Positions 1-64,000 of a stretch of 64,000 bases of DNA are shown one piece after another. This stretch comes from Rhodococcoides fascians NBRC 12155 = LMG 3623. GTDB taxonomy: Bacteria; Actinomycetota; Actinomycetes; Mycobacteriales; Mycobacteriaceae. A program made the position numbers and the translations under genes. The notes below the pieces were generated by a model. It was not told the origin of the DNA. It made no database searches and worked only from the letters and a program-made list of their open reading frames with translations. Location: contig NZ_BCWW01000001.1 of NCBI RefSeq assembly GCF_001894785.1, positions 310,001 to 374,000 on the forward strand, in the 5' to 3' direction. Numbering within the stretch: the first letter of the stretch is position 1; each line of letters starts with the position of its first letter.

Positions 1-214
1 GTTCGATCCGACGTGGACCGCGCCCAGCGGAGGCCACCGCGTCGCGCTGGCATTCGACTGCGGCACGGCCGCCGGAGTCGATGCCGCGTGGGCCGCAGTG
101 ACCGACGCGGGGTACACAGGGCACCTGCAGCCGTGGGATGCGTTCTGGGGGCAGCGTTATGCCGTCGTGCACGATCCCGACGGCACCACCGTCGATCTGT
201 ACGCGAACGTGTGA
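1..214 (+). CDS. VOC (glyoxalase-fold) protein, 3' part only
   Basis: The window opens inside this gene; the frame begins at base 2 and stops with TGA at 212-214. About 70 C-terminal residues are visible. The end reads as a typical VOC module: a strand-rich stretch, then YAVVHDPDGTTVDLYANV, where the D-P-D-G turn and the terminal V-D-L are the usual last beta-strand of bleomycin-resistance/glyoxalase folds. Substrate cannot be told. It converges tail-to-tail, 4 bp apart, with a second VOC gene. Confidence 0.75.
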   Translation, partial: FDPTWTAPSGGHRVALAFDCGTAAGVDAAWAAVTDAGYTGHLQPWDAFWGQRYAVVHDPDGTTVDLYANV

Positions 215-218
215 CCGG

Positions 219-611
219 TCAGCTCACCGGAGCGATGATCTGAATCAGGTTGCCGCAGGTGTCGTCGAACACGGCGGTGATCACCGGGCCCATCTCGGTG
301 GGCTCCTGAGTGAACCTGACACCCAGTCCGACAAGCCGATCGTGTTCGGCTGCAACGTCTTCGACGGCGAACTGGGTGAACGGAATGCCGTCGGTGAACA
401 GTGCCGTCTTGAACGGGCCGGTTGCCGGATGGCCGCTGGGCTCGAGCAGTAGCTCGGTGCCCTCCGGCTCCTGAGGAGATACGACCGTGAGCCAGCGATC
501 TGTTCCGCCCATGGGAATGTCGTGCTTGACCACGAAGCCCAGTACGTCGGTGTAGAACGCCAGTGCCTTGTCTTGATCGTCGACGAACACACTGGTGATG
601 TTGATTCTCAT
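219..611 (-). CDS. VOC family protein
   Basis: A complete 130-residue single-module VOC protein. It starts MRINITSVFVDDQDKALAFY, the classic beta-1/helix entry of glyoxalase/bleomycin-resistance proteins, and ends with the D-x-x-GN-x-I-x-I strand (DTCGNLIQIIAP). The ATG at 609-611 overlaps the stop of the upstream DinB gene by 4 bp (ATGA), so the two are translationally coupled and probably act together in small-molecule detoxification. The Glu and His metal ligands of true glyoxalases are not all obvious, so the reaction is unknown. Confidence 0.85.
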   Translation of the reverse strand: MRINITSVFVDDQDKALAFYTDVLGFVVKHDIPMGGTDRWLTVVSPQEPEGTELLLEPSGHPATGPFKTALFTDGIPFTQFAVEDVAAEHDRLVGLGVRFTQEPTEMGPVITAVFDDTCGNLIQIIAPVS

Positions 612-1129
612 TGCGGCCCCTCGCCTGTGGGCCCGCCGGTCAGTTCGACGGCGACGTCGAGGTGGCCGAGATGGCGGGCGTATTCCTGCAGTACATGAAA
701 GCAGATCCAGATCAGGGTGGGCTGTTCTTCGGTGAATCGTCCACCCAGGGTGGCCACGTCGTCCATGCGATGAGACCGCAGCACCTGCTCGGTCAGTCGA
801 GCGCCGTCGTCGAGGCGCGCGAGCAATGCCGCCGCCGGCACGTCGGTCGGCACATGCCAGGATCCGTCCTTCTTGTCCCCCCACGGATCGTCGACGGCGC
901 GCCCGAGGAACCCCCAGACGAACCAGCGCTGTTCCATGTACACAAGATGGATGAGCATCTCGAGGGGAGTCCACTGCGACGGCACAGCCGACGTGGCCAG
1001 CGCGTCGTCACTTAACGCGGCGATCCGCCGGGCGAGCTCACCGCGGTAGAAGCGGAGGTACTCGACGAACAGGTCGGCGGGATCGGACAAGGAGGACTCG
1101 GGCTCCGGGAACGTCGTCAGCTGTGCCAT
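608..1129 (-). CDS. DinB/DUF664 family protein
   Basis: A 173-residue protein of the DinB/DUF664 four-helix bundle family, putative metal-dependent thiol transferases or maleylpyruvate-isomerase-like enzymes. Seen in the sequence: His in MLIHLVYMEQRWF (about residue 61) and HVLQEYARHLGHLD (about 145-158), the spaced His residues that bind metal in this fold. The ATG at 1129 has GAAGGA 4 nt upstream. An in-frame ATG at 1165 would add 12 residues but has weaker spacing. Coupled to the downstream VOC gene by an ATGA overlap. Family assignment is firm; substrate is unknown. Confidence 0.8.
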   Translation of the reverse strand: MAQLTTFPEPESSLSDPADLFVEYLRFYRGELARRIAALSDDALATSAVPSQWTPLEMLIHLVYMEQRWFVWGFLGRAVDDPWGDKKDGSWHVPTDVPAAALLARLDDGARLTEQVLRSHRMDDVATLGGRFTEEQPTLIWICFHVLQEYARHLGHLDVAVELTGGPTGEGPQ

Positions 1130-1251
1130 GGGTCCTTCGTATCGGGTGGTGGGCTGCGTGTCCATTCTGTGGATGCGAAATCGGGATGAGGGCCGCGATC
1201 GAGAATTGTGGACACTCAGCTCACTGCTCGCGCTCCGTCGGCGCGGCAGAC

Positions 1252-1878
1252 TCAGCCGAACAACAGCAGCGCGGCCAGGGTGAGCATCATGATTCCGATA
1301 CCGAGATCGAGGACCCGCCACGCCGTCGGCCGCGCGAACAGGGGGCTGAGCACGCGCGATCCGTATCCGAGAGCGGTGAACCAGAGCACGCTGCCCAGCA
1401 CGGCACCGAGGGCGAACCACCACCGAAGCTCGCCCGGCTGCCGGTTACCGATGGACCCGAGAAATACGACGGTATCGAGGTAGACGTGCGGGTTGAGCCA
1501 CGTCAACGCGAGACACGTTGCGACAGCGGCGATCAGCGAGCCCCCACCGCCGCCGTCGGTGGTCATCGCCGCTGGGGTGCGGGCGCGGTTCAGCGCCATC
1601 ACTCCGTAGACGAAGAGGAACAGCGCTCCGAGCACGGTGACGACGCGTAACGCCAGCGGAAACCGGTCCACGAGGACGCCGATGCCCGCCACCCCGGCGA
1701 CGATCAGCACGGCGTCGGACAGCGCGCACACCGCAACCACCGGGAACACATGGGTGCGTTGCAGGCCCTTGCGCAGGACGAACGCGTTCTGCGCACCGAT
1801 GGCGACGATAAGGGACAGGCCGACTCCCAATCCGGTCAACGTCGATTGTGCTGCGGCAAGCGAGGTCATGCTGTTCAC
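1252..1878 (-). CDS. lysE: LysE/ArgO-type amino-acid exporter
   Basis: A 208-residue inner-membrane protein with about six hydrophobic segments and the LysE family signature near the N-terminus (GLSLIVAIGAQNAFVLRKGL, residues 16-35). LysE/ArgO proteins export excess L-lysine and L-arginine by proton antiport. The gene diverges from a LysG/ArgP-type regulator 66 bp away, the classical lysE-lysG arrangement in which LysG with bound lysine activates lysE. No Shine-Dalgarno is seen before the GTG at 1878 or the ATG at 1869, so a leaderless start is likely. Lysine catabolic genes follow within 3 kb. Confidence 0.9.
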   Translation of the reverse strand: MNSMTSLAAAQSTLTGLGVGLSLIVAIGAQNAFVLRKGLQRTHVFPVVAVCALSDAVLIVAGVAGIGVLVDRFPLALRVVTVLGALFLFVYGVMALNRARTPAAMTTDGGGGGSLIAAVATCLALTWLNPHVYLDTVVFLGSIGNRQPGELRWWFALGAVLGSVLWFTALGYGSRVLSPLFARPTAWRVLDLGIGIMMLTLAALLLFG

Positions 1879-1944
1879 GCTAGGAGGCGACCAGCATTAG
1901 AGCCAGCGAATGTTTTTCACCATCGGTAAGTGTAACTTCATATT

Positions 1945-2799
1945 GTGGAGATCGAGCAGCTCAGAGCGCTGACAGCAGTAGTCGACGGTGGAACTTTCGA
2001 GGCTGCCGCACGTGCATTGCATGTGACCCCGTCGGCAGTAAGCCAGAGAATCAAGTCGCTCGAAGCGTCGTTGGGGCGCACCCTGGTGCAGCGGACGAAA
2101 CCGGTGGTGGCCACCCAGTCGGGTGCCGCGGTACTACGCCTGGCTCGTCAGATCGATACGCTCACGGATCAGACGAGGGCCGAGCTCAACGACGACGGCG
2201 TCTCGGCCCCCATTTCGATTGCCGTCAATGCCGATTCGATGGCGACGTGGGTGCTGCCTGCGCTCGCGCCACTCGCCGGTACGACGACCTTCGATCTGCA
2301 TCGTCAGGACCAGGACCGCACGGCCCAGCTCCTGCACGACGGAATCGTCTCTGCTGCAATCACATCGGTGTCCGAACCGGTCCGTGGGTGTACCGTCCGA
2401 TCCCTCGGCGCCATGCGCTACCGGCCGTCGGCAACCGAAAAGTTCATCGAGCGATGGTTCGGTGCCGGCACGACGATCGAGGCACTGAGCACCGCACCGG
2501 TGGTGGTGTTCGATGCCGACGACCGATTGCAGGACAACTACTTACGGCACCGAGGCGTCGATTCGCATACTCCGCCCCGTCACCTCGTCCCGGCGTCCTC
2601 GGACTACGCCCGGGCGGTGGAACTCGGCTTCGGCTGGGGAATGATCCCGGACCTCCAGGACTGTGACTCGCTGACGTGCTTCGACGCCGACGGCATCGAA
2701 GACGTTCAGCTGTACTGGCAGCAGTGGTCGCTGTCGTCGCCTGCACTGCAGCGAGCGGCCGACGCCGTCGCAGCCGCGGCAGCGACCGTGCTGCGGTGA
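1945..2799 (+). CDS. lysG: LysR-type regulator of lysE (LysG/ArgP family)
   Basis: A 284-residue LysR-type regulator. The winged HTH occupies residues 2-60 (FEAAARALHVTPSAVSQRIKSLE), followed by a linker helix and a two-lobed effector domain. It belongs to the LysG/ArgP/IciA subfamily, which senses lysine or arginine and switches on the adjacent exporter; the divergent lysE supports this. The start is a GTG at 1945 without a ribosome-binding site, right after an AT-rich stretch, consistent with a leaderless transcript. Its stop lies 1 bp from the end of the opposing small gene. Confidence 0.9.
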   Translation: MEIEQLRALTAVVDGGTFEAAARALHVTPSAVSQRIKSLEASLGRTLVQRTKPVVATQSGAAVLRLARQIDTLTDQTRAELNDDGVSAPISIAVNADSMATWVLPALAPLAGTTTFDLHRQDQDRTAQLLHDGIVSAAITSVSEPVRGCTVRSLGAMRYRPSATEKFIERWFGAGTTIEALSTAPVVVFDADDRLQDNYLRHRGVDSHTPPRHLVPASSDYARAVELGFGWGMIPDLQDCDSLTCFDADGIEDVQLYWQQWSLSSPALQRAADAVAAAAATVLR

Positions 2800-2800
2800 G

Positions 2801-3205
2801 TCACGCCGGACTGTCGTTCGGAACGATGTCGGGCTGCCCATCGCCGACGGGATCGAGAATCGCCGCCGCGCGGGCACCCCACCGCTCGTGCGCCGATTGA
2901 CGAGACATGCCGACCGCCTGGCCGATGATCGCCCACGTCGCACCCTGAACGCGCAGCACCACAACGGTTTCGATGCCGTCGAGCCCCGCCGCCAGTTGCA
3001 CACGAAGACTCAACAGATGCCACGCGAGGCTCCGTCGTGCAGGCAGGTCGGTCGACTGCTCTGCCTCCCATTCCGGTGTGCCCGGCAGTGGGCCGGTGCC
3101 GATGATCTCGTCGGCAATGCGACCGGCCTCGGTGGCTGCGGCCGTCACGACCGCCCGTGTTGCCGCAGTGATGTCGGCCTCGGCGGCCAGCTCGATCGGA
3201 TCCAT
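2801..3205 (-). CDS. Small HTH-like protein of unknown function
   Basis: 134 residues, unrecognised as a named family. The N-terminal two thirds are Ala-rich helices. Residues 88-112 (TWAIIGQAVGMSRQSAHERWG) read as a helix-turn-helix: a sigma-like A-x-x-x-G-x-S-x-x-A/T-x-x pattern. A strong AGGAGG precedes the ATG. Immediately upstream lie two nearly identical palindromes (3219-3270), so the protein may bind its own promoter. It sits between lysG and the lysine aminotransferase gene, which suggests, without proof, a role in the lysine module. Confidence 0.7.
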   Translation of the reverse strand: MDPIELAAEADITAATRAVVTAAATEAGRIADEIIGTGPLPGTPEWEAEQSTDLPARRSLAWHLLSLRVQLAAGLDGIETVVVLRVQGATWAIIGQAVGMSRQSAHERWGARAAAILDPVGDGQPDIVPNDSPA

Positions 3206-3218
3206 GATCCACCTCCTG

Positions 3219-3270
3219 TGTCAGGTTTATCCTGACAGAAGGCTGCGGCTGATGTCAAGGATTACCTGAC
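3219..3270 (-). promoter_or_regulatory. Two tandem palindromic operator candidates
   Basis: 3219-3237 is a perfect dyad: TGTCAGG, 5 nt, CCTGACA. 3254-3270 repeats it imperfectly (GTCAAGG, 3 nt, CCTGAC). Start-to-start distance is 34 bp, close to three helical turns, as expected for cooperative dimer binding. They lie 14 bp upstream of the small HTH-like gene's start. Autoregulation is inferred. Confidence 0.6.
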
Positions 3271-3278
3271 GCGGTGGG

Positions 3279-4619
3279 TCAGAGCCGATTCAACACCCGA
3301 TCGATGGACTCGATTGCCTGTGTCAGTTCGGCTTCGGTGACCGTCAGTGCCGGCCGGAATCGCACTGCCGCGTCGCCGCAGCCCAACGCGAGTACGTGCT
3401 CCTCGGTGCGCAACAGTTCGATCACTCGGTCGCGGGTCGTAGCGTCGGGCAGGGAGAAGGCGCACATGAGTCCGCGTCCACGAACCTCGGTGACCATCGC
3501 ATGTCGAGTTGCCAACTCCTGCAACTGCTTCAGCAGCACTGTTCCGAGTCGGCCGGCGCGTTCGATGAGGTTCTCGGCTTCGACGACCTCCAATATTTTA
3601 CGCGACCGCACCATGTCGGTGAGGCTGCCACCCCACGTCGAGTTGATTCTGGAGCTGACCGCGAACACGTGGTCGTCGATGTCGTCGACGCGACCGCCCG
3701 CCATCACGCCGCAGACCTGGACCTTCTTACCGAAGGCGACCACATCCGGGACGACGTCGAGCTGCTGGAAAGCCCATGCGGTGCCGGTCATTCCGGCTCC
3801 GGTCTGCACCTCGTCCATGACGAACAGTGCGTCGAACTCGTGGCAGAGTGCGCGCAGCTTCTGCAGGAAGCGGGGGCGGAAGTGGTGATCCCCGCCCTCG
3901 CCCTGGATGGGTTCGATGATGGCGCAGGCGATGTCGTGCGGATTGGCTTCGAAGGCCAGCCGCGCGGCCGTCAACGATGCGTCTTCGAGCTCGTCCATGT
4001 TCGCGTCGGATCTGATGAACGGGGACGGAATTCGGGGCCAGTCGAATTTCGGGAAGCGTGCGACCTTGTTCGGGTCGGTGTTGGTGAGGGACATCGTGTA
4101 CCCGGAGCGCCCGTGGAATGCGTGCTCGAAGTGCATCACCTGCGAGCCCAGGGACGGATCGATGCCCTTGCGCTCGTTCCACCGGGACTTCCAGTCGAAT
4201 GCCACCTTCAATGCGTTCTCCACTGCCAATGCACCGCCCTCGACGAAGAACAGGTGCGGTAGCCGAGCATCGCCCAGCACCCGGGCGAACGTGTCGACGA
4301 AGCGTGCCATCGGCACGGTGTAGATGTCGGAGTTGCTGGGTTTGTTCATCGCCGCCTGCAGCAGGTCGGCCCGGAAATCCGGATCGTCGGTCAGGGCGGG
4401 GTGGTTCATACCCAGGGCATTGGACGCGAAGAAGGTGAACAGATCCAGGTAGCGGGTGCCGTCTCGGGCGTCGACCAGGGTGGACCCGGTGGAGGCGTCC
4501 AGGTCCAGGACCAGCTCGAAACCGTCGGCCAATAGGTGTTCACCGATCACGCCGCGGGCGGTCGAGGCGTCGATGGGCACTCCGGTGCGCTGTAATACTT
4601 GCGTCATGATGACGAACAT
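3279..4619 (-). CDS. lat: L-lysine 6-aminotransferase
   Basis: A 446-residue PLP fold-type I aminotransferase, close in sequence pattern to mycobacterial Lat (Rv3290c). It moves the epsilon-amino group of L-lysine to 2-oxoglutarate, giving 2-aminoadipate semialdehyde (cyclising to piperideine-6-carboxylate) and glutamate. Visible family stretches, numbered from the second ATG: LDLFTFFASNALGMNHP (54-70), FVEGGALAVENALKVAFDWK (121-140), IIEPIQGEGGDHHFRP, FVMDEVQTG (262-270) and the PLP-lysine region FGKKVQVCG (292-300). Two in-frame ATGs (4619, 4607) lack a Shine-Dalgarno; the first lies just after an AT-rich -10-like sequence. The gene diverges from the next pathway enzyme. No lrp gene is adjacent, unlike in mycobacteria. 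Confidence 0.93.
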   Translation of the reverse strand: MFVIMTQVLQRTGVPIDASTARGVIGEHLLADGFELVLDLDASTGSTLVDARDGTRYLDLFTFFASNALGMNHPALTDDPDFRADLLQAAMNKPSNSDIYTVPMARFVDTFARVLGDARLPHLFFVEGGALAVENALKVAFDWKSRWNERKGIDPSLGSQVMHFEHAFHGRSGYTMSLTNTDPNKVARFPKFDWPRIPSPFIRSDANMDELEDASLTAARLAFEANPHDIACAIIEPIQGEGGDHHFRPRFLQKLRALCHEFDALFVMDEVQTGAGMTGTAWAFQQLDVVPDVVAFGKKVQVCGVMAGGRVDDIDDHVFAVSSRINSTWGGSLTDMVRSRKILEVVEAENLIERAGRLGTVLLKQLQELATRHAMVTEVRGRGLMCAFSLPDATTRDRVIELLRTEEHVLALGCGDAAVRFRPALTVTEAELTQAIESIDRVLNRL

Positions 4620-4676
4620 ACGCGTTAATATTCCGTAAGCAAGACATTTAGACAGGAAATAATACGGTTGTAACCC

Positions 4677-4701
4677 CCGTCGGTAGGCTTATCTCCGACG
4701 G
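4677..4701 (+). promoter_or_regulatory. Dyad in the lat/dehydrogenase intergenic region
   Basis: A perfect 7-bp inverted repeat (CCGTCGG, 11 nt, CCGACGG) lies 30 bp before the dehydrogenase ATG, downstream of a conspicuously AT-rich stretch (4620-4670) that probably holds both divergent promoters. It could be a regulator site or a 5'-leader hairpin; which one is unresolved. Confidence 0.45.
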
Positions 4702-4731
4702 TTCGATTCTCTCCACGGAAGGTGTACGCGC

Positions 4732-6267
4732 ATGTCTGCATCCATCACCCACGACGAGCTGAGTGTGCGTACGCGCGCCATTCTCGACCGGCTGGGTGCG
4801 ACGATCGCGCTCGACGTGCCGGCCGGTCCCGACGCGATCACCGCGAGATCGCCGATCACCGGCGGAAATCTGGCGTCGCTGGCATCGACCTCTGCCGCAG
4901 ACGTCGACGGTGTCATCGCGGACGCAGCTGCGGCGTTCGTCTCGTGGTCGCAGGTGCCGGCACCGGCGCGGGGTCAGGTGATCCGAGAACTCGGGGAACT
5001 GCTGCGTACGCACAAGGAGGACCTCGGCGCCCTGGTCTCCATCGAGGCCGGAAAGATCGTCTCCGAGGGGCTCGGGGAAGTGCAGGAGATGATCGACATC
5101 TGCGACTTCGCCGTCGGCCTGTCACGTCAGCTGTACGGCAACACCATTGCCACCGAACGCCCCGGGCATCGCATGATGGAGCAGTGGCATCCGCTCGGTG
5201 TCGTCGGCGTCATCACGGCGTTCAATTTCCCTGTCGCGGTGTGGAGTTGGAACACGGCGTTGGCGTTGGTGGCGGGCGACACCGTCATCTGGAAGCCGTC
5301 GGAGAAGACCCCGCTGACTGCCGTCGGCGTGCAGGCTCTGTTCGAGCGTGCTGCTGCCGCTGCAGGTGTCGATCCCAAGATCGCTCAGTTGGTGATCGGG
5401 GACCGAGCGTCCGGTGAAGCGCTGGTGGATGATTCGCGTGTTGCTCTGGTGTCGGCAACCGGTTCGACCAGGATGGGCAAGGCTGTTGCGCCGCGGGTTG
5501 CGCAGCGATTCGGGCGCGTGCTGCTCGAACTCGGCGGCAACAACGCGGCGATCGTGACGCCGTCGGCAGACCTCGATCTCACGACGCGCGGGCTGGTGTT
5601 CTCGGCTGCGGGTACGGCCGGTCAGCGGTGCACCTCGCTCCGACGCGTCATCGCGCATTCCTCGGTTGCGGACGAACTGGTGGCCAAGTTGGTCTCGGCG
5701 TACGAGACTCTGTCCATCGGATCTCCCTTGGAGAGCGACACTTTGGTGGGACCGCTCATCGACGCGGGCGCGTTCGCCGGCTATCAGAAGGCGCTCGAGG
5801 CCGCCAAGTCCGACGGTGGAACGGTGGTGGTCGGCGGTGAGCGCGTGAATGTCGTCGACGAGTATTCGTACTACGTGCAGCCCGCGATCGTGACGATGCT
5901 CGCCCAGACCGACATCGTCAGGCACGAGACGTTCGCGCCCATCCTGTACGTGCTCACCTACGACACCCTCGACGAGGCCATAGCCCTGCACAACGATGTG
6001 CCGCAGGGACTTTCGTCGTCGATCTTCACTACCGACCTGCGTGAAGCGGAACGTTTTCTGTCGGCTGCGGGATCGGACTGCGGCATCGCGAACGTCAACA
6101 TCGGTCCCTCCGGTGCCGAGATCGGCGGTGCTTTCGGCGGCGAGAAGGAAACCGGTGGCGGACGCGAATCAGGTTCGGACGCATGGAAGGCCTACATGCG
6201 TCGGGCGACGAACACGGTCAACTATTCCAACGAACTGCCCCTGGCGCAGGGAGTGAAATTCGGCTGA
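4732..6267 (+). CDS. 2-Aminoadipate semialdehyde / piperideine-6-carboxylate dehydrogenase (ALDH7-like)
   Basis: A 511-residue NAD(P)-dependent aldehyde dehydrogenase. General base Glu266 is in ELGGNNA and nucleophile Cys300 in GQRCTS. The FNFPVAVW and PSEKTPLT stretches, and the GEKETGGGRESGSDAWK C-terminal region, are typical of ALDH7/AmaB enzymes, which oxidise 2-aminoadipate semialdehyde to L-2-aminoadipate. It diverges from lat and would complete the two-step lysine-to-aminoadipate route. ATG at 4732 preceded by GGAAGGT. Substrate is assigned from family pattern plus context. Confidence 0.9.
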   Translation: MSASITHDELSVRTRAILDRLGATIALDVPAGPDAITARSPITGGNLASLASTSAADVDGVIADAAAAFVSWSQVPAPARGQVIRELGELLRTHKEDLGALVSIEAGKIVSEGLGEVQEMIDICDFAVGLSRQLYGNTIATERPGHRMMEQWHPLGVVGVITAFNFPVAVWSWNTALALVAGDTVIWKPSEKTPLTAVGVQALFERAAAAAGVDPKIAQLVIGDRASGEALVDDSRVALVSATGSTRMGKAVAPRVAQRFGRVLLELGGNNAAIVTPSADLDLTTRGLVFSAAGTAGQRCTSLRRVIAHSSVADELVAKLVSAYETLSIGSPLESDTLVGPLIDAGAFAGYQKALEAAKSDGGTVVVGGERVNVVDEYSYYVQPAIVTMLAQTDIVRHETFAPILYVLTYDTLDEAIALHNDVPQGLSSSIFTTDLREAERFLSAAGSDCGIANVNIGPSGAEIGGAFGGEKETGGGRESGSDAWKAYMRRATNTVNYSNELPLAQGVKFG

Positions 6268-6271
6268 CGGC

Positions 6272-7516
6272 ATGATCGGCAGTATGAAAGTACTGTCGAT
6301 GCTCGTGGCCGGCTTCGTTCTCGGCTATGCCATCAGTGACATCGGCCCCATCGAGTCGCTGGTGAACAGCACTGCGGAATTCGGGTCGTTCTGGTCGGTT
6401 GTCAACGGGCTCACAGTCGTTGCCGTCGCTGCCTGTGGGACGGCGGTCTCCGCGGCCCGGGCCAGTGCGCCAACTGCGACCATTGTGGCGATGGCAGCGC
6501 TGCTCGTCGTGGTGTTCCAGACCGTCGGAATGGTGCCCGGGATGCTCGGGCACTGGGCCGCTGCAGTGGGCACCGGTGTGCTGCTGGGTGCGGCCGCGGT
6601 TTTGTCGGGACACCACCGTGGTGCACAGGCCGCCCTGGGTGTCTCGGTTGTGGGCGCCGGGCTGCTGGGTTGTTGGCTCGATGCGCTGTTGCAGGCGAAC
6701 GACGGTCCCGTCTTCGTCTGGGATGTGGTCGGTGCCGAGGACGATGTGGCGCCCGAGCGCGCGATCGTCATGGTGATCGCTGCAGTGGCCGCGGCAGTCA
6801 CGTTGTTCCTGGCACGCCATCACGAGGTGGTGCAGCCACCCGAGACCCCGCGGATTCTGCTCGTCGGCCTGTCGCTGCCCGTCGTGGCAAGCGTCCTGAG
6901 CTGGATTGCGGCAGATGCCGATACGCGGAGCGTCGAGTGGCTCGTTGCTCTCGTCGGTATGGCGGCTTCCGCGCTGCTGGCGTCGTTCCTACTTCCGGGG
7001 CGGGACGGACGGCTGCTGCTGGTGTTGTTCGCAGTGTCGGCGACGGCCCTGGGCACCTCCGGCTTCGCCGCAGGAGATGCCGTTCGGTTGTGCGCGAGCG
7101 CAGCACTGTTGGTCGTGGGAGCCGGGATCGGTTACCGGTGGCCGCAGCTGTACATCGGGCTGGGCGGCCTGTTCGTCATCGCTGCTACGAGCCTGACGGA
7201 AAACTACGTCGAGATTCCGATCGTCTCGCAGTTCGCTCTGCCGCTCGTTGCGGCCTATGTTCTGGTCTCCGCGCTGGCGACGTCGCCCGGATCTCTGGCG
7301 ATCTCACTGCCGGCGGTGTTCGTCATGGCGCTGCCCGTGACCGTGGTGTCCGCCGGCTACACACCGTCGTTGTCCATGGATGAATCGGTCATCTCACGCA
7401 CAAGCGAGCCCGACCACCTGGTGCTGTCGGTGGCCGGGCTCGTGGTTCTTGCTGTGGTGACGGGTGCCGCTGTTCTGCTGGCGCGTCGCTCACCCGTCGT
7501 GCGTGGAAACTCGTAG
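6272..7516 (+). CDS. Polytopic membrane protein, unknown function
   Basis: 414 residues, almost entirely hydrophobic with about 12 predicted membrane segments, rich in Ala/Val/Leu and with only short loops. The one clearly polar loop is near residues 370-385, before the last helix. Only 4 bp separate it from the dehydrogenase stop, so it is likely in the same transcript. I do not recognise the family; a transport or permease role would be guesswork. An in-frame ATG at 6284 is an equally good start. A strong terminator hairpin overlaps its last codons. Confidence 0.7.
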   Translation: MIGSMKVLSMLVAGFVLGYAISDIGPIESLVNSTAEFGSFWSVVNGLTVVAVAACGTAVSAARASAPTATIVAMAALLVVVFQTVGMVPGMLGHWAAAVGTGVLLGAAAVLSGHHRGAQAALGVSVVGAGLLGCWLDALLQANDGPVFVWDVVGAEDDVAPERAIVMVIAAVAAAVTLFLARHHEVVQPPETPRILLVGLSLPVVASVLSWIAADADTRSVEWLVALVGMAASALLASFLLPGRDGRLLLVLFAVSATALGTSGFAAGDAVRLCASAALLVVGAGIGYRWPQLYIGLGGLFVIAATSLTENYVEIPIVSQFALPLVAAYVLVSALATSPGSLAISLPAVFVMALPVTVVSAGYTPSLSMDESVISRTSEPDHLVLSVAGLVVLAVVTGAAVLLARRSPVVRGNS

Positions 7517-7534
7517 TGGGCTACGAGTTTCCAC
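7503..7534. terminator. Bidirectional hairpin terminator
   Basis: A perfect 14-bp stem (GTGGAAACTCGTAG and its complement) with a 4-nt loop, placed between two converging genes. The left arm overlaps the final codons and stop of the membrane protein. No long T-run, as usual for actinobacteria. Confidence 0.8.
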
Positions 7535-7538
7535 ACAC

Positions 7539-9224
7539 CTACGGGGTGGGGGCGACAGTCGTCGTCGGAGCTGCGGCCTCGGGGGTGACCGGCGTTTCCG
7601 TGGCGGGCTCGGTGACGCATACCGGCGGTGCGCCCTCGACGGGTGTCTCACCCTCGACCGGAGTCGTGCAGGCCGGTTCTGCAGGCTCGGCAGCGGGAGC
7701 GGGTGCCGGCACCTCGGCCGCGGGGGCGGGGGCAGGCGCAACGGGGGCGGCCGGGGCAGCGGGGCTGGTGGTGACCGGTGCTGTCGTCGTTGCCGTCGGA
7801 GTTGCCGTTGCCGAGGTGGTGGTCTCGGGTGTGGCGGCGATGGCCTGGATTGCTGCGCGGCCTGCCTTCTCCTGTACTTCCTTGGTCTTCACCGGCTCGC
7901 CCCGGTTGGCCTGCTCGGCCAGCTGGGTCAGCCAGGCTGCGGCGTACTGGACCGAGGTCAGTGGCTTGCCGTTGGCGGCGTCGGCGTCGCGCCAGTAGTC
8001 GAAGTGGTGTCCCGAGCCGGGCCCGAGGGTCAGGCCGTAGGGATCGTTCATGATGACCGGGATCGTGTTCTGGTTGGACGAGATGAACCCGGTGATCTCC
8101 TTGAAGATCTTCTGCGGCAGGTACACCATGTCGACCATCTGGCCGGTCTCGATCGGCTCTTCACCATCGACCTTGGCCGAGACGGGGGTCGTTGCGGTGC
8201 CGGGCTTGTAGTTGGGCTCGGACACCTTGATCAGTACGTCGAGGAAGGTCTCGTCGCTCTGCATCCAATTGGGCTGCGACGCAATGTCGTTGAAGGCGTT
8301 GACTGCGATGCGTCCCAGTGCCAGAGCCAGATCGGCTCCGGTGGCCGGGGTGAGGTTCTCGTTCTGCAGCGCGTCGGCGTTGACCTGTCGACCGACGTTG
8401 GCGGCCAGGTGGATCAGCGACGTGTTGGCGGGCAGTGCGCAGGTCAGGTCGCCGTCGGAGCAGAAGGACGCGACGCGTCCGTCGAGTGCGCCGAAGCCGC
8501 CCGACGTTCCCGGCAATGCACCTTGTCCGGGGATGGCGTTGTTGCCGTTCTGGTACTTGGTGTCGAAACCGTCCGGGTTGCTGAACGGGTTCTCGGCACC
8601 GGGGAACGGTCCCTCGCCTGCGACGCGTCCCGCGTCGGCGAAGATGACGACGCCGACGACCTGCGAGGGGTCGATGATGCCGTACTTGCCGTCCTCGGGA
8701 ACGGCCTGGTTGCCGATCTCCATGGCGGTGCGGCGAGCAACGTCTGCGCCTTCGCTGTAGCCGACGATGGCGAAGCGAGTCTTGGGGCAGGACGCGGAGA
8801 TTTCCTTCATGATGGTCTGCGAGTTGGTGACGCCCGTCTGCACGGCGTTCTCGTAGCTCGCGAGGTCGGCCGGGTACTCGACGTAGACCGCGGCGTAGGA
8901 GTCGGGAACCACGTTGCCGTTGTTCGGAGCTCGCACGGCCTGGTCGATCCAGTCGCTCGAGTAGTCACCGGACATCGCTGCGGGGAGGCGGGTGCCGTCG
9001 GGCTTGGTCAGCCACTTGACGCCCTCGCGTGGGGTGTCGCCGCGTCCGCCGATGGCGATGCTCACCATGTCGTAGCAGGTCGATGTCGAGACCAGCTCGA
9101 CGGAGGCCTCGACACTCGTTTCCGACGCAGACCAGGGTGCTGCCACCAGCACTCCGGCACCGAGTGCGCCGATCGCAAACGCGCTGAGCGCGATGCGCAC
9201 ACGCTTCGACTTGCCACCATTCAT
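7539..9224 (-). CDS. Secreted cutinase-like serine esterase with Pro/Ala/Thr-rich tail
   Basis: 561 residues from the ATG at 9224, chosen because GGGGA lies 8 nt upstream. Basic N-terminus and hydrophobic core (residues 4-34) form a signal peptide. The catalytic domain shows the cutinase-type nucleophile elbow GYSEG (Ser157). His in GSGHHFDYWRD (near 420) and upstream Asp residues could complete the triad. The last ~110 residues are low-complexity Ala/Pro/Thr/Val/Glu, resembling a cell-wall spanning or mucin-like linker. Cutinase-family proteins of mycolate bacteria hydrolyse lipid esters at the envelope. The substrate is unknown. Confidence 0.8.
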   Translation of the reverse strand: MNGGKSKRVRIALSAFAIGALGAGVLVAAPWSASETSVEASVELVSTSTCYDMVSIAIGGRGDTPREGVKWLTKPDGTRLPAAMSGDYSSDWIDQAVRAPNNGNVVPDSYAAVYVEYPADLASYENAVQTGVTNSQTIMKEISASCPKTRFAIVGYSEGADVARRTAMEIGNQAVPEDGKYGIIDPSQVVGVVIFADAGRVAGEGPFPGAENPFSNPDGFDTKYQNGNNAIPGQGALPGTSGGFGALDGRVASFCSDGDLTCALPANTSLIHLAANVGRQVNADALQNENLTPATGADLALALGRIAVNAFNDIASQPNWMQSDETFLDVLIKVSEPNYKPGTATTPVSAKVDGEEPIETGQMVDMVYLPQKIFKEITGFISSNQNTIPVIMNDPYGLTLGPGSGHHFDYWRDADAANGKPLTSVQYAAAWLTQLAEQANRGEPVKTKEVQEKAGRAAIQAIAATPETTTSATATPTATTTAPVTTSPAAPAAPVAPAPAPAAEVPAPAPAAEPAEPACTTPVEGETPVEGAPPVCVTEPATETPVTPEAAAPTTTVAPTP

Positions 9225-9343
9225 GTTTTCGATCCCCATCATCCACGCCCGAACCGATCCCGACTGCAATTGCCAGTGGGTTACCCGGCATTTCGTCGCT
9301 CGGATGGTTCGCGTTACAAAACGCTTCGTTTACCGTCGTGGAC

Positions 9344-9856
9344 ATGACTTTTCACGCCCGAATGACACCGATGGAATTAGCTCTGACCGATGGATCGACC
9401 TGCGTCGTGCGTGAGGCGGTGGCGTCGGACCTCGAGTCGATCGTGGCGCTGCTGGCGGACGACCAGTTGGGCGCGACGCGCGAATCCGTCGAGAACATGG
9501 ACGGATATCGCACCGCTTTCGAGGACATTTCCTCCGATCCACGGAACGTGCTGGTCGTCGTAGTGCACGGTGACGAGGTGGTGGGAACTCTGCAGTCGAC
9601 GGTCATTCCGGGACTGGCGCGAGGTGGTGCGTTGCGCGCTCAGATCGAAGCCGTACGGGTGGCCGCTACCTGGCGCAGCCGCGGGCTCGGTGGCGCGTTG
9701 ATCGAGTGGGCGATCGAGGGGGCCACGCGGCGAGGGTGCGCTCTGGTGCAGCTGACGTCCGACTCGCGTCGAGTGGATGCCCACCGGTTCTACACCCGTC
9801 TGGGCTTCACTGCCTCACACGTCGGCTTCAAGAAGGCGATCGGCACTACCCACTAG
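9344..9856 (+). CDS. GNAT family N-acetyltransferase
   Basis: 170 residues from the ATG at 9344; a GTG two codons earlier is possible. The acetyl-CoA binding motif A is clear: VRVAATWRSRGLGGALIEWA (R-x-x-G-x-G/A pattern), followed by the C-terminal DAHRFYTRLGF signature. The acceptor substrate is not evident. It is transcribed away from the cutinase-like gene. Its stop codon is 1 bp before the copper operator of the next operon, so readthrough into that operon is possible. Confidence 0.85.
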   Translation: MTFHARMTPMELALTDGSTCVVREAVASDLESIVALLADDQLGATRESVENMDGYRTAFEDISSDPRNVLVVVVHGDEVVGTLQSTVIPGLARGGALRAQIEAVRVAATWRSRGLGGALIEWAIEGATRRGCALVQLTSDSRRVDAHRFYTRLGFTASHVGFKKAIGTTH

Positions 9857-9857
9857 A

Positions 9858-9872
9858 TACCCTGGGGGGGTA
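9858..9872 (+). promoter_or_regulatory. CsoR-like copper operator
   Basis: TACCC, 5 nt (TGGGG), GGGTA: a G-tract dyad of the type bound by the copper repressor CsoR, located 10 bp before the first gene of the copA operon. Copper-induced derepression is inferred from the motif and the downstream copper ATPase. No csoR gene is visible in the window. Confidence 0.65.
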
Positions 9873-9882
9873 GGGTAGGGAT

Positions 9883-10131
9883 GTGAACTCCACACGACAG
9901 GAACTCGGCACCCCGACCAAGCTCGTCGGATTCGTCGTCGGTATAGCCCTCGTCTTCTTTCTTGCCCTGTTCGTCGGCCACGCGATCGGACCCGACGCGT
10001 CGCCCAGCGAACCGACGCATTCCGACCACGAGTCGCACGACGGAACATCTGCGCTCTATCCGGACTTCCAGCATCAGGGTGTCGTCCGCACGGCCACATT
10101 CGTCATCGAGGCAGAAGGGAATCGGGGATGA
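9883..10131 (+). CDS. Small single-pass membrane protein upstream of copA
   Basis: 82 residues: a short cytoplasmic N-terminus, one membrane helix (about 13-35, [20 protein letters not shown]), then an outside segment with clustered His (THSDHESHD). It is the first gene of the copper ATPase operon and overlaps copA by ATGA, so it is co-translated. A periplasmic-side copper-binding or accessory role for CopA is inferred from the His cluster and context; no named family recognised. GTG start, very short or no leader. Confidence 0.7.
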
Positions 10132-12314
10132 GTACGGAAACCGAACTGATTCTGGGCGGCATGACCTGTGCGTCGTGCGCCAACCGCATTGAGCGCAAGC
10201 TCAACAAGCTCGACGGGGTATCGGCGACGGTCAACTACGCCACCGAGAAGGCGCGCGTCACCAGCGACGGCGTCGCCACCCAGGATCTGATCGCCGCTGT
10301 CGAAGCCGCCGGTTACACCGCCACGCTGCCCGCCGCCGAGCCACAGGACGATCTCCCTACCGATCCGCTGAAACAGCGGTTGGTCGTCTCGGTAGTGCTC
10401 AGCATTCCGGTCATCGCGATGGCCATGATTCCGGCTCTCCAGTTCACCAACTGGCAGTGGCTGTCGTTGACTCTCGCCGCGCCGGTCGTCGTCTGGGGAG
10501 CGCTGCCGTTCCACCGCGCCGCGTGGACCAACCTGAAGCACGGTACGTCGACGATGGACACCCTCGTGAGCATGGGAACCCTTGCTGCACTGGGCTGGTC
10601 GCTGTATGCGCTGTTCTTCGGTACAGCCGGCGAGCCCGGCATGACGCATCCGTTCGAGTTCACTATCGCGCGGATGGACGGGGCGAGCAATATCTATCTC
10701 GAGGCGGCTGCGGGTGTCACCACCTTCATCCTGGCCGGCCGGTGGTTCGAGAGCAGGTCCAAGAGGCAGGCCGGTGCGGCGTTGCGCGCACTGATGGACC
10801 TCGGTGCCAAGACCGTCGCCGTGGTGAAAGGCGATGAGGAGCAACAGATTCCGATCGATCAGCTCTCCGTCGGCGATCTGTTCGTCGTTCGTCCGGGTGA
10901 GAAGATCGCCACGGACGGAACCGTCGAGAGTGGATCCTCGGCCGTCGATCGGTCGATGCTGACCGGCGAGTCGGTGCCGGTAGAGGTCGGGGCCGGCGAC
11001 GCGGTGACCGGAGCCACGGTGAACGTCGGTGGTCGAATCACTGTGCGCGCCAGCAGAGTCGGTGCAGACACCCAGCTCGCGCAGATGGCGAAGGCGGTGG
11101 AAGATGCGCAGACCGGCAAGGCTCAGGCCCAGCGTCTGGCCGACCGCATCTCGGGGATCTTCGTGCCGATCGTCATCGCCATCTCGGTGGCAACGCTCGG
11201 ATTCTGGCTCGGCACCGGCAATTCGGTGGCCGCTGCCTTCACGGCGGCGGTAGCCGTCCTGATCATCGCGTGCCCCTGCGCACTCGGGCTGGCCACCCCC
11301 ACAGCACTGATGGTCGGCACCGGACGGGCGGCGCAGCTGGGGATTCTGATCAAGGGCCCCGAAATGCTCGAATCGACCCGCCGCATCGATACCGTCGTGC
11401 TGGACAAGACCGGCACCGTCACCACCGGTGAGATGACACTGCACTCGGTGCACGTGGCCGACGGTGAGGACGAGGACGTGGTCCGTGCCGTGGCGGCAGC
11501 GTTGGAATCGGGTTCGGAGCACCCCATCGCGCGGGCCATCGCAGGCGGGGCACTGTCCCAGTCGGTCGAGGAGTTCACCAGCCTCGAGGGTCTCGGTGTC
11601 CAGGGCGTCGTCGAGGGTCGCGCCTCGGTCATCGGCCGTCGCAGCCTGCTGGCCGACTGGTCGATGCCCCTGCCACCGGAACTGGCCGATGCCTTCGACG
11701 ACGCCGAACGCCAGGGACGCACCGCCGTCGCAATCGGGTGGGACGGGAAGGCTCGCGGGGTTCTGGTGGTCTCCGACTCGGTCAAGCCGACGTCGAAGCA
11801 GGCCGTCGCAGAACTGCGCGAGCTGGGCCTGACGCCGGTCATGCTCACCGGCGACAACGAGGCCGCCGCCCGAACGATCGCCGCGGAGGTAGGCATCGAG
11901 CAGGTCGTTGCCGGTGTGCTGCCGTCGGGCAAGGTCGATGCCGTTCGTGAACTGCAGGCCGCAGGCAAGGTCGTGGCGATGGTCGGCGACGGCATCAACG
12001 ACGCGGCAGCGCTGGCCACCGCCGACCTGGGCCTCGCGATGGGAACCGGAACCGATGTAGCGATCGCGGCGAGCGACCTGACGCTCGTCCGCGGCGACCT
12101 ACGGGCCGTCGGCGATGCGATCCGGCTCTCGCGTCGCACGCTGAGCACCATCAAGGGCAATCTGTTCTGGGCGTTCGCCTACAACGTCGCGGCGATCCCC
12201 CTCGCGGCCGCGGGCCTGCTCAACCCGATGCTCGCCGGGGCTGCAATGGCGCTGTCCTCGGTGTTCGTGGTGAGCAACAGCCTGCGGTTGCGCCGCTTCC
12301 GCGCCGCGATGTGA
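10128..12314 (+). CDS. copA: Copper-exporting P1B-type ATPase
   Basis: 728 residues. One N-terminal heavy-metal domain (GMTCASC, 11-17), eight membrane helices, the metal site CPC (382-384) with flanking A-x-x-x-A-C-P-C-A-L-G, phosphorylation loop DKTGT (426-430), the SEHP motif of the P1B nucleotide domain, and the hinge GDGIND (620-625). All catalytic residues are present and the length is normal. CPC plus YN and M-S-S helices indicate Cu(I) export to the cell exterior. Sits behind a CsoR-like operator, translationally coupled to the small membrane protein. Confidence 0.95.
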
Positions 12315-12357
12315 CTCGTTGGTAGCAGCGAGCGGCCCGCTAGTACAGGATGGAGAC

Positions 12358-12591
12358 ATGTCCGATGCACACGATGTCCCCATCCGCGACGAATCGATCC
12401 GGCTGGGCCAATTCCTCAAGCTCGCCAACCTGATCGAATCCGGTGCCGAAGCCAAGGGCATCATCGCCGACGGCCTGGTCAGCGTCAACGGGGACGTGGA
12501 CATCCGCCGCGGACGGCAGTTGCAGCACGGAGATGTCGTATCGGTCCAGGGTGGGCCAGCTGCCCGCGTGAGCAAGGAAGAGGCACTGTGA
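12358..12591 (+). CDS. S4-domain RNA-binding protein (YbcJ-like)
   Basis: 77 residues making a single S4 domain: IRLGQFLKLANLIESGAEAK, then IADGLVSVNGDVDIRRGRQL and a final DVVSV strand. Such stand-alone S4 proteins bind structured RNA. ATG at 12358 chosen because GGAG lies 5 nt upstream. It begins 43 bp after copA and overlaps the methyltransferase gene by 4 bp, so it opens a three-gene coupled unit. Confidence 0.85.
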   Translation: MSDAHDVPIRDESIRLGQFLKLANLIESGAEAKGIIADGLVSVNGDVDIRRGRQLQHGDVVSVQGGPAARVSKEEAL

Positions 12592-13325
12592 AGGTCGGTA
12601 AGCGCGGTCTGCCGCGAAACGAAGTTCCCGGCGCATTCGACGTCGGTGCCAAAGCGTACGACCGACTCGTCGGAGCGAACCCCGGCTACCACGAGCACCT
12701 CGTCAAGTCCGCGCAGCGCCTCCGCATTCCCGATCTCGGAAGCGGACTGCGCCTGCTCGATATCGGTTGCGGTACGGGTGCGTCCACCGCAGCGCTGCTC
12801 GAAGCGGCACCGCACGCCGAGATCGTCGCCGCCGACGCGTCCGCCGAGATGCTCGAGGTCGCCCGGAGCAAGGACTGGCCGTCGAACGTCACGTTCGTGC
12901 ACTCGCGGGTGGAGGATCTGGCCGTGAACGGGGTCGACGGGCCGTTCGACGCCATCCTGGCCGCATATCTGATCAGGAACGTCGACGACCCCGACGCCGA
13001 ACTCAAATCGCTACTGGCACTGCTGCGTCCGGGTTCGACGATCGCGTTCCACGAATACTCGGTGCACGATTCACTGCGTGCTCGCATCTCCTGGAACGTC
13101 GTGAGCTGGGGCATCATCATCCCGCTGGGCTGGCTCGCGACGCGAGACGCCACGTTGTATCGGCACCTGTGGCGCAGCGTCGTCACGTTCGACGGCGCAT
13201 CGGCGTTCATGCGACGGATGCAGCGTGCGGGCTACAGCGGTGTCGCCCGAGAGACGATGACCGGATGGCAGAACGGTGTGGTGCACACGTTCCTGGGCTC
13301 TCGACCCGCGAAGGAAGAGCGTTGA
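12588..13325 (+). CDS. SAM-dependent class I methyltransferase
   Basis: 245 residues with a clear Rossmann SAM-binding motif LDIGCGTG (57-64), the acidic end of strand 2 (VAADAS, near 82-87) and a UbiE-like fold. Translationally coupled both upstream (GTGA overlap with the S4 gene) and downstream (TTGA overlap with the CrtU-like gene). Such tight packing suggests that its substrate is linked to the carotenoid or isoprenoid product of the neighbour; that is an inference. GTG start. Confidence 0.85.
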   Translation: MKVGKRGLPRNEVPGAFDVGAKAYDRLVGANPGYHEHLVKSAQRLRIPDLGSGLRLLDIGCGTGASTAALLEAAPHAEIVAADASAEMLEVARSKDWPSNVTFVHSRVEDLAVNGVDGPFDAILAAYLIRNVDDPDAELKSLLALLRPGSTIAFHEYSVHDSLRARISWNVVSWGIIIPLGWLATRDATLYRHLWRSVVTFDGASAFMRRMQRAGYSGVARETMTGWQNGVVHTFLGSRPAKEER

Positions 13326-14839
13326 CCGATTCCAAGAAGGTCACCCATGCTGCGGTGCAAGGATATTCGGACGCAGGCCAGCTGGCCGACGTCCCGCATG
13401 TGGTGGTGGTGGGCGGCGGTATCGCGGGACTGAGCGCCGCGACCGCGCTGGCCGAACGCGGCGTCAAGGTCCATCTTGTCGAACGTGAAAGCTACCTCGG
13501 TGGCCGCGTCGGTGGCTGGGACACGACGCTGGAGGACGGCTCGCCCGCGACGATGAGCCGCGGCTTCCACGCGTTCTTCCGGCAGTACTACAACCTGCGA
13601 AACCTGCTGCGCCGCACCGACCCCGACCTGGCGCGTCTACGCCCGGTCGACGATTACCCGCTGATCGACGGCGACGGTCGTATCGACGGATTCAAGGGTC
13701 TGCCCGAGACGCCACCGCTCAATGCGTTCGCGTTCGTCAAGCGCAGTCCGACGTTCCGGTGGAAGGACCTCACCGACCTCAACGGAATCGCCGCCCTGCC
13801 ACTGATGACGGTGAGCGTGCCGAAGACCTTCGACGAACTCGACACCACTCCCGCGGCGGAGTTCCTGCGTAACATCAACTTCCCCGAAGCGGCACGCCAT
13901 CTGGCGTTCGGGGTGTTCTCACGCAGCTTCTTCGCCGACCCGGAGGAGATGTCGGCTGCCGAACTGGCGATGATGTTCCACATCTACTTCCTCGGCTCCT
14001 CCGAGGGTTTGATCTTCGATGTCCCCCGCGATCCCTACCCACAGGCACTGTGGAACCCGTTGGGGGAGTACCTCAGCGGTCTCGGTGTCGAGATCAGAAC
14101 GTCCACTCCGTGTGGCGAGATCACCCGCGGTGGCCTGCGCAAGTTCCGCGTCGACGCCGGCGGAATCATCGACGCCGACGCGGTGGTCCTCGCTACCGAC
14201 ATCGCCGGATTGCAGCGGGTGCTCGAGCAATCCCCCGAGCTCGGGACGCCGGCGTGGCGCAAGCAGATCGGCGCGCTGCAGAACACCCCGCCTTTCATGG
14301 TCCACCGCGTGTGGCTGAGCAAGGCGGTGAATGCCGATCGTCCCGCGTTCATCGGCACCGGCGGTATGCCTCCGATCGACAACATCAGTGTGCTCGAGCG
14401 GTTCGAGGACGAGGCCGCGGAGTGGGCAGCGAGGACCGGAGGTTCCGTGGTCGAACTGCATGCCTACGCCGCCGAGGAATCCGAGGAGGTCACCCGCGCG
14501 CAGCTGATGGCTCGCATGCGCGAGATCTACCCGGAAACCGCTGCGGCAGAGGTGATCGCCGAACGATCCGAATGGCGAGACGACTGCCCGATGTTCGGCC
14601 TCGGAGCATTCGCCGAGCGGCCCACCGTGCGCACCCCCGAGCCCTCGCTGGTACTCGCGGGTGACGGCATTCGGATCGATCTGCCCGTTGCTCTCATGGA
14701 ACGTGCCGCCACCACCGGACTGCAGGCAGCGAACACCCTGCTGGCGGGTTGGGGCGTCACCGGCCACGATATCGAAACCGTCCCCACGAGTGGACGATTC
14801 AAGATGTTCGACGCTTTGGAGCGGCTTCGCCGCAGGTGA
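13322..14839 (+). CDS. crtU: CrtU-like FAD-dependent carotenoid desaturase/methyltransferase
   Basis: 505 residues from a TTG at 13322 with AAGGAAG upstream; the TTG overlaps the previous stop. FAD dinucleotide motif VVVVGGGIAGLSAA (27-40), GGRVGGW second glycine loop, and the characteristic SRGFHAFFRQYYNLRNLLRR stretch of CrtU proteins. A C-terminal FAD motif reads LAGDGIRIDLPVALMERA. CrtU converts beta- or gamma-rings of carotenoids to aromatic rings (isorenieratene, chlorobactene). No other core carotenoid gene (crtE, crtB, crtI) is in the window; a Rieske/DUF5914 gene lies 2.9 kb away. Confidence 0.82.
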   Translation: MTDSKKVTHAAVQGYSDAGQLADVPHVVVVGGGIAGLSAATALAERGVKVHLVERESYLGGRVGGWDTTLEDGSPATMSRGFHAFFRQYYNLRNLLRRTDPDLARLRPVDDYPLIDGDGRIDGFKGLPETPPLNAFAFVKRSPTFRWKDLTDLNGIAALPLMTVSVPKTFDELDTTPAAEFLRNINFPEAARHLAFGVFSRSFFADPEEMSAAELAMMFHIYFLGSSEGLIFDVPRDPYPQALWNPLGEYLSGLGVEIRTSTPCGEITRGGLRKFRVDAGGIIDADAVVLATDIAGLQRVLEQSPELGTPAWRKQIGALQNTPPFMVHRVWLSKAVNADRPAFIGTGGMPPIDNISVLERFEDEAAEWAARTGGSVVELHAYAAEESEEVTRAQLMARMREIYPETAAAEVIAERSEWRDDCPMFGLGAFAERPTVRTPEPSLVLAGDGIRIDLPVALMERAATTGLQAANTLLAGWGVTGHDIETVPTSGRFKMFDALERLRRR

Positions 14840-14875
14840 GTGGTATTTCGTAGCAGGGGTCGAACTTCCACTCAC
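14836..14875 (+). terminator. Hairpin after crtU
   Basis: Imperfect 15-bp stem with arms GTGAGTGG...CG and CGAA...CCACTCAC (13 of 15 paired) and a 10-nt loop. The left arm includes the crtU stop. Probable transcription terminator. Confidence 0.6.
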
Positions 14876-14888
14876 GACAGGAGGTTGC

Positions 14889-15344
14889 ATGCGTCTCGAG
14901 GTCGATGATCTGTCGCGGCCGCAAGTCGGTGCGTTGCTCGTCGAGCACCTCGCAGACATGCACGCGACGTCCCCGGCAGAGAGTGTTCACGCCCTGGACC
15001 TGTCGGGTCTGCGCGGCGCGGATATGCGGGTGTGGACGGCGTGGGAGGCCGGGGCACTGCTCGGAATTGCCGCGCTGAAGACACTCACTCCTGAACACGG
15101 TGAACTGAAGTCGATGCGCACTTCGGGTTTCGCGCGGGGCCGCGGGGTGGCGTCCGGACTGCTCGAGCACGTTCTGACGGAGGCGCGGCGGCTGGGATTC
15201 GAGCGCGTCAGCCTCGAGACGGGCACCCAGGACTACTTCGCCGCAGCCCGACGCCTCTACGAGCGACACGGATTCATCGCAGTGCCCCCGTTCGGCGTTT
15301 ACGTCGTGGACCCGTCGAGCACGTTCTACTCGTTGGTCCTGTGA
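14889..15344 (+). CDS. GNAT family N-acetyltransferase
   Basis: 151 residues. Motif A of GNAT proteins is present as MRTSGFARGRGVASGLLEHVL (R-x-x-G-x-G/A variant GRGVAS), followed by FERVSLETGTQDYFAAARRLYERHGF, the typical YhbS/PhnO-like C-terminal half. The start at 14889 follows GACAGGAGG with good spacing. Acceptor unknown. It is a single transcription unit between two hairpins. Confidence 0.85.
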   Translation: MRLEVDDLSRPQVGALLVEHLADMHATSPAESVHALDLSGLRGADMRVWTAWEAGALLGIAALKTLTPEHGELKSMRTSGFARGRGVASGLLEHVLTEARRLGFERVSLETGTQDYFAAARRLYERHGFIAVPPFGVYVVDPSSTFYSLVL

Positions 15345-15385
15345 CTTCTGGCCTTCTGACTGGTTGCTCGGTGCGGCAATGACGC

Positions 15386-15414
15386 AGGCCGGCACCGAAT
15401 GTCGGTGCCGGCCT
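15386..15414. terminator. Bidirectional hairpin terminator
   Basis: A perfect 13-bp GC-rich stem (AGGCCGGCACCGA and complement) with a 3-nt loop between the GNAT gene and the opposing small gene. Confidence 0.85.
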
Positions 15415-15428
15415 TGCGGTCGTTCGGA

Positions 15429-15611
15429 TCACGCAGCGACGGGCTCTCGCGGTACGTGCGGGTAGAGGTCGTCGTCGACCGGCTCTGCACGCTGCTGATC
15501 CAGTAGATCGGCCGTGGCGCATTCCCGGATCCCGGTCCCGACCCCGAGAACCGTGCGCCACCATTGGTCACGATCGGGAGATTCCGGCCAGACCACGGTA
15601 TCCGTTTCCAT
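15429..15611 (-). CDS. Small hypothetical protein downstream of hsp20
   Basis: 60 residues, no recognised family. Trp-rich N-terminal half (VVWPESPDRDQWWRTVLG) and acidic C-terminal half. GGGAGGG lies 9 nt before the ATG at 15611, and a strong terminator sits just past the stop, which supports a real gene. It lies 58 bp behind hsp20 on the same strand, so it may be heat-induced with it. Confidence 0.55.
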   Translation of the reverse strand: METDTVVWPESPDRDQWWRTVLGVGTGIRECATADLLDQQRAEPVDDDLYPHVPREPVAA

Positions 15612-15669
15612 ATGAATCACCCTCCCTGAGTAGTTCGACAGTGCTCGATGTGCTTGTGCGCGTGACGGA

Positions 15670-16119
15670 TCAGGTCGATTGGTGTTCGATGGATCTCTGC
15701 TCGCCGGTCAGCTCTGCACGAGCGATGTCGACCTTGCGCGGCTTCGCTCGCTCGGCAAGCGGAATGGTGATCGACAGGACGCCGTTGTCGTACGACGCCG
15801 AGATTTCCTCGGTGTCGACGCCGTCGCCCAGCGAGATCTGTCGACGGAACGTTCCGGCGAACCGTTCCGATGAAACCCACTGCACGCCGGAGCTTTCCGG
15901 CACGGTTCGTTGCGCGGTGAGCGTCAATGTGCCGCGATCGACGTCGACGTCGATGGACCCCGGGTCGACGCCGGGAAGGTCGGCACTGAGTACGTAGTGA
16001 TCGTCGACCTTGTACAGATCCATGGGCATGAATCGCGGTGCGCGGTCCGAACCGGTAGACGCACCCAACAATGCCGAGGTGAGCGAATCGACGTCACGGA
16101 ACGGATCGAAACGAAGCAC
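15670..16119 (-). CDS. hsp20: Small heat-shock protein Hsp20 (alpha-crystallin family)
   Basis: 149 residues from a GTG at 16119 placed 8 nt after AGGAGG. N-terminal arm LRFDPFRDVDSL, alpha-crystallin domain from about residue 32 (PMDLYKVDDHYVLSADLPGVDPGSIDVDV) to the A-x-x-x-NGVL-x-I signature (ASYDNGVLSITIP, near 110-122), then a short tail. ATP-independent holdase for unfolding proteins. A CIRCE element 73 bp upstream indicates repression by HrcA and induction by heat. Confidence 0.95.
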   Translation of the reverse strand: MLRFDPFRDVDSLTSALLGASTGSDRAPRFMPMDLYKVDDHYVLSADLPGVDPGSIDVDVDRGTLTLTAQRTVPESSGVQWVSSERFAGTFRRQISLGDGVDTEEISASYDNGVLSITIPLAERAKPRKVDIARAELTGEQRSIEHQST

Positions 16120-16191
16120 AGCAACCACCTCCTGTACCCAGATGCGCTCGCCCCTGTGGCGAGGCGCCTCCTCAACTGTGCAACACAAAAA

Positions 16192-16218
16192 CTAGCACTC
16201 GATTGCGGCGAGTGCCAA
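16192..16218 (-). promoter_or_regulatory. CIRCE element (HrcA operator)
   Basis: CTAGCACTC, 9 nt, GAGTGCCAA: matches the CIRCE consensus TTAGCACTC-N9-GAGTGCTAA at 16 of 18 arm positions and with the exact 9-nt spacer. HrcA binds this inverted repeat and represses chaperone genes at normal temperature. Located upstream of hsp20. Confidence 0.9.
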
Positions 16219-16349
16219 GACCTTTACGGCACATTTTCGGAAATTTCTTCGACCCAATAGTGCTGCGGCGCAATGGGGGTGGCGTGCAGCAGTCGGTGTG
16301 ACGGTCGAACGGCCGCCTCGCTCGAATGCTGCAACCTACACTCGGTCCG

Positions 16350-16853
16350 ATGGTCACCATCGTGCCGTACGTCCCCCGGTATCGGGCCGAGTTGCTCGCG
16401 CTGTCGCTTCGCGCGTGGGAACCGGTGTTTCCGCTCGTGCAGGAGGCGGTCCCGTGGTTCGTGTACGACTCCTTCTATCCCCAGGGGTGGCAGGCGCGTC
16501 AGTACGACGATCTCGCATCCGTCGTCGACGACGAACCCGAGAGCGTGGACGTGGCCGTGGACGGTGACACGCCGGTCGGCTGGGTCTGTACCCGCCTGCA
16601 CCCGAACGACGACATGGGTGAGGTGTACGTCCTGGTGGTCGACCCAGCTCAGCAGCGAGCCGGCGTCGGAAGGGCGCTCCTCGATCGGTCTTTCGCGCGA
16701 GTGAGATCCGCCGGAATGCGAATGGTAATGGTCGAGACCGGTGACGATCCCGGTCATGCGCCGGCGCGGTCGGTCTACGAGAAGAGTGGTTTCGAGCGGT
16801 GGCCCGTCGCCCGCTATTTCAAGGACCTCGCCGAGACTGATGGTTGTGGCTAG
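16350..16853 (+). CDS. GNAT family N-acetyltransferase
   Basis: 167 residues from the ATG at 16350 (an ATG 8 codons earlier is less likely). Contains GEVYVLVVDPAQQRAGVGRALL, the strand 4 and acetyl-CoA pyrophosphate loop (Q-x-x-G-V-G) of GNAT enzymes, and a C-terminal ARSVYEKSGFERW strand-helix. Long Trp/Tyr-rich N-terminal part (VPWFVYDSFYPQGWQARQYDD) for substrate recognition; the substrate is unknown. Confidence 0.85.
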   Translation: MVTIVPYVPRYRAELLALSLRAWEPVFPLVQEAVPWFVYDSFYPQGWQARQYDDLASVVDDEPESVDVAVDGDTPVGWVCTRLHPNDDMGEVYVLVVDPAQQRAGVGRALLDRSFARVRSAGMRMVMVETGDDPGHAPARSVYEKSGFERWPVARYFKDLAETDGCG

Positions 16854-16869
16854 TCCGACCCGAGCCGAC

Positions 16870-16930
16870 GATACTGTGCCCTTGCGCTAAGTATTCTCGT
16901 GGAGATACTGTGCCTTATGGCTCAGTATTC
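16870..16930 (+). promoter_or_regulatory. Tandem 27-bp operator-like repeat at the arsR start
   Basis: Two 27-bp copies (16870-16896 and 16904-16930; 21 of 27 identical), each a weak dyad GATACT...AGTATTC, start 34 bp apart. The second copy spans the ribosome-binding region and first codons of the ArsR-type gene, so bound regulator would block initiation. Autoregulation is inferred. Confidence 0.55.
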
Positions 16931-17261
16931 CGAGGTCCTCGACGACGTGTTCCAAGCGTTGGCCGATCCGACGCGGCGTGCAGTACTGGGCCGACTGGGG
17001 TCCGGGCCTGCCACCGTGGGGGAACTGGCCGAACCATTCGACATGACTCTGCCGTCGTTCATGAAACATATTCATGTACTCGAGCGCAGCGGATGGATTC
17101 GCACCCACAAGACCGGACGTGTACGCGCATGCACGATCGAGCGAACCAACCTGGATGCGGCCTCCACGTGGCTGGAACAGCAACGGTCCGTGTGGGAATC
17201 CAGAACCGACCGTCTCGAACAGTTCGTCACCCGATCCTCGAAAGAGAGTGAGCAGCAATGA
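16917..17261 (+). CDS. ArsR-family winged-HTH regulator
   Basis: 114 residues. Starts FQALADPTRRAVLGRLGSGPATVGELAEPFDMTLPSFMKHIHVLE, the hallmark ArsR fold with recognition helix near residues 43-57. No Cys metal site is visible, as is usual for the ArsR-SRPBCC pairs of actinobacteria. The downstream SRPBCC gene overlaps by 4 bp. Expected to repress its own operon through the 27-bp repeats at its start. Confidence 0.9.
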   Translation: MAQYSEVLDDVFQALADPTRRAVLGRLGSGPATVGELAEPFDMTLPSFMKHIHVLERSGWIRTHKTGRVRACTIERTNLDAASTWLEQQRSVWESRTDRLEQFVTRSSKESEQQ

Positions 17262-17725
17262 CTTCCTTCGATCCCGAACTCGACCTGAGTATCTCCCGCA
17301 TCATCGCGGTTCCGCGCGAGACGGTGTGGGATGCGTGGGCCGACCCGTCGAAGTTCGAGAAATGGTGGATTCCCGCACCTACTCTGTGCCGAGTGGATGC
17401 GTGGGACTTGCAGCCCGGAGGCGCATTCCGAACGCTGATGAGTGAACCCGGAGGAGACTTCGAACCGCACATCGACGGATGCTTCCTCGCCGTCGACCCT
17501 CAGGAACGCATCGTGTTCACCAACTCCCTCGTCGAAGGTTGGCGACCTGCCCCACAACTGTTCATGACCGCGGTGATCACGTTCGCCGACCATCCCGACG
17601 GGACGGAGTACCGGGCGCACGTGATGCACCGCAACGTAGAAGACCGAAAGATGCACGAGGAGTTGGGTTTCGAAGACGGATGGGGAACCGTCATCGGCCA
17701 ACTCGCCGCACTCGTCGAAAGTTAG
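17258..17725 (+). CDS. SRPBCC (AHSA1-like) protein
   Basis: 155 residues of the START/Bet v1-like fold: ISRIIAVPRETVWDAWADPSKFEKWWIPAP at residues 12-41 is the standard opening of activator-of-Hsp90 (AHSA1)-like bacterial proteins, ending with ...EDGWGTVIGQLAALVES. These proteins bind small hydrophobic ligands; the ligand here is unknown. Coupled to the ArsR regulator by an ATGA overlap. Confidence 0.9.
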   Translation: MTSFDPELDLSISRIIAVPRETVWDAWADPSKFEKWWIPAPTLCRVDAWDLQPGGAFRTLMSEPGGDFEPHIDGCFLAVDPQERIVFTNSLVEGWRPAPQLFMTAVITFADHPDGTEYRAHVMHRNVEDRKMHEELGFEDGWGTVIGQLAALVES

Positions 17726-17726
17726 A

Positions 17727-18746
17727 TCACGCGCGACCCGTCGAGCGCAGTTCGTAACGACGTTCGGCGTAATCGAGGTCGTCCTTCCACAGACGTGCGG
17801 CGGTGAAATTCATCGCCGGACGCAGCAATCCCGAGACCTTGCGCGCCATCTGGAAGCCGGGTCGATCCGAGCTCGCGATCGTCGCCTCGATGACCGCCGT
17901 CCGCGGGGTGCCGTCGGGCGCAGGAGCCAGCGGAGTCGCGTGAGTCTCGACGACGCTTCCCGCCCCCTCACCGTCGAGGATGCGCATGACGATGGTGCGT
18001 GGGCCGGGGCAGACGAACTCGGCTCGAACCGGAACACCGATGCCGCGACTGACGCGGAACGTGACATCGACCAGGAAGCGATCGTCCTCCTCGGGCACAT
18101 CGATGTCGGTGGGCGCGCTCACCACTTTCAACCTCGCGAACGAGTACGGATGGAACCATGCGCCGTGCCACGGATCGAGGCGATTGGCGATGATGTCGTC
18201 CGGTTCGCACTTCCCGATCAACGTGACGACACCAGGAATGGACGTCGACGCAGGGGGCCTGATCGGAACCACCGGCACCGGCGTCGGCTCCTCGCCGCCC
18301 AGCTCGTCGAGCCGGACCCACACCAGAACACCGTCGTCGAACGCAGGAACCGGCCGCCAGCCAGCCTTACCCTTCGGACCCAACGCCAGCCCATGCCACC
18401 GGCACACCAACGCGTCGCACTCGATCTTCGCGGTATCGAGCGCCGCCCCGAGATGCGGACACGCACCCGGACCGATATGCACCTTGCCCGCCGAATCCCG
18501 CCACGCAACCAACTCGGTGGTACCGACATAGCGACCGAACGGCTTGTCGGCCTTCACGTCGCGACTGGCAGCGAAAACGAACCAATTACCCGACGTCCGA
18601 GTCTTCGCACGCTTCAACGCTGACTCGATGACCTGGGGATTCGCACCCTTCCACGTCGGCTCCTGCTTGGCCCACGACTCCGACGGAAGCGGCTGAAGTG
18701 GCATCGTCTTCGGCCAACGTCGTCGTACTGCATCCAGCGCGGTCAT
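17727..18746 (-). CDS. Rieske [2Fe-2S] protein with DUF5914-type C-terminal domain
   Basis: 339 residues from the ATG at 18746, which has GGGGAG 5 nt upstream; two further in-frame ATGs lie upstream (18761, 18785). The Rieske ligands are intact: C96-x-H98 (CPHLGAAL) and C115-x2-H118 (CRWHGLAL). The rest (about 150-339) is a START-like region of the DUF5914 type. Rieske/DUF5914 proteins occur with actinobacterial carotenoid genes, and a crtU-like gene lies nearby, so an oxygenase or desaturase step on an isoprenoid is plausible but unproven. Tail-to-tail with the SRPBCC gene. Confidence 0.85.
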   Translation of the reverse strand: MTALDAVRRRWPKTMPLQPLPSESWAKQEPTWKGANPQVIESALKRAKTRTSGNWFVFAASRDVKADKPFGRYVGTTELVAWRDSAGKVHIGPGACPHLGAALDTAKIECDALVCRWHGLALGPKGKAGWRPVPAFDDGVLVWVRLDELGGEEPTPVPVVPIRPPASTSIPGVVTLIGKCEPDDIIANRLDPWHGAWFHPYSFARLKVVSAPTDIDVPEEDDRFLVDVTFRVSRGIGVPVRAEFVCPGPRTIVMRILDGEGAGSVVETHATPLAPAPDGTPRTAVIEATIASSDRPGFQMARKVSGLLRPAMNFTAARLWKDDLDYAERRYELRSTGRA

Positions 18747-18803
18747 TGCTGCTCCCCACATCGAGACATTGTGTTCATTGTCCATTGTCCCCGCCCGGGG
18801 GTA

Positions 18804-18867
18804 CTCGATGTGACGTCGAGTGGACTTTTCGGGGGTCAATGTCACATCTAGTGGACCCAGGGTGCCG
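18804..18867. repeat. 64-bp intergenic repeat, copy A
   Basis: Internally it is two units of the motif RATGTSACRTYKRGTGGAC spaced 31 bp apart (three helical turns) around a TTTTCGGGGGTC spacer. Nearly identical to copy B 303 bp downstream; both end in GGGTGCCG. Confidence 0.8.
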
Positions 18868-19106
18868 GTGAACGGGGAGCGGTGCACGAGGTCAGGTGGG
18901 TCCAGTGGGGGTCGGCGGTTCACGCTGCGCCGGTCAACTGATGTCAGCGCCCACAATTCGGCTCGAAACGCGGGATCCCGTGGATGCAGAGAAATAGTGG
19001 GCGCTCTGGTCAGTAAGCGAGGTGGCCCGGGTGGCAATGGGCTTGTTGCCGTGTCGGTAGTCCGCGAAGGGGCGATGGCTGTTACCCGTGTTCCCCATCC
19101 GATGCA

Positions 19107-19170
19107 CTCAATGTGACATTTGGTGGACTTTTCGGGGGTCAATGTCACATCTAGTGGACTTGGGGTGCCG
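19107..19170. repeat. 64-bp intergenic repeat, copy B
   Basis: Same structure as copy A: AATGTGACATTTGGTGGAC and AATGTCACATCTAGTGGAC, period 31 bp. The arms TGTGACAT and ATGTCACA also form an inverted repeat. It begins 8 bp past the azlD stop, so it could terminate azlCD transcription. Confidence 0.8.
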
Positions 19171-19178
19171 CGGTTCGG

Positions 19179-19490
19179 TCAGGCGACACCGAACCAGCGG
19201 AGGGCAGCGGTGGTCGCGGCAGCGGCGATCACGATGACGACGAAGGGTGCTTTGCGCCAGGCGAGGATTCCGGCGACGGTGACGCCGATAGGGGCTGCGA
19301 AGCCCGCGAAGTCCTTGCCCACGAGCAGGGTCGAGGTGGCGATGAGGGCCACGAATACGACGGCGACCGAGGTGGACATGACGCGGTCGATGCGGGGCGA
19401 GATGGTCATGCGCGAGCGCAGGGCCGGACCGATGAGGCGGAGCGCGAAAGTGCCGACGATCATGGCGATCAGCGGAATCGTGAGGCTCAT
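19179..19490 (-). CDS. azlD: AzlD-type branched-chain amino-acid exporter subunit
   Basis: 103 residues with about four membrane helices. The motif TFALRLIGPAL near the N-terminus and the overall length fit AzlD, the small partner of AzlC in two-gene branched-chain amino-acid exporters. The ATG overlaps the azlC stop by 4 bp, so the pair is translationally coupled. Confidence 0.88.
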   Translation of the reverse strand: MSLTIPLIAMIVGTFALRLIGPALRSRMTISPRIDRVMSTSVAVVFVALIATSTLLVGKDFAGFAAPIGVTVAGILAWRKAPFVVIVIAAAATTAALRWFGVA

Positions 19491-20185
19491 GCGGATTCCT
19501 TGTCTGCGGCGGGCTTGGTGGACAGCAGTGCGGGCACCACGGCGATCAGCGAGAGGAGCACCGGCAGTCCGCTCGGTAGGAACATCGACGCTGCCAGGGC
19601 GATCCCTGCGCCGACGAGTGCGGCATTGCGCGTGCCCCGATCTCGGAGCGCAGGCATGATCAGTCCGAGCAGGATTGCCGGAAATGCGGCGTCGAGTCCG
19701 AGTGCGGCGGTATCGGTGATTGCGCCACCACCGAGAGTGCCGATCACCACCCCGATGTTCCAGGTGACGAACAGTCCGATTCCGCACAGCCAGAACGCGG
19801 TTCGACGCCGTCCTTCGTCTTCTTCGGCGACGCTGAATGCGACCGCTTCGTCGGTGATCAGGTGGGTGCCGAGCAGTCGCTTCCATAGCGAGACGTTGTC
19901 GAAAACGGATCCTATGGAGAATCCGAGCGGTACGAGCCGAGTGTTCGCGAGCAACGCGCTCGCCACGGCGGCGACGGGGTTGCCGCCGACGGCCAGGATG
20001 CCGACGAAGATGAATTGGGATGAGCCCGCGAAGACCACCAGGGACATCACGACCGGTAGCCACAGTGGCAGGTCGGCGGCTACGGCGATGGCACCGAACG
20101 AGGCCCCGACCAAGGCGTCGGCCAGACAAACCAACGCGATGTCGCGGATGTTGACCCCCTGCAGGGTTCGCCATGTCGAACGCAT
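19487..20185 (-). CDS. azlC: AzlC-type branched-chain amino-acid permease
   Basis: 232 residues, about seven membrane helices. AzlC signatures: ADALVGASFGAIA near the start, VFAGSSQFIFVGIL (about 51-64) and the NTRLVPLGFS turn (81-90). With AzlD it forms an exporter for branched-chain amino acids or analogues. It diverges from an XRE-cupin regulator, a common pairing in which the regulator senses a ligand through its cupin domain. Confidence 0.9.
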   Translation of the reverse strand: MRSTWRTLQGVNIRDIALVCLADALVGASFGAIAVAADLPLWLPVVMSLVVFAGSSQFIFVGILAVGGNPVAAVASALLANTRLVPLGFSIGSVFDNVSLWKRLLGTHLITDEAVAFSVAEEDEGRRRTAFWLCGIGLFVTWNIGVVIGTLGGGAITDTAALGLDAAFPAILLGLIMPALRDRGTRNAALVGAGIALAASMFLPSGLPVLLSLIAVVPALLSTKPAADKESA

Positions 20186-20212
20186 GGTCGTTATAGTGGA
20201 CGATGTTAAGCT

Positions 20213-20232
20213 GTTCGTCAAATCAAACGAAC
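20213..20232. promoter_or_regulatory. Palindromic operator between azlC and its regulator
   Basis: GTTCGT, 8 nt, ACGAAC: a perfect 6-bp dyad centred in the 66-bp divergent intergenic region. Likely binding site for the XRE-cupin protein, controlling both directions. Confidence 0.6.
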
Positions 20233-20251
20233 GTACCGATGGAGTGAACGA

Positions 20252-20809
20252 ATGGCGGACGCCGGACCACCGATCGCAGCCATCGCTGCCGCTCTGCAGC
20301 AGGAGCGGCGACGCGTCGGCCTCTCGCTGGCCGAGGTGGCGCGCCGCGCCGGAATTGCGAAATCGACTCTGTCGCAACTGGAATCGGGTACGGGGAATCC
20401 AAGTCTGGAAACTCTGTGGGCGCTCAGCGTCACCCTGGACGTGCCGTTCTCCAGACTGGTCGAGCCCGCGAAGCAGTCGGTCCGCCTGATCCGTGCGGGC
20501 GAGGGGCCAAGATTTGCATCGGACCGGGCGGACTACTCCGCGACGCTGCTGGCGTCGTCTCCGCCGAACGCGCGACGAGACATCTATCTGGTCAGTGCGG
20601 ACGTGGGCGAGCCCAGGCGCTCGGACCCTCATTCCCCCGGCGTGGTCGAGCACGTGGTGCTCAGCGCCGGACGAGCGCTGGTGGGGCCGGTGGGCGAGGC
20701 AGTCGAACTGTTGCCCGGCGACTATGTCGCCTACCCCGGCGACGCGCTGCATATCTTCGAGGCGCTGGAGCCGAACACCATGGCGGTGATGATCACCGAG
20801 CACAGCTGA
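20252..20809 (+). CDS. XRE-family HTH regulator with C-terminal cupin
   Basis: 185 residues. HTH_3 domain at about 10-65 (RRVGLSLAEVARRAGIAKSTLSQLESGTGNPSLETLWALS, textbook XRE pattern), then a small cupin barrel at about 105-180 (PHSPGVVEHVVLSAGRALVG, LLPGDYVAYPGDALHIFEA). Such regulators bind amino acids or metals in the cupin and control the adjacent gene. Divergent from azlCD over a palindrome, so it probably regulates that exporter. Confidence 0.9.
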   Translation: MADAGPPIAAIAAALQQERRRVGLSLAEVARRAGIAKSTLSQLESGTGNPSLETLWALSVTLDVPFSRLVEPAKQSVRLIRAGEGPRFASDRADYSATLLASSPPNARRDIYLVSADVGEPRRSDPHSPGVVEHVVLSAGRALVGPVGEAVELLPGDYVAYPGDALHIFEALEPNTMAVMITEHS

Positions 20810-20907
20810 ACGGAACGCAGTTGACGTGCGGGGAATAGTCGGCGGACGTACCCCGTTGGACTCTTTCGACGGCGTTCGCTTGGCAAGCCCCGGGCCTCAC
20901 CCCATTT

Positions 20908-20922
20908 GTCGCTACGAGCGAC
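20908..20922. terminator. Small hairpin after the XRE gene
   Basis: GTCGCT, ACG, AGCGAC: a perfect 6-bp stem with a 3-nt loop, 98 bp past the regulator's stop. The rest of 20810-20991 shows no gene. Confidence 0.4.
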
Positions 20923-20991
20923 CACTCGCCGAGAGGCGTTTGCAGCGGACGTCGTCCTTACTTTTGTCCGTGTAGCGAAGGGACGAGATTC

Positions 20992-21819
20992 ATGGCAGCC
21001 AAGACGTGGTTCATCACCGGCACCTCCAAGGGATTCGGACGCGAGTGGGCTATTGCAGCCCTCGACCGCGGTGATCGAGTCGCAGCCACCGCTCGCAACA
21101 CGGCGACACTGCACGATCTCGTGGAAAAATACGGCGACGCGATTCTGCCGATCGAGCTGGATGTGAACGACCGCGCTGCCGACTTCGCAGCAGTCGCTCT
21201 GGCGCACAAGACCTTCGGATCGCTCGACATCGTCGTCAACAACGCCGGCTACGGCCAGTTCGGGATGATCGAAGAGATCTCCGAGGAGGACGCCCGCGCG
21301 CAGATCGAGACCAATGTCTTCGGAGCGCTGTGGGTCACTCAGGCCGCGTTGCCGTTCATGCGTGAGCAGGGCAGCGGCCACATCCTGCAGGTGTCGTCCA
21401 TCGGCGGAATCTCCGCATTCCCCAATGTCGGTGCGTACCACGCGTCCAAGTGGGCCCTCGAAGGATTCAGTCAGGCCCTGGCGCAGGAGGTCGAGGACTT
21501 CGGTATCCATGTGACGCTGATCGAACCGGGTGGGTTCTCCACCGACTGGGCCGGTCCGTCCGCCAAGAAGTCCACCGACATCGCCGCGTACGACCCGATT
21601 CGGAAGAAGGCCGCCGAACTGCGGAGTGCAAGGCAGGCGACTCCTGGCGATCCGGTAGCTACGCGTTCGGCGCTGCTCAAGGTCGTCGACGCCGAAAAGC
21701 CGCCGCTGCGAGTCTTTTTCGGCGAGGCACCGCTCCAGATCGCGACGACGGACTACGAATCACGCCTGGCGAACTGGCGCGAATGGCAGCCCGTGGCCGT
21801 CGAGGCGCACGGAGGCTGA
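20992..21819 (+). CDS. Short-chain dehydrogenase/reductase
   Basis: 275 residues, classical SDR length plus a short extension. Cofactor loop TGTSKGFG (10-16 region), DVND after strand 3, NNAGYG (83-88), catalytic Ser in VSSIGG (about 135) and YHASK (Tyr149, Lys153). Arg34 in ATARN suggests NADP preference. PEPGG-type substrate loop EPGGFSTDW. The substrate cannot be read from the sequence. ATG preceded by AAGGGACGAG. Confidence 0.88.
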   Translation: MAAKTWFITGTSKGFGREWAIAALDRGDRVAATARNTATLHDLVEKYGDAILPIELDVNDRAADFAAVALAHKTFGSLDIVVNNAGYGQFGMIEEISEEDARAQIETNVFGALWVTQAALPFMREQGSGHILQVSSIGGISAFPNVGAYHASKWALEGFSQALAQEVEDFGIHVTLIEPGGFSTDWAGPSAKKSTDIAAYDPIRKKAAELRSARQATPGDPVATRSALLKVVDAEKPPLRVFFGEAPLQIATTDYESRLANWREWQPVAVEAHGG

Positions 21820-22093
21820 GTCTCCACCACGCGAACCTCTAGGTGTGGCTCTAACCTGGGCGGCCTTGATCCGTCTCAGGAGGCTTGCTTGCAGCTACGC
21901 TCCGGATGCGACGAAAACGCGGGGAGGCGGGGATTCACGCCCATCGTCGGGATCCACACCTCGTCGGTGGGGTGTGCCTGACGGCTGAGGGCGCGGATCG
22001 AGTGGTGGCGTTCTCGCAGTTGCGAGCCGGTGTAGCGGCGACTGGACAACGACAACCGCGAGGTCGATGTCCAGCGAATAGTGCTGCAGGCCG

Positions 22094-22480
22094 TCAGTTC
22101 TCTGGAGTGAGCGCGACGATATTCGCGGCCGTTCTGCTGTCGACTTCTGCCGTCTCGTCGAAGTAGCGCCGAAACAACGTTCGCATCGAATCGATGACGT
22201 CGATGTGCTGCTGCAGTATGACGTCGAGTGACGTGTCTTTGCCCGTCGCAAGGCGAGCGAACCTGCTCTGTAGAGCCTGAGCAGACGGCAAATTCCCCCA
22301 ACTCTTGGTTTCGTACAAGACCGCCGCTTTGCGCCTCATGTCGTTCAGATGCGCGAGGTAGGCGACGCAGGCCGCATCGCATTTCGAGGCGACATCGGGC
22401 GGAATGGTGAGTGTGCCGGCGTCGGCTTGACTGTTCATGTCCTGCCACTGTGCAAGGAGGTCCGGCTTCACTGGGGCCAC
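22094..22480 (-). CDS. Hypothetical protein paired with DUF3558 lipoprotein
   Basis: 128 residues, helical, no signal peptide, unrecognised. It carries two Cys (SKCDAACVAYLAHLNDMRRKA, about 33-53) and a WG pair (KSWGNLPSAQ). Lies 29 bp behind the DUF3558-type lipoprotein gene on the same strand with GGAAGG upstream of a GTG at 22480. The size and helix content recall small secreted ESX/WXG-type partners, but the motif is not clean, so no function is assigned. Confidence 0.6.
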   Translation of the reverse strand: MAPVKPDLLAQWQDMNSQADAGTLTIPPDVASKCDAACVAYLAHLNDMRRKAAVLYETKSWGNLPSAQALQSRFARLATGKDTSLDVILQQHIDVIDSMRTLFRRYFDETAEVDSRTAANIVALTPEN

Positions 22481-22509
22481 GGTCTACGCGTCCTTCCATC
22501 GACGAAAAT

Positions 22510-23064
22510 TCAGCTGGGTAGTACGGGATCGAGCACGGCGACCAGGGCGTTCAGTTCAATGCACGGGTCGTACCGTGGCGCGTGAACCTGACCATCGGTC
22601 AGCAGTGTCGCTCGAATCAGATGAGGGCCTGCAGTGAAGGCGAGGCCGCAATTAAGGGCCGAGTCGGAGGAGACCTGTTGATACTGGGTGGCATTACGGG
22701 TGCCCACCCGAACTGGCCGAAGCCGGTCGAAGTAGCTCGGGTCGTCAATGAAGTCCAATGTCTCGAGTCCGGAGATCAACGACACGTAGTACTGGTTGTC
22801 TGGAGGGCTTTCCTCCCAGCCGCAAATTTTGAATCCGTTTTGATCGCGGCCGAACACCCCCGATTCCTTGGAGTCGACGTTCAATCCCGCCTGCTCGATG
22901 GCGTCGTCGGGGACGGTGCATGGATCCCACGGCGTCGGTGCGGCGACGGCGGTGTTGGTCGTCGCGATGACTTCGGGGACTGCGGTACCGTCTTGGCCCG
23001 TCGAACACGCGGTGAGCAGGAGCAGACCTACTGCGATTGCCTCCCATCGACTGCTTCGATGCAT
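22510..23064 (-). CDS. DUF3558-type lipoprotein
   Basis: 184 residues from the ATG at 23064. The first 20 residues end in the lipobox LLTAC, so Cys is lipidated and the protein anchored outside. The mature part shows the DUF3558 pattern: WDPCTVPDDAIEQAGL near the start, KICGWEE in the middle and a paired late Cys (YDPCIELN). Family members are mycolate-bacterial envelope lipoproteins of unknown role. It is transcribed away from the retron-like locus. Confidence 0.8.
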   Translation of the reverse strand: MHRSSRWEAIAVGLLLLTACSTGQDGTAVPEVIATTNTAVAAPTPWDPCTVPDDAIEQAGLNVDSKESGVFGRDQNGFKICGWEESPPDNQYYVSLISGLETLDFIDDPSYFDRLRPVRVGTRNATQYQQVSSDSALNCGLAFTAGPHLIRATLLTDGQVHAPRYDPCIELNALVAVLDPVLPS

Positions 23065-23191
23065 GTTCGCTGTCCTTTCCCAAGAGCCCATCTACGGGTT
23101 GGACGCAACGGAGTCGGCGCTGGTTCCGTTCACCTGCTCCGGACTCGCGAGCTCCGGCTCGTAATCGAGCAACTCACGAGAACTTCAAAAC

Positions 23192-23203
23192 CCGACCGGT
23201 CGG
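23192..23203. promoter_or_regulatory. Perfect palindrome upstream of the retron-like locus
   Basis: CCGACCGGTCGG, a 12-bp perfect palindrome in the 195-bp space between the lipoprotein start and the structured RNA. A candidate operator for either divergent transcript. Confidence 0.4.
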
Positions 23204-23259
23204 TCGAACTAGCGAGTCATCCCGCTGACAGATCGGCCTCGATTTGGCATGGTGGACGG

Positions 23260-23421
23260 ATGCAGCGGCGCGTGGGCGAGAGTTGGTCCGCGGGACCGGT
23301 CTCAGGGGTAACCCCTGGGTACATATTGAGAATCGAGCACTGCGTCCGAAGCTGGTCTGCACGCTACGCGTGCTTGGCAGCTCCGAGGACGAAAGATTTC
23401 GGTCGCCGCGCACCGCTGCAT
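23260..23421 (+). ncRNA. Candidate retron msr-msd non-coding RNA
   Basis: A structured segment of about 162 nt ending 32 nt before the RT start. The ends form an imperfect long stem: 23260-23279 (ATGCAGCGG, GCG, GGCGA) pairs with 23403-23421 (TCGCC, CGC, CCGCTGCAT), the position and form of retron a1/a2 repeats. Inside, in msr position, are two small perfect hairpins: 23285-23297 (GGTCC-GCG-GGACC) and 23303-23317 (CAGGGG-TAA-CCCCTG). An unpaired stretch follows, then a long hairpin at 23343-23391, stem segments CGTCC, AGCTG and GCACGC with a TAC loop, in msd position. All structure is read by eye; the branching G cannot be fixed. Confidence 0.7.
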
Positions 23422-23453
23422 TTTCTCGCTCGAGACCCGTTGGAGCGATCGAC

Positions 23454-24722
23454 GTGAACGACCGCGAACTGTCTCCGCGCGCCGCCGCAACCCTGGCTCG
23501 TTTGGCTGCAGACGCAGAGTGGGCGCAATCGGGGCTCGAGGAGGCGTTCTCTCGGTTCATGCCGGCCAAGGCCTCGCGGTTGGCCGATCGAATCATCGAC
23601 CTGTACCCGAGTCCGCCGTTCGACGAGGCGTCGATATTCGTTCTGCTGCGAGATCTTCCGTTGATTACGCAGCCGTCGAAGTCGTCACAGCGATCGCCGA
23701 TACGTGGCCGTGTCGTACCCTGGCGGTTCGAGGTGCCTCGCTACGAGACGACGGGCCAGCTCGCGCAATCACTGCATCTGACCATTTCCGAAATCGAGTG
23801 GTTTGCCGACCTGCAGGGGAGGCTGCGTACTGCGCCGTTCCCATTGCAGCACTATCGATCTGCTCGTCTCGACAAACGTCAGGGCATTCGACTGCTGGAG
23901 GTGCCCAAACCGCGCCTGCGCGAGATTCAGCGAAAGATACTGCACCGCATCCTGGATCGCATTCCGCCACATCCCGCCGCGCACGGTTTTCGTAAAGGGC
24001 GCAGCCCCCGCACGTTCGCGACGCCCCACGCCGAGCGTGAGGTGGTGGTCTCGGTCGACTTACGTCGTTTCTTTCCGTCCATCGGGTTCGATCGAGTGGT
24101 GGCGATCTTCGAGGCCGTCGGCTATCCCAGAAGAGTTGCGGCGAATCTTGCCGCGCTGTGCACAACGGTCACCCCGGCCGGCGAATTGACGGGCATGGAC
24201 CGCGCGACGGCGGCGAGGCTTCGCACCACCCACTTGCCGCAGGGCGCACCGACGTCGCCCGCCCTGGCCAACCTGGCTGCCCGCCAACTCGATATTCGAG
24301 CTGCCGGGCTCGCCCGCACCATGGGTGCCCGGTATACCCGCTACGCCGACGACCTGGCGTTCTCCGGTTCGGCAGACCTCGACGTCGACAAGTTGCTGTG
24401 GGTGGTGTCCCAGATCGCGAACGACGAGGGCTTCACGATTCATCCCGACAAAACCCGAGTGCGGCGCGCTCATCAACGCCAACAGCTCACCGGGCTGGTG
24501 GTCAATGCGTGGCCCGCAGTTCCGCGAGAGGAGTACGACAACCTCCGCGCGTTACTGCACAACTGCATCGGTAGCGGTGCAGCCCAACAGAATCGGGACG
24601 ATCTGACCGACTTCCGTGCCCATGTGTACGGACGTATCGCGCGGATCGGCGAGACCAGCGAGACACGTCGTCGGAAATTGCTCGAGATGGCAGCCCGGGT
24701 CGATTGGGAGGGATCCGGGTAG
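23454..24722 (+). CDS. Retron-type reverse transcriptase
   Basis: 422 residues from a GTG at 23454 with GGAGCG 6 nt upstream. An N-terminal region of about 130 residues precedes the RT fold. RT core: RLLEVPKPRLREIQRKIL (motif 1 area), AAHGFRKGRS (174-183), VVVSVDLRRFFPSI with the first catalytic Asp (about 201), LPQGAPTSPALANL (260-273), RYTRYADDLAFSG with YADD (297-300), and region-Y-like LTGLVVN (344-350), a retron hallmark. The pattern and N-terminal extension resemble myxobacterial Mx162-type RTs; no maturase, endonuclease or integrase domain is fused. All three catalytic Asp are present. The frame stays open upstream to a TTG at 23244, but that part covers the structured RNA and does not look like protein. 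Confidence 0.88.
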   Translation: MNDRELSPRAAATLARLAADAEWAQSGLEEAFSRFMPAKASRLADRIIDLYPSPPFDEASIFVLLRDLPLITQPSKSSQRSPIRGRVVPWRFEVPRYETTGQLAQSLHLTISEIEWFADLQGRLRTAPFPLQHYRSARLDKRQGIRLLEVPKPRLREIQRKILHRILDRIPPHPAAHGFRKGRSPRTFATPHAEREVVVSVDLRRFFPSIGFDRVVAIFEAVGYPRRVAANLAALCTTVTPAGELTGMDRATAARLRTTHLPQGAPTSPALANLAARQLDIRAAGLARTMGARYTRYADDLAFSGSADLDVDKLLWVVSQIANDEGFTIHPDKTRVRRAHQRQQLTGLVVNAWPAVPREEYDNLRALLHNCIGSGAAQQNRDDLTDFRAHVYGRIARIGETSETRRRKLLEMAARVDWEGSG

Positions 24723-24760
24723 TCGGACTGGGTACACCGACGTTTTACGAAGGAGCCGCT

Positions 24761-25036
24761 ATGAACGACCTGACCTTCACTATCGGGCACGAGGAATTGG
24801 TGATTCGCCAGCGGTGGGAAGTTGTCAGCATCATCAACGACATTCTCGTTGCGGTCTGGTTCATCGCCGGCAGCATCCTCTTCTTTCAGGAGAGCACGAC
24901 GGTCATCGGTACGTGGCTCTTCCTGCTGGGGAGTGTCGAACTGCTCATTCGTCCCGTGATTCGACTGGCGCGACGGGTGCATCTGACACGGATCGGGCGT
25001 GCACGAACCGCGTCCGAGAGCGACGACGACTTCTGA
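24761..25036 (+). CDS. YrhK-like two-TM membrane protein, candidate retron effector
   Basis: 91 residues from the ATG at 24761, preceded by GAAGGAG. N-terminal IGHEELVIRQRWEVVSIIND is the YrhK-family entry, then two membrane helices (about 28-46 and 50-68) and a basic/acidic cytoplasmic tail. It begins 38 bp after the RT stop on the same strand with no hairpin between, so it is probably co-transcribed. Retron Ec48 uses a two-TM protein as its toxic effector, so an analogous role is possible. YrhK proteins also occur without RTs, so it may be a bystander. Confidence 0.8.
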   Translation: MNDLTFTIGHEELVIRQRWEVVSIINDILVAVWFIAGSILFFQESTTVIGTWLFLLGSVELLIRPVIRLARRVHLTRIGRARTASESDDDF

Positions 25037-25060
25037 CCACATCGCCGCACCCTGTTCGCT

Positions 25061-25077
25061 TTTGTTGACATTTGTTG
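25061..25077 (+). promoter_or_regulatory. Direct-repeat operator upstream of the deoR-type gene
   Basis: TTTGTTG occurs twice with a 10-bp period, 49 bp before the regulator's start. T/G-rich direct repeats one helical turn apart are typical DeoR-family sites. Autoregulation of the gal operon is inferred. Confidence 0.5.
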
Positions 25078-25125
25078 CTATCTGGTGAATGTTGTGTGCA
25101 TGGAATCAGGTCTGGCGATGGTGTG

Positions 25126-25941
25126 ATGCTCGCCCATCAACGTCAGCAGAAGATTCTGGACCGGGTGCTGTCCGAGGGAGCCGTCACGGTGGCCGCGTTG
25201 GGCACTGCTCTGTCGGTGTCCGACATGACCATTCGACGTGACGTCAATGAACTGGTCGCCCAGGGCCTGGTCGAGCGAGTGCATGGCGGCATCACCGCGC
25301 CGAGTTCCGCGAGCGCGTTCGAGCCGGGTTTTCCGGTGAAGTCCGAGCAGAGCCGTGACGCCAAGGCCGCCATTGCCCGCGCCGCCGCACGATTGATCCG
25401 GCCAGGAACGACCATCGGCATCTCCGGAGGTACGACGACGCACGCGTTGGCGCGGGAACTGCTTCGTGTACCCGACATCACCGTGGTGACCAACTCCTTG
25501 CCCGTCGCCGACGTCCTTCATGCCGGCGGCAGAGCAGACCACACCGTGTTGCTCACCGGAGGCCAACGCACCCCGTCGTACGCACTCGTCGGTCCGTTGG
25601 CAGTCGGCGCGTTGCAGACGCTGCACGTCGACATTCTGTTTCTCGGCACGCATGGAGTGGACATCGATGCGGGCCTCACCTGCCCCAATCTGCTGGAGGC
25701 ACAAACCAATCAGGCCTTCGTCGCCTCGGCTCGACGCGTCGCGGTCCTCGCTGATCACACCAAGTGGGGTGTTCGCGCCCTCGCAACCACCGCTGCGTTG
25801 TCGGAGGTGGACGTGATCGTCACCGATGTCGATGTGCCCGAACGTATTCGTGACGCGCTGACCGACATCGTCGACGACGTGGTCGTCGCAACCGGTCCCG
25901 CCGAGCCCCGGCCGACCACCCAGGAAGCGAGCAGTCGATGA
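25126..25941 (+). CDS. DeoR-family regulator of galactose genes
   Basis: 271 residues from the ATG at 25126. N-terminal HTH (HQRQQKILDRVLSEGAVTVAALGTALSVSDMTIRRDVNEL, residues 3-42) is the DeoR signature, followed by the sugar-phosphate sensor domain with GISGGTTTHALARELL, VVTNSLPVADVL and FLGTHGVD. DeoR repressors sense phosphorylated sugars. It overlaps galT by ATGA and so reports on the same pathway; the inducer is presumably a galactose phosphate. Confidence 0.9.
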   Translation: MLAHQRQQKILDRVLSEGAVTVAALGTALSVSDMTIRRDVNELVAQGLVERVHGGITAPSSASAFEPGFPVKSEQSRDAKAAIARAAARLIRPGTTIGISGGTTTHALARELLRVPDITVVTNSLPVADVLHAGGRADHTVLLTGGQRTPSYALVGPLAVGALQTLHVDILFLGTHGVDIDAGLTCPNLLEAQTNQAFVASARRVAVLADHTKWGVRALATTAALSEVDVIVTDVDVPERIRDALTDIVDDVVVATGPAEPRPTTQEASSR

Positions 25942-27080
25942 CCACGCAGTACACCACTCATCCCATGCGCAAGACCTCGACCACGTTGGCCGACGGTCGA
26001 GAATTGATCTATTACGACGACACCGAGCCCTACCTTTCCGGTGGTGCCACCCGGGAGCTCGTGGACTCACGACCGCTGCCGCCGTCGATGTCGCTCTCGC
26101 AGATGAGATTCGACGTTCTCACCGGCGAGTGGATCGTCATGGCTGCCCAGCGGATGGACCGCACGTTCTTGCCTCCCGCCGACCTGTCCCCGTTGGCCCC
26201 CAGCCGTCCGGGCCGGCCGGCGACCGAGATTCCGGCCTCGGACTACGACGTCGTGGTGTTCGAGAATCGCTTCCCGTCGTTGGCGGGAAGTGCTGCACAA
26301 CAGACTCTTCCGGCAGCGGTCGACGGTGAGCCGCTGTGGCCGCTGGCGGCAGGTACCGGTCGGTGTGAGGTCGTCTGTTTCGCCAGTGATCCCGACGCAT
26401 CTTTCGTCTCGCTGGAACTGTCGAGGGTCCGAACGATCATCGACGTATGGGCAGACCGGACCACCGAGCTCTCGGCGATCGATGGAGTGAAACAGGTGTT
26501 CTGCTTCGAGAATCGTGGCAAGGAGATCGGTGTCACCTTGACGCATCCGCACGGCCAAATTTACGCCTACCCCTACCTTCCTCCGCGTACCGATGCTTTG
26601 ATCAGGCAGTCGCGCAGACACTTCGAGAACACCGGTCGAGTTCTGTTGGTCGATGTACTCGCCGCCGAATTGCGCTCGGGTCGACGGATAGTCGTGGATG
26701 TCGAGCATTGGGTGGCGTACGTCCCCGCGGCGTCGCGGTGGCCGCTCGAGGTGCATCTTGCTCCGCGCCGCGACGTCGCAGATCTTGCCGAACTGAACGA
26801 CACGGAACGCGACGAGCTGGCCGGCGTCTACCGCGCATTGCTGCGGGGCGTCGACGCATTCTTCGAGGGCGTGGACGAGGTGCCGTACATCTCGGCGTGG
26901 CATCAGGCTCCCGTCGGATCCGATCGAGAGCTGGGACGACTTCACCTGCAACTGTTCTCGATGATGCGGTCACCGGGCCGGATGAAGTTTCTGGCCGGAT
27001 CCGAGTCGGCGATGGGCGCATGGATCAACGACACGACTCCCGAGAGAATCGCAGACAGATTGCGCGAGGTGCTGGTGTGA
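25938..27080 (+). CDS. galT: Galactose-1-phosphate uridylyltransferase
   Basis: 380 residues. Transfers UMP between UDP-glucose and galactose-1-phosphate in the Leloir pathway. The catalytic motif HPHGQ is at 203-207, with His205 as the uridylylated nucleophile. Zn-site and substrate stretches NRFPSL, VCFASDPDASFVSLELSR and the later HLAPRRDVADLAEL are visible. Overlaps deoR upstream and galK downstream by 4 bp each, so all three are translated as a unit. No galE in the window. Confidence 0.95.
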   Translation: MTTQYTTHPMRKTSTTLADGRELIYYDDTEPYLSGGATRELVDSRPLPPSMSLSQMRFDVLTGEWIVMAAQRMDRTFLPPADLSPLAPSRPGRPATEIPASDYDVVVFENRFPSLAGSAAQQTLPAAVDGEPLWPLAAGTGRCEVVCFASDPDASFVSLELSRVRTIIDVWADRTTELSAIDGVKQVFCFENRGKEIGVTLTHPHGQIYAYPYLPPRTDALIRQSRRHFENTGRVLLVDVLAAELRSGRRIVVDVEHWVAYVPAASRWPLEVHLAPRRDVADLAELNDTERDELAGVYRALLRGVDAFFEGVDEVPYISAWHQAPVGSDRELGRLHLQLFSMMRSPGRMKFLAGSESAMGAWINDTTPERIADRLREVLV

Positions 27081-28243
27081 ACTGGTTGAGCGTCGTGTCC
27101 GAGCAGAGCCTCGCCGACGGTGCTTCGGAGCTGTTCGACGCCGCGTTCGGCGGTGAACCGGACGGCGTCTGGTTGGCACCAGGACGAGTCAATCTGATCG
27201 GCGAACACATCGACTACGCAGGTGGTCTGGTGCTGCCGTTCGCGCTGCCCTTCGCCACTGCAGTCGCTGTTCGGCGGCGCGAGGATGCCACGATGCGGGC
27301 GGTCTCGACGCACACCGACCAGACGTGGACGGGGCAACTCGGTGACATCGGACCGGGAAGTCCGTCGGGATGGGCCGCGTACGTCGCGGGCGTCGCGTGG
27401 GCGCTGCAGGAGCACGGGATAGGCGGAGTCGATGTTGCCGTGCACTCCTCGGTACCGGTGGGCTCGGGCCTGTCGAGTTCGGCGGCCCTCGAGTGCTCGT
27501 TCGCCTTGGCCCTGAGCGATCTGTTCGATCTGAACGTCGATCGAAAGGTACTGATCGACGCCAGCATTCGCGCCGAGAACGATGTGGCCGGCGCGTCGAC
27601 CGGGGGCATGGATCAAGCCATCGCGATGCTTGCCGAACGAGGACATGCCCTGCTTCTGGACTGCCTCGACGGGTCGACCCGGCAGATCCCACTGGACGTC
27701 GCGGCGTCGGGTTCTCGCATCATGGTGATCGACACCAACGCTCCGCACCGTCTGGTGGACGGCCAGTACGGTGCCCGCCGGGCCGCCCTCGACCGGGCCT
27801 ACCTGGAGCTGGGTGTGTCGACGCTGCGCGGACTCGACCCCGAGCGGGCGGTATCGGGGCTCGTCGATCAGGCTCTCGTTCCCCGAGTTCGTCACGTCAC
27901 CAGCGAGATACGACGAGTTGAGCGGGCAGTAGCGTTGCTGGACGGCGGTGACATCGGTACCGAACTCGGCGACCTGATGACGGCGTCGCACGTCTCGCTT
28001 CGAGACGACTACGAGGTCAGTTCCCCCGAGCTGGACAGCGCCGTCGATGCTGCGCTGCGAGCCGGGGCATACGGGGCCCGTATGACGGGTGGGGGGTTCG
28101 GGGGTTCGGCCATTGCGTTGGTTCCGATAGCTCGGGTCGATGCAGTCGCTGAGGAAATCTTCACGAGCGCAGAGCAATCCGGGCTACCGGAACCGACTTT
28201 TCTTTCCGCAGAACCATCGGGGCCCGCGCACCGATTTCGGTGA
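27077..28243 (+). CDS. galK: Galactokinase
   Basis: 388 residues from a GTG overlapping the galT stop. GHMP kinase motifs: APGRVNLIGEHIDYAGG (35-51, galactokinase signature), PVGSGLSSSAALE phosphate-binding loop (about 130-142), and MTGGGFGGSAIAL (about 336-348). Catalyses ATP-dependent phosphorylation of alpha-D-galactose, the first Leloir step. The Asp base lies in STGGMDQAIA. Confidence 0.95.
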   Translation: MNWLSVVSEQSLADGASELFDAAFGGEPDGVWLAPGRVNLIGEHIDYAGGLVLPFALPFATAVAVRRREDATMRAVSTHTDQTWTGQLGDIGPGSPSGWAAYVAGVAWALQEHGIGGVDVAVHSSVPVGSGLSSSAALECSFALALSDLFDLNVDRKVLIDASIRAENDVAGASTGGMDQAIAMLAERGHALLLDCLDGSTRQIPLDVAASGSRIMVIDTNAPHRLVDGQYGARRAALDRAYLELGVSTLRGLDPERAVSGLVDQALVPRVRHVTSEIRRVERAVALLDGGDIGTELGDLMTASHVSLRDDYEVSSPELDSAVDAALRAGAYGARMTGGGFGGSAIALVPIARVDAVAEEIFTSAEQSGLPEPTFLSAEPSGPAHRFR

Positions 28244-28249
28244 GTCGAT

Positions 28250-28900
28250 TCAGCTCCGTACCTGAGCGGCCGCGAACGAGGCACCCTGCGTCGTCGAGCC
28301 GTTGGTGCCGTAGGTCAGGTGAGCGAAGGTGTTGAAGCCACCGATCTGGCACACCGGGTCGCCGAAGTTGCAGAAGCTGTTGGTGCGTGAACCGTATGTG
28401 CTGCTGGCTGTTTCGATCTTCCTGCCGGTAAGCCCGAATGGGTTGCCGAACACCACAACGGCCTCGATACGGTCGGCGATCGCGGCCGGGATGACGGCAC
28501 CGGTGAAGCTGCTGGGAGTGCGCAGACCCACTGCGTTGGTCACCACGGTCGCCCCCTGCGAGTAACCGCCGATCACGAATTTCGTCGACGGGCACGATGC
28601 CGCAACGGAATTGAGATGAGCCACGAGGTCGCGAGATCCGGGTCCGGCGCTGGCCTGGGTGAAGTCGGCGGCGTAGTTCACGGCGTACGTGCTGACCGAG
28701 CGATCCGAGAGTTGCGATTTGACGCTGTTAACAAAAGGAGTACCCGTGATGCCGAGGCCGGGAAGTTCCCCGGTGCCGCGAGCGAACGAGACGTCCACAT
28801 CCGAACACGGCGCGGCCGAGGCCACTCCGGTGGGAAGCGCCACTGTGGTGGCGGAGATAGCAAGTGCAGCAATGGAATAGGCGATCAGGCGTCTCTTCAT
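28250..28900 (-). CDS. Secreted cutinase
   Basis: 216 residues from the ATG at 28900. A signal peptide ends near ASAAP. Mature enzyme of normal cutinase size with four Cys in the usual order, CSDVDVSFARGTGE at the mature start, nucleophile elbow GYSQG (Ser114), catalytic Asp in GDPVCQ and His in FAHLTYG. Hydrolyses lipid esters outside the cell. Converges with galK 6 bp apart. Confidence 0.92.
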   Translation of the reverse strand: MKRRLIAYSIAALAISATTVALPTGVASAAPCSDVDVSFARGTGELPGLGITGTPFVNSVKSQLSDRSVSTYAVNYAADFTQASAGPGSRDLVAHLNSVAASCPSTKFVIGGYSQGATVVTNAVGLRTPSSFTGAVIPAAIADRIEAVVVFGNPFGLTGRKIETASSTYGSRTNSFCNFGDPVCQIGGFNTFAHLTYGTNGSTTQGASFAAAQVRS

Positions 28901-29239
28901 GGCGAGTCCTTGTGGGTTCGGGGGAGGAGCATCGAAACGAACCATAACCGCTGCGACGTCGCATTCACAGGGTCGTTCAACATTTGATTACAGACGCTCG
29001 GTCGGTTATCGAGGCGGGTCCGGGAGGCCGTATCGGGATGTGTCGGAATTTCACTGCCAAGGCTGGTTTCTCAACGCCTGTTGCGCTTTGGCGACCGCTG
29101 GGGTGCCGTAGACCTGGCGAATGGCCTGGTCCGAATTTCTGGCGACTATCAGGGAGCGCACTCGATCGATGCGACGACCGGCGAAATCGGTTGATCGGTG
29201 CGCGCAGAACGGGTCGAGCCACCGCACGGCGCGCGATAC
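28901..29239. other. Gene-free stretch upstream of cutinase and merR
   Basis: Holds the cutinase promoter on the left. No frame here gives a convincing protein. One minus-strand frame ends in a plausible-looking 30-residue tail (SDQAIRQVYGTPAVAKAQQ), possibly a decayed gene end. Confidence 0.4.
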
Positions 29240-29270
29240 TTGACCCTCACACAGTGTGAGACGGCAGTCT
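29240..29270 (+). promoter_or_regulatory. MerR-type promoter with 19-bp spacer and dyad
   Basis: -35 TTGACC (29240-29245), 19-bp spacer, weak -10 CAGTCT (29265-29270). The spacer begins with the perfect dyad CTCACACAGTGTGAG (29246-29260). A long spacer with a central dyad is how MerR-family activators distort and switch on promoters. Confidence 0.7.
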
Positions 29271-29279
29271 CGGAGGGTC

Positions 29280-30113
29280 ATGTTCAGTATCGGAGAGTTC
29301 GCATCGATCGGCCGGGTTTCGGTTCGCATGCTTCGGCATTACGACGAGATCGGGCTGTTGACGCCGGCACGGGTGGATCCGTTCACCGGATATCGGTCGT
29401 ACGACGGTAGACAGTTCGAGGAGTTGGGACGCATCCTGATGTTCAAGGACCTGGGATTTCGGCTCGACGAGGTGAAGCAGATCGTGCATGCGCAGGTCAG
29501 CGAAGACCGATTGCGTCGGATGCTCGTCGCCAAACGTGAAGACGTCGCCCATCGACTCGATCTCGACGCCGCCCGACTGCGTCGGATCGATGCGCGCCTC
29601 CGCGCCGTAGAGGGAGAAGATTCGATGATCACCGTGGACACCAAGTCGCTGCCGGCCACCCGCGTCGCCGTCGTCACCGAGAATGCTGCCGGTTACGGGC
29701 CACAGAACATCGGCCCGGTGATCGGTCCGATGTACGCCCGGCTCGCGTCGTCTCTGGCACGAGACGGAGTCGAATTCGGACCGTCGTCGATCGCCCTGTA
29801 CGAGGCCGTCGACGACGGTGACGGCACCGGCATCACGGTGCATGCCGCGTTCGAGATCACCCCCGACGTTGATGCAGGCGAGGACTACGACGTCACCGAG
29901 CTACCCGCGATCGACCTCGCGCTGACGACCGTGCACCACGGCTCGATGGCGACGATCGGGGAAACCTGGGAGCAGTTCATGGCCTGGATCGACGCCAACG
30001 GTTACGAGCTCTCCGGCATCTGCCGCGAGTACTACCTGGTCTCCGAGCCTGCGCCGCAGGAGAACTGGGTGACGGAGCTGCAGCAGCCGGTCGTCCGGCG
30101 TCAGGACGCCTGA
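29280..30113 (+). CDS. MerR-family regulator with GyrI-like effector domain
   Basis: 277 residues. Starts MFSIGEFASIGRVSVRMLRHYDEIGLLTPARVDPFTGYRSY, the MerR DNA-binding wing, then a dimerisation coiled coil (about 75-120) and a C-terminal GyrI/BmrR-type ligand domain (SMITVDTKSLPATRVAV... to EYYLVSEPAPQENWVTELQQPV). BmrR-like proteins bind hydrophobic drugs. ATG at 29280 follows GGAGGGTC. Preceded by its own 19-bp-spacer promoter; no obvious pump gene beside it. Confidence 0.9.
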   Translation: MFSIGEFASIGRVSVRMLRHYDEIGLLTPARVDPFTGYRSYDGRQFEELGRILMFKDLGFRLDEVKQIVHAQVSEDRLRRMLVAKREDVAHRLDLDAARLRRIDARLRAVEGEDSMITVDTKSLPATRVAVVTENAAGYGPQNIGPVIGPMYARLASSLARDGVEFGPSSIALYEAVDDGDGTGITVHAAFEITPDVDAGEDYDVTELPAIDLALTTVHHGSMATIGETWEQFMAWIDANGYELSGICREYYLVSEPAPQENWVTELQQPVVRRQDA

Positions 30114-30283
30114 GCGAGCTCAACCAGCGCTGTGCACTGGCAGCCGCCGGTGATCTCCTCGCACTCGAGCACCAGGAAGTGGCGAACGTACTCGAGATCC
30201 ACGCAATCGGGTTCCGTGCATTCCGCACTACCGACTGCGTGGATCACGAGCGTTCCGTGGCAGGTATCGACACTGGCGGACAT
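30101..30283 (-). CDS. Small Cys-rich protein
   Basis: 60 residues with six Cys (DTCHGT, SAECTEPDCVD, LECEEITGGCQCTALVE). The C-x-C and C-x4-C spacings suggest a metal or zinc-ribbon-like site. ATG at 30283 with AAGGG just upstream. It overlaps the end of the opposing merR gene by 13 bp. No recognised family; reality of the gene is supported by its regular Cys pattern only. Confidence 0.5.
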   Translation of the reverse strand: MSASVDTCHGTLVIHAVGSAECTEPDCVDLEYVRHFLVLECEEITGGCQCTALVELAQAS

Positions 30284-30477
30284 GGGAACCCTTTCTGTAG
30301 TCGTGTACTTCCTTGATATCACCGGCTACCGACAAGTTCGGGAAGCAAAGGGCGTGTTCGACGCCTGAGCTGGGCGAACTCACATGGACCTGCGCGCCGA
30401 GGGTAGGGCTGGCCCTACCTCACCTCGTGGGTTCGCAGTGAGGACGCCCCGGCGACTGCCCACTTAGGCTCATCCGC

Positions 30478-31752
30478 ATGAACCAGGCATTACCGATTCC
30501 CCTCAATCCGCTCAGAGCGTGGTTTTCGCAGCAGTGGTGGTTGGCAATGGCGTCGCTGTTGGCGACGACGTTCGCCGGACTGGGCGGATGGCTGATCGTA
30601 GGTCTGCTCCTGCTCGCGGTGTTCGCGTTGCCGTTCGCCCTCAGCGGTGTGCTCGTCTTCGTGTTCACGATCGTGGTCCTTCGTTGGCTGGACATCGCGG
30701 CGCGAGCGGGCATCGACCTGACCAGTGGCATCGAGATCACGAAACCGGACACCATCGTCTATCCGACCAGTTGGCGAAAGTTGGTGTGGTGTGTTCGTGA
30801 CGTCGGGCTGTGGAAGTCGCTCGTCTACTGGATCATTCGTATTCCGATCTCGGCTGCGCTGCTGTTCTTGCTGCCTGCGCTCTTCCTGGCGCTTCCGGTT
30901 CTGGCGGCCGCCCCGGTCGCGTGGTTGGTCACCGATCCCGAGGGCACCGGGTTGGAGATAGCCGAACGAGTGGACTTTCCGCTGGTTGCGGTGATCGGAG
31001 TGGCAGCTCTGGTAGTCCTGGTTGCCGGCGTTCCGCCACTGACGACCCTGATTGCCAAGCTCGATTGGTGGAGCGCTGCAGCACTTCTCGGGCAGTCGGA
31101 GTCGAGCAAGCGGGTGAACGAGCTGACCATGAGCCGTGCTCGCGTCGTCGACGCCGCCGATGCCGAGCGGCGACGCATCGAACGGGACCTGCACGACGGT
31201 GCCCAGCAACGGCTGGTCTCGGTGGCAATGTCACTGGGACAAGCGAAGTCTCGCGCGTCGGCTACGGACGACGTCGTCTTGAAGGGTTTGCTCGACGATG
31301 CACATCGGGAGGCGAAGAACGCGATCGGTGAGATCCGAACGTTGACGCGCGGACTGCATCCCCCGATCCTGACCGATCGCGGACTCGACGCGGCACTGTC
31401 GTCGGTCGCGGCGTTGTCGACAGTTCCGGTGACGATCGAGATCGACCCGGCCCTCACCGGCGAGCGACGTCTGAACGCCACCGCCGAGTCGACGGTGTAC
31501 TTCGTGGTGTCCGAGGCCTTGACCAATGTCGGCAAGCACGCCCACGCCGGAAACGTGCAGGTCGATGTCGCTCGCGGCGAGTCCTCCGTCGCCGTCACCG
31601 TGGTCGACGACGGTTGTGGCGGTGCGCATTTCGAGCCCGGCGGCGGATTGGCCGGATTGGCCGACAGGCTCAGCGGAATCGACGGAACCCTGACGGTGAC
31701 TTCGCCGTCGGGCGGCCCGACACGAGTGGAGGTGACCATCCCGTGCGAGTGA
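30478..31752 (+). CDS. Sensor histidine kinase (HisKA_3, NarL-type partner)
   Basis: 424 residues. N-terminal sensor with about four membrane helices (30-70, 120-150, 165-195). Dimerisation/phospho-acceptor segment AERRRIERDLHDGAQQRLVSVAM with His239. HATPase_c domain: SEALTNVGKHAHA (N box), VVDDGCGGAHFEPGGGLAGLADRL (G boxes). Autophosphorylates and passes phosphate to the response regulator that overlaps it by 10 bp. The signal is unknown; the partner DUF4097 protein suggests envelope stress. Confidence 0.92.
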   Translation: MNQALPIPLNPLRAWFSQQWWLAMASLLATTFAGLGGWLIVGLLLLAVFALPFALSGVLVFVFTIVVLRWLDIAARAGIDLTSGIEITKPDTIVYPTSWRKLVWCVRDVGLWKSLVYWIIRIPISAALLFLLPALFLALPVLAAAPVAWLVTDPEGTGLEIAERVDFPLVAVIGVAALVVLVAGVPPLTTLIAKLDWWSAAALLGQSESSKRVNELTMSRARVVDAADAERRRIERDLHDGAQQRLVSVAMSLGQAKSRASATDDVVLKGLLDDAHREAKNAIGEIRTLTRGLHPPILTDRGLDAALSSVAALSTVPVTIEIDPALTGERRLNATAESTVYFVVSEALTNVGKHAHAGNVQVDVARGESSVAVTVVDDGCGGAHFEPGGGLAGLADRLSGIDGTLTVTSPSGGPTRVEVTIPCE

Positions 31753-32399
31753 TCATTGCCGACGACTCGGTACTGCTACGTGAGGGTGTTGCGCGTTTGT
31801 TGGTCGACTCCGGTGCCGAGGTGATCGGAAAAGTTGGTGACGCGGCGCAGCTGTTGACGCTGATGTCGTCCACCGAGCCGCTGCCCGACGTCTGCGTCAT
31901 CGACGTGCGGATGCCTCCGACATTTCTCGACGAGGGTCTGCGAGCGGCACTGGTCATTCGTGAGCGTTGGCCCGATGTCGGAGTACTGGTGCTCTCGCAG
32001 TACGTGGAGGAAAGGTATGCGGCAGAACTGATTCGGCAGAGCACGGACGGCGTCGGATATCTGCTGAAGGATCGCGTCGCCGATGTGGACGAATTCTCCG
32101 ACGCGGTGAAAACGGTCGCCGACGGCGGAACCGTCATCGATCCAGAAGTTGTGCAACAGATTTTGGCGCGCGCACCACGATCGGATCCACTCGACTCGCT
32201 GACACCGCGAGAGCGAGATGTGCTGACGGCGATGGCCGAAGGTAAGTCCAATGCCGGCATCGCCTCCACTCTGGTCGTAGGCCAAGCAGCCGTCGAGAAG
32301 CACATCGGAAACATCTTCGCCAAACTCGGATTGCTCGGCGACAGTGCGGATCACCGCCGGGTCATGGCAGTCCTACGATACCTGGGAGCTATTCGATGA
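31743..32399 (+). CDS. NarL/LuxR-type response regulator
   Basis: 218 residues from a GTG at 31743. Receiver: acidic pair ADD (6-8), phospho-acceptor Asp54 in VCVIDVRMP, Lys in GYLLKDR. LuxR-type HTH at about 150-215 (LTPRERDVLTAMAEGKSNAGIASTL...AVEKHIGNIFAKLGL). Overlaps the kinase gene and the DUF4097 gene, so all three are one unit. Probably activates its own operon. Confidence 0.93.
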   Translation: MRVIIADDSVLLREGVARLLVDSGAEVIGKVGDAAQLLTLMSSTEPLPDVCVIDVRMPPTFLDEGLRAALVIRERWPDVGVLVLSQYVEERYAAELIRQSTDGVGYLLKDRVADVDEFSDAVKTVADGGTVIDPEVVQQILARAPRSDPLDSLTPRERDVLTAMAEGKSNAGIASTLVVGQAAVEKHIGNIFAKLGLLGDSADHRRVMAVLRYLGAIR

Positions 32400-33175
32400 A
32401 TCGAATTCCATTGTTGCGCTACACGTTGGCGATCACCACAGCGGCCGTCGTGGTCGGTGCGGCCGGAGTAGGCACCACTGCGGCGATCGCGCTCGGTTTC
32501 TCCGTTCCGAAGACTCAGAACTACGACTACTCGGTAGATCACGCGATCGACGGCTCGCAGCTGACGGTGACGACCGGGTTCGCGCACCTGAAGTTCGTGC
32601 CCAGTCCCGATGATTCGCTGCATGTTCGAGCGCACGGGATCTACCGAGGGGACGCCCCCACGATCGACGTCGGTGCGGACGGGTCGAGCGTGGCTGTGGA
32701 ATGTTCCTACGGCAGGTACAAGACGTGCGACGCCGATGTCGAATTGCAGATACCCGCAGGTCTGACCCTCACGGTGAACGGTGCGGGCGGTGATGTCGTG
32801 CTGTCGGATGTCGGTGCAGACGTATCCGTCTCGACAGCGTCGGGATCGGTGTTCGCTCGTGGATCGGCGGGAGCCATCCGGGTCGACACACGGTTCGGCG
32901 ACGTGAAGATCAGTGATGCAACTGCGTCCATCGTGGATGTGAGCACGACGTTCGGCGAGATCAGCGTCGAATCGCGTACTGCACCGGAATCGGTCAAGGC
33001 GCACAACGTGATCGGCCACACGACGATCGGGCTTCCGCCCGCCGACTTCTATGCCGTCGACGCGGCATCCGACAAAGGCGACGTCGTCGTCGACGTGATC
33101 AACGACCCCAGATCGCCGAAGACGGTCTCCGCCACCAGCGAGGAAGGGCAAATCACGGTGCGGGCACGTCAGTGA
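32396..33175 (+). CDS. DUF4097 beta-strand-repeat protein, membrane-anchored
   Basis: 259 residues. One N-terminal membrane helix (8-35), then an extracytoplasmic beta-helix-like domain of short Val/Gly/Ser/Asp strands (SDVGADVSVSTASGSVFARGSAGAIRVDTRFGDVKI pattern), typical DUF4097/LiaG-like repeats. Often found with LiaS/LiaR-like two-component systems. ATGA overlap with the response regulator. Role likely in envelope-stress sensing; unproven. Confidence 0.85.
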   Translation: MNRIPLLRYTLAITTAAVVVGAAGVGTTAAIALGFSVPKTQNYDYSVDHAIDGSQLTVTTGFAHLKFVPSPDDSLHVRAHGIYRGDAPTIDVGADGSSVAVECSYGRYKTCDADVELQIPAGLTLTVNGAGGDVVLSDVGADVSVSTASGSVFARGSAGAIRVDTRFGDVKISDATASIVDVSTTFGEISVESRTAPESVKAHNVIGHTTIGLPPADFYAVDAASDKGDVVVDVINDPRSPKTVSATSEEGQITVRARQ

Positions 33176-34389
33176 CTGCGCCGCCACGCACTGAACGACC
33201 GGACCGAGGATGTGGTGGGACGCGTCAGCCAGGGCCATGGATGCAATTCGACCGGGGCGATGGCGTCGGCGATGCGAGAGAAACCGGGAACAGGTGCCCA
33301 GGTGGCGGCCAGAGACCGTCCGGAAAGCTCCTCCGATACTCGGCCGCGACGTACCTCCAACGGCCGGGTCGACGCGATCTCGCCGAGAGTCTCGGCTAGG
33401 AACACCAGTCGCTTTCCGGACAGCCGAAGCTTCTGCAGGAGTGGTTCGTCGAACACGAAGACGGCGGGTCGCTCGAAATTCGCAGCCATGGCGGGGTCTG
33501 TGGTGCCGAGCGATTCGGCGGTCAGCCAGACCTGTTCTGCACCATCACCTTCCATGCTCGCAGGGCCCGCGGGTACCGGTGCCTTGTTGAGATCGGGTCC
33601 GTCGACTGCCGGTCCGAGATCGTCGTCGGGCCAATTCTCGATGGGGCAGGCGTCTTTCAGCGCGCAGTTGCGGCACAGGGATGGTGCGCGCTTGTTCACC
33701 TGCCACCGACTGAAGCCGTACACCTTGCCGCTTCCGGTACCGACCGTCCATTGCCAACCCAGTCGATTGGCCGCCCGTGAGCCGTCGAGCAAGTGGGTGA
33801 ACATCTCGTCCTCGCCGTCGCGCCATGTCGCGCCGGCACGCACAGCCCATTGGGACGCCAGCCACATGCGTGTTTGGTTGACGAGCCAACCGTCACTGTG
33901 CAATTCGCCCACCACCGTGGACATGCAGTTCATCTCGTCGGGCCAGGGTTCGGAAGTCCAGTTGTGCGGTCGTGGTTGTTCACGACGAAGGGATCTCCCC
34001 AGATCGGTTCCGACGCGGGCATAGAGGTGGCGGGCGTATTCCTGCCACATGAGTTCGTCCCGGTACCGCGTGCGATCGCGCGCAGGGGCGTCCGCTACGG
34101 CGTCCCACACCTCACGGAGAGTGAGCAGACCGTGCCGGATGTACGGCGACATTCGACTGGCTCCACGACGATTCGCAGGAAGGACAGTGCTGCGGTCGCG
34201 GGCGTAGCCGGTGATGTCCAGACCGGCCAGCGCCATGTCGGCGGCCGACTGTCCGCCGCGAATGCCGCCGGCGGCAATCCCGTCCGGCCGCTCGAGCGTC
34301 AGGTCGCCCAGATGCTCGGCAACCCAGGAAACGACGTCGTCGGTGGTGAAGCCGTCGGCGATCGACGGGGGAGCGGGGAGCTGGGACAT
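33169..34389 (-). CDS. Photolyase/cryptochrome-like FAD protein with Cys cluster, apparently domain-permuted
   Basis: 406 residues from the ATG at 34389. Residues 70-230 carry the photolyase FAD-binding core: RRGASRMSPYIRHGLLTLREVW (74-95), DELMWQEYARHLYAR (111-125), NRLGWQWTVGTGS (208-220). Cys155, Cys239, Cys242 and Cys248 (CRNCALKDAC) could bind an Fe-S cluster, as in Fe-S bacterial cryptochromes/photolyases. Residues 308-380 (AVFVFDEPLLQKLRLSGKRL, LEVRRG) look like the alpha/beta antenna domain that is normally N-terminal. DNA repair or light sensing is inferred. Tail-to-tail with the DUF4097 gene. Confidence 0.8.
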   Translation of the reverse strand: MSQLPAPPSIADGFTTDDVVSWVAEHLGDLTLERPDGIAAGGIRGGQSAADMALAGLDITGYARDRSTVLPANRRGASRMSPYIRHGLLTLREVWDAVADAPARDRTRYRDELMWQEYARHLYARVGTDLGRSLRREQPRPHNWTSEPWPDEMNCMSTVVGELHSDGWLVNQTRMWLASQWAVRAGATWRDGEDEMFTHLLDGSRAANRLGWQWTVGTGSGKVYGFSRWQVNKRAPSLCRNCALKDACPIENWPDDDLGPAVDGPDLNKAPVPAGPASMEGDGAEQVWLTAESLGTTDPAMAANFERPAVFVFDEPLLQKLRLSGKRLVFLAETLGEIASTRPLEVRRGRVSEELSGRSLAATWAPVPGFSRIADAIAPVELHPWPWLTRPTTSSVRSFSAWRRSH

Positions 34390-34431
34390 GCACCCGGACT
34401 TCCCCGTCGGCACGAAAGAGAAACGCCGAGA

Positions 34432-34719
34432 TCAGGGACGTGGCAGGCGACGGTGGAGCGGGTTCGACGTCGTCGGGCTCGCCGCCCGCCCCTGCTGTGG
34501 GATAGACGTGACTACCGTCGGTGAGTCGGCGGTGGCCCGCGAGGCGTCGTGTGCCTTCATCGCAGCGCTGTTCCCCCTGCCGAGGGCAGGAGACGAAATC
34601 CGGCGTGCAGCTGTTTCGCCGCACTCCGGGCACGTCACCTGGGAGGGGACATCGGCCATGGAGAATCTCTGCTCGACGGGTTCGCAACGCTGTGTGCAGC
34701 GAAAGCTGTAGGTGGGCAC
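34432..34719 (-). CDS. fmdB: FmdB-family zinc-ribbon protein
   Basis: 95 residues from a GTG at 34719. The N-terminal PTYSFRCTQRCEPVEQRFSMADVPSQVTCPECGE is the FmdB putative regulatory zinc ribbon (C-x3-C ... C-x2-C), followed by a disordered tail. FmdB was named as a regulator of formamidase; here the formamidase gene fmdA diverges 140 bp away. The zinc-binding Cys pairs are intact. Confidence 0.85.
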   Translation of the reverse strand: MPTYSFRCTQRCEPVEQRFSMADVPSQVTCPECGETAARRISSPALGRGNSAAMKAHDASRATADSPTVVTSIPQQGRAASPTTSNPLHRRLPRP

Positions 34720-34859
34720 GCACACGAGGGTAGCGTGAGATGTCGTGTCAGTGGCGTTCCGGCGCAACGTCATACAACATTTACACGTCATACCGGGCCG
34801 AATGCACCACGACGGTGCAATGATCGACGCAGGAGAATCCGCGCAACCGGAGGTGCCTC

Positions 34860-36113
34860 GTGCCCGAACTGCTGTTTCCGCTCGACTCGACGAAGAGTTT
34901 CACCGAACAGGAGATCGTCGGTCACAACCGATGGCATCCCGACATACCGGCCGCGGTCACAGTGAAGCCCGGTACGTCCTTTCGGGCGCATTGCCGTGAA
35001 TGGTTCGACGGGGCCATCCACAACAACGATTCCGCCGAGGACATTCTGAATGCGCCGCTCAACAACGTGCACACGTTGTCCGGGCCGTTCCACATCGAGG
35101 GAGCCGAGCCCGGGGACCTGCTGATCGTCGATATTCTCGACGTCGGTCCGATCCCGCAGGAAGATTCGGGCCCACTGGCCGGTCAGGGCTGGGGATACAC
35201 GGGGATCTTCGCCAAGCAGAACGGTGGCGGATTCCTCACTGATCGATTCCCCGACGCGTACAAGGCGATCTGGGACTTTTCCGGCCAGACCACCACATCT
35301 CGCCACGTTCCGCACGTGAAGTACACCGGCATCACTCATCCCGGCCTGATGGGAACCGCGCCATCGGCTGCTCTGCTGGCCAAGTGGAACGCCCGTGAAG
35401 GTGCTCTGATCGCCACCGATCCCCATCGTGTTCCGCCACTGGCTTTGGCACCCGAACTCGACGGGGCAATTCTGGGATCGTTGAGCGGCGACGAGTTCTC
35501 GCGTGTCGCAGGCGAAGCCGCACGTACGGCACCGCCACGAGAGAACGGTGGCAATCAGGACATAAAGAATCTCACCAAGGGCACTCGCGTCTTCTATCCG
35601 GTGTTCGTACCGGGGGCGAAGTTGTCGTTCGGAGACTTGCACTTCTCGCAGGGTGACGGGGAGATCACCTTCTGTGGTGCCATCGAAATGGGCGGTTTCA
35701 TGGACCTGCACGTCGACCTGATCAAGGGCGGCATGGACACGTACGGGGTCAGTGAAAACGCGATCTTCATGCCAGGAAACACCGCACCGCAGTACTCGGA
35801 ATGGATTGCCTTCTCGGGCATTTCGGTCACCGTCGACGGCGAGCAGAAGTATCTGGACTCCGACCTGTCCTACCAGAACGCCTGCATGCATGCGATCGAC
35901 TACCTCACCAAATTCGGATACAGCCCCGAGCAGGCGTACCTGCTGCTGGGCTCGGCCCCGATCGAGGGACGCCTGTCCGGAGTGGTCGACATACCCAACT
36001 CCTGTGCCACCGTGTACATCCCCACCGCAATCTTCGATTTCCCGATAGCGCCGTCCGCCAGCGGGCCGTTCCAAATCGACCCGGGAATGGGGGCACCGAG
36101 AGCGCAGTTCTGA
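34860..36113 (+). CDS. fmdA: Formamidase
   Basis: 417 residues, full length for the acetamidase/formamidase family. Hydrolyses formamide to formate and ammonia in the cytoplasm. Family stretches: PGTSFRAHCREWFDGAIHNNDSAEDI, GPFHIEGAEPGDLLIVDILDVGP, HPGLMGTAPS, and MGGFMDLHVDLIKGGMDTYG. GTG start at 34860 preceded by GGAGGTG. Paired with fmdB in divergent orientation, typical for nitrogen-scavenging loci. Confidence 0.93.
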   Translation: MPELLFPLDSTKSFTEQEIVGHNRWHPDIPAAVTVKPGTSFRAHCREWFDGAIHNNDSAEDILNAPLNNVHTLSGPFHIEGAEPGDLLIVDILDVGPIPQEDSGPLAGQGWGYTGIFAKQNGGGFLTDRFPDAYKAIWDFSGQTTTSRHVPHVKYTGITHPGLMGTAPSAALLAKWNAREGALIATDPHRVPPLALAPELDGAILGSLSGDEFSRVAGEAARTAPPRENGGNQDIKNLTKGTRVFYPVFVPGAKLSFGDLHFSQGDGEITFCGAIEMGGFMDLHVDLIKGGMDTYGVSENAIFMPGNTAPQYSEWIAFSGISVTVDGEQKYLDSDLSYQNACMHAIDYLTKFGYSPEQAYLLLGSAPIEGRLSGVVDIPNSCATVYIPTAIFDFPIAPSASGPFQIDPGMGAPRAQF

Positions 36114-36128
36114 TTGAGTTTGCTTGAT

Positions 36129-36626
36129 ATGTCGCAACTGTGGATGCTCGAGGACATGGAACCGTGGCCTGACGAGCCTGCCGTAGGCGCGGTGTTTTCT
36201 CCCACCACGTACTGGGCGTCACCCGACCAGATGGACCTGCCGGCGCAAATGTGTGCCGAGGTGCCGGCTCGGGTCGAGGCCGTCACTGTGGACGGGCGAA
36301 CGGAGTGGGTAGCGCATCTCGGGAACGGCTTCACCACGATGATGGGCGACGGCGGCCTGGTCGGTGATGTGACGTTACACGGCTGCCTGGTGTGGGACAG
36401 GTATCTGTGGTTGGACTTTCGGACGCGGCCGCGAGGCACCCTCCGCATCCATGATCGGGCCGGTCTTCTCGTGCAACGACGGGAATTGATCCCGACGCGA
36501 CATCCCGGCGCGTTCAGTGTGACGTACAGCGGTGCGCTGGAGTACCACGAAAGGGATTCAATACCTGCGGGATTCGGAGTTCGATGGAAAGCATCGACTG
36601 TCGAGACCGTTGCATCGACTGGTTGA
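36129..36626 (+). CDS. Hypothetical protein downstream of formamidase
   Basis: 165 residues, no signal peptide, not recognised. Trp/Asp-rich, with strand-like DVTLHGCLVWDRYLWLDFRTRPRGTLRIHD in the middle and a polar C-terminus. Starts 15 bp after fmdA, so is likely co-transcribed. An ATG at 36114 five codons earlier is also possible. No function proposed. Confidence 0.6.
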   Translation: MSQLWMLEDMEPWPDEPAVGAVFSPTTYWASPDQMDLPAQMCAEVPARVEAVTVDGRTEWVAHLGNGFTTMMGDGGLVGDVTLHGCLVWDRYLWLDFRTRPRGTLRIHDRAGLLVQRRELIPTRHPGAFSVTYSGALEYHERDSIPAGFGVRWKASTVETVASTG

Positions 36627-36632
36627 GGTATC

Positions 36633-37232
36633 TCAGTCGATGTGCTGGTCGTAGTTCACGGTGATGATCTGGTCGACGCGGACCGGCGACGAATCGATAT
36701 CTGTGAGCGCGAGAAGGTCCGCAACAGCATCCCTGCTGCCCCCGATATAGGCACAGGGGAAGTCGAAGTGCTGAGCTACACACCACGCGTGGTCGTTGGG
36801 CCACCACAGATTCGGTGACAACCCACGGAGGGTGTCCGTTGCGCGTTCGATCGGGCCCCTCAACAGGAAATAGTTGTAGCCGGCGATTTCCGCGGTCGGT
36901 GCCGTTACGCGAATGTCATCGAGTGCCGTGTTGCCTTCCCAGACGGCGAACCAGCATTCGTCGGGTGTTTTCGTGCTTCGAGCGAGAACCTCGGTGATGG
37001 ATGCCAGCTGAACATGCCAGGCTGCAACGGTTTTCGCCCGCGAAAGGAGATTCGGCGTGCCGTTGCGCCCGGGATACTGGATGCGGGCATAGGCGTCGAA
37101 CACAGTGGGGACCAGCGAGCCCACTGTGGTTGTGGCGACGCCGTCGAGGTTGTAGTCCACCCACTCTGCTTCCGAGACATCCTGTTGCAGATCGTTATCC
37201 GACCATTCCGCCCGATCGGTTTTCGATTCCAT
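36633..37232 (-). CDS. Hypothetical cytosolic protein
   Basis: 199 residues from the ATG at 37232. The C-terminal LWWPNDHAWCVAQHFDFPCAYIGGSRDAVADLLA is a stretch I recall from conserved actinobacterial proteins of unknown function. No catalytic motif seen. Converges with the previous gene, 6 bp apart. Confidence 0.7.
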   Translation of the reverse strand: MESKTDRAEWSDNDLQQDVSEAEWVDYNLDGVATTTVGSLVPTVFDAYARIQYPGRNGTPNLLSRAKTVAAWHVQLASITEVLARSTKTPDECWFAVWEGNTALDDIRVTAPTAEIAGYNYFLLRGPIERATDTLRGLSPNLWWPNDHAWCVAQHFDFPCAYIGGSRDAVADLLALTDIDSSPVRVDQIITVNYDQHID

Positions 37233-37292
37233 ATACCCGACGCTACCGACATCCGGTGTGGATTGGTCGACCCATCTCGCAAGCAAAGATGG

Positions 37293-37793
37293 CTAGGTGA
37301 CGGATCCTGCCTGCCCGCTGCGCCCAGTCCACAGCGCTGCGAGCGTTGCGCCTGTTGGGATCATGAAAGCTGCGTACGGTGCCGCAACCGCCCACTGCTC
37401 CACCGAGGACAATTCGGGGCTCCAGCTGTCCGGGTCGCGAAGGGCTGAATCGCCGACGATGGCAATAATCGAATTCAGCACCATCAACAGGTAGAAGGCC
37501 ATCGCCAGCGCCAATCCAACGGTTGCATACCAGCGGGCGTGACGAAGACGGCCGGGGGAGGCAAGCTCGAAGCCTCCGTTTACGGAGAAAAAGGCAGCTG
37601 GAATGAGAATGACCAATCCGGCTGCCGTAGTGATATTCCAGGTGCTCACGACGTCGCCGACGTCGCCGATGGCGTCGTTGCCGATGCCCAGCGCGCCAGC
37701 AGCCAAGCTGAGGCACCACCAGGCGAGGGGAAGACTTCCCGCCACGATCACCGAGCGACGGACTCCGCTCGTGCGATTCGGAATCGTCAGCAT
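37293..37793 (-). CDS. Four-TM membrane protein
   Basis: 166 residues from the ATG at 37793 with four hydrophobic helices (about 12-35, 50-70, 90-115, 135-155). No signature motif. It lies 60 bp upstream of and on the same strand as the preceding hypothetical. Function unknown. Confidence 0.65.
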   Translation of the reverse strand: MLTIPNRTSGVRRSVIVAGSLPLAWWCLSLAAGALGIGNDAIGDVGDVVSTWNITTAAGLVILIPAAFFSVNGGFELASPGRLRHARWYATVGLALAMAFYLLMVLNSIIAIVGDSALRDPDSWSPELSSVEQWAVAAPYAAFMIPTGATLAALWTGRSGQAGSVT

Positions 37794-37913
37794 GCTTTCA
37801 TCCTCTACCAGTGTCACCGTGCAGATGTCCGGTTCGGGGCCCGGGGGCATTCGTCATTATGTTGTCGCACGTGCGTTCGAAAACTTGTCGGTGGGTCGCG
37901 GTAGATTCTGTTC

Positions 37914-39818
37914 ATGCTTTCGGGGGACGGCGGATCAGGGGTGGACGGCATCGAAACGGTGCCTCCTGCCCCCGTCGTGTCCGACCCTGTCTTGGCGGGG
38001 TTGGTCGAGGCGGTGGAGTCGGCGGTTGCCGAGTTGGCGGGGCAGGCGTCGGTGTCGTGGTCGAACGCCGACCGGCGTGCGGTGATCCAACGCATGGAAG
38101 AGCTCACCAGATCGGTGACCGCCTACTCGCACACCTGGCTCAACGAGCTGATCTCACAACACGGCCTCGACGTGTATCCGGGTTCGGTGCCGTGCTCGGT
38201 GGCATGGATGCTGCGAATCACCCCGCGAACAGCCGGGGCGCGAGTACGTCTGGCCGCGGAGTTGGGTGACCGCACCGCACTGTCCGGCGAACCGCTACCG
38301 CCTTTGCTGCCACACACCGCTGCAGCGGTGCGGGCAGGGTTGCTCGATGCCCAGCACGTGCAGATGATCCGCGAATTCTTCCGGCACCTACCGTCGAGTG
38401 TGGATCCGCAGACCCGCGATCGCGCCGAACAGCAGTTGGTCGGTCTCGCCTCGACCCGACGGCCCGACGACTTCGCACCACTGGTGGCGCATCTGGACTC
38501 GATCCTCGACCCCGACGGCGACTTCGACGAGAACGAAGACGAAGACGAAGACAAGAACGCGAAGCCGAGGCCACGGAAACGGGATGCGTTCTTCTACCTC
38601 GGTGAGCAGGGTTCCGACGGAATGTCCGAGGGGAAGTTCTGCGTCGACTCGGAGCTCCGGGCCTACCTCGAAGCCCTGTTCTCGAAAGCCGCGAAGCCGG
38701 GGGTGAACAATCCTGCAGACCCGACATCGATCGTCCACGAGGATGAACGTGACGACGACAAATACGAGGCCGACGGTGATGACAACGGCGGGAACGGCAG
38801 CGCTACTACGCCGACGCCCGAGCCCTTTCCTGGCGATGCCGGGTCCAGTCATGCGGGCTTGTGGGATGAGACGAACTACTACAGTGACGACGACTGCGGT
38901 GACGAGGATTGCTGCGATGACGACTGCGGCGAGTGCGACGGTGACGACTGTGGTTGCGGCACAGGGTCCGACGGCACAGCTGCAGCCAAGGACGCAGCGG
39001 CACCCAAGGACACCAAGGACACCAACGACACCAACGACACCAACGACACCAACGACACCAACGACGATGCCGGCTCCGGCAGCGCTGCTGAACCCGGCGG
39101 CCACGCCGACGCCGACGCATCGGACACCGCTGCTCGCGACGCTGCCGCCGCGCGGGATCTACGCACCCAGAACGAACGCCGTCATGATGCCCTGAAGATG
39201 GCGCTCCGGCACACCCTCGCCTCCGGCACCCTCGGCACCCACCGCGGGCTGCCCGTCACCGCCATCGTCACCATGAGTTTGAACAATCTCGAATCAGGCT
39301 GCGGCTACGCCATGACCGCCACCGGATCACGCGTCTCGATCCGCGACGCCATCCGCATGGCCTCGCACGCCCACCACTACCTCACCATCTTCGACGACAA
39401 CGGCAGAGCCCTCTACCTCGGCCGATCCAAACGCATCGCCTCCGCCGACCAACGCATCGTCCTCATCGCCCGCGACCGCGGCTGCAGCTTCCCCTCCTGC
39501 ACCCGACCCGCAACCTGGTGCCAAGCGCACCACCTCGACGACTGGGTCGAGGGCGGACCCACCGACATCGACTCCCTGACCTTCGGATGCGACATGCACC
39601 ACGCACTCGTCGGCACCGGACCCGGAAAGTGGGCAACCACCAAAACCACAGCAGGACATCGCTATCCGGGCCGCACCCTGTGGCATCCACCGACCGGAAT
39701 GGACCCCAAGCGCCGTGGGCTGATCAACCACGCACACCACCCCGAGGAGGTGCTCTACCCACCCGACCACCACAACACCCGCGACACAGGCGACGAAGAA
39801 CCACGACAACCCGCCTGA
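37914..39818 (+). CDS. DUF222/13E12-type protein with C-terminal HNH nuclease
   Basis: 634 residues. DUF222 helical region at about 20-180, a long acidic low-complexity insert (about 200-410, including CGDEDCCDDDCGECDGDDCGCG and a Thr-Asn-Asp repeat), then DUF222 end and an HNH endonuclease domain (CSFPSCTRPATWCQAHH...DWVEGGPTDIDSLTFGCDMHHALV, about 520-565). This family is multicopy in mycolate actinobacteria and linked to mobile DNA; its role is unsettled. The insert is more than three times as long as usual linkers. Confidence 0.88.
   Translation: MLSGDGGSGVDGIETVPPAPVVSDPVLAGLVEAVESAVAELAGQASVSWSNADRRAVIQRMEELTRSVTAYSHTWLNELISQHGLDVYPGSVPCSVAWMLRITPRTAGARVRLAAELGDRTALSGEPLPPLLPHTAAAVRAGLLDAQHVQMIREFFRHLPSSVDPQTRDRAEQQLVGLASTRRPDDFAPLVAHLDSILDPDGDFDENEDEDEDKNAKPRPRKRDAFFYLGEQGSDGMSEGKFCVDSELRAYLEALFSKAAKPGVNNPADPTSIVHEDERDDDKYEADGDDNGGNGSATTPTPEPFPGDAGSSHAGLWDETNYYSDDDCGDEDCCDDDCGECDGDDCGCGTGSDGTAAAKDAAAPKDTKDTNDTNDTNDTNDTNDDAGSGSAAEPGGHADADASDTAARDAAAARDLRTQNERRHDALKMALRHTLASGTLGTHRGLPVTAIVTMSLNNLESGCGYAMTATGSRVSIRDAIRMASHAHHYLTIFDDNGRALYLGRSKRIASADQRIVLIARDRGCSFPSCTRPATWCQAHHLDDWVEGGPTDIDSLTFGCDMHHALVGTGPGKWATTKTTAGHRYPGRTLWHPPTGMDPKRRGLINHAHHPEEVLYPPDHHNTRDTGDEEPRQPA
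39006..39065 (+). repeat. 9-bp tandem repeat inside the DUF222 gene
   Basis: Six 9-bp units (AASGACACC) plus a partial, encoding KDT-KDT-NDT-NDT-NDT-NDT-ND in frame. A simple-sequence tract able to change length by slippage without frameshift. Confidence 0.85.
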
Positions 39819-39936
39819 CGACCCACACAAGCGTCAGGGCACAGCTCTGTCTGTTGTCAGTACATCGCGACCGCCCGCACCGGCGTGCGCGAAAAATAGG
39901 AGGGCTCCCGAGTCGGCGCCCGCGTACGGTAACCCG

Positions 39937-40293
39937 ATGATGGTTCTCGCGAGCAGGACTGCGGAGTTGTCGCCGCCGGTCTTCTTCGTCTGGAAGGCAC
40001 TGATGCGCCCAGACTTGCATCCGAAGAATCAAGGGTTCGCCTGGCCGGTGATGTTCGAGGGTGCCGCTCTGCCGCGCATCGTCGAGAGTAGTGAGTTCGA
40101 CCGCGTGGTGTGGAGCTCGCCGTGGCCGAGTCTTCCCGACATCCTGGTGCAGTTCGATCTGACCGCAGCAACCCGACTTCGCTGGACGCTGTTGGCCCAC
40201 ACACCCGCCCCCAACCCGCAGACGGTTGAATGGCTCCGCGACCAGGTAAGCCATCTGATCAACATCGACCTACGCAATGCGACTGGACACTGA
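39937..40293 (+). CDS. SRPBCC-like protein
   Basis: 118 residues. SPPVFFVWKALMRPDLHPKNQGFAWPVM and LRWTLL strand patterns resemble short SRPBCC/START proteins, but ligand residues are not diagnostic. ATG at 39937 or 39940. The 118 bp before it show no gene. It converges with a small membrane peptide gene, 4 bp apart. Confidence 0.65.
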   Translation: MMVLASRTAELSPPVFFVWKALMRPDLHPKNQGFAWPVMFEGAALPRIVESSEFDRVVWSSPWPSLPDILVQFDLTAATRLRWTLLAHTPAPNPQTVEWLRDQVSHLINIDLRNATGH

Positions 40294-40297
40294 ACTC

Positions 40298-40495
40298 TCA
40301 GCTGTTGCCGCCGTTCACCCCATACGGATAGCGCTTCCCGACTGCGAACCACAGGATCGGGCCGACGATGGGCAGGATCAGTGTCACCACTACCCATGCC
40401 AGCTTGATGAGCCAGTTGGAGCCTGTGTCACGGACGATCGACACGAGAGCAATGCCGAAGAGAGCCAATGCAATCGCGCCGCCGGCAGAAGTCAT
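40298..40495 (-). CDS. PLDc_N-type small membrane protein
   Basis: 65 residues, two membrane helices (6-22, 29-50). DTGSNWLIKLAWVVVTLILPIVGPILWFAVGKR matches the phospholipase-D N-terminal (PLDc_N) peptide family, in which the P-x-x-GxxxWF turn is conserved. No catalytic part. Divergent from a second PLDc_N-like gene 62 bp away. Confidence 0.8.
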   Translation of the reverse strand: MTSAGGAIALALFGIALVSIVRDTGSNWLIKLAWVVVTLILPIVGPILWFAVGKRYPYGVNGGNS

Positions 40496-40557
40496 GGTCG
40501 CACCTTATGCCTGCGTCGTGGCTAGTCTTGCCCTGAGGTGAAAGGAGTCGGAAGACC

Positions 40558-40800
40558 ATGGATGCTGACGGTAACCCGGCTCTGCCGTTATGGTTTGATC
40601 TCGCATGGATGGCTGGGATCGTGTTGTGGCTGCTACTCGTCGGTGTCGCATGGGTGTCGATTCTTCGGAGCAATCAGGCTCGTCGGGGATCCGCGTTCTG
40701 GTGGTGTCTGCTCGTGTTGCTGATGCCCATCTCAGGCGCACTGATATGGTTCGTCGCTCGCCCGCGTAAGCCCGATACAGATCAACGGTTGAGTTCGTAG
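40558..40800 (+). CDS. PLDc_N-like small membrane protein
   Basis: 80 residues, two helices (14-34, 46-64). ARRGSAFWWCLLVLLMPISGALIWFVARPRKP follows the same P-x-x-G-x-x-x-WF pattern as its divergent neighbour. Its 3' end overlaps the opposing GNAT gene by 19 bp. Function of such peptides is unknown. Confidence 0.7.
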   Translation: MDADGNPALPLWFDLAWMAGIVLWLLLVGVAWVSILRSNQARRGSAFWWCLLVLLMPISGALIWFVARPRKPDTDQRLSS

Positions 40801-41234
40801 CGGGCCAGCCACAGTCCCGGCAACACCTCTTGATTCTGGCTGTGCACGAAGCCGAGTGACTCGTACAGGCGACGGGCCGGGGCATTGTCTCGCCCGGTAG
40901 CCACCAGCACACGTTCTCCGGCAATGCAATTCAGTGCCGCGGTAACCAAACCGCGACCGATGCCCTGACGATGTGCGTGTGGAGCCACCACCAGACGGTC
41001 GATCTCGGATCCGGACCACGCTGCGGCACCGAGGATTTCGTCCAGATCAAGCGCGACGAGCCAGTGGACCTGTGCTGCACACAGATCATCCACCGACTCG
41101 TGCAGTAGTGGGATGCGGTCGTCGCCGATGAGCTCGGCCTCGACCGCGTACGCACTCCTCTGTACCGCGAGGATTTTCTCGGCCGACAACCGATCCGTCG
41201 ACGGATCGACCTGCGCTATCTCAATACCGGCCAC
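40782..41234 (-). CDS. GNAT family N-acetyltransferase
   Basis: 150 residues from a GTG at 41234. Motif A is RLVVAPHAHRQGIGRGLVTAAL (R-x-x-G-I-G) and the C-terminal NAPARRLYESLGF is typical. It overlaps the aldo-keto reductase gene upstream by 14 bp, so the two are coupled. The acceptor is unknown. Confidence 0.85.
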   Translation of the reverse strand: MAGIEIAQVDPSTDRLSAEKILAVQRSAYAVEAELIGDDRIPLLHESVDDLCAAQVHWLVALDLDEILGAAAWSGSEIDRLVVAPHAHRQGIGRGLVTAALNCIAGERVLVATGRDNAPARRLYESLGFVHSQNQEVLPGLWLARYELNR

Positions 41235-42231
41235 CAGCGGGCTCGGGCAACGTGTCGAGTGCGGCGAGGTGCTCGGAGCTCAACGTGAGCGAGGCGGCAC
41301 CGGCGTTCTCGTCCAGACGTGAAGTGCGGCGAGTGCCGGGAATCGGCACCACGTGCTCTCCCTGCGCCAGCACCCATGCCAGGGCCACCTGCGCAGGCGT
41401 CGCACCGAGCTCGTCGGCGATGGCCGCGATGGCGTCGACGATGACGAGGTTCGCATCGAGGTTGTCGTGACTGAAACGCGGCAGTCGAGAGCGGAAATCA
41501 TCTGCAGCGGGTGCGGTTCCGCGGAAGTTGCCCGTCAGAAACCCTCGGCCCAGCGGCGAGAACGGCACGAAGGCGGCACCGTTGTCCTTCGTCCATGGCA
41601 ACGAGGTCGCCAGGTGGTCGCGTGTCCACAACGACAACTCCGACTGCACAGCGGATATCGGATGCACCCGCTGAGCCCGATCGAGCTGCTCGACGGTGAA
41701 CTCCGAAACACCCAGTGCGCGAACCTTTCCGGCCTGCACGGCCTCGGCCATCGCGCCGATGCTGTCTTCGACGTCGACCTCGGGATCGGGACGGTGCAGG
41801 TAATACAGATCGATGTGGTCGACGCCCAACCGTCGGAGCGAGTCGTCGATGGCAGACCGCAGATGCTCGGGCTTGCCGTTGGGGCCGGAAATGACCGGCT
41901 CTCCGGCGTCGCCGATGTGGGAGGTCAATCCGCCCTTGGTCGCGAGCACCACTTCGTCGCGTCGACTGCCGATGGCTGCGCCGACGACTTCCTCGTTGGT
42001 GAACGGTCCGTAAACATCGGCGGTGTCGATGAAGTTCACACCCAGGTCCAGGGCGTGCCCGATGACGCGATCGGGGGACTCCGTTCGGTCGTCTGCCTTG
42101 TATGCCCAGGTCATTCCCATGCAGCCCAAGCCGATGGCACCCACCTCGGGGCCGTCGTTCCAGAGTGTGCGGGCGGGAGTGGAGCCTGCGGAACGACCGA
42201 GGGGTGGCCAGGATACTGTGCGTTCGCTCAT
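41221..42231 (-). CDS. Aldo/keto reductase
   Basis: 336 residues from the ATG at 42231. (beta/alpha)8 AKR fold with catalytic Asp69, Tyr74 (FIDTADVYG), Lys in VVLATKGG and His in YYLHRPD. NADPH-binding end IPGTRRTSRLDENAGA. Reduces aldehydes or ketones; closest in pattern to the AKR13-type YakC/Tas-like proteins. Substrate unknown. Confidence 0.92.
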   Translation of the reverse strand: MSERTVSWPPLGRSAGSTPARTLWNDGPEVGAIGLGCMGMTWAYKADDRTESPDRVIGHALDLGVNFIDTADVYGPFTNEEVVGAAIGSRRDEVVLATKGGLTSHIGDAGEPVISGPNGKPEHLRSAIDDSLRRLGVDHIDLYYLHRPDPEVDVEDSIGAMAEAVQAGKVRALGVSEFTVEQLDRAQRVHPISAVQSELSLWTRDHLATSLPWTKDNGAAFVPFSPLGRGFLTGNFRGTAPAADDFRSRLPRFSHDNLDANLVIVDAIAAIADELGATPAQVALAWVLAQGEHVVPIPGTRRTSRLDENAGAASLTLSSEHLAALDTLPEPAGGRY

Positions 42232-42295
42232 GTACTCGACCATAGAGAAGTGAAAGCGTTGCCGCTTGGACTCACCGGGCGACTAGCATCGCCGC

Positions 42296-43207
42296 ATGGC
42301 ACTCCCGCACTCGAAGGTGTATTTCGGCGACAGACTGGTCGATGCGCAAGACGCGACACTCGGGGTCGCGACCTCGGCCGTCCTCTACGGCCTGAGTGTC
42401 TACACCGTGTTTCCGGTGCAGGTGGACGGAGATCGGCGCACCGCATTTCGGTTACTCGATCACTACCAGCGACTCGTCGAGTCCTGCAAGATCATCGGTA
42501 TCGACACGTTCGCGTCACAGTGGAGTTTCGAGCGGTTCATACAGGCGACACGCGACGTGATCGCCGCCAACGCCCCGACCGACGAGGTGTACGTGCGGGC
42601 AACCGTCCACGTCGACGAGTCCATTCCCGGAACGCGGGTCCGTGGCCTGCACACAACAGTGTCGATCTTCCTCTACGACGCCAATCCCATTGTCCCGCAG
42701 GACGGCATGCGGTTGAAGACAAGTGTCTGGCGTCGCATTCCCGACTACGCCATTCCCTCCCGCGCCAAGGTGAACGGTGCGTACGTCAATTCCGTTCTGG
42801 CGAAACAGGATGCGATCGACAGCGGTTTCGACGACTGCATCTTCCTCGACATCAACGGACACGTCTGCGAGCTCAGTGCCGCCAACATCTTCCTCGTCCG
42901 AAACGGAGTGCTCATCACGCCTGACGTCACCAGCGACATTCTCGATGGCATCAACCGTCGAACCATCCTGACCCTTGCGCGCGAAGAAGGAATGACGGTT
43001 CAGGAGCGCACCGTCGACCTCACCGAGCTGTACATCGCCGACGAGGTCTTCGTGTGTGGCACGTCGGCCGGGGTTGCCCCGGTTTACGAAATCGACGGCC
43101 GCGCAATAGGAATTAAGGAGTCGGGCCCGGTGACGCTCACTCTGCGGAAGCGTCACCAGGCTGCACTCACGAGCGACGAAGTGCACGGCTGGGTGACGAC
43201 CCTCTAG
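42296..43207 (+). CDS. Class IV PLP aminotransferase (IlvE/DAAT-like)
   Basis: 303 residues. PLP-Lys in SRAKVNGAYVNSVLAK (about 158-174; Lys in the A-K-V-N context), the GFDDCIFLDINGHVCELSAANIFLV strand region and the GINRRTILTLAREEG signature of fold-type IV enzymes. Probably a branched-chain or related amino-acid aminotransferase; it has features between IlvE and aminodeoxychorismate lyase, so exact substrate is open. Divergent from the AKR gene. Confidence 0.85.
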   Translation: MALPHSKVYFGDRLVDAQDATLGVATSAVLYGLSVYTVFPVQVDGDRRTAFRLLDHYQRLVESCKIIGIDTFASQWSFERFIQATRDVIAANAPTDEVYVRATVHVDESIPGTRVRGLHTTVSIFLYDANPIVPQDGMRLKTSVWRRIPDYAIPSRAKVNGAYVNSVLAKQDAIDSGFDDCIFLDINGHVCELSAANIFLVRNGVLITPDVTSDILDGINRRTILTLAREEGMTVQERTVDLTELYIADEVFVCGTSAGVAPVYEIDGRAIGIKESGPVTLTLRKRHQAALTSDEVHGWVTTL

Positions 43208-44356
43208 CTACGCCGGGCAGGTCGATGCCAGCCCGGCGATCAGGGCTTCGGATGCGGGTTCTAGCAGCGGATCGGTGCCCGGGGTCGGCGCGGCTGTGGT
43301 CCAGGCCAGTGACATCTGACGGTTGCCGTCGGGACTCGAGAACTGGAACGTGCGATATCCGAAACCGTTGCCGCGCTGGCCGAACACCAGCTCACCGGAC
43401 TCCGGATTGCAGGCGTCGCCTCCCCACAGCAATCCGAGGCCGTAGCCGGAGGGGCTGACCACCTGCATGTCGTCGACCATGTTGCGAGGTAGCAGTGTGC
43501 CGTCGAACAAAGCACGAAAGAACGTGTTCATGTCCTCTACCGTGGACACCACAGCAGCACCCGAGGACCAGATACTCGCGTCGTATTCGGTGACGTCGGT
43601 GTAGATCCCGTTCTCCAGCACGTAGCCGTGCAGTGCATCGCCGGCGATATCGGCGTCGGTGGGGTAAGTGGTGTCGGTCATCTGCAGAGGTTCGAAGATC
43701 CTGTCCCGCAACGACTGTCCGACGGGCCGCCCATCGAGATCGGCCACGATCCGCCCGAGTAGAACATAGTTGGTGTTCGAGTAGCTGAACTCCTGGCCCG
43801 GTTCACTTGTCCACGGCATGGCCGATGCCTGCGAGATCAGCTCATCATCGGTGACGGAATCATCGGCGCGAGAAGCGATCTGCTGCGCCGTATCGAGTCC
43901 GGTGAGGTAGTCGGGTATTCCGCTCGTATGGTCGAGCAGTTGTCGGACGGTGACGGACTTGGACAGCAGGCCCGGAAGGAGTTCGTCGACCCGCTGATCG
44001 AGCTGCAGTTTTCCCTCGTCGACGAGCTGCAGCACCACCGCCGCGACCATCGACTTGGTGACGCTTGCAATGCGCACCGGATTGTCGGCACCCGCCGGCT
44101 CGGTGCCATCACGCTCGACGAGTCCTGCTGCTCCCGACCAGGAATCCTCGCCGTCGCGCACCTGCGCGACGGCGGCGACGGACCCTGCATCGACCAGGGC
44201 GTCCAGAGCCGCCTGGACGTCGTCGGTCCTGATGCTCCCACTCGACGTCGTCGTAGAGGTCGCTTGCACGGCTGAGGGCTCGTCGGACGACGTGCATCCA
44301 CTGACCAGCAGGGCCGTCGAGACGGTGAGGGCGGCGAGGACTCGTAGCTTGCTCAT
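43208..44356 (-). CDS. Serine beta-lactamase/DD-peptidase-like lipoprotein
   Basis: 382 residues. Lipobox LLVSGC (Cys21) anchors it to the membrane outside. Class C/esterase EstB fold: Ser98-x-x-Lys101 (SVTK), YSNTN (Tyr of the Y-x-N motif, near 190), and a C-terminal HG-like FGQRGNGFGYR region. May be a DD-peptidase, esterase or weak beta-lactamase; the third motif is not a clean KTG. Ends adjacent to the aminotransferase stop. Confidence 0.88.
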   Translation of the reverse strand: MSKLRVLAALTVSTALLVSGCTSSDEPSAVQATSTTTSSGSIRTDDVQAALDALVDAGSVAAVAQVRDGEDSWSGAAGLVERDGTEPAGADNPVRIASVTKSMVAAVVLQLVDEGKLQLDQRVDELLPGLLSKSVTVRQLLDHTSGIPDYLTGLDTAQQIASRADDSVTDDELISQASAMPWTSEPGQEFSYSNTNYVLLGRIVADLDGRPVGQSLRDRIFEPLQMTDTTYPTDADIAGDALHGYVLENGIYTDVTEYDASIWSSGAAVVSTVEDMNTFFRALFDGTLLPRNMVDDMQVVSPSGYGLGLLWGGDACNPESGELVFGQRGNGFGYRTFQFSSPDGNRQMSLAWTTAAPTPGTDPLLEPASEALIAGLASTCPA

Positions 44357-44421
44357 GGATTCGACACTAACGTCCCGAATCGGACAATTTCAGTGTCAAA
44401 TGTCAGTGATCGCGATGCCGG

Positions 44422-45925
<1,504 letters not shown>

Positions 45926-45950
45926 CACCGACGTCGTACAAGACGCAACA

Positions 45951-45980
45951 GAAAGGGACGGCACCGCGGCCGTCCCTTTC
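45951..45980. terminator. Bidirectional hairpin terminator
   Basis: A perfect 12-bp stem GAAAGGGACGGC / GCCGTCCCTTTC with a 6-nt loop, followed by TTC, between the hydrolase and the opposing rraA-like gene. Confidence 0.88.
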
Positions 45981-45988
45981 GCGTCGGA

Positions 45989-46468
45989 TCAGACCGCGAC
46001 CACTCCATCGTGATCGCTGTAGACGATCTCGCCGGGGGTGAAGGTGACGCCGCCGAAGGTCACCGGCACGTTCTTCTCGCCTGATCCCGTCTGCGTGCTC
46101 TTGCGTGGGTTCGTCCCCAATGCCTTGACGCCGATGTCGAGGGTGCGCAGAATCGCCGAGTCCCGCACAGCGCCGTTGACGATGACGCCTGCCCAGCCGT
46201 TGTCGACACCCCGCCCGGCGATGATGTCGCCGACCAGCGCGGTGTAAATGCTGGCGTCGCCGTCGACCACGAGAACGCCGCCGTTGCCGGGCTCGCTCAA
46301 CGTCTGCTTGACCAGCAAGTTGTCCTGGAAGCAGCGGATGGTGGTGATGGGTCCGGCGAACTCGGTGTGCTTGCCGAACTGGATGAACTGGGTGTCGCAG
46401 CTGCGGATGTCGGGACCGATCTCGTCGGCCAGATCAGCGGTTGCTTTGAATTCCACAGGTGAAGTCAT
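45989..46468 (-). CDS. rraA: RraA-family protein
   Basis: 159 residues, full RraA length. Contains [43 protein letters not shown] and [15 protein letters not shown], the RraA/4-hydroxy-4-methyl-2-oxoglutarate aldolase family core (Gly-x-x-Asp metal/pyruvate site). In proteobacteria it inhibits RNase E; actinobacterial members more often act as aldolases or oxaloacetate decarboxylases. Which applies here is unknown. Confidence 0.9.
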
Positions 46469-46492
46469 GCGCAGAAGACTAACGTCCGATCG

Positions 46493-46876
46493 TCAGCCGC
46501 GGCCGTGACGTCGCTCGTAGTCGTCCCGGGTGCGGTCGACGCGGGTCTGCGCCTTGGCGTTGATCAACTGGGGATCGAGGCCGTGAATGAGCAACCGGTG
46601 CCGCCGATAGACGTTCATCAGCGCTATCGCGAAGTACACCAGCGGAATGAACAGCAACGCCATCATCGCCAGCGACATCCACAGTGGGCCGGGAATCAGC
46701 AGGAACAGCAGCAGCAACGGGATGACGGGGACCGTGAATCGGGCCAGGTAGCGCACCTGGGCACCGTTGCCGACGAGGTCGTTTCGGACCCAATCCTGCA
46801 TCGACGGGGGCAGGACCCGACCGAACGAGTACCCCAAAAATTGCGCAGGACTGGGCTTCGTACGTTCGGTCGTCAT
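46493..46876 (-). CDS. DUF5313 membrane protein
   Basis: 127 residues with two adjacent membrane helices (about 45-65 and 70-90), a conserved N-terminal PSPAQFLGYSFGRVLPPSMQDWVRNDL and a basic tail HRLLIHGLDP. This matches the mycobacterial/rhodococcal DUF5313 family of unknown role. It precedes rraA on the same strand by 24 bp. Confidence 0.8.
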   Translation of the reverse strand: MTTERTKPSPAQFLGYSFGRVLPPSMQDWVRNDLVGNGAQVRYLARFTVPVIPLLLLFLLIPGPLWMSLAMMALLFIPLVYFAIALMNVYRRHRLLIHGLDPQLINAKAQTRVDRTRDDYERRHGRG

Positions 46877-46991
46877 CGCGCCATGCTAGTCCTACATCAG
46901 TTGGTACAAGTAACCGTTGACTGCGAATATTCTCATATGTGACGATAGCGTCAGTTCGGACCGGGTGGTGTCGACGACAAGGACGTAGACC

Positions 46992-48023
46992 GTGATCGAC
47001 CGCAGAACCTTGCTCGGCGCGCTCGGTGCAGCCACGCTCTCGGGCGTCGCCCTGTCCGCAGCGACCGCGTCGGCGTCACCGACGCCTGCCGCCGGGGGAG
47101 TAGTGGACGTCCACTCGCACATGGTCCCCGACTTCTACCTGCGCGAAGCACTCGCGTCCGGCATCGTCTTTCCCGACGGCATGCCGAAGTGGCCGTCCTG
47201 GTCGGTGACCGAGCATCTGCAGATGATGGACCGGTGTGGGATCGACAGTGCGATCCTGTCCGTGTCGAGCCCTGGGGTGCACTTCGGGGACGACGGTAAG
47301 GCTGCCGATCTGGCCCGACGGGTCAATGACTTCGGAGTCGGAGTTGTCCAGGGTCAGCCACGCCTCGGATTCTTTGCGTCGCTGCCCCTTCCGAACGTCG
47401 TCGACTCGACGGTCGAGGCCATTCGGGCTCTCGATCAGCTCGGTGCCGACGGGGTCACCGTGATGTCGAACGCCGGCGGCATGTATCTCGGCAACGCCAT
47501 GCTTACGCCGTTGCTCGCGGCGCTCGATGCACGTTCGGCGGTGGTCTTCGTGCATCCCACCTCACCGCCGAATGCAGCTGCGGTAGAGCTCGGTAGGCCC
47601 GCTCCGATGGTCGAATTCCTTTTCGACACAGCACGAACCGTCGTCGACCTGATTCTGCTGGGCGTGGTCGATCGGTTCCCTCGCATCCGTTGGGTGTTCA
47701 CTCATGGCGGCGGAGTACTGCCGCTGTTGGCGGATCGGGTCGACTTCTTCCGGACGCAGGTCGGTCTCGGTACCCCGTCGACGCCGAATGTATTGCAGCG
47801 CATGTGGTTCGACCTCGCCGGTACGCCGGTTCCGAGGCAGTTGCCGGCATTGCTGTCGGCGGTCGGGCCCGATCGTCTGGTGTACGGCAGCGACTACTGC
47901 TTCACGCCGATCGCCGCTGTGCAAGAACAACTGCGATCGCTCGACGCGGGAGCCGCGGACGGTGGGCTGGAGAACTGGCGCGCCGTAACATCCGACAATG
48001 CCCGCAGTCTGTTGAGTGTCTGA
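46992..48023 (+). CDS. Tat-exported amidohydrolase (ACMSD-like)
   Basis: 343 residues. N-terminus DRRTLLGALGAATLSGVAL fits a twin-arginine signal, so the enzyme is likely exported folded. TIM-barrel metal hydrolase signatures: VDVHSHMVP (H-x-H), FVHPTSPP, WVFTHGGGVLPLLADRVD and YGSDYCFTP (metal Asp), the amidohydrolase-2/ACMSD pattern of decarboxylases and hydrolases. GTG start. The substrate is unknown. Confidence 0.88.
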   Translation: MIDRRTLLGALGAATLSGVALSAATASASPTPAAGGVVDVHSHMVPDFYLREALASGIVFPDGMPKWPSWSVTEHLQMMDRCGIDSAILSVSSPGVHFGDDGKAADLARRVNDFGVGVVQGQPRLGFFASLPLPNVVDSTVEAIRALDQLGADGVTVMSNAGGMYLGNAMLTPLLAALDARSAVVFVHPTSPPNAAAVELGRPAPMVEFLFDTARTVVDLILLGVVDRFPRIRWVFTHGGGVLPLLADRVDFFRTQVGLGTPSTPNVLQRMWFDLAGTPVPRQLPALLSAVGPDRLVYGSDYCFTPIAAVQEQLRSLDAGAADGGLENWRAVTSDNARSLLSV

Positions 48024-48106
48024 TCCGTACGGGAGTTCGATGAAAGCGAAAGCACTACAACCGTTCTCAGAGCACTGGGATTGGCAGATGAATGCCGCCT
48101 GCCGCT

Positions 48107-48134
48107 CGCGTCAGCCCTGAAGAGCAGCGTTCGC
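48107..48134. repeat. Duplicated tail of the tipA-like gene, copy 1
   Basis: 28 bp, 26 identical to 48212-48239, which contains the stop and last codons (ANAARQG) of the adjacent regulator gene. Direct repeat with a 105-bp offset enclosing the terminator hairpin. Confidence 0.75.
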
Positions 48135-48154
48135 CCGGACATCTACGCCCCGGG

Positions 48155-48192
48155 TCGGAATCCGCACCCCCTGCAGGAGGCGCGGATTCCGA
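48155..48192 (-). terminator. Hairpin terminator of the tipA-like gene
   Basis: A perfect 11-bp stem TCGGAATCCGC / GCGGATTCCGA with a 16-nt loop. Placed 24 bp past the minus-strand stop and facing the opposing amidohydrolase gene, so it may serve both. Confidence 0.75.
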
Positions 48193-48211
48193 AAAGGGGT
48201 GCAGATCGAGA

Positions 48212-48239
48212 CGCGTCAGCCCTGACGAGCGGCGTTCGC
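48212..48239. repeat. Duplicated tail of the tipA-like gene, copy 2 (genic)
   Basis: Genic partner of 48107-48134, spanning the last codons and stop of the MerR/TipA-like gene. Confidence 0.75.
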
Positions 48240-49022
48240 GACGATAACGTCGCGAAGGTACTGCGCCAAACCGTCGGCGATATCGTTGTAGTGCTTGGCA
48301 AATCGCTCGTCGGCGATGTACATCTCCGCCAGGTTCACCTGCATCTCGTAACCGCAGTCGTAGTACCGCTCGATCGACGCCCGATGACGTTCGGCCAGTA
48401 CCCCGGCTTCGGGGGAATCCGGCGACACACCCCGCTGCATCGCGGCAGCGAGATTGGCTTCGAGGAGGTCCGTCTCTTCCTTGACGGCCTTCCAATCGTC
48501 CTTGGTGAACGACGCCGTCCGCTGCTGAGACTGCTTCCACTCGTCGGTTTCGCCCCAGCGCTGCTCGGCCTCCTCGGCGTATTCCTCGCCGGGCCAGTTG
48601 TCGCCGAAGATCTCTCGCTGCTCCTCGGGAGTCAATTGCATACCCATCTTCTTCGCCTCCATCATCTTGTCCACGGCCGCAGCCATTGCGTGCAAGTGAT
48701 CGATCCGCTCGCCGAGCAGGTCGCGCTGCCGCCGTAGATGCGCCATCGCGTCGACGGCCGGGTCGTCGAGCAACGCTGCAATGACCTCGAGCGGGAACCC
48801 GAGCTCGCGGTAGGTCAATACCTGATGCAGCCGTTCGACATCGGCCGATGAATACGTCCGATAGCCCTTGGGAGTTCTCCCCGACGGCACCACCAACGCG
48901 ATCTCGTCGTAGTGATGCAGCGTTCTGACGCTGACACCCACCAACTTCGAGACCGCGCCGACCTGCATGCCGACCTGGACGTCAACCGAACTGTTCGCGG
49001 ACGAATCACTCACGAAGGACAC
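48216..49022 (-). CDS. MerR-family regulator with TipAS-type domain
   Basis: 268 residues from a GTG at 49022 with GGGAGG 7 nt upstream; GTG 49013 or ATG 48968 are alternatives. MerR wing: MQVGAVSKLVGVSVRTLHHYDEIALVVPSGRTPKGYRTYS. Coiled coil at about 90-130, then a TipAS antibiotic-recognition domain (LTPEEQREIFGDNWPGEEYAEEAEQRWGETDEWKQSQQRT..., with ERYYDCGYEMQVNLAEMYIADERFAKHYND). TipA-type proteins bind thiopeptides and similar drugs and activate their own gene. Promoter with 19-bp spacer lies directly upstream. Confidence 0.92.
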   Translation of the reverse strand: MSFVSDSSANSSVDVQVGMQVGAVSKLVGVSVRTLHHYDEIALVVPSGRTPKGYRTYSSADVERLHQVLTYRELGFPLEVIAALLDDPAVDAMAHLRRQRDLLGERIDHLHAMAAAVDKMMEAKKMGMQLTPEEQREIFGDNWPGEEYAEEAEQRWGETDEWKQSQQRTASFTKDDWKAVKEETDLLEANLAAAMQRGVSPDSPEAGVLAERHRASIERYYDCGYEMQVNLAEMYIADERFAKHYNDIADGLAQYLRDVIVANAARQG

Positions 49023-49051
49023 TGTGCTGCCTCCCGTGGCGTGAGGGTCAA
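49021..49051 (-). promoter_or_regulatory. MerR-type promoter of the tipA-like gene
   Basis: -35 TTGACC (49046-49051), 19-bp spacer, -10 CACAGT (49021-49026), with CCTC...GAGG half-sites inside the spacer. Same layout and same TTGACCCTCAC start as the promoter at 29240. Confidence 0.65.
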
Positions 49052-49078
49052 GACGAAAAAACGATTCGTTGTGGACCT

Positions 49079-50284
49079 CTAGCGAATCACACGTTCGCAA
49101 CCCGAGGTCGGCACACCGGCCAGGCGTTGCGCCAACCAATCGTAGGCACCGGGACGGCCGTTGGTCTGGGCCAGTGAATGGTCGCCGGGCACCTCTTCCA
49201 GATGTACCGACGCTCCTGCTGCACACCACTGATCCTGCACGGCCTCGGCACCTTCTTTGGGAATGAGGAAGTCCTGCAGGCCCTGGTAGATGTACACCGG
49301 CGCGTCCGGCTTCGTCTGGCCCATGCGGTTTTCCTCGACGACGGCCGTGGTGATCGGATGCGCGAAGACGTCCGGGACGTTGCAGAGATTTCGCTGGTCC
49401 AACAGCAGTAGTCCGCTGTAGGACAACACATCCACGCATTGATCCTTCTGTGCCAGCGCCAGTCGCTTGCCGTTGTCGTTGGCGAGCTGCCGCATCTCCG
49501 GGTACTCCCGGGACAGTCCGATCGTCGCCGCAGTGAACAAGCCCGATCCGATCTGGCCGTTGAGCGACGTCTGCAGAATCTTGTAATCGGTCGGCGGGCC
49601 GCCGAACGCGACTCCGGCGATGTTCAGCTCGGGTGCGTACTCGGGGGCCAACTGGGCCGCCCAGCCCGAGGCGATCGCACCGCCGGAATATCCGGTGATG
49701 CCGATGGGTGCATCCGCGCTCACGCCTGCAGTCCGGGAGGCACGCAGACCGTCGAGCACGGTGTGCCCCGACACGAGACCGGCCGAATATGCCTGACGCG
49801 GCCCCTGATAGTCCGTCATCACCACGGTGTAACCGCGGCCGAGGAGGATCCGGACCTGATCGACCTCTTTGTTGTTGCCCCGCGGGAGGGTGTACGACGG
49901 CGCGCATTTGTTGCCGAGTGAATCCGTCGCCTCGTTGTATGCGATGACGGGGCGATCTCCACCCCCGGTCCACGGCGCAGTGGGAGTCAGCACCGTCGTC
50001 GCCGCTGCGATGGGACGATTCTTCGAATCGGTGGAGCGGAAGAGCAATTGGACGCACGAGGCCTCGGGCGTCACCGCGACATCGCGTCGAGCGAGGACAG
50101 TGCCGGGCACGAGATTCTCGTATCCCGCCGGCGGATCGAACCACGGATCGCCGAGTGACGTGGGGAGATACGCAGCCGGATCGCTCGGTGGAGCAATGAA
50201 ATCTTGTACCGGATCTGCCTGCGCAGACCCCGCGAATGCCACCATCAGTGCTGCTGCTCCGGCCAGAACTAGTGCCTTGCGCAT
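49079..50284 (-). CDS. Secretory lipase (LIP family)
   Basis: 401 residues from the ATG at 50284. Signal peptide (1-22, ending GSAQA). Alpha/beta hydrolase of the secretory-lipase family: nucleophile GYSGG (Ser200), Asp in GLQDFLIP and His in PGDHSLAQ. Known members are secreted triacylglycerol lipases of fungi and mycolate actinobacteria. Upstream of the TipA-like regulator on the same strand but 57 bp away with its own leader. Confidence 0.9.
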   Translation of the reverse strand: MRKALVLAGAAALMVAFAGSAQADPVQDFIAPPSDPAAYLPTSLGDPWFDPPAGYENLVPGTVLARRDVAVTPEASCVQLLFRSTDSKNRPIAAATTVLTPTAPWTGGGDRPVIAYNEATDSLGNKCAPSYTLPRGNNKEVDQVRILLGRGYTVVMTDYQGPRQAYSAGLVSGHTVLDGLRASRTAGVSADAPIGITGYSGGAIASGWAAQLAPEYAPELNIAGVAFGGPPTDYKILQTSLNGQIGSGLFTAATIGLSREYPEMRQLANDNGKRLALAQKDQCVDVLSYSGLLLLDQRNLCNVPDVFAHPITTAVVEENRMGQTKPDAPVYIYQGLQDFLIPKEGAEAVQDQWCAAGASVHLEEVPGDHSLAQTNGRPGAYDWLAQRLAGVPTSGCERVIR

Positions 50285-50440
50285 GGATTCCCCACCCTGT
50301 TGCTTCCGAACGCCCCGACGTCGGAGTAGACCACCGCCCATCGTGCCACAGGGCCAGGGAACATCGGCCCTGTGAACTGAGCCGAAGACCAGGTAGGTTG
50401 TCTGTTACTCCGAACACTACTCATCAGTAGGGATGCAAAA

Positions 50441-51994
50441 ATGCCTGCTCCGTCCACTGCGACCTTTTCCCGGCTCGCTGATCTCATCGCCATTCCCGAC
50501 GCGGACTCGCGTCCCACCAAGACGATCACCGAGGTGTTCACCGGTAAGGAGCTGGCGACCATTCCGGTCGGTACGGCTGTAGATGCTCTGGCTGCGATCG
50601 CGCGCGTCCGTACCGCTCAGGCGGCCTGGGCCAAGCGCCCGGTCTCCGAGCGCGCAGAGATCTTCCACCGCTACCGCGACCTGGTGCTCGCGCACCGCGA
50701 CGAGCTCATGGACATGGCGCAGGCCGAGACGGGCAAGTCCCGCGCCGCCGCCCTCGAGGAAGTCCTCGACATCTCGATGACCTCGCGGCACTACGCACGC
50801 ACGGCGGCCAAGCTGCTGGCCCCGAAGAAGGTCACCGGCATGCTTCCCGTGCTGACCAAGACTCGCGTTCGGTACCAGCCGAAGGGAGTCGTCGGAATCA
50901 TCTCGCCGTGGAACTACCCGATGACTCTCGCGGTGTCCGACGCCATTCCGGCGCTGCTGGCCGGCAACGGCGTCGTGCTCAAGCCCGACAGCCAGACGCC
51001 GTACTGCGCATTGGCCTGCGTCGAGCTGCTCTACAAGGCCGGTCTGCCCCGCGACCTGTTCGCCGTGGTCCCCGGCCCCGGCTCGGTGGTGGGCACCGCG
51101 ATCGTCGAGAACACCGAATACGTCATGTTCACCGGCTCCACGGCCACCGGTCAGCTCCTGGCCGAGCAGGCGGGGCGTCGACTCATCGGTTTCTCCGCCG
51201 AGCTCGGCGGCAAGAACGCCATGATCGTCGCGAAGGGCGCGAACCTGCGGGAAGTATCCGACGCGGCAGTGCGCGCCTGCTTCTCCAACTCCGGTCAGCT
51301 CTGCATCTCCATCGAGCGCATCTACGTCGAGAAGTCGATCGCCGCCGAGTTCACCGAGAAGTTCGGCCAGCGGGTACGCAACATGACCGTGGGTGCCGAT
51401 TACGAGTTCGGCATCGAAATGGGCAGCCTCATCTCCGAGGACCAGATCAAGACGGTCTCGGCGCACGTCGACGACGCCAAGGTCAAGGGCGCGACGGTCG
51501 TCGCGGGCGGCAAGGCGCGTCCCGACATCGGCCCGCTGTTCTACGAGCCGACGTTGCTGACGAACGTCACCGAGGACATGGAGTGTGCGGCGACCGAGAC
51601 CTTCGGGCCGCTGGTGTCGATCTACCCCGTCGCCGACGTCGACGAGGCCATTGCGAAGGCCAACGACACCGACTACGGATTGAACGCAAGTGTCTGGGCC
51701 AAGACGAAGGCTCAGGGCGAGGCCATTGCCGCACGTCTGCATGCGGGCACGGTGAACGTCGACGAGGGTTACGCGCCGACGTGGGGCACCACCGGTGCGC
51801 CGATGGGCGGAATGGGCGTCTCCGGCATGGGCCGTAGGCACGGAAACGAGGGACTGCTCAAGTACACCGAGCCGCAGACCATCGCGACGACCCGCCTGCT
51901 CAATCTCGGTGGACCGCGCGGACTTCCGCCGAAGCTGTGGGCAAAGATCATGCCTCCCTTCGTCAAAGCGCTGAAGTACATACCCGGCCGGTAG
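50441..51994 (+). CDS. gabD2: Succinate-semialdehyde dehydrogenase (GabD2-like)
   Basis: 517 residues. ALDH fold with SPWNYPMTL, general base Glu254 (AELGGKNA) and nucleophile Cys288 (SGQLCIS). Length and C-terminal GMGVSGMGRRHGNEGLLKYTEPQTIA follow the mycobacterial GabD2 type, which oxidises succinate semialdehyde to succinate with NADP+. The 3' end is closed by a perfect terminator. Confidence 0.9.
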   Translation: MPAPSTATFSRLADLIAIPDADSRPTKTITEVFTGKELATIPVGTAVDALAAIARVRTAQAAWAKRPVSERAEIFHRYRDLVLAHRDELMDMAQAETGKSRAAALEEVLDISMTSRHYARTAAKLLAPKKVTGMLPVLTKTRVRYQPKGVVGIISPWNYPMTLAVSDAIPALLAGNGVVLKPDSQTPYCALACVELLYKAGLPRDLFAVVPGPGSVVGTAIVENTEYVMFTGSTATGQLLAEQAGRRLIGFSAELGGKNAMIVAKGANLREVSDAAVRACFSNSGQLCISIERIYVEKSIAAEFTEKFGQRVRNMTVGADYEFGIEMGSLISEDQIKTVSAHVDDAKVKGATVVAGGKARPDIGPLFYEPTLLTNVTEDMECAATETFGPLVSIYPVADVDEAIAKANDTDYGLNASVWAKTKAQGEAIAARLHAGTVNVDEGYAPTWGTTGAPMGGMGVSGMGRRHGNEGLLKYTEPQTIATTRLLNLGGPRGLPPKLWAKIMPPFVKALKYIPGR

Positions 51995-52013
51995 TAGTCG
52001 GTAGACGGACGAG

Positions 52014-52053
52014 GAAAGGCCCCGCACTCCCTTTCGGGTGTGCGGGGCCTTTC
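52014..52053. terminator. Bidirectional hairpin terminator
   Basis: A perfect 14-bp stem GAAAGGCCCCGCAC / GTGCGGGGCCTTTC with a 12-nt loop between the dehydrogenase and the opposing MFS gene. Confidence 0.92.
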
Positions 52054-52069
52054 GCTGTTCTGTGGCAGA

Positions 52070-54118
52070 TCAGTTGACGCTGTGGCCGTTCAGTCCGGCG
52101 TTGGCGTAGTGATTGTGGCTGTCGGGAATGTGGTTGTCTCCCAACACCCGAGCCACCTGCTGCTCGCTGAGTCCGAGTCGGCGGAGTCGCTCGCACACTG
52201 CATCGAAGTCGAGCATCTTGGCGTCGAGCTCCTGTTGCAGCTCGATCACCTCGGCGCGAATGGCCTCGGCCTCGTCGAGAGCGGTCAACGTGTCCTCGGG
52301 CTGGGGCAGCAGCAGCGTGAGCAGTCGATCACGGGCATCGGTGCTCAGTCCATCGAAGGGACGCTGACCCGGCTGAGCCTCGTGGCGACCTTCGTTGCGA
52401 CGCTCGAAGCGCCGTTCGTTGCCGTACTGCGCTCCGACGTAATCCTGAGTCGCCCCGAAGGACGGGATCTCGGCGAGCTGTTCCCGACGCTCGGGCTGTG
52501 CCTGAGCATCAGCGTCGAGATTGTTCTGGTCCAGATCGGTAACGGGTCCCTGCGCCGGTGCCGACGCGATGTCGATCGTCTTGCGCAGCGGGCGATTCGG
52601 GATGAAGACCACTGCGATGAGCGTGACGATCGCAACGAAGCCGGCGATCATGAAGATGCGTCCGGTCGCGTCGCCGTATGCGGTGCGGATGACGCTGACG
52701 ATCGGAGCAGGCAGTGCCGTGAGGTCGAGCGATCCGCCGCCTCCGGCCGAACCGTCCACACCGAGCTGCGCCAGACCGGCTGCCGACTTCTCGGCGACAC
52801 GGGTTGCCAGCAGCGAACCGAGAACCGAGACGCCGATCGCTCCGCCGAAGGTTCGGAAGAAGGCAACCGTCGACGATGCTGCACCGACGTTCTGCACACT
52901 GACCGTGTTCTGCACTGCGAGAACGAGATTCTGCATCAGCATGCCGGTACCGAGACCGACGATGGTGATGAAGATGCCGACCGTCACCAGGCTGGTGGCG
53001 TGGTCGATGGTGCCCAGCAGCAGGAATCCGATGACCAGCAAGATGGAGCCGGTGACGATGAACGGCTTCCACTGACCGAACTTGGTGATCAGCTGACCGG
53101 AGCCCACGGAGGCGACGAGCATGCCGAACACCAGTGGGATGGAGAGCAATCCAGCTTCGGTGGGGGTGTAGCCGCGAGCAGTCTGGAAGTACTGGCCGAG
53201 GAACGTGGTGGCTCCGAAGAGGCCGACGCCGACCGCGATGGACGCGATGATGGCCAGGCCGGTGGTGCGCTCGGTGACGATCTTGAGCGGGATGATCGGC
53301 GACTTGTGTCGAGCCTCGACGATGATCGTCAGGACGAGCAGCGCAACTCCGCCGCCGACGAGGTACGCGGTCTCACGAGAGATCCAGGCGTAGTAGTCGG
53401 CCTTGCCTGCGAACGAAACCCACACGAGGAGAACGGACACGCCTGCGGTCAGCAGAAGTGCGCCGAGCCAGTCGATGGAGACGTTGTCCTTGCGGACGGT
53501 CTTGATGTGCAGCGTCTTCTGCAGCAGGCCGAGGGCGATGACAGCCAACGGGACGCAGACGAAGAAGCACCAGCGCCACCCGAGGGGGCTGTCGACGATG
53601 ACGCCGCCGAGGATGGGGCCACCGGACATCGACACGGCCATGACGGCACCGGTGTAACCCGAGTAGCGGCCACGATCACGCGGGGAGACGATGGTTCCGA
53701 TGATGGCGATGACGAGTGCCGTCAGGCCACCCATGCCGATGCCCTGCACCACACGTGCGGCGAGCAGCACCGGAACGTTGTGCGCGAAGCCGGCGATGAG
53801 CGAGCCCGCGACGAAGATCAGAATCGAGCTCTGGACCAGGACCTTCTTGTTGAACAGGTCGGCGAGCTTGCCCCAGATGGGCGTCGACGCGGCGTTGGCC
53901 AACAGGGCGGTGGTGATGACCCAGGCGTACGCGGTCTGCGAACCCTTCAGGTCACCGATGATGGTCGGCAATGCGGTCGAGACGATGGTGGTGCTCAGCA
54001 GCGCGGTGAACAGCGCGGCCAGCAGACCGGTGAGGGCTTCGAGGATCTGGCGATGCGTCATCGCATCGGGATCGGCGACTGCCTGATTCGGCGGATTCTC
54101 CGCGGATGTGGTGGTCAT
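52070..54118 (-). CDS. DHA2-type MFS drug exporter with long cytoplasmic tail
   Basis: 682 residues. Fourteen membrane segments; motif C-like GGPILGGVI and motif A-like GKLADLFNKK place it among EmrB/QacA DHA2 drug/H+ antiporters. Unusual: about 150 extra C-terminal residues with a Gln/Arg/Glu-rich linker and a coiled-coil (LDEAEAIRAEVIELQQELDAK), ending in His-rich GDNHIPDSHNHY. Encoded 3 bp behind a MarR regulator, so a drug-inducible pump is likely. Confidence 0.92.
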   Translation of the reverse strand: MTTTSAENPPNQAVADPDAMTHRQILEALTGLLAALFTALLSTTIVSTALPTIIGDLKGSQTAYAWVITTALLANAASTPIWGKLADLFNKKVLVQSSILIFVAGSLIAGFAHNVPVLLAARVVQGIGMGGLTALVIAIIGTIVSPRDRGRYSGYTGAVMAVSMSGGPILGGVIVDSPLGWRWCFFVCVPLAVIALGLLQKTLHIKTVRKDNVSIDWLGALLLTAGVSVLLVWVSFAGKADYYAWISRETAYLVGGGVALLVLTIIVEARHKSPIIPLKIVTERTTGLAIIASIAVGVGLFGATTFLGQYFQTARGYTPTEAGLLSIPLVFGMLVASVGSGQLITKFGQWKPFIVTGSILLVIGFLLLGTIDHATSLVTVGIFITIVGLGTGMLMQNLVLAVQNTVSVQNVGAASSTVAFFRTFGGAIGVSVLGSLLATRVAEKSAAGLAQLGVDGSAGGGGSLDLTALPAPIVSVIRTAYGDATGRIFMIAGFVAIVTLIAVVFIPNRPLRKTIDIASAPAQGPVTDLDQNNLDADAQAQPERREQLAEIPSFGATQDYVGAQYGNERRFERRNEGRHEAQPGQRPFDGLSTDARDRLLTLLLPQPEDTLTALDEAEAIRAEVIELQQELDAKMLDFDAVCERLRRLGLSEQQVARVLGDNHIPDSHNHYANAGLNGHSVN

Positions 54119-54121
54119 GTC

Positions 54122-54607
54122 TTATCTCGCAATCAATTCAATGCGGGCCACGTCCTGGTGCTGGGCGTGGGCGTCTTCGGTGAACGTGTCGTTGAGCTTG
54201 CGGATGGAATCGAGGGCATCGAGAGCCTCGGTTTCACTCCATTCGCTCAACATCTCTGCCAGGCGACGAGCTCGCCTGTCCCAAATCTGTTTCAGTCGAG
54301 CCTGGCCTTCGTCCGACACGCAGACCCGGGACGCTCTTCTGTCGTCCGGATCGGGATGCCGATCGATGTAGCCGAGTTCGACGAGGTCCGCGATCTGCCG
54401 GCTGAGGGCGGACTGGCTGACGCAGAGCCTGCTGGCGAGGTCGGTCTGTCTGCATTCACCCTCTGTTGCGAGGATGGCCAGAACTCCGGTCAGCGCCTGC
54501 GGCAACGGTGAATCCTCGACTCCGGTGGTCACGGCCCGCTTCAGCGTGCGCCCGAAGAGGAATACCTCTTCGACGAGCGATTCCGCTGTCGTGGATTGAA
54601 CTGCCAT
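54122..54607 (-). CDS. MarR-family repressor
   Basis: 161 residues. Winged HTH at about 45-110: EGECRQTDLASRLCVSQSALSRQIADLVELGYIDRHPDPDDRRASRV, the MarR core with the D-x-R-A-x wing. Co-transcribed with the MFS pump. The region just upstream (54648-54668) is an unusual run of alternating A/T that may hold the promoter and operator. Confidence 0.93.
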   Translation of the reverse strand: MAVQSTTAESLVEEVFLFGRTLKRAVTTGVEDSPLPQALTGVLAILATEGECRQTDLASRLCVSQSALSRQIADLVELGYIDRHPDPDDRRASRVCVSDEGQARLKQIWDRRARRLAEMLSEWSETEALDALDSIRKLNDTFTEDAHAQHQDVARIELIAR

Positions 54608-54734
54608 GAGTACTCCAACGCTGAGTTCGATTTACTTGCTGTCTGCAACCATATATATACATACATGCGCTAAGCAAACAATATTCCTGTCTGGTGGGTC
54701 ACAGGGTTGGAGCGAGGTGGGTCCGAGTGGGGGG

Positions 54735-54798
54735 TCGGCTCCCCTGATCTGGATTCCAGCCTGCGATCGGCGGCACAAATCCGAAACTGGGGAGCCGA
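54735..54798. repeat. 10-bp inverted repeat upstream of a VOC gene
   Basis: TCGGCTCCCC (54735-54744) and GGGGAGCCGA (54789-54798), perfect, 44 nt apart, in the marR/VOC intergenic space. Could be a leader hairpin or terminator. Confidence 0.5.
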
Positions 54799-54832
54799 TC
54801 CCGAGCTCAGGGGTGGGCGATACAGTCCGAAG

Positions 54833-55183
54833 ATGGACGTTGTGCGCGCGATGCCCCTGCTCACGGTCACCGATCTCGATGCGGCGCTGGACGCGTATGT
54901 CCAGGTCACCGGCATGGAGGTGGTGATGAACCACGGTTGGATCGCCACACTTGCGTCACCGGGGGACAGCACCGCGCAACTGAGTCTGATCACCGTCGAC
55001 CCCACCGGCCCGGTGAATCCGTCGGCGTCTCTCGAAGTGGACGACGTCGACGCGGCTTACCGCGCCGCGGTGGATGCGAATTTCGAGATCGTGTACGAGA
55101 TCACCAACGAGGAGTGGGGCGTGCGCCGATTCTTCTTCCGAGACGCGGGCGGCAACGTGGTGAACGTGCTCGCGCACATGTGA
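54833..55183 (+). CDS. VOC family protein
   Basis: 116 residues. MDVVRAMPLLTVTDLDAALDAYVQVTGMEVV is a VOC opening, and RRFFFRDAGGNVVNVLAHM the closing strand (D-x-x-GN-x-V-x-V). Single-module size implies a dimer. Divergent from marR; function unknown. Confidence 0.85.
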   Translation: MDVVRAMPLLTVTDLDAALDAYVQVTGMEVVMNHGWIATLASPGDSTAQLSLITVDPTGPVNPSASLEVDDVDAAYRAAVDANFEIVYEITNEEWGVRRFFFRDAGGNVVNVLAHM

Positions 55184-55185
55184 GA

Positions 55186-56301
55186 TCAGCTGGGCTGCAG
55201 CAGGTTTCCTCGCCACACGCCTCGGACAGTTCGAGTGGCGACAGTGATCCAGGCCGTCACGAGCACGACGTACAGCAGTACGGCAAGGGCACGGACCGCG
55301 CCGAAATCGAGGGCATTGCCGATCGCGGTCGCTCCGGTGACGCAGGTGCCGATCGGGAACGTGAACGACCACCACGTCAGTGAAAAGCTCATCTTCCTCC
55401 GTGCCGCATGGACGGTCAGCGCAGTGGCCAGTGCGAACATCAGCGCGCCGAATCCGCCCATGATCAGTCCGTAGCCGATCCCGACGACGTGCAGCCCGAC
55501 GGCGATCGACGATTGTGCCGCGGTGAACACCGTCGCTGCATCGGTGCCCAGCAGATTGGCCGCCGTGACCGACTGGCCGATCAACCCGAGCGTGATCCAG
55601 ACCGTCGGAGCCGCGTCGACGGACGGCAGACCGCCGTGCAGCAGGCGTCCGTAGATCAACGTCATGGTGAGCATTCCGACGATCAGCGACAGCCCGAACA
55701 TCGCGTAGCACGCGCACAGCAGCGCCAACCGCCACTGGCCGTCGGGCAGGTGGGGAAGCAACAATGCGCCGGTCGACGCCGAGACCATCGGCGGAACGAC
55801 GGGCATCAACCACGCCGGCAATGCCGTGACCTGCTCTCGGGGACCGGCCGTAATCATGCGAAACGGCACCGCGACGCTGGTGAGCAGGCCGGTGATCGTG
55901 CCGACGACCCAAAGGACTGCGAACAGTGCCGTGGCCGCCGTGGGACCGACGAGGTCTCCGCCGAGCAGGCCGGCCCCGGCACCGACGGTCAGCATGGCCA
56001 TGGGCGGTGCGCCGTAGAACTGCATCATCACCGGGTGCTGCGCGTAGTCGACTGCGCGTGCGCGGTAACCGATCCAGTGCCGCGCGAAGGCTGCGCCGAT
56101 CACTACGAGCGCACCCGCAGCGAGTACCCAGACGATGACGGCGAAGACGCGCAACGCAGGAAGGTCGACGGGCAGTGTGGCGGCCGCGGTGGCGACGATG
56201 CCGGTTCCCATGACGGCGGCGAACCAGTTGGGGGTGATGTGCTCGACGGTCCGCCTGCGCGTCAGCCGGGGTGCGTACGAGACGGACTCGAGGACGGTCA
56301 T
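55186..56301 (-). CDS. TDT/SLAC1-family transporter
   Basis: 371 residues, ten membrane helices. NWFAAVMGTGIVATAAATLP near the start and TWWSFTFPIGTCVTGATAIGNALD near the end are the tellurite-resistance/dicarboxylate transporter (TDT, TehA/SLAC1) signatures. Likely exports an anion such as sulphite or C4-dicarboxylate. A LysR regulator is encoded directly upstream on the same strand. Confidence 0.9.
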   Translation of the reverse strand: MTVLESVSYAPRLTRRRTVEHITPNWFAAVMGTGIVATAAATLPVDLPALRVFAVIVWVLAAGALVVIGAAFARHWIGYRARAVDYAQHPVMMQFYGAPPMAMLTVGAGAGLLGGDLVGPTAATALFAVLWVVGTITGLLTSVAVPFRMITAGPREQVTALPAWLMPVVPPMVSASTGALLLPHLPDGQWRLALLCACYAMFGLSLIVGMLTMTLIYGRLLHGGLPSVDAAPTVWITLGLIGQSVTAANLLGTDAATVFTAAQSSIAVGLHVVGIGYGLIMGGFGALMFALATALTVHAARRKMSFSLTWWSFTFPIGTCVTGATAIGNALDFGAVRALAVLLYVVLVTAWITVATRTVRGVWRGNLLQPS

Positions 56302-56352
56302 GACTTCACTGTGCGCGACGCGGCCCGCGTCCGGTAGGCAGCAATTCGCGAT

Positions 56353-56379
56353 CCAGTCATAACTGGAGGTTATGGCTGG
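56353..56379. promoter_or_regulatory. Inverted repeat between lysR-type and TDT genes
   Basis: CCAGTCATAAC, 5 nt, GTTATGGCTGG: 10 of 11 bp paired. It overlaps the lysR stop and lies 52 bp before the TDT start, so it may be a LysR operator or a terminator/attenuator between the two genes. Confidence 0.5.
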
Positions 56380-57278
56380 ATGGACGTCGCTACCGTCAGA
56401 AGTTCTGCGGCCGGGCCGCTGGGCTCACGGCCCGATCGCCAGATGGCGCGCAAGTCTCTGTGCAGGGACAGATCGGGGAGCGGCACTCCGATCAGACTGC
56501 CCGCCGCCAGCTCCGTCGCGACGGCCAGTGAACTGAGGACGGCACCGCCGATCCCCGCCGCCACAGCGGACTTGATGGCCGTCGTCGACGACACTTCCAG
56601 CAGAGGAGTCGTGGGCGGGCCGAAACCTGCTGCAGCAACCGCACTCTCGTACACGGACCTGGTTCCCGACCCGGCTTCGCGGGTGACCAGCGCCGTCTCG
56701 ACTACCTGCGCGGTCGACGGTGCAGTGTGTGCCCACGGATGTCCGGGTGCCACGACGAGAACCAGTTCGTCGGTTGCGACGGTGCGGTACGTGAGTTCGG
56801 CCTGGACACTGGGGTTTTCGATGAACCCCAGGTCTGCGTCTCCGGCGAGCACCGTCGCGGCGACCACAGCCGAATTGCCCGAGCTCAGCGTGGGCACGAT
56901 CTGGGGCAGCGTCGTGTGCAGTGTGACCAGCCATCTCGGCAGAAGATATTCGGCGACAGTCTGACTGGCCGCGATCTGCAGGTGGCCGATGCGCTCGGCG
57001 TGCAGCGTGGCGATCGCCGTCGCCAAGTCCTCGGCCGACCGGACTACCGGCGCTGCCCAACTCGCGACGAGCTCGCCGAACTCGGTCAGCACCGTTCCGC
57101 GTGCGCCCCGCTTCAACAACGGCGCTCCGACGCGACGCTCCAGCGCCCGAATGCGAGAACTTGCCGCCGGCTGCGACATGCCGTGGGCGTGTCCGGCACG
57201 GCCGATGCTGCCGAGCTCTGCCACCGACAGCAACAGATCGATGCTGGTGAGATCGGCAACGTGAGGGGGAAGCGGCAC
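56370..57278 (-). CDS. LysR-type regulator
   Basis: 302 residues. HTH: LTSIDLLLSVAELGSIGRAGHAHGMSQPAASSRIRALERRVGAPLL. Effector domain with LQIAASQTVAEYLLPRWLV. CysB/YtlI-like in pattern. Next gene is the TDT transporter, its presumed target. Lies 24 bp downstream of the nuclease gene. Confidence 0.9.
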   Translation of the reverse strand: MPLPPHVADLTSIDLLLSVAELGSIGRAGHAHGMSQPAASSRIRALERRVGAPLLKRGARGTVLTEFGELVASWAAPVVRSAEDLATAIATLHAERIGHLQIAASQTVAEYLLPRWLVTLHTTLPQIVPTLSSGNSAVVAATVLAGDADLGFIENPSVQAELTYRTVATDELVLVVAPGHPWAHTAPSTAQVVETALVTREAGSGTRSVYESAVAAAGFGPPTTPLLEVSSTTAIKSAVAAGIGGAVLSSLAVATELAAGSLIGVPLPDLSLHRDLRAIWRSGREPSGPAAELLTVATSIQP

Positions 57279-57302
57279 AGGTCGAGCCTACGGCGACGGG
57301 AG

Positions 57303-58163
57303 TCAGTAGTCGCTGAACAGGTCCAGCTCGGCGTCGGGCTCGGGTAGGTCCTCTGGGTCTCCGGGGTCGTCCGGATCCTCGGGATCGCTACGTTCGTGCA
57401 GCACCGAACCCACCAGGGCGGTGACGTCGATGGCCGCGGGATCGGGAATGGGGTGACCCTCGACGAATGCGAGTCGCTCCGCAGACAAATACGCCAGCCG
57501 CACCGCCTGCACCACCAGGACGCGTCGCAGACCCTCGGACACCTCACCGCGCTCGCGAGTGACCGCAGCCAATCGGGAGATGGTCTCCGCGCGTCGCGCG
57601 ATCCGAATGTCGGGGTGCCCGCGCTCTATTCGGGTCTGCTCGGAGATCAGTGACCGCCGCAGTGACGCAGGCAGAGTGATGGGCTCGGAGACCGGCGGGA
57701 TCTTCTCGTTCAGAATTGCCTTGTGACGCGACCTGTCGATGGCCTCGAGGTACGCCGTGTACTCGTGGGCGTTCAAATCGCGTTCGGCTGCGCGGAATTG
57801 TTCTGCGCCGTCGGACTTCTTGAGGTCCTCGTACTGCCAGAGCGGCCAGATCTCGATCTCCGCGACCTCGAACACGTCCAGCACTCGCATCGCGACGGCG
57901 TCGGTCCGCTGATTGGTCAGATGCCGCTGCACCCGAACGCTGAGCTTCTCCTTGGTCTGCCCCACGTAGATCGGCTCGCCGTCGTAGTCGTAGAACGCAT
58001 ACACGCCCCACTTGGCCGCCGACCAGACGCGCCCTCGATCGTCCTTCTCGCTCAGCACTTCTCGCAGTGCAGCTCGAAAGGACTGCACATCGTCCGCAGG
58101 CAGACTGCTCTTGCGCGGCGCGACCGCCGACGCCCGCAGCGAGGACTTACCGTGACTGGACAT
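57303..58163 (-). CDS. GIY-YIG nuclease, putative restriction endonuclease
   Basis: 286 residues from the ATG at 58163; another ATG at 58178. GIY-YIG domain: KWGVYAFYDYDGEPIYVGQTKEKLSVRVQRH with GVY (53-55), YVG (66-68) and the following Arg (77 or 80). The ~150-residue C-terminal region is helical, ending in an acidic Asp/Glu/Pro tail. Its start overlaps the m5C methyltransferase gene by 17 bp, so it is the likely restriction partner. Catalytic Glu is not certain by eye. Confidence 0.82.
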   Translation of the reverse strand: MSSHGKSSLRASAVAPRKSSLPADDVQSFRAALREVLSEKDDRGRVWSAAKWGVYAFYDYDGEPIYVGQTKEKLSVRVQRHLTNQRTDAVAMRVLDVFEVAEIEIWPLWQYEDLKKSDGAEQFRAAERDLNAHEYTAYLEAIDRSRHKAILNEKIPPVSEPITLPASLRRSLISEQTRIERGHPDIRIARRAETISRLAAVTRERGEVSEGLRRVLVVQAVRLAYLSAERLAFVEGHPIPDPAAIDVTALVGSVLHERSDPEDPDDPGDPEDLPEPDAELDLFSDY

Positions 58164-59337
58164 GCGCAGCAGTCGCATTCGGCGCGATGGAACCGAGTGT
58201 CCCGTTCACCAGGGGCATCAGGTAGTGCTCCGCCAGCCACGCGACCACCGGAACGCACACCGCATCACCGAAACCGAAGAGCGCCTGGTTGTTCCGCAGA
58301 CCGCCGAGCGTGTAGTCGCCGGCGCCCATCAAGCGGGCGTACTCGAGAGGCGTCATCCAGCGCACCTGCAACCGGCCGTGGCCGATCTTGACCACCGCCT
58401 GCTTCGACGACCCGCCGCGCGCAGTACGCAGGCAGCCGGAGATGTCGTCGGGGCGGGCCTCCCACACCGCGACGCCATTGCGGGTACGACGGTAGGCGGT
58501 ACGGTAACTGACCTTGCGCGCCTTCTTCAGAATCTCGATGCGCTGCAACTGAATCGGGGACAACGAGCGTACGAACGCCTCGGTGCGATCTGCATCCCAC
58601 CAGCGCTCGTCGCGGTAATCCATTCGCTCGACCAGATCGCCGAGACCACTGGTCAACGGGATCGGCGGGCTGGGCAGCGGAGCCCGATGCGTCGACAGCG
58701 TCGAATCGCCGTAGACCGCCTGCAACCAATCCGGACGTAGTTCACTGTTGGGATCGCGGGCATCCTCCGGCGGATGTTGCGCACCGATCAGGAACAGACG
58801 AGGACGGGACTGCGGGACGAACCGTCGAGCATCGATGGTGAGGACGTCCACCGAATAGCCGAGTTCGTTGAGCTCACGGACCGCGGCCGCCAGATCGTCG
58901 CCCCCATGACTGGTGGCCAGGCCGACGACGTTCTCCAGCGCGACCACCTCGGGACGGCCGTCACCCATTTCGTCCAACACTCGAGTGAAGTGCCGAAATG
59001 TCGAGGAGTTCTTGCCCGCGAGACCGGCCCGGCCCCCGGCCAGAGACAAATCCGTGCACGGAAACGACGCCCATGCCAACGACAGACCGTCCGGCAGATC
59101 GTCGCCGCGCGTGCCGGCAACATCCCCGAGCTGAAAATGGGCCGCGTCGTCACCGAAGTGTTGGCGATACATGTGGTGCTTGTCGCGCTCGATGTCGTTG
59201 GCCCAGCACACCTCGAAACCGGCCTGCTCCAAGCCCATTCGCACCAAACCGATACCGGCGAAGAACTCGGCGACCGTGGGAATCCGATCGCGCGCGGACA
59301 CCGAGGAACCACCCGGCACCACAGTCAACTTCGGCAT
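58147..59337 (-). CDS. DNA (cytosine-5) methyltransferase
   Basis: 396 residues. All main m5C motifs are present: I (VAEFFAGIG, 22-30), IV with catalytic Cys94 (SFPCTDLSLAGG), VI (ENVV, 135-138), VIII (QSRPRLFLIG, 176-185), IX (LRTARGGSSKQ) and X (GFGDAVCVPVVAWLAEHYL). The variable region between VIII and IX sets the target, which cannot be read. Paired with a GIY-YIG nuclease in overlapping frames: a type II restriction-modification unit. Confidence 0.93.
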   Translation of the reverse strand: MPKLTVVPGGSSVSARDRIPTVAEFFAGIGLVRMGLEQAGFEVCWANDIERDKHHMYRQHFGDDAAHFQLGDVAGTRGDDLPDGLSLAWASFPCTDLSLAGGRAGLAGKNSSTFRHFTRVLDEMGDGRPEVVALENVVGLATSHGGDDLAAAVRELNELGYSVDVLTIDARRFVPQSRPRLFLIGAQHPPEDARDPNSELRPDWLQAVYGDSTLSTHRAPLPSPPIPLTSGLGDLVERMDYRDERWWDADRTEAFVRSLSPIQLQRIEILKKARKVSYRTAYRRTRNGVAVWEARPDDISGCLRTARGGSSKQAVVKIGHGRLQVRWMTPLEYARLMGAGDYTLGGLRNNQALFGFGDAVCVPVVAWLAEHYLMPLVNGTLGSIAPNATAAHVQSR

Positions 59338-59376
59338 GCACTCAGGCTAGTACAGAGCCCCGACAGACTCGCTTGT

Positions 59377-59437
59377 CTGGTCATTCCGCAGGCTGCACTC
59401 CGGCTCTTCCTGGTCATTCCGCAGGCTGCACTCCGGC
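59377..59437. repeat. Tandem 28-bp repeat between methyltransferase and copD
   Basis: A 28-bp sequence (begins CTGGTCATTCCGCAGGCTGC) occurs twice without change, at 59377-59404 and 59410-59437, period 33 bp. It lies between the copD stop and the methyltransferase start, so upstream of the R-M operon. Confidence 0.85.
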
Positions 59438-59438
59438 C

Positions 59439-60392
59439 TTACGCCGTGGTTGCCAACGCCGCCGCCAATCCGAACGCCACCGCCAGCAGACAGACATGAG
59501 CGGCAGCTCGTCCCACCGAGTAGTCCGCCGTGGAGCGGTGCGCAGTGGCGGTCGGCAACCACGTGCGGCGGATCCGAGATGCCACGGCCACCAGGATCAC
59601 GGTCATCACGACTTTGGCGAGAACGATTCGGCCGTAACCGGTCTCGATCGCAGCAGCCGGGCTCTCCAACTTCAGGACCGCGTCGAATACGCCGGTCACG
59701 GCCACCCCGACGACGCACCACAGCGCGATCCGGGAATAGGCCGGCAAAAGCGTCGCCCACGCTGTCTTGGTCCGCAGACTCAGCGCCATCGCGCCCAGCA
59801 CACCGAGCCACACCGAGGCGCACACCACATGCACGGCAACGGCAATGGACCCGAATGCGAATTGCGACATGTGTCCGGTGATCGGTCGCGCGACCAGGGC
59901 CAGCGCCGCCAGCGTGACCACGGGAACCGGGGACCAGGATGCGTCTCGTCGATATCCGAGTACGCCCATGGCGCACAGAACGAGCGCGAGGAGCACCGTC
60001 GTCGCGCCGAGTCGACCGACGGAGATCGACGCGACGAAGGCCGCAAATGCACTCGGCGACAGCGCCGTGACTGCTCGGCCCTCGGCCTCGGCTGCGGCCG
60101 CTGCCAACAGGACGAACTCGGCCACCGCCCACAGACCCGACAGGAACCCGATCGACCGCCACATCACCAGCGAGTCGAGGGCGGGGCGTCGAGATGCGGA
60201 ATTACCGTCCAGGACAGCGAGAATTCCGAACCCCAACACCACCGAACCCGACGCGACAGCGATGACGCGGAGCCACGACGACCCGCTGGGAAAGGTGGGG
60301 TACGCCAGCGCGAACGCTGCCGCGACCCCCACGACCGCCGAGGCTGCGGCGGCGAGCACGAGCCGAAGGCTCCTCTCGCTCACCGCAGCCAC
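59439..60392 (-). CDS. copD: CopD-family membrane protein
   Basis: 317 residues from a GTG at 60392, 7 bp after copC. Eight or so membrane helices. Copper-resistance D domain features: ARPITGHMSQFAFGSIAVAVHVVCASVWLGVLGAMAL with His and Met in membrane-face positions. Works with CopC to take up or handle copper across the membrane. No Shine-Dalgarno, consistent with coupling to copC. Confidence 0.88.
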   Translation of the reverse strand: MAAVSERSLRLVLAAAASAVVGVAAAFALAYPTFPSGSSWLRVIAVASGSVVLGFGILAVLDGNSASRRPALDSLVMWRSIGFLSGLWAVAEFVLLAAAAAEAEGRAVTALSPSAFAAFVASISVGRLGATTVLLALVLCAMGVLGYRRDASWSPVPVVTLAALALVARPITGHMSQFAFGSIAVAVHVVCASVWLGVLGAMALSLRTKTAWATLLPAYSRIALWCVVGVAVTGVFDAVLKLESPAAAIETGYGRIVLAKVVMTVILVAVASRIRRTWLPTATAHRSTADYSVGRAAAHVCLLAVAFGLAAALATTA

Positions 60393-60399
60393 GTCGGAT

Positions 60400-60999
60400 C
60401 TACTTCTCGCTCTTCGGCTTACGCTGGTCTTCTGGCTTACGCTGGTCTTTCGGCTTACGCTGGTCTTTTGGCTTACGCAGTGCGAATGCCAACGCTCCGC
60501 CGAAGGCGAGGACCGCAATCACGACCAGCACGATAGGTCCGTAGCCGCCGAGGAACCCGTCCTCGGACTCTTCCGAGGTGCCCGACGCATCGGCCGGTGC
60601 CCCGGGTGTTCCGGACCCTTCCTGCGTCAGCGTGAACGTGGCCGTGCCGCTTACCGGATGACCGTCTGCCGAGGTGATGCGGTAGGCGAGGGTGTACTCG
60701 CCGGCAGGGCCCAGATCACCGACGTCGACGACCACGCTCTGGCCCTCGATGCGAGCATCGCCCTTCGACCAGATGTTGCCGTCGGGGCCGACGACGTTGA
60801 GCGTTGCGAACTGCGACTGCGGCACCTCGTTGAAGGTCACCGATGCCGTCGCCGGAGATGCGTCGAGCGAGGAGCCGTCGGCCGGGCTGTACCCGGTGAC
60901 CTGCGAATGAGCCGAGGCAATCGGAGCCGCGACCAGCAGTGCCAGCAAGGCCACCGCCGATACGACCACCGCTTTGGCGGACACGGTCAGCGCCCTCAC
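60400..60999 (-). CDS. copC: CopC-domain protein with C-terminal TM anchor and repeat tail
   Basis: 199 residues from a GTG at 60999, overlapping the ycnI stop by 4 bp. Signal peptide ends ASA, mature N-terminal His (HSQVTGYSPADGSSL), and the Asp/His site DGHPVSGTATFTL: CopC Cu(II) ligands. After a Ser/Glu linker comes a TM helix and a charged tail of DQRKPK repeats, encoded by an 18-bp tandem repeat. Confidence 0.92.
   Translation of the reverse strand: MRALTVSAKAVVVSAVALLALLVAAPIASAHSQVTGYSPADGSSLDASPATASVTFNEVPQSQFATLNVVGPDGNIWSKGDARIEGQSVVVDVGDLGPAGEYTLAYRITSADGHPVSGTATFTLTQEGSGTPGAPADASGTSEESEDGFLGGYGPIVLVVIAVLAFGGALAFALRKPKDQRKPKDQRKPEDQRKPKSEK
60416..60479 (-). repeat. 18-bp tandem repeat in copC
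   Basis: Units start at 60416, 60434, 60452 and 60470 (three full plus a partial), encoding DQRKPK/DQRKPE. A variable-number-type tract in the cytoplasmic tail, in frame. Confidence 0.85.
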
Positions 61000-61658
61000 G
61001 AGCGTCGGCTCCGTACGGTTGCACCGATTCCGAGGCCGGCGCCGACGGCACCGAGAACGAGCCCGGCACCGGCAATCCACCGGGCGGTGGTGTCCGAGGA
61101 GGACGTGGACGTCTGCTCGGCTGCGTCCGTCGTCTCGGCGTGGGCTCCGCCGTGCGCGTCACCGCTCGATGCTGCGAGGGTCAGTGTGGGAGCGGGCAAC
61201 TCGGGCTCGCTGCCGTCCTCGGTCATCGGCTCGTTCCACTGTACGACCTCACCGTCGGTGTAGGTCTGGGTGGCCGGGAACGACACGGTTTCCTGCTCGG
61301 GCAGCGGCCCCGCGGAGAGCAGGAACTGCTGGAACTGGCCCGGACCGACCTCGGCACCGGGATTCGCCGTCCAGGTCACCGACACGGCGAGATCGGCGGA
61401 GTCCTTCTCGACGGTGGACGTCCACCCCGGAATGGGTTGGGTGCGAGCGGAATTGAGGCCGGGCAAGGTGACCTTGACCGAGTTGGTCGATGCGGTGTCG
61501 GACTCGGTGGGGACGCGGAACGTCAGGACCGAGTAGCCGCCCTGCGCGGCGTCGGGCGCGGAGACGACCACATGGGCGGAGGCTGCGCCTGCGCCGATCA
61601 GCAGTGCGCCGACGGTGGCACCCGATACGAACAAGGCACGCGGAATGGAACTCTTCAT
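60996..61658 (-). CDS. YcnI-type (DUF1775) copper-binding envelope protein
   Basis: 220 residues. Signal peptide ends ASAHVVV; the mature N-terminal His (His29) is the YcnI Cu(II)-binding start. The DUF1775 domain includes VVSAPDAAQGGYSVLTFRVP and WNEPMTEDGSEPELPAP. A Ser/Thr linker and C-terminal TM helix anchor it. First gene of a YcnI-CopC-CopD operon, coupled to copC by GTGA. Confidence 0.9.
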   Translation of the reverse strand: MKSSIPRALFVSGATVGALLIGAGAASAHVVVSAPDAAQGGYSVLTFRVPTESDTASTNSVKVTLPGLNSARTQPIPGWTSTVEKDSADLAVSVTWTANPGAEVGPGQFQQFLLSAGPLPEQETVSFPATQTYTDGEVVQWNEPMTEDGSEPELPAPTLTLAASSGDAHGGAHAETTDAAEQTSTSSSDTTARWIAGAGLVLGAVGAGLGIGATVRSRRS

Positions 61659-61709
61659 GAGTGTTGGGTCATTTCTGTGCGGAGGTGGAAAGAGGATGTC
61701 GGATCAGAG

Positions 61710-62243
61710 TTACGAGCTGATCGACATCGGAGGCCCACGACGAGAAATGGCCCAGTCCAGGGCAATACCGTGCACCGACGGCATCGCGACGGAGAACCGG
61801 ACGCGACCGACAGCAGAACCGTCGGGCAGGGGAGTGAGGAGCGCGAGAACGGCACGAACGATCGATGTGATCGGGCCGTAGAGACGTTCGGCTGCGGCGA
61901 TCAACAGCGCGGCGACCAGCGACGCGGCCGCGTGAAAGCCGATCATCGCGGCACTGGGCAGCAGCGAATGGCTGTGTGACGAGCCCGACATGCCGGCCAT
62001 GTCGCTCAGGCTCAGTGCGGTATGAGCGAGGAGTTGGCCACCCATCAGGGCGGGCAACAGAACAGTCGAGCGACGCGGAACGGCAGTCATGGCACCGACG
62101 CCGAGGCTGACCACGATCAGCAGAGCCAGGCCCGATCCGCTGAGATAGCCGCCGCCCGCCATTCCGTGCGCAGCAACCGCCAGCGCGGCGGTGACCGTAC
62201 CGACAGCTCCGCCGCGAAGCGGTGCAGCAGAGCCGTCGGTCAT
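61710..62243 (-). CDS. Membrane protein upstream of the copper cluster
   Basis: 177 residues, about four membrane helices. His and Met clusters occur between helices (MAGMSGSSHSHSLLPSAAMIGFHAAAS), suggesting copper contact. Directly upstream of ycnI (51 bp) on the same strand. Family not recognised; a copper role is inferred. Confidence 0.7.
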   Translation of the reverse strand: MTDGSAAPLRGGAVGTVTAALAVAAHGMAGGGYLSGSGLALLIVVSLGVGAMTAVPRRSTVLLPALMGGQLLAHTALSLSDMAGMSGSSHSHSLLPSAAMIGFHAAASLVAALLIAAAERLYGPITSIVRAVLALLTPLPDGSAVGRVRFSVAMPSVHGIALDWAISRRGPPMSISS

Positions 62244-62259
62244 CGGATGGTCGGTGAGA

Positions 62260-62910
62260 TCAGCGCACGCCGAGGCGAGCGAGCACGTCCGCTTCGATGC
62301 CGTCGAGCTCAGCGGAAATGGCGGCGTGGGCAGTCTTGCGGCGCGCAGGCGGCATCTGCTCGGCGGCGCGCACAGCGGTGGTCAGATCGTCGAGACGCTC
62401 GCTGATCGCGGCACCGAAACTCTTGGTCTCCGGATCCGAATGACGCGATCCGATGGTGCTCAGCGACTTCTCGGCACCGGCGATCCGGGCGCTGAGCTTG
62501 CCGCCGTGGCCCGAGTACTCGCTCAGCTGATCGGGTGCGACACCCAGCTGCTGCGCCTTACGGTTGTCGAGCTGCCCGCGAACGACGGTGGCAGCGCGGT
62601 AGGCAATCGGAGCCAGCACCGGCAGCAGAAGCCGAGCAATACCGAGATACTTACGAATCTGAGCCACGTTCAGCGTGCCGGCCGCAGCCGCCTTCTGCTG
62701 CGCCCGCAACGCCGAGACCTGCGCCTTCTCGACATTCTTCTGCGACTTCGCCTCCACCGCGCTGAGCTTGCGCTGCGCCTTGGCGATCGACTTCAGCTGC
62801 TTGCGCTCGTTCTTCGCGCCGAGCTTCGCCTCCAGAGTGGCCTTGTGCTTGAGGGCCTTCGCCTCCGCCTTGCGAGTGGCACGACCTTTGCGCTTACGGA
62901 ACAGACCCAT
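62260..62910 (-). CDS. DUF6474-type coiled-coil protein
   Basis: 216 residues from the ATG at 62910. Very Lys/Ala-rich: a long basic helical N-terminal half (MGLFRKRKGRATRKAEAKAL..., coiled coil 10-75) and a helical hydrophobic middle (LGIARLLLPVLAPIAYRAATVV). Widely conserved in mycolate actinobacteria as DUF6474; function unknown. Seventeen bp upstream of the membrane protein gene. Confidence 0.8.
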   Translation of the reverse strand: MGLFRKRKGRATRKAEAKALKHKATLEAKLGAKNERKQLKSIAKAQRKLSAVEAKSQKNVEKAQVSALRAQQKAAAAGTLNVAQIRKYLGIARLLLPVLAPIAYRAATVVRGQLDNRKAQQLGVAPDQLSEYSGHGGKLSARIAGAEKSLSTIGSRHSDPETKSFGAAISERLDDLTTAVRAAEQMPPARRKTAHAAISAELDGIEADVLARLGVR

Positions 62911-63007
62911 CGACAAGGCTCCTGACATGTGCTGCTAGGCGGTAACGGTGCGTTCCACACAGCCTAATAGGCAGCTGTTCTTCTTCGGCTGTCGGAGGGC
63001 TCACCTA

Positions 63008-64000
63008 ATGTCTAGCGGTGTGAACGGTCAACGAGATGCGGCAGCGTCGCACGCACCTGTGCTGCTCGACGCCGGATCGTTGACGCGATGTCGGCACCGG
63101 CTCTATCTCGACACCGCCTACGGGGCGCTCCTGCGCGGTGAACCCGAAAATCCCGGGGTGCGGCAACGCCGAGAGGCGGCCCAGGCGCATCGCGAGAACA
63201 TTCGCGCGCAGTTGGCAGCGGCCGACCCCATGCAGTGGACCGAGATCGACGAGCCCACGGCCCGTGCCGCGGCCGATGCGACCGTCGCGGCCTGCCGCGC
63301 AGGCGTCGAACGTATCTGGAATGCAGTTCTGCCACTCGAACGCGATACCGGCCGCCGCGGACGCAGCGAGCTTCTCGTGCGGGACGCGTCGGGCGGCTAC
63401 ATTCCGGTGATCGTCGTCAATCACAAGGTGACCGACCCCGGGCGCGGTGCGCGCACCACCCCGCTCACGCATTGGGCTCCCGCCGTCGACGAGACCCGCA
63501 AGGTGCGCAGCCAGTTGCGCGATCAGCTCCGCCTCGCGCACCTGTACCGCATGCTCGCCCACGAGGGCTTGGCCACGGCCACCCCGGTCGGGGGCGCAGT
63601 GGGTTATCGCGGAGAGTGCGTGTTGGTACACGACCTGACTGCCGTGCTCGACGAGTACGACATTCGCTTCGCGGACCGGCTTGCGGTCGCGAGCGGTGAC
63701 GCGGTGACCGTTCCCTCGCAGATCAGTGAATGCCGTTCGTGTGCTTGGTGGTTCGACTGCAAGCCGCAGTTGGTGGCGGCCCGCGACGTCTCACTCGTCG
63801 CATCGGGATCTCGAGCGGACGTGCTGCGCAGCGCTGGAGTGCGGACGATCGACGAACTGGCGCAATGGACCGGTCCGGCTCCCGAGGAGTGGCCCTTCGG
63901 CAACTTCGACGACGCGGTGTCTGCGGCGCTGGCCTGGCGCGCCGACGTGCCGCTTCTGCGTCGATCGGAGACCGTGACGGTCCACCGCGCCGACGTGGAG
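63008..64000 (+). CDS. TM0106-family RecB-like nuclease, 5' part
   Basis: 331 codons visible; the frame runs off the window end. ATG at 63008 follows GGAGGG 8 nt upstream. LLDAGSLTRCRHRLYLD opens the family, PVIVVNHKVTDPG gives the RecB-like nuclease core (Asp/Lys), and SECRSCAWWFDCKPQL a Cys pair of the Cas4-like Fe-S type. The region after 270 is HhH-like (VLRSAGVRTIDELAQW). Such proteins are putative DNA-end nucleases, often fused to a helicase. Confidence 0.82.
   Translation, partial: MSSGVNGQRDAAASHAPVLLDAGSLTRCRHRLYLDTAYGALLRGEPENPGVRQRREAAQAHRENIRAQLAAADPMQWTEIDEPTARAAADATVAACRAGVERIWNAVLPLERDTGRRGRSELLVRDASGGYIPVIVVNHKVTDPGRGARTTPLTHWAPAVDETRKVRSQLRDQLRLAHLYRMLAHEGLATATPVGGAVGYRGECVLVHDLTAVLDEYDIRFADRLAVASGDAVTVPSQISECRSCAWWFDCKPQLVAARDVSLVASGSRADVLRSAGVRTIDELAQWTGPAPEEWPFGNFDDAVSAALAWRADVPLLRRSETVTVHRADVE

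Follow-up and report, generated by a model that had tools for sequence, protein, structure and literature searches.

What does a retron do if it has no effector gene at its side? A locus in the window (the whole stretch of DNA that we analyzed, 64,000 nucleotides from Rhodococcoides fascians) raises this question, because we found no partner toxin gene beside its reverse transcriptase (RT), which is predicted to make a small branched single-stranded DNA. An earlier note on this DNA had read the locus as a retron that makes multicopy single-stranded DNA (msDNA) and acts in phage defense. The retron part of that reading is borne out by covariation among orthologs, by a tree of RTs, and by a structure search with Foldseek; the defense part competes with other explanations, which we weigh below. 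The retron anatomy of the locus is well supported by our sequence analyses. Very probably, it is a two-part retron, consisting of an msr-msd RNA and its own RT with no effector gene found beside them, and would make msDNA primed from G23280.

A predicted msr-msd RNA

The predicted RNA spans 23258-23424 on the forward strand (the extent of the match to our covariance model), and all of the features described here are on that strand. The outermost predicted pairs of the a1/a2 stem are 23258/23423. The a1 arm (23258-23279) has GGGCGA at its inner end, which pairs with the start of the a2 arm (23403-23423; identified by the fold and by covariation within the genus). The earlier note had seen an inverted repeat here (23260-23279 with 23403-23421), which is present and corresponds to the predicted pairing of the arms. 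Between the arms are msr hairpin 1 (23284-23298) and the msd hairpin (23343-23391, with three stacked stems), both identified by the fold and by covariation, as well as msr hairpin 2 (23301-23319), whose perfect core is 23303-23317. The hairpins are thus where the note had placed them, and the predicted fold has the same retron order: a1, msr hairpins, msd, a2. The minimum free energy of 23258-23423 is -87.3 kcal/mol (z = -4.56), which none of 200 dinucleotide shuffles reached (mean -66.35, standard deviation 4.59). A search of Rfam with the RNA gave no match at the gathering score or at E values of up to 10.

Just 5' of the RNA, at 23225-23253, is a promoter-like stretch with CTGACA (23225-23230), 14 nt, and TGGCATGGT (23245-23253). 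TGGCA occurs at most 25 nt 5' of the RNA in 28 of 29 sequences from the same genus and in 24 of 36 wider sequences. This stretch probably functions as a promoter.

In three species (L002, L006, and L012), a 33-nt GC-rich insertion flanked by TCTCAG-kind repeats lies between the two msr hairpins. Because the remaining RNA is little changed, this spot seems to tolerate added sequence.

Covariation of the paired bases

If the stems are genuine, then orthologous loci should show compensatory changes, as the earlier note pointed out; we aligned such loci and found that the pairing is kept, both within the genus and more widely. The same-genus set comprises 28 distinct sequences and 48 pairs (1344 cells). 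In this set, 94.9% of cells are paired, as compared to 34.5-43.5% in slid controls, but the percentage paired is biased toward the structure because the structure is the window's own fold. Changes on both sides of a pair are a stronger sign. These occur at 13 of the 48 pairs, while the shuffles average 5.5 and the slid controls give 3-5. Four of five covariation measures exceeded all 500 shuffles; further pair types (27) showed no excess, as 86 of the 500 shuffles reached 27.

For the wider set of 62 sequences, we combined 17 of the 29 from the genus (12 near-duplicates were dropped) with 45 of 46 hits, which were picked using a model of the same structure; a broken copy from genome G020 was excluded. 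Here, 24 of 36 core pairs have both-sided changes (shuffle mean 15.0, slid 10-17), and such changes occupy 220 cells (shuffle mean 63, slid 34-56). Across 2222 cells, 90.6% are paired, versus 35.4-46.0% in the slid controls. This count omits the outer a1/a2 pairs, as the alignment is poor at its ends. The inner a1/a2 pairs do covary: one of them is C-G in 28 sequences and U-A in 23. Msr hairpin 2 is paired in 100% of cells in both alignments, and the weakest element is the basal msd stem (70.3% of cells in the 62-sequence set).

The predicted branch point and the proposed synthesis of msDNA

Retron RTs prime from a guanosine in their own RNA. The likely branching G is 23280, in the context GAGA, directly after the a1/a2 duplex. 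A23279 and G23280 are both invariant in the 29 same-genus sequences and are each conserved in at least 90% of the 62 sequences. Opposite this G, a GG that adjoins a2 (23401-23402) is invariant in all 62 sequences and probably supplies the first template bases. From the conserved A-G after the duplex and the invariant GG before a2, we infer that G23280 is the primer for the cDNA and that the cDNA starts near 23401-23402, opposite the branch region. According to PMC6868368, known priming guanosines are in TAGC, CAGA, CAGC, GAGC, or ACGC, and the GAGA of our candidate differs from all of these.

We propose that the promoter at 23225-23253 would start the RNA at about 23258, that the a1 and a2 arms would pair, and that the RT would bind the msr hairpins. 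The RT would then extend from the 2'-OH of G23280, with the template read leftward from about 23402. The resulting single-stranded DNA would be roughly 60-80 nt (we make no prediction for its far end) and would fold into the msd hairpin. Overall, the sequence makes it likely that the locus produces msDNA.

The tip of the msd hairpin

The tip of this hairpin, GCACGC-TAC-GCGTGC (23359-23373), has a DNA copy that would read GC-GTA-GC, which is a GNA mini-hairpin. A TNC loop is present at the tip in 59 of the 62 aligned sequences (N is C in 36, G in 14, T in 6, and A in 3), and 55 of the 62 have a GC-TNC-GC core, whose DNA copy would read GC-GNA-GC. There are 20 distinct tips among the 62 sequences. 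These counts come from related sequences, and energy tables score nearly all triloops alike. The tips of L075, L079, and L144 deviate from the TNC pattern, and the msd tips from Burkholderia also differ. According to PMC4686876, GNA loops that are closed by G-C pairs form mini-hairpins with a high melting point and resistance to nucleases. We read the pattern at the tip as selection on the DNA strand, which fits msDNA; the sequences hint at this, and recognition of the RNA loop could also account for the pattern.

We also looked for copies of the msd tip in its own genome. The one exact match is the locus itself, and three other sites match with one mismatch, whereas a reversed control pattern gave 11. 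Thus, a genomic target for the tip is not indicated.

The RT belongs to the retron lineage

The RT gene (23454-24722) has a GTG start that lies 32 nt past 23421, and it encodes 422 amino acids. Its identification rests on HMM scores, an RVT_1 domain, the predicted fold, and the tree. It is the sole RVT_1 match in the genome, and RVT_1 is the only Pfam domain in the protein, which agrees with the earlier claim that no maturase or integrase is fused to it; nor did Pfam reveal a fused effector domain. The motifs that the note had named are present as well: LPQGAPTSP at residues 261-269, YADD at 297-300, and LTGLVVN at 345-351. The LTG of region Y (residues 345-347) is the I/L variant of VTG. In PMC4244168, 47% of retron sequences have VTG and 26% have the I/L variant; the NAXXH motif of region X is found in 59% (H in 100%, A in 87%, and N in 62%). 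In the window's RT, region X is FATPH (188-192), which keeps the A and the H and replaces the N, and H192 is invariant across 63 aligned RTs.

Among the PADLOC models, RT_other (587 bits) and RT_outgroup (557 bits) match best, followed by RT_XIII (322 bits, residues 93-416). The scores against NCBIfam are all below the respective cut-offs: 168 bits for retron St85, 163 for the TIR retron, 158 for Ec67, 36 for Drt2, and 21 for Drt3a. We considered and rejected a group II intron RT, as the protein scores 63.8 bits against TIGR04416, which has a cut-off of 300, and Pfam found no maturase domain in it.

In a tree of 25 sequences, which comprised retron and group II RTs and no DGR sequence, the window's RT falls on the side of the four labelled retron RTs. 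The nine RTs that score above the group II cut-off form their own clade with a bootstrap of 100, apart from the window's RT. The RT therefore does not group with the group II enzymes; the earlier note had named a grouping with group II intron or DGR enzymes as telling against a retron. Within the retron side, the order of branches has weak support, and the RT family of the window does not resolve into a single clade.

The predicted structure of the RT (pLDDT 89.3) leads to the same side. When it was compared to solved structures using Foldseek, the best 18 matches were all retron RT chains; group II and DGR chains appeared from rank 19, and DGR structures ranked below most of the retron ones. 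The matched enzymes include Ec86, Eco2, Ec78, and Eco8. Taken together, the HMM scores, the tree, and the predicted fold give good support for a retron-lineage enzyme rather than a group II intron enzyme.

Most of the retron matches begin at residues 83-98 and run to the end of the RT, so the N-terminal extension (about residues 1-89, 23454-23720) is outside the matched fold. The first 70-90 residues are helical, and W23, L28, P52, and P55 are each at least 90% conserved in the 63 RTs. The extension has no Pfam match above the cut-off, and when it was folded alone, the confidence was low (pLDDT 67.4).

The RNA and the RT occur together

Among 37 genomes of the same genus, 33 have the RT (G031 by a 40-residue fragment only) and 32 have the RNA; the five without the RNA are the four without the RT and G031. 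The RT of R. erythropolis is about 56% identical. We built the RNA covariance model from 29 upstream regions and ran it on 49 loci that were not used in training. In 46 of these, it found the RNA with E < 1e-4, 5' of the RT and on the RT's strand. It did not detect the RNA in L080 (E = 0.88), L143, or L147.

About a third of the genomes of the host's family have the RNA (96 of 301, E up to 0.01), and as this search used stricter filters, weak matches may have been lost. RT_other matches with E up to 0.001 are found in 114 of the 301, of which 98 reach 180 bits and the other 16 are near 50 bits or lower. Each of the 96 genomes with the RNA also has an RT scoring 300 bits or more, which lies 3' of the RNA on its contig and strand. 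The remaining two of the 98, G070 (where the RT is in pieces) and G298, have RTs below 190 bits and no RNA. The RNA starts less than 800 nt 5' of the RT match in 94 of the 96; the exceptions are G003 and G020. G003 (L073) has a frameshifted RT and an intact RNA. In G020 (L146; G020:C69:114000-130000), an RNA remnant lies about 10 kb from a partial RT, so the retron appears to have been interrupted in this one species. G003 and G031 (L074, with a 40-residue RT remnant and no RNA) represent separate decays.

Across 396 genomes from the phylum, just five RT_other matches exceed 490 bits, and three of these are within the host's family. Of the two from other families, L144 has the RNA (42.7 bits) and L143 does not. 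In Tsukamurella and Dietzia, there are plasmid copies of the RT with the RNA included. Outside the phylum, the signal weakens. Two plasmid records from Burkholderia (L153 and L156) have RTs at 48-49% identity and weakly similar RNAs 5' of them (20.7 and 18.4 bits, E = 0.015 and 0.045) with the same shape of hairpin 2; these may reflect a transfer between phyla. An RNA match in Methylobacterium (E = 0.064) is on the wrong strand. RT matches in phage records are below 35% identity among the matches listed (25 of 32).

Chromosomal position and selection

In 22 genomes of the genus, gyrB and the RT share one contig, so that their spacing could be measured. In 19 of these, 72-135 kb separate the two genes, which have the same orientation; in the other three, the orientations are opposite and the distance is 309-331 kb. 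Distances between RT proteins follow those of gyrB across 24 genomes (Mantel r = 0.80 for nucleotides and 0.70 for protein, with 0 of 2000 permutations as high in either case). Only 4 of 21 splits are common to the RT and gyrB trees, however, and several of the discordant ones have good support. Exchange between close relatives may explain this, as may a weak gyrB tree. The median dN/dS is 0.096 for the RT (78 pairs) and 0.026 for gyrB; by this measure of the sequences, the RT is under purifying selection.

No shared neighbor

In search of an accessory gene, we clustered open reading frames of at least 70 codons from 40 neighborhoods (39 loci and the window, from -3 to +3.5 kb; 40 further loci from the family, L112-L151, were left out). 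Among these reading frames, no accessory gene is shared: the commonest family besides the RT is an alpha-galactosidase gene, on the opposite strand, in 12 of the 40 neighborhoods. The neighbors vary by clade and look like ordinary genes (alpha-galactosidase, VanW-domain, MerR, PQQ-domain, and others). In 6 of 40, all from one clade, a VanW-domain gene is 3' of the RT and shares its strand. In the window, a gene for a YrhK-like small protein (24761-25036) begins 38 nt past the RT on the same strand, and YrhK is directly 3' of the RT in 7 of 40 neighborhoods. A DUF3558 gene (22510-23091) is divergent from the retron, and several close genomes have relatives of it in the vicinity of the RT. Three of the neighboring genes in the window gave no match to any PADLOC model.

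What the retron might be for

Two accounts of the function are each a serious possibility. The locus could be an ordinary tripartite retron for phage defense, whose RT-msDNA holds an effector inactive until infection, with the effector encoded elsewhere. Its RNA-RT anatomy equals that of the defense retrons, and the fold matches to Ec86, Eco2, Ec78, and Eco8 are in keeping with this. But defense genes turn over quickly, unlike a locus whose position in the chromosome is the same in 19 of 22 measurable same-genus genomes, and the neighborhoods offer no common partner (12 of 40 at best, and no PADLOC match for three of the window's neighbors). To a similar degree, it is conceivable that the retron was domesticated and has no role in defense: it would be inherited with the chromosome, and its msDNA would do housekeeping, such as binding a repair protein or another DNA-binding protein. 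The constant place and orientation relative to gyrB, the correlated distances, the low dN/dS, and the failure to find an effector in the neighborhoods all favor domestication, while the conflicting splits, the uneven distribution across the wider family (96 of 301), the plasmid copies in Tsukamurella and Dietzia, and the decayed copies in G003, G020, and G031 speak against it.

Two other accounts are much less likely. The RT could be active while the RNA upstream of it serves for regulation or guidance and no msDNA is made, as for DRT2, whose RT was solved in complex with a non-coding RNA (judging by the title of the structure). We consider this improbable, given the a1-msr-msd-a2 order, the conserved A-G at the end of the duplex, the invariant GG where the template is predicted to begin, and a score of 36 bits for Drt2 as against 557-587 for the retron models. 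Even less credible is a decayed retron whose sequences are alike only by recent descent. Broken copies do occur in relatives (G003, G020, and G031), but the window has an intact frame of 422 amino acids, and the compensatory changes and the dN/dS of 0.096 are at odds with decay.

Returning to the two-part retron, a weaker inference is that its RT-msDNA particle would be a chromosomally kept sensor or part of a defense, whose partner would be encoded elsewhere or would lie in the RT's own N-terminal extension. More speculatively, and we would not bet on it, Rhodococcus, Gordonia, and their relatives might carry an effector-less chromosomal lineage of retrons in which the msDNA tip is selected as a DNA object, so that the DNA would be the working part rather than the guard of a toxin. 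If so, GNA-tipped msDNA that is unusually resistant to heat and nucleases could, for example, serve a DNA-binding protein as a long-lived decoy or as a handle. Retrons that a lineage keeps without a neighboring effector are far less understood. This RT-RNA family is a case from soil bacteria for which there is an RNA model with covariation, a precise prediction of the branch point, and conservation that points at the DNA strand.

Comparison with known retrons

Ec86 has the same order of elements: a1, msr, msd, a2. Ec86 (Eco1) and Ec67 (Eco2) have the nearest solved RT folds, at 24-29% identity over the RT part. Ec86 was solved with its effector, according to the title of the structure, whereas we found no effector gene near the window's RT. 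Eco2 is a fusion of an RT and a Toprim domain (PMC12405507), whereas Pfam finds only RVT_1 in the window's protein. The best HMM matches, RT_other and RT_outgroup, are protein models whose labels do not include a typed effector; the closest typed model, RT_XIII, is far below RT_other.

Actinobacteria appear in PMC6868368 as putative hosts of retrons, and the source that names ruber Chol-4 is PMC6498646. By the account in a 2025 paper (PMC12548924), work on phage defense by retrons had been confined to E. coli, Bacillus subtilis, and Salmonella enterica. By description, the nearest in kind to our locus are the myxobacterial retrons, which are kept across a bacterial group and are thought to be vertically inherited (PMC6868368). 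Mxa1 (Mx162) and Sau1 (Sa163) resemble it in having an RT with an N-terminal extension, again as that source describes them. They are not the same, as Mx162 has an msd of 162 nt and the branch motif CAGC (PMC6868368), while for the window we predict roughly 60-80 nt and GAGA. What distinguishes the window's locus is the apparent absence of a neighboring effector together with its stable residence in the chromosome.
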